From a virus, in IMG/VR virus record IMGVR_UViG_3300008113_000355, positions 1 through 24,587 of that record: a stretch of 24,587 nt of DNA. One strand, 5' to 3'. Each line of letters begins with the position of its first letter. Within the stretch, counting starts at the first letter, position 1. Both the position numbers and the translations under genes were made by a program. Below the pieces are notes generated by a model. The model was not told the DNA's origin, ran no database searches, and saw only the letters and a program-made list of their open reading frames with translations. Positions 1-24,587 of this stretch are shown here, piece after piece.

Positions 1-2
1 CG

Positions 3-56
3 CTAGTTTATGAAATAGATAGCGCTGGTAAGATAACGTCTCAGCGTGGATGTTAA
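3..56 (+). CDS. 3' end of an upstream gene (partial)
   Basis: The window opens inside a reading frame that runs from base 3 to a TAA at 54-56 and encodes the last 17 residues, ending KITSQRGC. The start lies outside the window. The piece is too short to recognise. It ends 8 bases before a -7 promoter element at 65-72, as expected for the last gene of a preceding transcription unit. The frame choice rests only on its being open to the window edge and on the sensible spacing to the next promoter. Confidence 0.5.
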   Translation, partial: LVYEIDSAGKITSQRGC

Positions 57-64
57 TGTTTTTG

Positions 65-72
65 TATATTTG
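65..72 (+). promoter_or_regulatory. Bacteroidota-type -7 promoter element
   Basis: TATATTTG matches the Bacteroidota sigma-ABfr -7 consensus TAnnTTTG. It sits between the stop at 56 and the ATG at 95, leaving 22 bases to the start codon. No TTTG-type -33 element is visible at the usual 19-21 base spacing. It would drive the two-gene unit 95-777. Confidence 0.65.
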
Positions 73-94
73 TAACCACTAATTAGTTATCACA

Positions 95-475
95 ATGGCT
101 GTAATCGCAACTGTAGACAAGTTCGGCATCACCTTCGCCGACGCTTATCACAAGGTAACCCGTCTCACGTACGAGTCTACCGACCAAAAGACCTATGTAT
201 ACGCTGCACCCGCAGAACCCTCAGTAGATGCTGATGGCAATCCCGTACCTCCGATGCCTACCCCTCCGACCGAGGCTTGGGTTAAGAAGAACTTCTGCCA
301 CTACGAAGTAGCTACCTACGCATCTGAGGAGACTCGTGAGGCGCACGCTGAACCTATCTACCGCACGCACTTTAGCTTTGAGCCCGTGCTCGAGGCTGAA
401 GCCGCTGACATCCTCGTACAAGCCTACGACCACCTTAAGGCTCAGGCTGGCTACGAAGACGCTGTAGACTGCTAA
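95..475 (+). CDS. Small probable virion protein, function unknown
   Basis: This encodes a 126-residue soluble protein with no signal peptide or membrane segment. A Pro-rich linker with several PP/PTPP turns lies near residues 40-60, and the C-terminal third is helical and acidic (AADILVQAYDHLK). I do not recognise the family. Codon use is strongly biased to C-ending codons (GAC, AAC, CTC, TAC), like the major capsid gene at 13185 and unlike most neighbours, which suggests high expression and an abundant virion protein, for example a decoration or minor head protein; that role is inference. It is the first gene after the 65-72 promoter and is followed 26 bases later by the gene at 502, both ended by the terminator at 804. 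The ATG at 95 is preceded by an AT-rich leader. Confidence 0.85.
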   Translation: MAVIATVDKFGITFADAYHKVTRLTYESTDQKTYVYAAPAEPSVDADGNPVPPMPTPPTEAWVKKNFCHYEVATYASEETREAHAEPIYRTHFSFEPVLEAEAADILVQAYDHLKAQAGYEDAVDC

Positions 476-501
476 ACAATAACCCCAAATCTTAATTCAC
501 T

Positions 502-777
502 ATGGCACAGATTTCTGAAGCCCAATTAAATTCTGCACGTGAGATTCGTGCTAAGCAGCAACAAATCCAGATGGAACTTGGTGCACTCTACGTAAGCGAG
601 AAAGACCTCGCAGCACGTCAGGAGGCCCTCGTTGCAGAACTTCGCAAGAGCGGTGAGGAGATTCAGTCTCTGATGAACGAACTTGCCGAAGAGCACGGCC
701 ACGGAACCCTCAACCTTGAGACTGGTGAGTTCACCGTTCAAGAGCAGGAGACCCCCGAGCTGAAGGTTGTGAAGTAA
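502..777 (+). CDS. Small coiled-coil protein, unknown function
   Basis: This is a 91-residue, highly charged protein. Residues 5-65 form an almost uninterrupted Gln/Glu/Ala/Lys-rich helix suited to a coiled coil. A short tail follows with a GHGTLNLETGEF motif, a pattern I associate with small phage proteins that end a helix with a Gly-rich turn and a beta strand. Codon use is as optimised as in the gene at 95, so the pair is probably made in quantity from one transcript. It is the last gene before the terminator at 804-829. A structural or assembly-chaperone role is possible but not shown by the sequence. Confidence 0.85.
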   Translation: MAQISEAQLNSAREIRAKQQQIQMELGALYVSEKDLAARQEALVAELRKSGEEIQSLMNELAEEHGHGTLNLETGEFTVQEQETPELKVVK

Positions 778-803
778 GGACACGCTCTATGCTAACGCAA
801 GTG

Positions 804-829
804 AAGCCCCCTCGTGGGGCTTTTCTTTT
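804..829 (+). terminator. Rho-independent terminator
   Basis: A perfect 7-bp stem, AAGCCCC / GGGGCTT, encloses the loop CTCGT and is followed by TTTCTTTT. It lies 26 bases after the stop of the coiled-coil gene and before the promoter at 857, so it separates two transcription units. Confidence 0.9.
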
Positions 830-856
830 GTTGAAAACCTTTATTTTTCAGTTTTT

Positions 857-864
857 TATCTTTG
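857..864 (+). promoter_or_regulatory. Bacteroidota-type -7 promoter element
   Basis: TATCTTTG is an exact TAnnTTTG match in an AT-rich gap just after a terminator, with 17 bases to the ATG at 882. It would drive the three-gene membrane cassette 882-1833. Confidence 0.7.
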
Positions 865-881
865 TGTAAAATAAAAGCAGT

Positions 882-1106
882 ATGAGGTTCTTGGAGATTT
901 TTAAAGATGACAACAGCTGGAACGAGAAGACCATCATTGGCTTTATGTCGTTCGCTGTAATGGTTATGGTAATGGTTGCAGACGTTGTGTCTGGCTTTAT
1001 TGGTAAGGACCTCGTAATCAACGAGTTCACATACAACTCATTCGTGATTATCACGCTTGGGTCATTCGGAATCGCTGGGCTAGAGAAGTTCGCAAATAAG
1101 AAATAA
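882..1106 (+). CDS. Small two-helix membrane protein, holin-like
   Basis: This 74-residue protein has two hydrophobic segments, about residues 18-40 (IIGFMSFAVMVMVMVADVV) and 51-66 (YNSFVIITLGSFGIAG), joined by a charged turn containing GKDLVINE, and a short basic C-terminus (ANKK). Size and topology fit class II holins, which form lesions in the inner membrane, and similar small proteins are common in Bacteroidota phages; the assignment is by topology only. It is first in a cassette whose members overlap by single bases (stop TAA at 1104-1106 shares its last A with the next ATG), suggesting translational coupling. A generic phage membrane protein not involved in lysis is the main alternative. 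Confidence 0.8.
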   Translation: MRFLEIFKDDNSWNEKTIIGFMSFAVMVMVMVADVVSGFIGKDLVINEFTYNSFVIITLGSFGIAGLEKFANKK

Positions 1107-1519
1107 TGCACATAGCAGACGTGATGGAGGAGAAAGGTATTAAGAGGGTCGTTAGCATATTCAAGTATAGCGATAGCGAGCCCAATGAGGTGTTCACGTC
1201 TGTGCTTCACACATTCATCCTTCCAGCCGCACTATACACCGAGATGTTTTCCTCACCTTGGCTGTGCTTAGCATCTATGGCCTGCGGTATATATCAGGGT
1301 TACGCTGTACTTTGGGATGGCGGTCTAGGCATTAGAGCTAACGCCGTAAAGGTTGCGTTCCTCGTTGCTGTAGCTACGGTGTTGAACTACTGGATGGAAG
1401 GTATGCTGCACGGCTCGAATATGGGCTGGTTACTGGTCTTAATTTTCTCTGGGTGGAACATTATCCGCGTGGAGAATCAGAAGCACATCGAAGAAATTAA
1501 AAAGAAATACGCTAAGTAA
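1106..1519 (+). CDS. Multi-pass membrane protein, possible lysis-cassette member
   Basis: This 137-residue protein has about four hydrophobic segments, near residues 30-46, 52-70, 79-96 and 104-121, after a soluble N-terminus (IADVMEEKGIKRVVSIFKYS). It ends in a lysine-rich cytoplasmic-type tail (HIEEIKKKYAK). I do not recognise the family. The TAATG overlaps at both ends tie it to the small membrane protein before it and the anchored coiled-coil protein after it, so it probably works with them at the inner membrane. Holin, antiholin or a membrane exclusion protein are all possible. Confidence 0.8.
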   Translation: MHIADVMEEKGIKRVVSIFKYSDSEPNEVFTSVLHTFILPAALYTEMFSSPWLCLASMACGIYQGYAVLWDGGLGIRANAVKVAFLVAVATVLNYWMEGMLHGSNMGWLLVLIFSGWNIIRVENQKHIEEIKKKYAK

Positions 1520-1833
1520 TGGACCTCGCTCAGATTGCCATCACGGTTGTAACGGTGCTCGGTAGTGGTGCCGCATTCCAGTTCTACACCAACAGGATGA
1601 AGTTGAATGCCGACGCCAAGAAGGATGAGCTAGCAAATAGTGATACGAACCTATATCGTGACGACCTGAAGAACAGAGTAAGGAATCTAGAGGAACTGTT
1701 GGCTCGTTCAGCAGACGAAAAAGATGAGATGCGTCAGCGCATATTAGACCTCACTGCAGAGGTTCACTCATTGAGAGTCAAGGTTGACTTCCTTGAGCGT
1801 GAGAATCAAGCATTAAAGATGTACAAGAAATGA
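1519..1833 (+). CDS. N-anchored coiled-coil protein, inner-membrane spanin-like
   Basis: This is a 104-residue protein. Residues 3-22 form a single hydrophobic anchor (IAITVVTVLGSGAAF), followed by a basic stretch and a long charged heptad-rich helix over about 45-100 (LKNRVRNLEELLARSADEKDEMR and onward). This architecture is that of Rz-type inner-membrane spanins, which reach across the periplasm to help disrupt the outer membrane, but the anchor is followed by positive charge, so the opposite orientation (coil in the cytoplasm) is also possible. No outer-membrane lipoprotein partner with a lipobox is seen inside or beside it. It is third in the overlapping cassette starting at 882, and its stop is 71 bases before the next gene. 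Confidence 0.8.
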   Translation: MDLAQIAITVVTVLGSGAAFQFYTNRMKLNADAKKDELANSDTNLYRDDLKNRVRNLEELLARSADEKDEMRQRILDLTAEVHSLRVKVDFLERENQALKMYKK

Positions 1834-1852
1834 AGATGCCCGTCTCTTTCGA

Positions 1853-1881
1853 TTTGACATTGTAAGCAATTCGTAAATTTG
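1853..1881 (+). promoter_or_regulatory. Promoter with -33-like TTTG and -7 TAnnTTTG
   Basis: TTTG at 1853-1856 and TAAATTTG at 1874-1881 are separated by 17 bases, slightly short of the 19-21 typical of Bacteroidota promoters. The -7 element is 23 bases before the ATG at 1905. It would drive the fibre-like gene and possibly the genes after it. Confidence 0.6.
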
Positions 1882-1904
1882 TAGAACAGAGAAAACTAAA
1901 GGCG

Positions 1905-2645
1905 ATGGCATCAAACATATCAACAAGCGCAATAAAGGACATATACCGTCAAATCCTTCGTGTAGAGTCAAATACGATTACTACAAGCGAAAAGGCTGTT
2001 GCTGATGCTCTTGGCAATGAGGCAGCTTTGAAAATCAGCACGCTGGCAGTAAGAGCAACAAACAAGTTTTACTTTGGAAACCCCGGCATTGATTCAAGCT
2101 CGCTCCTTACTTTCCTTGTGCACGATACGGTAAGCAAAGAGGTTAAGGTTCGCACTCTGTCTTCAATTGCGCAGGTTATGCCGCAATATGTCGCTCGTCC
2201 TGACGCACAGGCTCTTGCAACGGCATCAACCAAGATTGACATATCTTCAGCGAACAATCTCCCGATTGACGCCAATAATCAAATTAGCGTAAACAGCCTA
2301 AACCAGCTTGTGCTGGCATCTGGATACTACAAGATTTCTGCATCGCTTAGAGTTGAAGACACGCTGACACCAACCATTACTGTTTACGCACAGATTAACA
2401 AGGTTGGTTCAAGCACCCAGGCAACGACCGTTGATAAGCTTATCTCAACCTACAAACTCATCATATTTTCTGAGATTGTATTCGTGTCTAACGCTGACGT
2501 GACAAACTCAACAAACAAGTTTGAAATCAAAATGCACGTGAACTCAGACACCGCAACCATAACCGGTGGATACGTTCACGTTGAGAAAATTGCGATGGTT
2601 GATGCTGAAATTGGAACCATAGGACAGGGTTTAACGCCTCCATAA
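1905..2645 (+). CDS. Fibre-like virion protein with C-terminal beta-sandwich
   Basis: This is a 246-residue protein. The N-terminal part (residues 1-60; STSAIKDIYRQILRVESNT) is helical and resembles the attachment segment seen at the start of many Bacteroidota phage fibre proteins. A beta-rich middle follows, and residues about 130-235 have the spacing of a C1q/TNF-like jelly roll: a strand pattern near LASGYYKISASLRV, alternating hydrophobic strands, and a closing ITGGYVHVEKI strand. Such domains usually trimerise and form the tip of head or tail fibres that touch the cell surface. The fold is inferred from strand pattern alone. Thr/Ser/Asn richness fits an exposed virion protein. It has its own promoter, and its stop is 20 bases before the next start. 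Confidence 0.8.
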   Translation: MASNISTSAIKDIYRQILRVESNTITTSEKAVADALGNEAALKISTLAVRATNKFYFGNPGIDSSSLLTFLVHDTVSKEVKVRTLSSIAQVMPQYVARPDAQALATASTKIDISSANNLPIDANNQISVNSLNQLVLASGYYKISASLRVEDTLTPTITVYAQINKVGSSTQATTVDKLISTYKLIIFSEIVFVSNADVTNSTNKFEIKMHVNSDTATITGGYVHVEKIAMVDAEIGTIGQGLTPP

Positions 2646-2653
2646 TAGTTTCG

Positions 2654-2661
2654 TACTTTTA
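2654..2661 (+). promoter_or_regulatory. Weak -7-like element
   Basis: TACTTTTA matches TAnnTTTG at all fixed positions except the last. It lies in the short gap after the fibre gene and only 4 bases before a GTG start at 2666, a layout similar to the elements at 14616 and 21551. It could give a leaderless transcript, or be a chance match. Confidence 0.3.
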
Positions 2662-2665
2662 GCTC

Positions 2666-2968
2666 GTGGAAGACAGCCTTGAGCAAATAAAGTATTTAGC
2701 AGAAATGCTTGAGGAAATCCAGAACAGGTGTCCTGATATAAGGATTATCGCTTTCGCCTGCCCGCCATTTGAGGAATACGAGCCAACTCACTATCTTTGT
2801 TTTAATTCCTATCCTGAATATGAGGACTGGCATTATATTAAAAATTTAATCAACGAAGAGAATGATTCTAGATTTGAAACACATATTCTCCGAGAGCTCC
2901 CAGACGTGGACTTCTTCGGAGGGGTTTCAGAAGACATCGAGGACGAGACCGACGAGGGCGATTATTAG
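2666..2968 (+). CDS. Small acidic protein, unknown function
   Basis: This encodes 100 residues from a GTG start, or 87 from an in-frame ATG at 2705, which also has an A-rich upstream stretch. The protein is strongly acidic with aromatic, Cys-containing segments (FACPPFEEYEPTHYLCFNSY) and an extreme acidic tail (EDIEDETDEGDY). I do not recognise it. The acidic tail could mimic DNA or bind a basic partner; this is speculation. It follows the fibre gene and precedes a small basic-to-neutral gene in another frame. GTG was kept because the distance to the -7-like element matches that of other close starts in this window; ATG 2705 is nearly as likely. Confidence 0.6.
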   Translation: MEDSLEQIKYLAEMLEEIQNRCPDIRIIAFACPPFEEYEPTHYLCFNSYPEYEDWHYIKNLINEENDSRFETHILRELPDVDFFGGVSEDIEDETDEGDY

Positions 2969-2999
2969 AAAGCTTACGATTGGTGATTTAAAGGCAGGA

Positions 3000-3197
3000 A
3001 TGCACTTCGTCATCGGAAACGAACTGAAGCACCCAATCAATGGGAAAATTGATGAGATTAAGAAAATCGTAAGCGAATCTGGCGCTATATCATACGAGAT
3101 ATGGTTGTCAAGAGAGCGTGATGGGCGTTATATCTGGAAGACGATATACTCAAACAACGGTTCCACCATCACTGAGGAATACGACCTAGACTACTGA
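3000..3197 (+). CDS. Small beta-rich protein, unknown function, start uncertain
   Basis: From ATG 3000 this gives 66 residues (HFVIGNELKHPINGK ... TEEYDLDY) with a strand pattern resembling a small SH3-like or KOW-like barrel. The frame looks protein-like a little further upstream (RKLTIGDLKAGM, from about 2967), directly after the stop of the preceding gene, but the only starts there are ATT codons at 2961 and 2964. An ATG at 2862 in the same frame would overlap the previous gene by 107 bases, and the residues it adds (about 2862-2960) look like an out-of-frame shadow. The true start is therefore either a rare ATT or ATG 3000. It ends 2 bases before the GroES-like gene, so they are probably co-translated. 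Confidence 0.6.
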   Translation: MHFVIGNELKHPINGKIDEIKKIVSESGAISYEIWLSRERDGRYIWKTIYSNNGSTITEEYDLDY

Positions 3198-3199
3198 TT

Positions 3200-3778
3200 A
3201 TGAGAGCAATGAGACAATTTGTTGTCCGTGTAGACAACAAGTTCACCAATGAAATTAAATTGAAAAACGGTGTCAGCCTTGTTATTGACACTAAGTTTGA
3301 ACCACACAAGCACAGAGCTTTTTATGGCGAAGTGGTTGAATTACCCGTAAAGGTAAATAGTCCAGTTTCAATTGGAGATAGGCTGTACTTTCATCACTCA
3401 ATTATATTCAATGAGAACTTTCAAATTGCAGATGACCTTTTTCTTGTCGCATATGAAAGCGCTGGTGGGTACAACTCGCTTTGCTACGCATATGAACACG
3501 ATGGAGTCATTCACACTCTTGGTGACTTCATATTTCTGACGCCACCAGCCAAGGAAGAAGTGAAAAGCGAATCTGGTCTTTTCCTTGGATTTGAGAAGAA
3601 GGTTGAGGATAGGGGATACATAAAGTATATGAATGAGCTTGGTGACGAGCTTGGCGTGTCTATTGGTGACCTCGTTGGATTCACCCCCAATTCTGATTGC
3701 GAATTTGTAATCAATAATGAGAAGCTTTGGAGAATGAGGCTTCAAGATTTGACTGTAGTGTATGAGCAGGCGGATTGA
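3200..3778 (+). CDS. Tandem GroES-like co-chaperonin (predicted)
   Basis: This is a 192-residue protein. The second half, about residues 108-190, follows the GroES pattern: an opening strand FIFLTPP, a variable Lys/Glu/Ser-rich loop, a GYIKYM strand, then VSIGDLVGFTP, and a closing VINNEKLWRMRLQDLTVVYE, which mirrors the GD-V-F ... L-M--SDILAI end of GroES. The first half, about 5-100, repeats the layout more loosely: FVVRVDNKF, a possible mobile loop, GEVVELP, then SIGDRLYFHHS. GroES caps GroEL to close its folding chamber; phages such as T4 (gp31) encode their own version so that host GroEL accepts a large capsid protein. A two-domain form is unusual in phages but known in plant Cpn20. Its place just before the terminase genes fits an assembly role. 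The family call is by motif spacing only. Confidence 0.65.
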   Translation: MRAMRQFVVRVDNKFTNEIKLKNGVSLVIDTKFEPHKHRAFYGEVVELPVKVNSPVSIGDRLYFHHSIIFNENFQIADDLFLVAYESAGGYNSLCYAYEHDGVIHTLGDFIFLTPPAKEEVKSESGLFLGFEKKVEDRGYIKYMNELGDELGVSIGDLVGFTPNSDCEFVINNEKLWRMRLQDLTVVYEQAD

Positions 3779-4061
3779 TTGGAGTGTAAAGAGGAAGATG
3801 CAAGAACTCCTTGAGGCAACCCAGGGGGCTATTGACTCCTACATATCTGATATTAGAAGGGGTGTTAGCGCCGAAGCTGAGGGCTCCGCAAGAAAGAATG
3901 AGCTGCAGTCGATAAAAGAGGCTTTTATGAATTGTAAGGATTTAATCGTTGAATACGAAAAGCTAGAGGCCCGCCTAAAAGAGGAGCACGTAAAAGCTGC
4001 AGACGACGAGGAGATTCGTGAGTTCAAGCCAGGGTTTGCTGAGAAATACGCCCGAAAGTAA
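3762..4061 (+). CDS. Small helical protein before TerL, candidate small terminase
   Basis: This is a 99-residue, almost wholly helical, charged protein (IDWSVKRKMQELLEATQGAI ... LIVEYEKLEARLKEEHVKAA). It overlaps the end of the co-chaperonin gene by 17 bases, and its TAA at 4059-4061 overlaps the TerL ATG by one base, so translation of the two is probably coupled. Position directly upstream of TerL is where small terminase subunits sit in many tailed phages, and a helical oligomeric protein of this size would fit. No clear helix-turn-helix is visible, so the call is positional only. Confidence 0.75.
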   Translation: MSRRIDWSVKRKMQELLEATQGAIDSYISDIRRGVSAEAEGSARKNELQSIKEAFMNCKDLIVEYEKLEARLKEEHVKAADDEEIREFKPGFAEKYARK

Positions 4062-6175
4062 TGGCGTTTCTGAATGGTGAAATCATAAATATTTGCCCCA
4101 ACGACACTAGGGGCGAGATTGTTTATATAGATGGATTGTCCATTCAGTTACCAGAGTTTCCAGAGCACAAGGATATTATGTTCCACGATAAGCCAGTCGA
4201 GGAGCAGATGTGGGATAGAGTTGAGCTTCCTCCAGCCTTAGCGGCTATCGATTCAGAAGACGAATGGGATGAGCAGCCTAAAGAGTTTAAGCAGCGATAC
4301 GAGCCTTATGTTGAGCGTGAGTTTCATAGACGTAAGTACGGTGTTTGGTTTTACAACAACGGAACTCCTACGTATCTCACAGGAAAGCATTATATGTTTC
4401 TTCAATGGTCAAAGTTTGATTTTGGGTATCCGTTCTTTATACAGCCGCAATGGAAATTGTTTATTCATTGGGAGGCGTGCAGAGTAGACCCAAGATGCTT
4501 TGGGCAGGTTCACGTTAAGAACAGAAGAGCTGGATGGTCATCAATTGCTACAGCTGAGCTTGTTGACGAATCAACCCAGACTTACGAATCGTGGTTTGGT
4601 ATGCTTTCCAAGACAAACGATGACGCTCGTGATGTTTTGTTTAAGGATAAGGTGGTAAACATCTACAGAAACTATCCATTTTTCTTTAAACCAATCAGTG
4701 ACTCAAACTCCGACCCAAAGAGTGAGCTCACGTTTAGGGAGCCAGCGTCACGCAAAAAGAAGAAAACAGTAAAGGAGTCTGGTGCGTTAAATACACGAAT
4801 TGACTTCAAAGCCACTAAGACCAACTCGTATGACGGCGCAAAACTCAAGCGCTTAATTCACGACGAAGCTGGTAAGTGGCTGACTCCTAACGACATATGG
4901 AAAAACTGGCAGGTAACTAAGAAGTGTCTCATTGACAGGACTAGGATTATCGGCAAGTGTATGATGGGGTCTACGGTTAACCCGATGAATCAGGGAGGTT
5001 CTGGGTTTAAGAAGATATACTATATGTCCAACCCGACAGAGAGAGACCCAATCTCTGGAAGGACTGGCTCTGGTCTTTATTCAATATTTATCCCGGCATA
5101 CGAAACGGTGATACTTGATAAATACGGTCGGAGTATTGTTGAAGACCCAGAGAAGCCCTTTATCAGCATTGATGGCGAGTCGCTAAACTACGGCGGTAAG
5201 ACCTTTCTGCTTGCTCAGCGCGAATCCTTGAAGGGTAATTCTGATGACTACGCAGAGGAGAAGCGTCAGATGCCATTTGACATTGACGAGGCATTTATGG
5301 ACTTTAACGAAAGCTCAATCTTTGACATCGTAAAGCTCAACGAGCAGATGTTCTACAACAATGAGCTTGAAGTAAGACCATATACTCAGGGTCGCTTCCA
5401 CTGGATAGATGGCCACAGATTTGGTGATGTTATGTTCATACCAGAGACAAATGGTCCGTGGCAGATTTCACATTTCCTTGAGCCAGAGGATAGAAATAAA
5501 TACTACGAAAGGGGAGCGCATAAATATCCAGCTAATGACTGGCTTGGTGTAGCTGGAGTTGACCCCTATAAGGTAGACGCCACGGTTGACGGAAGGGGTT
5601 CTCGTGCCTCTATGCACATTGTCACAAGGGCGAATATGAAGTACCCAAGCAATATGTGTATCGCTAGATATAATTCACGTGAACAGACGGCATTACTTGC
5701 ATATGAGCAAATGCTTATGGCATCAATATTCTTTGGTGTGCCAATGCTGATTGAAAACAACGTGCGCAGAATGATTGACAAGCTTGTCGAAGAATGGGGA
5801 TATATGGGATATGTTCTAAAGAGACCCAAAGCCCTTACCCCAAAATCATCACGTGGCGTTGCTCAATACGGAATACCTATGAACTCTGAGGATATTGCTC
5901 AGGCACACGCTCACGCTGTTCAGGCCTACGTGAATAATCACATTGGAATCAATAGCGACACTGGTGAAATGGGAGAATTCTTTTTCAACGAGACCCTTCG
6001 TGATTTGATTATCTACGACATTAAAAATAGAACCAAACACGACGACACAATAAGCCTTGGTCTGGCACTTCTTGGGCTACAGGTTCAGCCGAGGGAAGAG
6101 AAAAAGGTAACTGTCTCAAAACCATTTGTAAGGCGTTATGACAACAGCGGAACTATCTCAAAACGCTCTAGATGA
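4061..6175 (+). CDS. terL: Terminase large subunit (ATPase-nuclease)
   Basis: This 704-residue protein pumps DNA into the prohead and cuts it. ATPase half: a Walker-A-like loop at residues 153-161 (KNRRAGWSS), a Walker B at 264-269 ending in D268-E269 (RLIHDE), and a coupling motif G303-S304-T305. The P-loop lacks the usual GKT/S; the basic residue lies at its start, as in several other TerL lineages. Nuclease half with an RNase H fold: candidate metal-binding acids D501 (GVDPYK), E565 (LIENN) and D661/D662 (KHDDTISLGLALLG). The length is typical of large TerL proteins in Bacteroidota podoviruses. It is followed by the portal gene after a promoter at 6183. The order co-chaperonin, small helical protein, TerL, portal supports the call strongly. 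Confidence 0.93.
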   Translation: MAFLNGEIINICPNDTRGEIVYIDGLSIQLPEFPEHKDIMFHDKPVEEQMWDRVELPPALAAIDSEDEWDEQPKEFKQRYEPYVEREFHRRKYGVWFYNNGTPTYLTGKHYMFLQWSKFDFGYPFFIQPQWKLFIHWEACRVDPRCFGQVHVKNRRAGWSSIATAELVDESTQTYESWFGMLSKTNDDARDVLFKDKVVNIYRNYPFFFKPISDSNSDPKSELTFREPASRKKKKTVKESGALNTRIDFKATKTNSYDGAKLKRLIHDEAGKWLTPNDIWKNWQVTKKCLIDRTRIIGKCMMGSTVNPMNQGGSGFKKIYYMSNPTERDPISGRTGSGLYSIFIPAYETVILDKYGRSIVEDPEKPFISIDGESLNYGGKTFLLAQRESLKGNSDDYAEEKRQMPFDIDEAFMDFNESSIFDIVKLNEQMFYNNELEVRPYTQGRFHWIDGHRFGDVMFIPETNGPWQISHFLEPEDRNKYYERGAHKYPANDWLGVAGVDPYKVDATVDGRGSRASMHIVTRANMKYPSNMCIARYNSREQTALLAYEQMLMASIFFGVPMLIENNVRRMIDKLVEEWGYMGYVLKRPKALTPKSSRGVAQYGIPMNSEDIAQAHAHAVQAYVNNHIGINSDTGEMGEFFFNETLRDLIIYDIKNRTKHDDTISLGLALLGLQVQPREEKKVTVSKPFVRRYDNSGTISKRSR

Positions 6176-6182
6176 TATTTAC

Positions 6183-6190
6183 TAATTTTG
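6183..6190 (+). promoter_or_regulatory. Bacteroidota-type -7 promoter element
   Basis: TAATTTTG matches TAnnTTTG, in the 37-base gap between TerL and the portal gene, and leaves 22 bases to the ATG at 6213. The same 21-23 base spacing occurs at 65, 1874 and 12028. It argues for ATG 6213 over the TTG at 6195 as the portal start. Confidence 0.65.
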
Positions 6191-6212
6191 TGTATTGCGA
6201 AATGCATTTCAG

Positions 6213-8705
6213 ATGAAACAACACAACATACCCAGAGTTGGCGGATTCCCCACACCACTCGTCCCTCAAGATATCAAAAAGAGTGACGAGTATGGATTAA
6301 TGTACGCCAAGGCTATTGAGTCAGAATGGTTCTCTAAGAGATACAACTATTACCAAACACGCCGTGAGCGCATTGAGGAGAACAGAGCCTACGCCAAGGG
6401 TAAGCAAAACATCTCTAGATACAAGCAACTTCTTAACGCAACTGGCGACACATCACTACTAAACCTTGACTGGACGCCAATCCCTGTTGTAAAGAAGTTT
6501 GTTAAGGTTATCGTAAACTCTATTATGAACAAGTCGTACGAGTTAAAGATTCGTGCTACTGACCCAATTGCAAATTCTGATAGAGACGAAATCAAGAATA
6601 AGCTCGTTGGTATGATGAAGTTTAAGGACTTCATTGACGAGGTAAAAGAAACCACTGGTCAAGACCTAACCGAAGGTATGGAGATTCCAGACTCAATGGA
6701 CGAGCTGGATATGATTATGGAGATGAACTTCAAGCAGGCAGTAGAGATTGCTGCAGAGCTTGCTGTTGAACTCACCTTTGACCAAAATGACTACCCTATT
6801 GAAATTAGAAAGAAGGTCTGCGAGGACTTGGTTGTAATTGGAATAGGAGCTACCAGAACATACTTTGACCCATACGAGGGAATCAAGGTTCGTTATGTAG
6901 ACCCCAAATACTTAATCTCATCTCACGTAAAGGCATCAAACTTTAAGGATATGGTTTACGCTGCCGAGATTATCTACACTACGATTGGAGAAATCAAGCG
7001 TGAGGTTGGTGATAAATACTCAGAGGCTCAGTACTATGAGATTGCTCAGACGTATGCTGGAAAGTACGATAACCCCTCTTCTGTTCACGCAAACAACCAC
7101 TTTAATGCATACCTAAACACTTTCGTTTACGAGTATGACGACTTCACTATTCCAGTAGTTGATTTTGAGTTCATTAGCGTTGACGATATGAACTTCGAGA
7201 AGAAACGCACTCGTCACGGGAATGCTGGATTCTACAAGAAGGGAAGTAATTACGAGCCGCCCAAGAACAGCAAGTACGAGCGTGAGAAGAAGACGATGAC
7301 CTACAAGACGGTCTACGCTGGAAAGAAGATTCTTGGTGCTGATGTAATCTGGAGTTACGGTCTCAAGGAGAATATGATTCGTCCCAAGGACAACATTCAA
7401 GATACTTGGATGTCTTTCCACGTATATGCTCCTTCAATCTACAATATGGTTGAAGACAGCATCGTTGAGACCATCCGCCCGATGGCTGACCAGATTCAGC
7501 TTATTCACTTAAAGATTCAGCAGCTCATCGCTCGCGTCAAGCCGTATGGTCTTATCATTGACGTAGCCGGATTGAATGCCGTAAGTATGGGAGATGGCGG
7601 AGAGCTTACCCCACTGGAGATTCAAGACATCTACGAAGCGACAGGTGTTGTCTACTACCGTTCAAGAGATGAGGAGGGTAATGCTCAAGGTGTACCCATT
7701 CAGCCTTTGCCAGCATACGTTAGTGAGCTTCCCCAACTGGTGAATGCTTACAACTTCTACATCAATGAGATTAGAAACGTAACTGGAGTTGTCCCCGAGA
7801 GAGAGGGCATCACTCGTTCTGAGCAACTTGTTGGTGTAACGCAAATGGCTGTTGACGCATCCAACACGGCAACTTACGATGTGGACAGAGCCCTTAATAG
7901 CATCACCAAGGGTATCGCTAAGGACATCATTATGATGATTCAAGACATACCAAAGAACTCTCCTCTGTACAAGTACTACGTTGAGTCTATTGGCAAAGCA
8001 AACATTGACGTTATTGAGTCAATGGATAAGATTTCGCTTCACAACTTTGGAATCAACATTGAGGTTGAGCCAGATGATAAAGAGAAGTACTTTATCGAGC
8101 AACACATTACCACCGCCCTGTCAAGAAACGAGATTCGCATTGAGGACGCTATTATAGCTCGTAAGATGACGAACCCAAACCAAGCCCATAAGTTCCTTTC
8201 GCTGCGCCGTAAGCGCTACCAGAAGGAGCAGATGGAGATTGCTCAGCAGAATAGTATGATGCAGGCTCAGGCCAATCAGCAAACTGCTATTGTGTCTTCG
8301 CAAGCTAAGAGCCAAGAGCTACAGATTGCTGGACAAATGAAGGCTCAAATTGAGCAACTCAAGAGTCAAGCTGAAATCCAGAAGCTTCAGGCAGAATACC
8401 AACTCAAGGCTCAGCTTTCTGAGCAGGAGTTCCGCCAGAATATGCAGCTCAAGGCTGTTGAGGCTGGAATCATTGCCGATATGGAGTCATTTAAGGAGGA
8501 CAGAAAGGACGACAGAACGAAGATTCAAGCGTCTCAGCAATCTAAACTTATTGACCAACGCAAGAAGGATTCTGGACCGATTTCTTTCCAAGAGCCCGAC
8601 ATTGAGTCACTTATGAAGATGGCTTATGAGCGAGCTCAAATGGCTCAACCAGCTCAGCCAGCTCAACCAGAAGCACAAGTACAACCCACAGAAGAACAGA
8701 TGTAA
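6213..8705 (+). CDS. Portal protein
   Basis: This encodes 830 residues from ATG 6213. The portal dodecamer forms the head vertex through which DNA enters and leaves. The N-terminus carries a helical ERIEENRAYAKGKQ segment followed by VVKKFVKVIVNSIMNKSYEL, typical of large portals in Bacteroidota podoviruses. The centre has a crown/stem-like region near residues 425-455 (LIHLKIQQLIARVKPYG) and an RNVTGVVPEREGITRSEQLV segment. Residues about 665-830 are a long Gln/Ala/Lys-rich helix (QANQQTAIVSSQAKSQEL ...) ending in a PAQPAQPEAQ repeat; such a C-terminal barrel can project into the head. It lies directly after TerL. The length, well above the 500-600 of many portals, is mostly explained by this extension. 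Confidence 0.9.
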   Translation: MKQHNIPRVGGFPTPLVPQDIKKSDEYGLMYAKAIESEWFSKRYNYYQTRRERIEENRAYAKGKQNISRYKQLLNATGDTSLLNLDWTPIPVVKKFVKVIVNSIMNKSYELKIRATDPIANSDRDEIKNKLVGMMKFKDFIDEVKETTGQDLTEGMEIPDSMDELDMIMEMNFKQAVEIAAELAVELTFDQNDYPIEIRKKVCEDLVVIGIGATRTYFDPYEGIKVRYVDPKYLISSHVKASNFKDMVYAAEIIYTTIGEIKREVGDKYSEAQYYEIAQTYAGKYDNPSSVHANNHFNAYLNTFVYEYDDFTIPVVDFEFISVDDMNFEKKRTRHGNAGFYKKGSNYEPPKNSKYEREKKTMTYKTVYAGKKILGADVIWSYGLKENMIRPKDNIQDTWMSFHVYAPSIYNMVEDSIVETIRPMADQIQLIHLKIQQLIARVKPYGLIIDVAGLNAVSMGDGGELTPLEIQDIYEATGVVYYRSRDEEGNAQGVPIQPLPAYVSELPQLVNAYNFYINEIRNVTGVVPEREGITRSEQLVGVTQMAVDASNTATYDVDRALNSITKGIAKDIIMMIQDIPKNSPLYKYYVESIGKANIDVIESMDKISLHNFGINIEVEPDDKEKYFIEQHITTALSRNEIRIEDAIIARKMTNPNQAHKFLSLRRKRYQKEQMEIAQQNSMMQAQANQQTAIVSSQAKSQELQIAGQMKAQIEQLKSQAEIQKLQAEYQLKAQLSEQEFRQNMQLKAVEAGIIADMESFKEDRKDDRTKIQASQQSKLIDQRKKDSGPISFQEPDIESLMKMAYERAQMAQPAQPAQPEAQVQPTEEQM

Positions 8706-8706
8706 T

Positions 8707-9036
8707 ATGAAAACCAGGGAGGCTATTCAGAATATGCTCAAGAAGTATGGATTGAGTGGGGTCAACAAACCAAAGAAGACCCCAAGTCACCCTACTAAAA
8801 AAGGAATCGTTCTAGCTAAAGAAGGAGATAAGGTTAAGCTTATCCGCTTTGGAGACCAGAAGATGGGACACAACTATAGCCCAGAGGCTCGCAAGAGCTT
8901 CAAGGCTCGCCACGCAAAGAACATTGCAAAGGGCAAAATGAGTGCTGCGTATTGGGCTGATAAATTTTTCTGGGCTGGCTCTAAGGGCAGCAAGAAGATG
9001 CCTCCTAAGTCACAGAAGTACACTCGTGGCATATGA
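8707..9036 (+). CDS. Small basic phage protein of the RARH/YWADK type
   Basis: This gives 109 residues from ATG 8707, one base after the portal stop; an in-frame ATG at 8626 lies inside the portal gene and is disfavoured. The protein is very basic. Its core KVKLIRFGDQKMGHNYSPEA followed by RHAKNIAKGKMSAAYWADKF belongs to a small, widespread phage family I recall from marine and freshwater phages, with invariant RFGD, RKSFKARH and YW--K positions. Its biochemical role is not known to me. Placement between portal and head genes and its high Lys/Arg content suggest a virion or DNA-contacting role. The stop TGA overlaps the next ATG (ATGA), so translation is likely coupled. Confidence 0.88.
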   Translation: MKTREAIQNMLKKYGLSGVNKPKKTPSHPTKKGIVLAKEGDKVKLIRFGDQKMGHNYSPEARKSFKARHAKNIAKGKMSAAYWADKFFWAGSKGSKKMPPKSQKYTRGI

Positions 9037-10727
9037 TTGCTCGCAAAAAGAACAAGCCACAAGAGACCCAAAGTCCCGAAGCTCCAGCTGGTAACATCGT
9101 ACTCGATACGGTTGATGTTGTAGCTAATAAGGCTACTGGAGAAAAGTACGCTTATTACGACAATCTTACTAAAGAGGAGAAAAGACTATTCTCTCAGGAT
9201 TCACCTATCGGTAGGTTTATCCGTTCAAAGGCTATGCGTGGAAAGGGATTGGATGCCTCTGAGGTTGCTGATTTTGCGACTGCACTTCCTAAGGCGGCTC
9301 TAAATGCGATAGGACAAACTACGGCAATCCCACAAGCCGCTATGGTTGAAGCACTTGCGTATGCGACTGGTAAGCCAGCTAATTTAGCTAACGCCCTACC
9401 CAATTACGACTCATTCAACACGTCCCAAAGAACTCCTTCTGAGGTGTTTATGTCCCCCGATGCAAGTCCAATCGCCAAGCTTGCCGTTGACATTGTTGCT
9501 GACCCATCAAATATTGCTGGTGGATTTGGTTTGCTCAAGGGAGCCAAGGTGATGAATTCACTTAGCAAGGCGGCATCTAGTGCGGTATCTAAAGCGGCAA
9601 AAAAGTTTGATGAGGTTGCTTTTGGAATTACGGATGATTTAGTTGAGTCTCCCGTAAAAGCCCAAGTGAAAACCATAAATGATATTTCTGCTGCGGAACT
9701 CGTTAAAAACTTTGACCCAGAAAAGCCGTTGTCTAATATTGTTGAAGACTCAACTGGCAAGTTTCATTTCCTTGCCGAGGATGGAACAATATATGAAGAT
9801 GTTGAAAAACGAATTGATATATTTAGTCCTCCTGGATACGAGCAGAATATCCCCCCATTTGTTGAGATTGATGGAAAGAAATTCGAGCTCAATGAATATA
9901 TTAATCTTGAAGATGAGGGCGATGTTGACATAGCTAGATTCCAGGCTGCGTATGCAAATCAATTCAACGAAAGGCTCAACAATTTCAATATGAATGATAT
10001 TGACATAAGTATAGATGAGACATTAAATAATATCCCAGACCATAGTTATACACTAGATGCAGTAAAGAATTTTGATGAGCTAAAGAAAAAGGGAATTTCA
10101 AAGCAAACCACAAATGATGCAGATAGATTTCTTATTACGTTTTATCAGCAATCTGGTGGGGCCGCATCAACAAACACAAAAAGAAGAGACGCATATCCAG
10201 GTCTTGCGGACTATTTAAAGTCCAAGATGAATGAGGTTATATTGAAACAACCCAAAAGCACTGTTGAGTCAAAGGTGTATACGGGTCGGCGAGGAGATAC
10301 GGATTACGTTGAACTATATAATGAAGATGGTTCCAAAGTCGAGGGTATAAATAATTTTAAAGTCATTAATGATTTAGAGCCCGGCGATATATTTAGCACA
10401 GAGACCATATTAAGCACATCAACAAGTAAAAAGGGTGCCTTTGGGTGGAACTCAACGCTTATGGGGATACGCTTGCCTAAGGGAACATCAACATTGAGCA
10501 TAACTGGGGCGAGAAACATAAAGAAAACAGAAGACGCTGGAATGATTTCAGAGTTTGAACAAGCGCTATACTCAGATGCAAGATTTAGAGTCATTAAAAA
10601 TGAAATGAGGTCTTGGAAAGGTGGTACCAAGAGGTACCTTGAAGTAGAACTTATAAATCCCAAAGTGCTTATTCCTGCATTCGTAACTTTGAAGCTTAAT
10701 CAGTCACAAGATGAAAGCGAAGAGTAG
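9033..10727 (+). CDS. Internal-protein-like fusion with C-terminal ADP-ribosyltransferase-like domain
   Basis: This is a 564-residue protein. Residues about 1-190 are Ala-rich with amphipathic stretches (PKAALNAIGQTTAIPQAAM; AKLAVDIVADPSNIAGGFG) similar in style to internal virion proteins at the end of this window. The C-terminal half shows an ADP-ribosyltransferase signature of the R-S-E group: VYTGRR with R419/R420, an STSTSKKGAF segment at 461-470, and SEFEQAL with E507-x-E509, then a closing FRVI strand. Such enzymes move ADP-ribose from NAD+ to a protein side chain. T4 Alt is a precedent for an injected virion ADP-ribosyltransferase that modifies host RNA polymerase. Packaging in the head is inferred from position beside the portal. 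The second half is far AT-richer than the first, which suggests domain acquisition. Target and activity are unknown. Confidence 0.72.
   Translation: MIARKKNKPQETQSPEAPAGNIVLDTVDVVANKATGEKYAYYDNLTKEEKRLFSQDSPIGRFIRSKAMRGKGLDASEVADFATALPKAALNAIGQTTAIPQAAMVEALAYATGKPANLANALPNYDSFNTSQRTPSEVFMSPDASPIAKLAVDIVADPSNIAGGFGLLKGAKVMNSLSKAASSAVSKAAKKFDEVAFGITDDLVESPVKAQVKTINDISAAELVKNFDPEKPLSNIVEDSTGKFHFLAEDGTIYEDVEKRIDIFSPPGYEQNIPPFVEIDGKKFELNEYINLEDEGDVDIARFQAAYANQFNERLNNFNMNDIDISIDETLNNIPDHSYTLDAVKNFDELKKKGISKQTTNDADRFLITFYQQSGGAASTNTKRRDAYPGLADYLKSKMNEVILKQPKSTVESKVYTGRRGDTDYVELYNEDGSKVEGINNFKVINDLEPGDIFSTETILSTSTSKKGAFGWNSTLMGIRLPKGTSTLSITGARNIKKTEDAGMISEFEQALYSDARFRVIKNEMRSWKGGTKRYLEVELINPKVLIPAFVTLKLNQSQDESEE
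10711..10726 (+). repeat. Stop/start junction repeat, copy 1
   Basis: ATGAAAGCGAAGAGTA is identical to bases 11486-11501. In both places it holds the start codon of one small gene (MKAKS) and, in another frame, the last codons of the gene before it (ESEE, then the stop). Confidence 0.8.
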
Positions 10728-10890
10728 AGTTAACGAAGCTGGTAACTACACTAAGCCCGGTATGCGTAAGCGTTTGTTTGAAAAGATAAAGGCTGGAACT
10801 CGTGGTGGCGACCCTGGGGAGTGGTCTGCTCGCAAAGCGCAACTTCTTGCTTCTGAATACAAAAAAGCTGGCGGAGGATACAAGGACTAA
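10711..10890 (+). CDS. Small basic protein, SARKAQ/GGGY family
   Basis: This is a 59-residue basic protein: NEAGNYTKPGMRKRLFEKIK, then GGDPGEWSARKAQLLASEYK and a GGGYKD end. I recognise the pattern (N-x-A-G-N-Y-T-K-P, K-A-G-x-x-G-G, W-S-A-R-K-A-Q, G-G-G-Y) from a small protein family found in many phages and large DNA viruses; I believe it has a DUF entry but cannot confirm the number. Function is unknown to me. It starts 17 bases inside the end of the ADP-ribosyltransferase gene through the shared junction repeat, and its TAA overlaps the next ATG. Too short for many gene finders, but the family pattern makes it convincing. Confidence 0.88.
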   Translation: MKAKSRVNEAGNYTKPGMRKRLFEKIKAGTRGGDPGEWSARKAQLLASEYKKAGGGYKD

Positions 10891-11126
10891 TGAAGGCCAG
10901 TCAGAAAAGTTTGAAGAGATGGACCGAGCAGGAGTGGACTACTTCTGACGGTAGCCCAAGCGAGGGCAAGAAACGGTATTTGCCTAAAAAGGCGTGGAGA
11001 GCACTTAGTGCTGGAGAAAAAGCTGCAACTAACAGAGCGAAAGCTGAGGGCAATGCCCAAGGAAAGCAATTTGTTAAGCAGCCTGATAAAATCGCTAAGA
11101 AAGTCGCTAAATACAGAAAACAATGA
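10890..11126 (+). CDS. Small basic protein, DUF5872-like
   Basis: This is a 78-residue, very basic protein. The pattern SLKRWTEQEWTTSDGSPSEG, then KRYLPKKAWRALSAGEKAAT and a KQFVKQPDKIAKKVAKYRK tail is that of a small family I remember as DUF5872, shared by phages and algal viruses. The recall is from sequence pattern and is not verified. The lysine-rich C-terminal helix suggests nucleic-acid contact. It overlaps the genes on both sides (TAATG at 10888-10892; ATGA at 11123-11126). Confidence 0.88.
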   Translation: MKASQKSLKRWTEQEWTTSDGSPSEGKKRYLPKKAWRALSAGEKAATNRAKAEGNAQGKQFVKQPDKIAKKVAKYRKQ

Positions 11127-11227
11127 GTGGACAAGAGTTTGAAGATTGGTTGAACGACCTTGAGGAGGCCAAACAGCCTACGTGCAACATTGAGAACCCT
11201 GAGCAGTGTGAAAACTGCGGAAGCTGA
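11123..11227 (+). CDS. 34-residue acidic mini-protein with C-x7-C-x2-C
   Basis: This is a 34-residue frame: an acidic amphipathic helix (EFEDWLNDLEEAKQ), then TCNIENPEQCENCGS with cysteines at 21, 29 and 32, reminiscent of a half zinc knuckle. The start overlaps the previous stop as ATGA, and the stop is 1 base before the next ATG, the same packing as its neighbours, which supports its being a real gene. It is the only acidic member of an otherwise basic cluster. Function unknown; a metal-bound dimer is possible. Confidence 0.6.
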   Translation: MSGQEFEDWLNDLEEAKQPTCNIENPEQCENCGS

Positions 11228-11228
11228 A

Positions 11229-11360
11229 ATGGCAAAGAGTTTGAAAAAGAGACAAGCGTATTCTGTTGGCGTAAAGCGTGTCAGCAGTGATAGGGCTGTT
11301 GTTGGCGTAAAGAATTTAGAAACCATAAATAAGCTTTATTATGAAAGCAAAAACGTATAA
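11229..11360 (+). CDS. 43-residue basic protein, unknown
   Basis: This encodes 43 residues from ATG 11229 (AKSLKKRQAYSVGVKRVSSD ... NKLYYESKNV). Basic N-terminus, two short VGVK segments, and an end YYESKNV that overlaps the next gene. The frame is open further upstream to about 11160, but that part lies over the preceding mini-gene, so ATG 11229 is chosen. No family recognised. Conserved packing and spacing are the main support. Confidence 0.6.
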   Translation: MAKSLKKRQAYSVGVKRVSSDRAVVGVKNLETINKLYYESKNV

Positions 11361-11502
11361 AGAAGAAAGCTCTACCAAAGAGATTGAGGTTATGCACGCC
11401 GACTTAGCTGAGGCTATGAAGGTTGTTGTGGCTGCCGTAAAGGCCGCTGGCGAAGCCCCTATGCACTACAAGGTGAAGGCTTGCTATGAAAGCGAAGAGT
11501 AA
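11341..11502 (+). CDS. 53-residue helical protein, unknown
   Basis: This is a 53-residue frame: MKAKTYKEESSTKEIEVMHA, then a predicted helix DLAEAMKVVVAAVKAAGEAP and a short strand HYKVKACYESEE. It starts 20 bases inside the end of the preceding gene at a variant of the cluster junction (ATGAAAGC) and ends inside the next gene at an exact copy. Small alpha/beta, nearly neutral. No family recognised. Confidence 0.62.
   Translation: MKAKTYKEESSTKEIEVMHADLAEAMKVVVAAVKAAGEAPMHYKVKACYESEE
11486..11501 (+). repeat. Stop/start junction repeat, copy 2
   Basis: Identical to bases 10711-10726. Here it joins the 53-residue gene, ending YESEE, to the gene that starts MKAKSKTQQ. Confidence 0.8.
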
Positions 11503-11716
11503 GACTCAGCAATACTACGATAGCAATCCAAAGGCGAAGGCCAAGAAGAAAGAGTACGATACAGAGTACCATTCTTCTGAGGAGCGCAAGAAATATCGTG
11601 CATTTCTGAATAAGAAACGCCGTGATTCTGGCCGTTATGGCTCTGGGGATGGTATGGATTACGACCACGATGAGCGTAAGTTTATTGCCAAATCCAAGAA
11701 CAGAAGCAAAAAATAA
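11486..11716 (+). CDS. Small basic protein, YYDSNPKAKAKK family
   Basis: This is a 76-residue, strongly basic protein: KTQQYYDSNPKAKAKKKEYD, TEYHSSEERKKYRAFLNKK, then GRYGSGDGMDYDHDERKFIA and a lysine-rich end. The order Y-Y-x-x-N-P-x-A-x-x-K-K, Y-H-x-x-E-E-R, R-x-x-L-N-x-x-x-R, G-x-Y-G-x-G-D-G-x-D-x-x-H is one I know from many aquatic phages and some large eukaryotic viruses; its function is not established as far as I know. The conserved D-G-x-D-x-x-H could bind metal, loosely like a nuclease turn. It is the last gene before the structured RNA region. Confidence 0.88.
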   Translation: MKAKSKTQQYYDSNPKAKAKKKEYDTEYHSSEERKKYRAFLNKKRRDSGRYGSGDGMDYDHDERKFIAKSKNRSKK

Positions 11717-11739
11717 TTTGCTAAAACCAAAATCTGTCA

Positions 11740-11967
11740 TTAGGTTTGCGTATCCATTAACCGACCAGTGGCGGGTGTCGTTGGATGACTAACCTAAGTT
11801 TGGCTCGTTAGAGCGTGTTTGAGGCAGTCCACTGGGGAGACGTTTGGGAAACCAAGCGCCAAGCTCAAAAGGCTTGGACTACTTGACGGCGGGCAACTTC
11901 ACTCGACAGGTAGAATTCTCCCAAAGGGCGGCTCGATTTCAAAAGAGTTGACGCCTTTTAGGGAGAA
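11740..11967 (+). ncRNA. Putative structured RNA, class unknown
   Basis: The 340-base gap 11717-12056 has no gene. Hand folding gives a compact set of helices. P1 is extended: 11740-11746 with 11791-11797, 11752-11756 with 11782-11786, 11762-11765 with 11777-11780. P2: 11803-11806 with 11811-11814, loop GTTA. P3: 11841-11847 with 11852-11858, capped by a GAAA tetraloop. P4: 11859-11864 with 11872-11877, abutting P3. P5: 11879-11885 with 11907-11913. P6: 11916-11922 with 11961-11967, continued by 11923-11930 with 11952-11959, about 15 pairs with one bulge. Two loop contacts are possible: 11766-11771 (P1 loop) with 11829-11834, and 11894-11899 (P5 loop) with 11945-11950 (P6 loop). It is not a tRNA, and I could not match tmRNA, RNase P or group I intron cores. 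There is no U tract at the 3' end, so it is either processed or part of a longer transcript. A TAATTTG (one base short of the -7 consensus) at 11714-11720 could start it. Confidence 0.72.
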
Positions 11968-12027
11968 CTATATCTAACAGTTTCTTACTCTCTAGGTAGA
12001 TTAAACTAATGTTTGTTAAATCTGTTA

Positions 12028-12035
12028 TAACTTTG
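12028..12035 (+). promoter_or_regulatory. Bacteroidota-type -7 promoter element
   Basis: TAACTTTG matches TAnnTTTG and lies 21 bases before ATG 12057, the same spacing as several other promoters here. It sits downstream of the structured RNA and would give the scaffold-capsid transcript its own start. It also falls inside the 12009 extension of the scaffold frame, which argues against that earlier start. Confidence 0.68.
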
Positions 12036-12056
12036 TATCTAACAAAACTTAATAAA

Positions 12057-13181
12057 ATGAATTATCAAGAAAAACAATTAGAGGCTCTTGGTATTAAAAC
12101 ATTTGATAATGTTGAAGATATCGTAGTCACTAATGACAATACACAGGAGACTACTCCTGCACAAGATGGTGATGTTTCTGATGTTGTTGATTCGCAAGAA
12201 GAGACCACTGACGTAACGCCTAATCCTGATGAGTCTAAAGCTCAAAATGCACCCGCAGAGCCAGTAACTGCTACTGAGCCAGCACAAGCGCAACAGGAAG
12301 AGGAAATCACCGAAAAAGACATAGTAGAGTTTATCTCTAGTCAATTTGAGATGGAGTTCTCCACTCTTGATGAGATTAAAGAGAAACTTGCTGGTTCTTT
12401 GAAAGAAGAAGACTCATTTGCTAACGAAGAGATTCGTCAGTTGAATGAGTTTGTAAAACAAACGGGAAGAAGCATCAGCGACTTCTACTTTGTCCAAGGG
12501 CTCAATGTCACCGAAATGGATGACTTGTCTGCGGTCAAAACGAAGTACAAAATGCTTTATCCCGAATTGTCTGATGATGAGGTTGAGTCACTTCTTGACG
12601 ATACCTTCAAGCTTTCTGAGGAAGATTATTCCGAGAAAGATGTGAGGGTTGGAAAGGCTAGACTGAAAACTGAGGCTTCTATTGCTCGAAACGAGTTAAA
12701 CAAAATGAAGTCTGAGTTGGTCAAGCCAATCGAGAAGAAAGCTGAGCCCACAAAGACGGAGGAGCTAACTAACTATGCTTCTGAAGTCAAAACTGCAATC
12801 TCTGACCTAGAGGAAATCGAATTTGATAACCTCGACTGGAGATTTAAGTTTGGCGAAGAAGAAAAGAAAGCTCTTACGTCATCAGTTGGAGACAAAGGAC
12901 TTGAGTCTCTCTTTGATTCGTTTTCAGACGGCGAAGGCAACATTGACTTTGCTCAGTTTGCCGCGGCTAAATATCTACTCGACAACGCGGACTCTTTGTT
13001 CAAGTTGGCGATTGAGCACGGTAAAAGCATCGGTCGTGAGGAAGTGGTAAGCGCAACCAAGAATCCGTCCGTTGATAAGCCGACCAAAAATGACAGTTCC
13101 ACGATGAGCCCTCGTGAAAATATCGCTCAACAAATCCTATCTCAAATGTCCAGTCGGACACTAAACATTAAAAAACTTTAA
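12057..13181 (+). CDS. Scaffold protein (predicted)
   Basis: This gives 374 residues from ATG 12057; an in-frame ATG at 12009 would begin before the promoter and is disfavoured. The first ~90 residues are acidic and low in complexity (many Thr, Asp, Glu, Gln, Pro), followed by helical charged segments (ITEKDIVEFISSQFEMEFST; RLKTEASIARNELNKMKSEL) and a polar C-terminal end with SPRENIAQQILSQMSSRTLN. An acidic, helical protein with no enzyme motif, placed immediately before the major capsid gene (3 bases apart), is the usual profile of a scaffold that guides capsid assembly and then leaves. Residues near the C-terminus would contact the capsid protein. No protease gene was seen nearby. Confidence 0.82.
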   Translation: MNYQEKQLEALGIKTFDNVEDIVVTNDNTQETTPAQDGDVSDVVDSQEETTDVTPNPDESKAQNAPAEPVTATEPAQAQQEEEITEKDIVEFISSQFEMEFSTLDEIKEKLAGSLKEEDSFANEEIRQLNEFVKQTGRSISDFYFVQGLNVTEMDDLSAVKTKYKMLYPELSDDEVESLLDDTFKLSEEDYSEKDVRVGKARLKTEASIARNELNKMKSELVKPIEKKAEPTKTEELTNYASEVKTAISDLEEIEFDNLDWRFKFGEEEKKALTSSVGDKGLESLFDSFSDGEGNIDFAQFAAAKYLLDNADSLFKLAIEHGKSIGREEVVSATKNPSVDKPTKNDSSTMSPRENIAQQILSQMSSRTLNIKKL

Positions 13182-13184
13182 GAT

Positions 13185-14558
13185 ATGCCGACTACTCAGC
13201 CGACGGATTTTTCTCCGTCAAATTTTAAAGGCAATCGCGCGTCGATTGACAACTACATCGCCCTCGGTGACTACATCGAGTTCGTAAACAAGGTTGACAA
13301 CCGTGATAAGCTTGTTCGCACCTACGGCGACCAAAGCGTATCTGGTTTGAATGGCCTGCTTGAGCTTGTTGGCGCTGTTCGCCAAGAGGCTACTCACGAT
13401 TTCGTACAATGGTGGGAAGAGACCCGTCTGCACGCTGCAATCACTGCTACTGCTGACGTAGCTATTGCTGCTACCGACACTGGTGCTAAGACCTTCGACA
13501 TCGTTGCTGCTGACGCTAAGCACAACGTAATCAAGGTTGGTGACGTTCTTCTTCTCGAAGGATACGTTCGTGCCTACGTTACTGCTGTAAATGGCTTGAC
13601 CATCACGGCTCTTCCTTACAAGGCTACTTGGGGTATCACTAAGGCCCTGAACGCTGACGTTAAGATGGCCCTTATCGGTAACGAATTCAAGCAAGGTTCT
13701 GACCAGCCTGGTGACTTCGTAGGTTCTAACGTAGTTAAGCGTGAGAACACGTTTAGCATCATCAAGAGCATCTTCGCTGTTACTGGCTCACAAATGACCA
13801 ACATCGCTTGGGTACAAGACCCCGAGTCTGGTAAGCCTATGTGGTACTTGAAGCAAGAAGCTGACGTTCGCCAGCGCTTTGCTGACTACCAAGAAATGAT
13901 GCTCGTTCTGGGCGAGAAAGCCGCTAACACCACCCTGTCTGGTTCTACCCACGACATCAACGGTGCTGAAGGTCTTTTCTCTGCTGTTGAGAACCGTGGT
14001 ATCGTTCACGGTGGATACGTTGACCAGCTTTCTGAGATTGATGACATCATCAAGGCTCTTGACAAGCAAGGTGGCGCTATGGAGTACGCTGTTTACGGCA
14101 ACCGCACCCAGATGTTGAACCTCGACGACCTTATCGCTGCTGCCAACAACGGCGCTGGTGCTAACGGTTCTAGCTTCGGTGTATTCAACAACGACGCCAA
14201 TATGGCTGTAACGCTTGGCTTCAAGTCGTTCAACCGTGGAGGTTACACGTTCCACAACAAGTCTTGGAAGTTGCTCAACGAGCCTACCCTCCTTGGTGTT
14301 GCTGGTGCTGACCACTACAAGTTCATTATGATTCCTATGGACTCAGTAGTTGATGCTAAGACTGGTATTGCTGCTCCTTCACTGGAGAAGAACTACAAGG
14401 CTGCTGACGGCTACAGCCGTGAGATGGAGCACTGGTTGACTGGTGGCGCTCGTGGTGTTTACAACGACACTGTAGACCGTCTTCAGATGAACTACCGTTC
14501 TGAGTGCAACTTGGTTACGCGTGCTGCTAACCGCTTCGTACTTGGTAAGGGAGCTTAA
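13185..14558 (+). CDS. Major capsid protein (HK97-fold, predicted)
   Basis: This is a 457-residue protein that would build the icosahedral shell. It begins with a Ser/Asn-rich arm (TDFSPSNFKGNRASIDNYIA), has an acidic aromatic segment at residues 73-82 (FVQWWEETRL), and a long mixed alpha/beta core ending in a tail with DGYSREMEHWLTGGARGVYN and RSECNLVTRAANRFVLGKG. Support comes from its position after a scaffold-like gene, its size, a strong terminator directly after it, and by far the most optimised codon use in the window (AAC, GAC, TTC, GGT, CGT dominate), as expected for the most abundant virion protein. The arm and the tryptophan-rich WWEE motif recall capsid proteins of crAss-like phages, from memory. 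The HK97 fold is inferred. Confidence 0.9.
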   Translation: MPTTQPTDFSPSNFKGNRASIDNYIALGDYIEFVNKVDNRDKLVRTYGDQSVSGLNGLLELVGAVRQEATHDFVQWWEETRLHAAITATADVAIAATDTGAKTFDIVAADAKHNVIKVGDVLLLEGYVRAYVTAVNGLTITALPYKATWGITKALNADVKMALIGNEFKQGSDQPGDFVGSNVVKRENTFSIIKSIFAVTGSQMTNIAWVQDPESGKPMWYLKQEADVRQRFADYQEMMLVLGEKAANTTLSGSTHDINGAEGLFSAVENRGIVHGGYVDQLSEIDDIIKALDKQGGAMEYAVYGNRTQMLNLDDLIAAANNGAGANGSSFGVFNNDANMAVTLGFKSFNRGGYTFHNKSWKLLNEPTLLGVAGADHYKFIMIPMDSVVDAKTGIAAPSLEKNYKAADGYSREMEHWLTGGARGVYNDTVDRLQMNYRSECNLVTRAANRFVLGKGA

Positions 14559-14570
14559 TCTAAACCAAAG

Positions 14571-14610
14571 GTGAACGGGGGGCTTCGGCCCCCCAATCAC
14601 TTTTTTATTT
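14571..14610 (+). terminator. Strong rho-independent terminator after the capsid gene
   Basis: GTGA-AC-GGGGGG-CTTCGG-type tetraloop stem-CCCCCC-AA-TCAC forms a very stable hairpin over 14571-14600 (GGGGGGC TTCG GCCCCCC core), followed by TTTTTTATTT. It ends the scaffold-capsid transcript. Confidence 0.95.
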
Positions 14611-14615
14611 ACTAT

Positions 14616-14623
14616 TAAATTTT
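14616..14623 (+). promoter_or_regulatory. Weak -7-like element
   Basis: TAAATTTT differs from TAnnTTTG only at the last base. It follows a strong terminator, so some promoter is needed for the next gene, but only 5 bases separate it from ATG 14629. Either the message is leaderless or transcription reads through the terminator. Confidence 0.3.
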
Positions 14624-14628
14624 ATCAA

Positions 14629-15435
14629 ATGGAAACAAAAAGAAGAGGCCGAGTTGCCTCACCCGCGGCCGCTGTCGCAAACAAATCGGGACGTAAGGAC
14701 AAAGTGTTTATCCTTGCAACAGATAGCTACCCCGTTCTTCACAAGATAAAGAGCTCAAACATAACAATTTACGACGAAGAAAGTGATTCTGTTCGTGCAA
14801 TTAGATACTGCCCCGAGGAGAAATCCATCTTTGTAGAAGACCAAAACGAAAAGACTGCCAAGCGTGCAGCTATTTGGTTTGAAGATGGTAAAATCTTGGT
14901 TCCCAAGACGCAGCCAAATCTTCAGGACTTCCTTGATTGCCACCCAGACAATGTAGCCAACGGTGGAAACATCTTCAAGGAACTTAACCTTGAGTTTGAC
15001 GCATCTAAGGTTCTTGAGATGGAGGATATGATTTTTGAGGCTCAAGCCCTTCTGCGGGATAAAACTAAGTCAGAAAGCGGAATCCAGGAGCTTCTTGGAA
15101 TCGCTAAAATTCACGCAATCAATACAAACAGAAGCTTTGCAGAGGTTAAGTTTGACTTGATTAGGCTGGCTAAGTCAAATCCGACTGATTTTATTTCTTC
15201 GTTTGACAACCCGACAATACGAGTTAGATACATCGCTATCCTGGCTAAGGAAGCTGGAATTATCGACACAACTAATGAGCTGTATGTCAAGTGGTCACAT
15301 AATGGAAACACCATCTGTACTGTTCCAGTAGGTGAAGACCACCACAAGATTCTTGGTTCGTTTATGCTTGAAGACAGAGGTCTTGGAGTAAGAGAACAAA
15401 TTGAGAAACAACTTGCAGATATGGGGTTGATTTAA
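14629..15435 (+). CDS. Conserved-looking post-capsid protein, unknown function
   Basis: This is a 268-residue protein. A basic, disordered N-terminus (ETKRRGRVASPAAAVANKSG) leads into a beta-rich domain (KVFILATDSYPVLHKI; SIFVEDQNEKTAKRAAIWFE), a helical centre, and a C-terminal segment RVRYIAILAKEAGIIDTTNE followed by GNTICTVPVGEDHHKILGSF. I have a vague memory of similar C-terminal patterns in proteins encoded just after the capsid gene in Bacteroidota phages but cannot name a family. Position suggests a head completion, decoration or capsid-vertex protein. It stands alone between the capsid terminator and the promoter at 15413-15443. Confidence 0.82.
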   Translation: METKRRGRVASPAAAVANKSGRKDKVFILATDSYPVLHKIKSSNITIYDEESDSVRAIRYCPEEKSIFVEDQNEKTAKRAAIWFEDGKILVPKTQPNLQDFLDCHPDNVANGGNIFKELNLEFDASKVLEMEDMIFEAQALLRDKTKSESGIQELLGIAKIHAINTNRSFAEVKFDLIRLAKSNPTDFISSFDNPTIRVRYIAILAKEAGIIDTTNELYVKWSHNGNTICTVPVGEDHHKILGSFMLEDRGLGVREQIEKQLADMGLI

Positions 15436-15443
15436 TATCTTTG
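15413..15443 (+). promoter_or_regulatory. Promoter with TTG -33 and TATCTTTG -7
   Basis: TTG at 15413-15415 and TATCTTTG at 15436-15443 are 20 bases apart, the best two-part match to a Bacteroidota promoter in the window. The -7 element begins at the base after the preceding stop codon. Less than 100 bases downstream is a terminator with no gene between. Confidence 0.62.
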
Positions 15444-15540
15444 ACCTAGGATGATGATTGGAGATTGACGTAAGTTGATTTTGTTTCATTAGGTTGGATG
15501 GAATTGGGGGGGTCCGCCACGAGCCCCCCTTTTCTTTTTT
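15444..15540 (+). ncRNA. Possible small RNA between promoter and terminator
   Basis: A promoter at 15413-15443 and a terminator ending near 15540 enclose about 90 bases with no convincing coding frame. A transcript from about 15450 would be a short RNA ending in the G7/C6 hairpin. It may equally be the leader of the next operon, attenuated at this hairpin. Nothing in the sequence names a function. Confidence 0.35.
15506..15540 (+). terminator. Rho-independent terminator
   Basis: GGGGGG (15507-15512) pairs with CCCCCC (15524-15529) across an 11-base loop, followed by TTTTCTTTTTT. It ends transcription from the 15413 promoter and precedes another promoter at 15542. Confidence 0.88.
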
Positions 15541-15541
15541 G

Positions 15542-15549
15542 TATATTTG
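15542..15549 (+). promoter_or_regulatory. Bacteroidota-type -7 promoter element
   Basis: TATATTTG directly follows the terminator T tract and is 28 bases before ATG 15578. It would start the tail operon 15578-21545. Confidence 0.68.
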
Positions 15550-15577
15550 CTATGTAAATACTAACAAAGCTTAGCAA

Positions 15578-16315
15578 ATGGCATACGCCTCGGTAAACTC
15601 TGTATATGAGATAGTAAAGAGAGTAGCGAATAAGGACAACCGTGGCTTTATTCGTCCTGCTGACTTTAATGCGTATGCACGTCAGGCACAACTAGATGTG
15701 TTTCACGAAATTCTTGGAGAATATAAGTTCGCTCAAGTATCAAGAAGACGTCAGCTTCAGTTTAGAGACGGAAACTATAACTCGATTGAGAACATCAAGG
15801 ACGACCTTCGTCCGCTTGTAGTTTACGCTAAAACTCTAAAGTATGGCTACCCCAACTCTGCGTTTGTATTACCAGAGGACTACGCATACTACATCAACCT
15901 AGAATTTGAAGGAAGTGGCATCGAGGTTGTTGCTCCAGAAGACATTAACTCATACTTAGGTAGTTTTGACGGAGCTCCAACCGATTCAACTCCAATTGCA
16001 TCATTCATCAATAACGGGGTATTAGTTTTCCCAGATACTATTGATTACGATGTCAAACTCACGTACTACAAGAATCCTCAGGGCTCTACTACCACTGGTG
16101 CAGCAAGTATATTGGCTCCTACGTGGGCGTACAACACGGTAGCTGGTCAGCCAGTATACAACGCAAGTGCAACGATAAACTTTGAGTTGCCCAAACACCT
16201 GGAGTCTCGCTTAGCCAACAGAGTGTTGAGCTACATCGGTATTGAGATTAGAGAGCCCGAGTTGTTTCAAGCAGCTGAAAAGCAAGAGGCGGACCAAAAA
16301 ACAGCTAGACAATAA
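15578..16315 (+). CDS. Ring / head-tail adaptor-like protein
   Basis: This is a 245-residue protein. The N-terminus is helical (VNSVYEIVKRVANKDNRGFI, then NAYARQAQLDVFHEILGEYK), a middle strand has V97-L98-P99-E100-D101-Y102, and the C-terminus is helical again (KHLESRLANRVLSYIGIEIR). The helix pair flanking a beta insertion with an LP-DY motif is the layout of gp4/gp11-type adaptors that stack below the portal, and resembles the ring proteins of crAss-like phages. The next gene has the same motif, so the two are likely stacked ring components. Its TAA shares a base with the next ATG. The call is by motif layout and position. Confidence 0.8.
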   Translation: MAYASVNSVYEIVKRVANKDNRGFIRPADFNAYARQAQLDVFHEILGEYKFAQVSRRRQLQFRDGNYNSIENIKDDLRPLVVYAKTLKYGYPNSAFVLPEDYAYYINLEFEGSGIEVVAPEDINSYLGSFDGAPTDSTPIASFINNGVLVFPDTIDYDVKLTYYKNPQGSTTTGAASILAPTWAYNTVAGQPVYNASATINFELPKHLESRLANRVLSYIGIEIREPELFQAAEKQEADQKTARQ

Positions 16316-17148
16316 TGGCAAGGAACGAAATCAAACTATCGGACATCATAAGTGATGTTCTGCTACTTGTCGACGAGGATGACCACCTGAAGTATTCTGA
16401 CAAGAATAAGCTTATGGTTCTTGGTCGCCAAGCTCTTCGTGAGCTTCAGTATGACGCTATTCGTAGAATCAAGTCTGTACGCCTTGAAATAGACCCAGCA
16501 ACAAACAGCATATCCTTGCCAAACGATTACATCGAATACACGAAAATAGGTGTACTTGGTGACGATGGCATTGTGAGAGTGCTTGGCGAGAACACAGGTA
16601 TGAATATATCTGGAGACTTCACGCTAGACGTGAACGACGAGGTTGTGTTGGACTCCGATGGAATTGAAGTTCTTGAGGACACCCCAGGTTCTGCTGGAAC
16701 GCAGATTAGCAATATCAACAACCTTGGCGAATACATTGTATTTAGAAACTTCTACTACAATAGCGCTGTAGGTAGACTTTACGGAATTGGCGGCGGAAAC
16801 AACGCTAGGGGCTACTTCCGTATTGACAAAGAGAATGACAGAATAGAGGTTTACTCTGGCGTGAATGCCGACAAGTATGTCATTCTTGAGTACATCAACG
16901 ATGAAACGATGAGAAAAGACCCAGTTGTACCTATGATGGCTGAGTCTGCAATTAGAGCTTATATCTACCACAGATATATCCAGAGAAAAGTGAACGTATC
17001 TCTTGGTGAGAAGCAACTTGCCGAAAGAGATTGGTATAGAGAAAAAAGAAAAGCCAAGGCGCGGAGCCAGAAGCTCACGAAGTCTGAGATTATGTCTACT
17101 ATCTTCAAGAGATTCCAGCTGGCACCAAAGACTGGCGGTAATCTGTAA
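16315..17148 (+). CDS. Tail tube A / P22 gp4-like adaptor protein
   Basis: This is a 277-residue protein. N-terminal helices (IKLSDIISDVLLLVDEDDHL; VLGRQALRELQYDAIRRIKS) are followed by a strand with L68-P69-N70-D71-Y72 (SLPNDYIEYTKIGVL), a beta-rich centre, and C-terminal helices (MMAESAIRAYIYHRYIQRKV) with a basic tail. This is the familiar pattern of T7 gp11 / P22 gp4-type adaptors, which connect portal to tail. It is placed between another adaptor-like gene and the large muzzle-like gene, the order expected in podovirus tails. The gap to the next gene is 5 bases. Confidence 0.84.
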   Translation: MARNEIKLSDIISDVLLLVDEDDHLKYSDKNKLMVLGRQALRELQYDAIRRIKSVRLEIDPATNSISLPNDYIEYTKIGVLGDDGIVRVLGENTGMNISGDFTLDVNDEVVLDSDGIEVLEDTPGSAGTQISNINNLGEYIVFRNFYYNSAVGRLYGIGGGNNARGYFRIDKENDRIEVYSGVNADKYVILEYINDETMRKDPVVPMMAESAIRAYIYHRYIQRKVNVSLGEKQLAERDWYREKRKAKARSQKLTKSEIMSTIFKRFQLAPKTGGNL

Positions 17149-17153
17149 GAAGT

Positions 17154-20100
17154 ATGCCCGTAATAAAAAATACACCGAGGTACCTTGACCTAGACAAGGA
17201 TTTAAGGATTGTAGACGCTATGTCAATGCCATACGCATTGAATGTTGGCGGTGTATATAACGAGGGCAGTGATTACTTCGTTCTGAAGAACAGGAAGGGA
17301 ACCGTCGCAATCCCATTCACTCTTCCAAACGGGGTAAGCACCGTTGTTGGAACAGTGAAGGATGATGATAATAATGCCTTGTACTACTTTGTACATAATA
17401 GTCTTGGCAATCATACCATACTGAGATACAACTCAAACCAGAAGGATATCACGAAGATTTTGCAGTCTTCAAAGTTGAACTTCAGGAAGGAACACGTTGT
17501 TCAAGGTTATGCAATTGGAGGACTAAACCCCGGCGACATACTTGTTTATTTTACCGATGGATTTAACCCTCCTCGCAAAATCAACATAAATAAGGCAATC
17601 GCACAAACAACTGGCGATGTGCAAAATGGTTATGGACCAAACTTTGAGGCCGACTTTGACCTATACCTAGACCAAGTAAAGCACCCGCCAGTTTTTTCCC
17701 CATCATTTGAGTTTACTCGCGTTGACGGAATTCAATACAACAACATATCTAGAAAGTCGTTTCAGTTTAGATATAGATATAGATACGACGATGGCGAGGT
17801 TAGCTCGTTTTCTCCATTATCTAAACTAGCGGTACAATACGAGCAAGTAAACAACGCATTTTTCGTTGATAGCAATCAATTGACGTTTGACAACGCTATA
17901 GAGGTAACGGTAAATAATGGAGGTTACAACGTAGAAAAAATAGAGGTTGCATTTAGAATAGGAAACGATGGAGAGCTCTTCCTTTGGGAGACGGTTGTAA
18001 ATAATCCAAGCCAATTAACCACCACATTGACATTCCTGAACGATGGGAATTATGGAGTTGTGGCTGACAGAGATTCAAACAAGCTTTTTGATGCTGTTCC
18101 AATCATCGCAAAAACACAAGCGATAAAGAACAATAGAAATTTCTGGGGAAATGTATACGATACGTACTCACCATTGTCCGAGGAGGAAAAGGCTAGGGGG
18201 GTAAGCTTAATCCCAAGATATTTAGACAGATACAATCCCGAATCTGGTACCATTGTGTTCTTTGGAACCCAACAATCAGTTCTATCTCTGCTTTTGTCTG
18301 GTACAGTTTCAGGGGCCACGTCTGGTGACATATCTGCAATTCCGCTTATACAGGGAACCAAATGGGTTCTTTCGCTAAATGCCACTTATGATTTTGACGC
18401 TCTACTAAGAGAACCAGAGCAACAGACGTACGCTACGTTCTTTAGTTACGAAATCCAGCAGGGCGATACCTATCAGGATTTAAGAGACGCTTTGTATAAT
18501 CATATTTGGGCATCGAGACAAAGTTGGCCAAGTAGAATGACTGACGCAGAGGTTACACTTTCGACCTCAAACATCATCACCATAAAGCTGTACTTCACTA
18601 GACCAGCTGTACAAAACACCCACACAATAGACATAGATATACTGTCTGAGTTTCACAGTGATGGTGTTTCGTCTCCCGCATTCAAATCTGGAGCATACCA
18701 CCCCATAGGGGTTGTGTACTACGATAGAGCGAACAGGTCGTCTACCGTAAACAAGGCAGATACGGTTTATGTAAAATTCTTTTCCGAAAGAAAGAACGAT
18801 GAGGCTATCGGATTGGAAAGAATGGGTGCAACGAACCTTGACTGGAGAATAGATTGGACTCCGCCAGTTTGGGCCACCCATTACCAGTGGGTTTATGCAA
18901 AAAACTCAACCGTTGATACGTTTATACAGTATGCTGCATTGCGTGCTTACACGTACTCAAACTACATATACCTAAACCTAAGCTCTCTGGTAGGTCCAGT
19001 AGAGCCATTTAGAACATCATATCAGGAGCTTTACGGTTCTAAGCTGAACTACTCATTCGTTGATGGTGATAGAATTAGAATCATTAAAAAGGGAGTAAGC
19101 TCTGTTGTCGCATCATCTCAACAAGGATTCGTTGAGGGTATGTACGACTTTAGAATAGTCGACTTTAAATACCTAGATAGAGATGAGGCAACGAACCCGA
19201 TATATGACGACTCTACTGAAAACAACAAAGCGTTTACATCTGGTTGGTTCCTAATTATTGAGAATCCAGGAATATCTGGATTTAGCTCAGCAGCAGATTG
19301 GAATAATTTCACGTATGCCGATGGTGTCGAACGAGCTGGAAGCATTCTGTGGGAGATATACAGAAGAAAAACAGATTCTGAGCAATATCTCTACTATGAG
19401 ATTGGCGAAGAGTATCAGATATTGAACCCGGGAACAGAGAATAGAGTCCACGCGGGGGAACTCAGAAGCCAGGGGCAGCAAATATCTGTGCCAGTAACAC
19501 ACGTAAACTACTCTGATAATTTTGTTAGGGTTGCAAACGAGCCGATTGTTGTTGCTGGTGATGTAATATCATTTGCTGGTCAGTCGGGTGTACCTCCGGG
19601 CGTTTATACGATAAACAGAGTAGTAAAAACAGATACCGATTGGGAAATATACACAAATGAGCCACTTCAGCTCATTGGCATCCCGGTTCCTGTCAACGTA
19701 AGCATCATTCTTCAAGAAACACCCGCTTGCGGTATTTTAAAGAATGGAGATGTTTGGTTCAAGCAAAGAAGAATAAGGACTGGAGCTATTGATGGAGAGC
19801 TCTACGAGGTTGAGACTGTTGAAGATTATTCATTCAACGACTTTTATAAGTCGAATAGCTCAAACATAGGAAGAGCCAATGCATACTCGCCGAGCGAGGT
19901 TTCTGGAATTAAGCCATCTACAATTGTATACAGTGACCCGATTCAAATAGGTACTACATACAATGGGCTTTCATCTGTGTTCCTTGCTGAAGCCCCGTTT
20001 GTTGACCTTGAACGGATTAATAACTCCATTCAAAAGGTATACGGGCTGAATGAGTCACTAATTGTGTACCAAGAAAACAAGGTTGTAAACCTTCCAATAT

Positions 20101-21545
20101 CCAGAAGCATAATTGAGACTGCCGAGGGTGGTGGTATGTTGGTTGCTACGACAAACGTAATTGGTCCAGTTAGATACTACGCTGGCGATTATGGAATTGG
20201 TAGAAATCCAGAAAGCTTTGCCGAATCTGACAACAAGCACTACTTTGCCGACATTAAGGATGGCTCGGTACTAAGATTGTCTACTGACGGAATTACACCC
20301 ATATCACAATACGGTATGGACAGTTTTTTCCAGCAAAAGGCAAGAGAATACTCAGAAGACCTTGGTGGAATTAAGACATTCGGCGCTTTTGATGTTGAAT
20401 ACGACGAATATGTTGTATCGGTAAACAGCGAAAACCTAAGCACACTTTCCATTAACGGTGCAGTATCTCCATTTATGGTTCAAGGTGCTACAGAAGTTAA
20501 TGACGACGTAACAATTAGCGGTCTTGCAATCGTTGGTACAGATTCTTTTGATAGAATTGTCCTTTCCGATGAGCCGCGCTCAATGGCTGCTTCTACTGAT
20601 GTAATTTCTCAGAGTGGGTACCCAATCGCAAGACTTAGCACAATATCTGAGACGAGAGAGGTTCTAGTCCCCAATTCTGTCGCTAGCTCTACGGTTCCAG
20701 TTCTTGGACTGATTGTTTTTGAGACGGAAGATGACGATATCCTAGTTCCGATGGAGCTTGATGTTCCAAACTCAGAGCTGACCATTCTAGACGACTCTGT
20801 TGATATTGAATCAACCCAAACAATTGGTGGTTTCACACTGTCTTATTCTGAGCCAGCAAACAAATGGGTTTCATTCTGGTCGTACTCTCCAGACTATATG
20901 GCTGATGTTTCAAATGAGTTTATATCGTTTAAGAACGGCTCACTATACGTGCACAATAGAAACGAAAAGAGAAGCTTCTTCTATGGCATCCAGTATGGCT
21001 CTGTAGTTGAAACGGTCTTCAATAACGAGCCATCACTAATCAAGGTGTTTCACGCATCCAGCATTGAATCGAATAAGGCTTGGAATGGCTTGTTTAACAC
21101 GAACATTAACTCCTCGTCTATCGACAATCTATCGTACGACGAGCGTGAGGGCTCTTTCTACTCAAATACTCCCACTGCGATAAGTAGCTCAACAACATCG
21201 AATTTGCACGGAATTGGTCAAATATCATCTATTACTGGCAATACTTTGATTGTTTCCGGCTTTAACGTGAACGACTCACTTATCTCTATTGGCGACCAAG
21301 TGTTTGAGAACACTACGTCTGTAGGTCAAATAACTGGATTCCCAACGGTTTCTTCAATATCGTTGTCTGCCGTAACTGGATTAAGTGTGGGCGACTACAT
21401 TTATTCAATTAAGAATGACAGCGTTGATGGAGACTACTTGCGTGGAGCCTATATGAAGCATAGACTTAGCTTGGTAACGGAAGACGAAGTACAGGTTTAT
21501 GCTGTTAATGCATTTGTTAAGGAATCTAAACTACACCACCCTTAA
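17154..21545 (+). CDS. Very large tail 'muzzle/stabilization'-type protein
   Basis: This is a 1463-residue, beta-rich protein without membrane segments. Near the N-terminus, PYALNVGGVYNEGSDYFVLK and T134-D135-G136-F137-N138-P139-P140-R141-K142 match the pattern I associate with crAss-like 'stabilization' (muzzle) proteins and, more broadly, with T7 gp12-like nozzles. Near residues 972-976, YQENK is followed by an IGPVRYYAGDYGIGRNPESF stretch, YFADIKDGSV and a G-M-x-x-F-F at about 1054, again typical of that family. The C-terminal 300 residues look like repeated beta sandwiches. It would form the distal tail and hold DNA in the virion. It is the last gene of the tail operon; a separate promoter follows. 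Confidence 0.85.
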   Translation: MPVIKNTPRYLDLDKDLRIVDAMSMPYALNVGGVYNEGSDYFVLKNRKGTVAIPFTLPNGVSTVVGTVKDDDNNALYYFVHNSLGNHTILRYNSNQKDITKILQSSKLNFRKEHVVQGYAIGGLNPGDILVYFTDGFNPPRKININKAIAQTTGDVQNGYGPNFEADFDLYLDQVKHPPVFSPSFEFTRVDGIQYNNISRKSFQFRYRYRYDDGEVSSFSPLSKLAVQYEQVNNAFFVDSNQLTFDNAIEVTVNNGGYNVEKIEVAFRIGNDGELFLWETVVNNPSQLTTTLTFLNDGNYGVVADRDSNKLFDAVPIIAKTQAIKNNRNFWGNVYDTYSPLSEEEKARGVSLIPRYLDRYNPESGTIVFFGTQQSVLSLLLSGTVSGATSGDISAIPLIQGTKWVLSLNATYDFDALLREPEQQTYATFFSYEIQQGDTYQDLRDALYNHIWASRQSWPSRMTDAEVTLSTSNIITIKLYFTRPAVQNTHTIDIDILSEFHSDGVSSPAFKSGAYHPIGVVYYDRANRSSTVNKADTVYVKFFSERKNDEAIGLERMGATNLDWRIDWTPPVWATHYQWVYAKNSTVDTFIQYAALRAYTYSNYIYLNLSSLVGPVEPFRTSYQELYGSKLNYSFVDGDRIRIIKKGVSSVVASSQQGFVEGMYDFRIVDFKYLDRDEATNPIYDDSTENNKAFTSGWFLIIENPGISGFSSAADWNNFTYADGVERAGSILWEIYRRKTDSEQYLYYEIGEEYQILNPGTENRVHAGELRSQGQQISVPVTHVNYSDNFVRVANEPIVVAGDVISFAGQSGVPPGVYTINRVVKTDTDWEIYTNEPLQLIGIPVPVNVSIILQETPACGILKNGDVWFKQRRIRTGAIDGELYEVETVEDYSFNDFYKSNSSNIGRANAYSPSEVSGIKPSTIVYSDPIQIGTTYNGLSSVFLAEAPFVDLERINNSIQKVYGLNESLIVYQENKVVNLPISRSIIETAEGGGMLVATTNVIGPVRYYAGDYGIGRNPESFAESDNKHYFADIKDGSVLRLSTDGITPISQYGMDSFFQQKAREYSEDLGGIKTFGAFDVEYDEYVVSVNSENLSTLSINGAVSPFMVQGATEVNDDVTISGLAIVGTDSFDRIVLSDEPRSMAASTDVISQSGYPIARLSTISETREVLVPNSVASSTVPVLGLIVFETEDDDILVPMELDVPNSELTILDDSVDIESTQTIGGFTLSYSEPANKWVSFWSYSPDYMADVSNEFISFKNGSLYVHNRNEKRSFFYGIQYGSVVETVFNNEPSLIKVFHASSIESNKAWNGLFNTNINSSSIDNLSYDEREGSFYSNTPTAISSSTTSNLHGIGQISSITGNTLIVSGFNVNDSLISIGDQVFENTTSVGQITGFPTVSSISLSAVTGLSVGDYIYSIKNDSVDGDYLRGAYMKHRLSLVTEDEVQVYAVNAFVKESKLHHP

Positions 21546-21550
21546 TTTTT

Positions 21551-21558
21551 TATCTTTG
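21551..21558 (+). promoter_or_regulatory. Bacteroidota-type -7 element close to a start codon
   Basis: TATCTTTG is an exact TAnnTTTG match in the 18-base gap before ATG 21564, with only 5 bases between element and start codon. Transcription from it would begin about at the ATG, so the message would be leaderless or nearly so. Confidence 0.55.
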
Positions 21559-21563
21559 TATAT

Positions 21564-22475
21564 ATGAAGGCCGTAAAGAACAAGACACCAAAATACGTAG
21601 CTGGCGGGCTGATGGCTGCATATTCTGTCGGAAAGACAATAGCTGGCGGAATCCAAGCTGGAACAGCTTTTTCCGAGCTTATGCGCTTAAAGCGTGATAA
21701 GCCTGAGTTTAGGGTGGCTCCCGCGATAATTGAGATGGCAAATGAGCCTGTTTCCGCAGAATTTAGAGCAGAGGCAGACGCTCAACTTAGAAGCGGTCTT
21801 TCAAGCAGCCTTGGTGCCCTTAGCACGGCTGGTGCCAGAGGTATTCTTGGGGGAACTCAACCGCTTATGCAGCAATACTCTAGAAACCTTCGCGCCGCAC
21901 AAGCTCAGTTTGACCAGCAAAGAATTGCTGCCCTTCAAACTCTTGGACAGGCTGAAACCGATGTTCAGAATAAGCAATATCAAGACTGGGCTGCTCAAGT
22001 AGCTGGAGCTAACGCCAGTATGGACGCCGGTGTTCAAAATGTATTTGGAGGACTTCGTGATGCAACAAGATTTGCAGCACAGAAAGAGCTTGGACTTACT
22101 GATGTTTTTGGAACTGGTAAAACACAATCACTTGGTCAACCAGCTGTTCCAGCAAATATCCAAAACTACCTAAGTTCACAAAATGGTTCAATGTTTGAGT
22201 CTATGGAGACTGGATTCGGTAACGGATTAATGGATGTTTATGGAGCTAATGTGGATGCCACATCAGAAGTCCCAACCCAGGAAAACGGGGGTATGATAAC
22301 TCCTGGAAAATTCTCACACAAGACAAACCCCATTAAAATGGTAGATACCGATGGCGAGGTTGTTGGAGAGGCGACTGGGAATGAGGTAATCTTGAATCCA
22401 GAGCAGGCAAAGAAAGTAGAAGAAGAAAGCGGATACTTTAGAAAGCTTCTTAAAAGATTTCAAAAAAGAAAGTAA
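21564..22475 (+). CDS. Internal virion / ejection-type protein
   Basis: This is a 303-residue protein. The N-terminus is basic and then Gly/Ala-rich and weakly hydrophobic (YVAGGLMAAYSVGKTIAGGI), followed by helical Ala/Gln-rich segments (NLRAAQAQFDQQRIAALQTL) suited to membrane-active internal proteins. From about residue 248, GKFSHKTNPIKMVDTDGEVV and GEATGNEVILNPEQ form a motif that I associate with internal or tape-like proteins of Bacteroidota phages. The C-terminus is basic (KLLKRFQKRK). It is the first of three similar genes at the end of the window, in the position of ejection proteins in podoviruses. The exact role is inferred. Confidence 0.78.
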   Translation: MKAVKNKTPKYVAGGLMAAYSVGKTIAGGIQAGTAFSELMRLKRDKPEFRVAPAIIEMANEPVSAEFRAEADAQLRSGLSSSLGALSTAGARGILGGTQPLMQQYSRNLRAAQAQFDQQRIAALQTLGQAETDVQNKQYQDWAAQVAGANASMDAGVQNVFGGLRDATRFAAQKELGLTDVFGTGKTQSLGQPAVPANIQNYLSSQNGSMFESMETGFGNGLMDVYGANVDATSEVPTQENGGMITPGKFSHKTNPIKMVDTDGEVVGEATGNEVILNPEQAKKVEEESGYFRKLLKRFQKRK

Positions 22476-23857
22476 TGGCACTAGTACCCGCACAAGGAAT
22501 GTCAAGAGCAGTAATCGAGGACCTCGACCTGGGGCCCTATATGGTTAATGCAGCTAAGACAAGGGCAGCACAAGCAGCTAAATACAAGCTTCCAGTTGGT
22601 GGAGCTTGGGAAAGAGATACGCAGTTGCAAAACGTGCTACTGACTAAATCAGCTCAAATCATTGCCGACCCATCTCTTTCTGATACGCAGAAGCAGTTGC
22701 AGTTATCTCAAGTATCTGCTGCTCTTCAGAAGTCGCAGAAGTATGGTCAGGAATACGACCAGACATATGATGCAGTAGCTAAAGGCGCTGGTACTGGAGA
22801 TAAGGGCTCTCCATTTGATGAGGAGACCCTTGAATACCACGCAGTTCAAAGAAGCAAAGACATCTGGAGCGCTGCTGGACTTACGCCCAACGATGTGTCG
22901 TTTGACCCTATGACTGGAGCTGTCCTTCTGCGAGGAAAGCAACTTGATGATTTTGAATTCCAGTACAACATTGATGACCAAAACAAAATCAATGTAAAGC
23001 CATTCTCTGACATTCAAGCACCACAGCAATCACTAGACCCATTTACAACTCTTATTAAAGGAATTAGAATTCCGTATACCGTTACAGAGACTGGTGATGT
23101 GACTATCCGAGACTACAACCCGCAAAGAGTTGCTGGTCAGATAAACGAATTCATTAAGAGCAATCCTCGTGGTTCTCGTGTTTTGCGTGAATTCACATCT
23201 TCAGTGCTTGCTGACGAGGGAATCCAAAGTGGTTCTCCAGACTACACTGAAAAGCTAAATTCATCAGAATATCAAGCAAAAGCTGTTTCTAGAATGAATG
23301 AGTTGATTAAGAACAGAGCGGATTTTGCAAAGACTCTTGATGAGGCTACAAGCGGAGGCTCTGGTGGCGCTGCTAAAAAAGCAGGAATAAGAGCATTCAC
23401 TGAAGTCAAAGGAGGCAAAGAGGTTCTTAGGAGCACTTTCTCTATCGGGAAAGACAAGGAAACTGACCAGCCAGTAAGCGTACAGGGACAAGCTATCGAG
23501 TTTCCCGCACTTGCTGTAAAGCCGTCTGGACCTAAGCAGCAAGCCCTAGTGGTTTCTCTTGGCGGTATAACTAGCGACGGAAGACTCATTCTCGGGGGAA
23601 GAACTGTTAGTGCAAATATCCTAGAGAAGAGTGTTGGTAACCAGACTGCCCTAGAAAAGCTTATTGGCGATACTGGTGTAAGCGACTTTATCGCAACGCC
23701 AGAACAAGCTAATGCGTTCCTTGCTGAATTTGCAAAGCAACACGGTTATAATCAACAACTTTCAATAGCCGACTTCGTTGGTATTGTTAAGCAATTTGGT
23801 GGTAAATTTGCTAACGGGATTCCAGTCCCAACTGGAGTTGGTAATTTAAACCCCTAA
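22475..23857 (+). CDS. Probable internal (cargo) virion protein
   Basis: This is a 460-residue protein, overlapping the previous stop by one base (TAATG). It is Gln/Ala/Lys-rich and helical at the N-terminus (VNAAKTRAAQAAKYKLPVGG; TQKQLQLSQVSAALQKSQKY), with a mixed alpha/beta centre and a Gly-rich break near residue 290 (SGGSGGAAKK). No enzyme motif or family is recognised. Coupling to the preceding ejection-type gene and the size of the next gene suggest the three are packaged together, as cargo proteins are in crAss-like phages. Confidence 0.8.
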   Translation: MALVPAQGMSRAVIEDLDLGPYMVNAAKTRAAQAAKYKLPVGGAWERDTQLQNVLLTKSAQIIADPSLSDTQKQLQLSQVSAALQKSQKYGQEYDQTYDAVAKGAGTGDKGSPFDEETLEYHAVQRSKDIWSAAGLTPNDVSFDPMTGAVLLRGKQLDDFEFQYNIDDQNKINVKPFSDIQAPQQSLDPFTTLIKGIRIPYTVTETGDVTIRDYNPQRVAGQINEFIKSNPRGSRVLREFTSSVLADEGIQSGSPDYTEKLNSSEYQAKAVSRMNELIKNRADFAKTLDEATSGGSGGAAKKAGIRAFTEVKGGKEVLRSTFSIGKDKETDQPVSVQGQAIEFPALAVKPSGPKQQALVVSLGGITSDGRLILGGRTVSANILEKSVGNQTALEKLIGDTGVSDFIATPEQANAFLAEFAKQHGYNQQLSIADFVGIVKQFGGKFANGIPVPTGVGNLNP

Positions 23858-23861
23858 TAGA

Positions 23862-24587
23862 ATGGGAGACGATATCAGAAAGATTTATGATGAACTTTCA
23901 TCACTTGGAAGCATCACTGTACCGTATGACCAATTTGCAGACGCCTACACAAACCGTGCGGACTACAAGCAAAAAATTGACAATGCATATACGGAGCTCT
24001 TTCCTGATGTAAAAAAAAAAGACGTTTCTCAATCTCCTTCAGTATCTGCATCTGGGGTTACAAGTTCTCCTTCTCAAGGTGACACGATTAAAGTAGATGG
24101 TAAAGAGATTCCTTATGCGGAGTTTCTTGCCAAATACGTAAAGGGTGAAGAAGTATTTGGCGCTCCCGTAGAACTTGAGGAAGCTCCAGTTGCGCCTGAG
24201 ATGTCAACTGCTGAGAATCTTTGGAACTCAACAAAGATTGGCCTTCTAAATCTTCAGCAGGCAATATTTGAACTCCCAAAAACGCTATACAACATAGCTG
24301 CAATACCCCAGAATATTGTCGCAGACCAGTTCAATATTCCCTCACTTGAGACGAACTACGACAACTTTCTAGCTCAAACATCTAGCAAGGGAATGTCAGC
24401 TGGAACTCCACTTGAGCTTATTGACGAAATAGCTAAGATGAGCGCCCAAGATATTGAGGCACTTCAGGCGAAAAAGCAACAAGACGGATTAACGATTTCC
24501 GAAATATACGACACCCAAGGATTTGGCCCGGCTGCCGAGAAGGTTGGTGAATATGTATTAGAGAGCCTTCCTATATCAATTGCGTCT
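23862..24587 (+). CDS. Start of a large internal virion protein (partial, runs off the window)
   Basis: An ATG at 23862, 4 bases after the preceding stop, opens a frame that stays open to the end of the window (242 codons). The N-terminus is polar (GDDIRKIYDELSSLGSITVP), followed by a Ser/Pro-rich linker and a VDGKEIPYAEFLAKYVKGEE segment. From about residue 115 it becomes amphipathic and weakly hydrophobic (NLQQAIFELPKTLYNIAAIP). This resembles the start of the large cargo/ejection proteins that end such modules. A run of ten A residues at 24011-24020 encodes KKK and stays in frame. The C-terminus and full size cannot be seen. Confidence 0.8.
   Translation, partial: MGDDIRKIYDELSSLGSITVPYDQFADAYTNRADYKQKIDNAYTELFPDVKKKDVSQSPSVSASGVTSSPSQGDTIKVDGKEIPYAEFLAKYVKGEEVFGAPVELEEAPVAPEMSTAENLWNSTKIGLLNLQQAIFELPKTLYNIAAIPQNIVADQFNIPSLETNYDNFLAQTSSKGMSAGTPLELIDEIAKMSAQDIEALQAKKQQDGLTISEIYDTQGFGPAAEKVGEYVLESLPISIAS

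Follow-up and report, generated by a model that had tools for sequence, protein, structure and literature searches.

By its sequence, the window (the whole 24,587-nt stretch of IMG/VR record IMGVR_UViG_3300008113_000355 analyzed here) is a genome fragment from a Bacteroidota podovirus-like phage whose distant relatives include Cellulophaga phi38:1 and the crAss-like phages. Its capsid protein is ~30% identical to those of phi38:1 and the Flavobacterium elemo phages. The terminase, portal, and capsid have matches in PHROGs, and a crassvirus capsid match in Pfam was sub-threshold. All late genes of the window are on the + strand. A GroES-like co-chaperonin (window 3200-3778; phrog_13932) is encoded ahead of the terminase, and a 564-aa protein (9033-10727) has a weak, sub-threshold match to an ADP-ribosyltransferase (PF03496, E 0.00045); the DNA of the latter gene is poorly conserved in the two diverged relatives introduced below (L002 and L003). 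The flavobacterial -7 consensus is TAHHTTTG, with G avoided at the variable positions (PMC6847099). Twelve such boxes occur on the + strand of the window, eight of them 12-36 nt before a gene start (Table 1), and this promoter map points to a Bacteroidota host.

Between the last of a run of small genes (11486-11716) and the presumed scaffold gene lies the stretch studied here. The presumed scaffold start is the ATG at 12057; an ATG at 12009 reads CTG in L002 and L003.

Table 1 Features of the structured RNA and its surroundings, in window coordinates.
Feature	Position	Strand	Remarks
Presumed scaffold gene	12057..13181	+	Immediately 5' of the capsid gene
Major capsid protein	13185..14558	+	phrog_13704, E 3.9e-103
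TAHHTTTG -7 boxes near gene starts	65, 857, 1874, 6183, 10684, 12028, 15542, 21551	+	
-7 element of upstream small-gene operon, TAACTTTG	10684..10691	+	TAHHTTTG, 27 nt before the start at 10711
-7 element of scaffold-capsid operon, TAACTTTG	12028..12035	+	Transcript start expected near 12040, ATG 12057
Possible own promoter, TTTG-N20-TAGGTTTG	11717..11748	+	L002 and L003 retain TTG/TAnnTTTG and its spacing; spacer diverged
Structured RNA, most likely functional unit	11752..11996 (approximate ends)	+	Identity, z -4.4, compensatory changes
Helix P1	AUCCA 11752-11756 with UGGAU 11782-11786	+	A-U to U-A double change in L003
Candidate pseudoknot	CCAGUGG 11765-11771 with CCACUGG 11829-11835	+	7 Watson-Crick pairs; invariant
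Small hairpin GCUC-GUUA-GAGC	11803..11814	+	Stem invariant; all three changes in the tetraloop
Closing stem	CUGGGGAG 11832-11839 with CUCUCUAG 11988-11995	+	Encloses four hairpins
Hairpin with GAAA (GNRA) loop, 7 bp	11841..11858	+	Pair probability 0.94-1.0; invariant
Second hairpin, 7 bp, abutting the GAAA hairpin	11859..11877	+	Pair probability 0.82-1.0; invariant
Third hairpin CUACUUG/CAGGUAG, 21-nt loop	11879..11913	+	Pair probability ~0.7 (flank included); invariant
Long 3' hairpin	11916..11967	+	Local fold z -5.75 on + and -3.4 on -

The original prediction placed a compact structured RNA at 11740-11967, in a gene-free stretch. A strongly folding stretch is present there, and 11740-11975 is non-coding. 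On the + strand this segment has a minimum free energy of -90.2 kcal/mol (z -4.43), and none of 200 shuffles folded as well. In a scan along the window, the frame 11791-12010 ranked second of 271 by z-score, a noisy estimate at 15 shuffles per frame; the 5' part alone (11750-11830) folded no better than shuffles (z -0.67). The predicted extent was too small: the conserved block reaches 12056, and the constrained unit continues to ~11996. The functional unit has its probable end near the latter position, with 11988-11995 closing a domain of several helices. The closing stem, which is invariant, was predicted only when the 3' flank was included (pair probability ~0.7). Ensemble probabilities were high for the GAAA hairpin, its neighbor, and the long hairpin, whereas the third hairpin and the closing stem had moderate values. 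All three local helices of the original prediction were recovered: the GAAA hairpin of 7 bp, the hairpin abutting it, and the 15-pair helix, formed by 11916-11930 and 11952-11967 with one bulge. An outer helix joining 11740-11746 to 11791-11797 was rejected, being mismatched in L002 and L003 and overlapping promoter-like sequence.

The RNA occurs at the same place in three other IMG/VR contigs, L001, L002, and L003 (100%, 95.6%, and 89.6% identical, respectively). Identity in L002 and L003 was 98.2% and 94.6% over 11752-11975, and 97.5% and 96.3% over 11976-12056. At third codon positions it was 60% and 57% in the gene for a 76-aa protein, 80% and 66% in the scaffold gene, and 86% and 75% in the capsid gene. 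The block 11752-12056 is thus 95-98% identical, compared with 57-86% at third codon positions of neighboring genes. Sixty consecutive bases (11820-11879) are identical in all sequences, loops included, and the conserved block stops at the scaffold ATG. The invariant loops and this boundary together point to sequence-specific recognition.

The substitutions in L003 respect the fold. There are 12 of them up to 11996, and they break none of the modelled pairs: four make up two double compensatory pairs, and two others are wobble-preserving. One double change is in helix P1 (A11756T with T11782A) and the other is in the long hairpin (G11928A with C11954T, G-C to A-U), which also holds the wobble-type changes A11923G (A-U to G-U) and G11926A (G-U to A-U). 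The remaining substitutions fall in loops or at unpaired positions. When 12 changes were placed at random, at least two double changes arose with P 0.0009, and at least two double changes together with no broken pair with P 5e-5, or 1e-4 in a randomization that kept base types. A simpler shuffle control on the three sequences, which has little power, gave 59 of 500. In L002, one pair is broken, the terminal pair of the long 3' hairpin. This covariation comes from three distinct sequences in which most helices are invariant, so that the P of ~1e-4 for compensatory changes in predicted helices reflects two informative helices. No reading frame is conserved: indels shift every frame among the three sequences, and protein coding was ruled out on either strand. 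Here, then, is a genuinely folded, non-coding RNA on the + strand that is under selection. Conservation and compensatory changes support the claim that the stretch is a selected structured RNA and not leftover spacer, and the lack of compensatory changes in diverged relatives that would have spoken against it was not observed among these close relatives.

We found the RNA only in this lineage, in a search of 80 capsid relatives near the capsid gene, 50 whole contigs, and 395 Bacteroidota genomes. A covariance model recovered only the known contigs among 67 loci and the 50 whole contigs, and gave no match in the 395 genomes, a search that had no positive control; the model was built from three near-identical sequences, which limits what absence means. 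A similarity search of deposited phages with the RNA likewise gave no match. Three sets of candidates were discarded: 56 loci from a 16-mer scan of genome contigs, which had no extended match in local BLAST and look like chance; pattern matches in seven viral contigs beyond the known ones, without a supporting model match; and a weak second model match at 765-869, which looks like a terminator hairpin plus promoter. Other sequence fills the position preceding the scaffold gene in more distant relatives, whose capsids are at most 51% identical; in L004, for example, minus-strand open frames are found there. In a comparison of 52 loci, the L001/L002/L003 group was exceptional in having an ORF-free block before the scaffold gene that is GC-rich (0.42-0.48) and folds with z near -5; a long ORF-free run at the same place in L008 does not fold unusually. 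L075 has a 201-nt AT-rich, ORF-free run before its scaffold gene (~3520-3720; z -3.6 on +), possibly another structured element. As a separate observation, the portal matches of G401, G417, G426, G431, and G432 (the records of L007, L028, L046, L054, and L055) each carry one in-frame stop, TAA or TAG (G401 has two, both TAA), and the terminase match of G431 contains one in-frame TAA. Sequencing errors, joins between reading frames, or reassigned stop codons could account for these.

The RNA lies upstream of the scaffold promoter, whose distance from the scaffold gene is about that of a TAnnTTTG box in five relatives. Because this promoter is downstream of the fold, the main scaffold mRNA does not include the RNA in its leader. 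The RNA must derive from read-through of the small-gene operon (10684) or from the promoter candidate at 11717-11748. The latter is suitably spaced and conserved, with a chance expectation of 0.07 per window, but it has GG or GA at -10/-9, which breaks the TAHHTTTG rule (PMC6847099). We detected no intrinsic terminator after the RNA and no terminator-like site on the + strand in 11000-13300; CTATATCTAACAG, rather than a T run, comes after the long 3' hairpin. A motif, TATCTAACA, occurs twice only in the window, just past the long hairpin (11971-11979) and just past the scaffold -7 box (12036-12044). Pairing of the RNA with the start regions of the phage's own genes was nothing beyond that of shuffles.

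Our preferred reading, held tentatively, is a lineage-specific accessory structured RNA (+ strand, ~11752-11996) at the tail of the small-gene operon that acts via a protein or RNA partner. Restriction to one lineage is expected for an accessory element. The RNA would be transcribed late as the tail of the operon driven from 10684, with possible additional transcription from its own weak promoter. It may then persist as a stable multi-helix RNA that presents its conserved loops and junctions to the partner, and would serve in infection as an accessory regulator or decoy, not as a core part of the virion or the packaging apparatus. That it forms a separate stable transcript and acts in trans on a partner is what we infer.

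The main rival, which we regard as possible though somewhat unlikely, is a cis-acting element in a transcript reading through from the small-gene to the scaffold operon. Such an element might process or stabilize transcript ends, insulate the operons, or, as the put and EAR RNAs described below do, modify the polymerase before it enters the long structural operon. The genes of this region all lie on the + strand, served by promoters at 10684 and 12028 with no terminator found, and conservation runs unbroken to the scaffold ATG, as this reading would have it. However, relatives lack any such element at the same junction, a simple barrier needs less than invariant loops, and the fold precedes the start of the main scaffold transcript. 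The HK022 put and Bacillus EAR RNAs are structured processive antitermination RNAs that lie ahead of a long operon, as the present RNA does. It differs from them in being larger and of another shape, in lying upstream of the scaffold promoter, and in having no Rfam match.

We give a small chance to a new class of phage RNA, one with a compact, pseudoknotted tertiary fold that would act as a catalyst or as a specific inhibitor (mimic) of a host defense or gene-expression complex. Pseudoknots are possible. The two loop complements of the original prediction both exist, one of 7 bp (Table 1) and one of 6 bp (11818-11823 with 11864-11869, also invariant), but they are no evidence by themselves, as helices of that length are common in shuffled versions of the block (mean counts 5.6 for Watson-Crick helices of at least 6 bp and 1.5 for those of at least 7 bp). 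The 7-bp complement also competes with the closing stem. The RNA could be assigned to no known class: nothing in Rfam matched the window at the gathering threshold or the element up to E 10. Permissive Rfam searches of the window and a relative returned only chance-level microRNA and CRISPR-repeat scores, a tRNA/tmRNA scan found none, and literature searches found no matching RNA.

It is very unlikely that the inverted repeats act in DNA, as a packaging site, an origin, or a recombination site. The block is non-coding, highly conserved, and located between structural genes, and its conservation reaches past the fold, as would suit a DNA element. Yet the substitutions keep wobbles (G11923-U in L003, G11926-U in the window) that pair only in the + strand RNA, which favors an RNA over a DNA element, and folding is strand-asymmetric (z -3.64 on + vs -1.83 on - for a wider stretch around the RNA).

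A packaging role, one of the functions originally suggested, is poorly supported. The phi29 pRNA is a packaging RNA, and the RNA described here resembles it in being phage-encoded, compact, and multi-helical and in sharing a late region with portal, terminase, and capsid genes. In contrast to phi29 pRNA, it has no match to a curated covariance model of that type or elsewhere in Rfam, and the terminase is an ordinary large subunit of ~700 aa (phrog_6681, E 5.9e-155), not a phi29-type ATPase. Moreover, 30 relatives encode homologous terminase (46-50%) and portal (37-41%), and the RNA model matched in 0 of these 30 records, although a strongly diverged RNA could be missed; nor does a comparable block precede the scaffold gene in these relatives. 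A packaging component should accompany the packaging proteins wherever they occur, so the lack of matches counts against the role, although a lineage-specific packaging role would be compatible with it. The RNA probably does not belong to the DNA-packaging machinery, and we consider an analog of phi29 pRNA highly improbable.

There was no positive evidence for the suggested ribozyme or decoy, and no ribozyme or other class in Rfam matched. A self-cleaving or other ribozyme, to which possible pseudoknots and an invariant core might point, is scarcely credible: curated models of ribozymes and group I/II introns gave no match even at E 10, no gene is interrupted, and the pseudoknots are not significant. 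Recent recombination as the source of the apparent conservation is equally hard to credit: identity does shift sharply near both block ends, but transfer alone does not explain stem differences that are compensated or wobble-preserving.

As an accessory structured RNA, the element resembles the orphan structured non-coding RNAs found by comparative genomics (PMC2864571, PMC8040213), which are also intergenic and covarying with no assigned function; it differs in being confined to four contigs and in lacking a family match in Rfam 15. It also shares with GibS, an intergenic sRNA of Bacteroidota, its non-coding nature and a sigma-A (TAnnTTTG) promoter setting (PMC7366714). For GibS, the transcript start has been validated and an intrinsic terminator is presumed (PMC7366714), in contrast to the RNA described here, which has a candidate promoter and after which no terminator was found.

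As this case shows, proximity to packaging genes is not evidence of a role in packaging. Functions are known for few of the structured RNAs that phages encode. Being more constrained than the adjacent capsid gene but limited to one small lineage, the present RNA is a good candidate for a regulatory RNA or a host-directed one.
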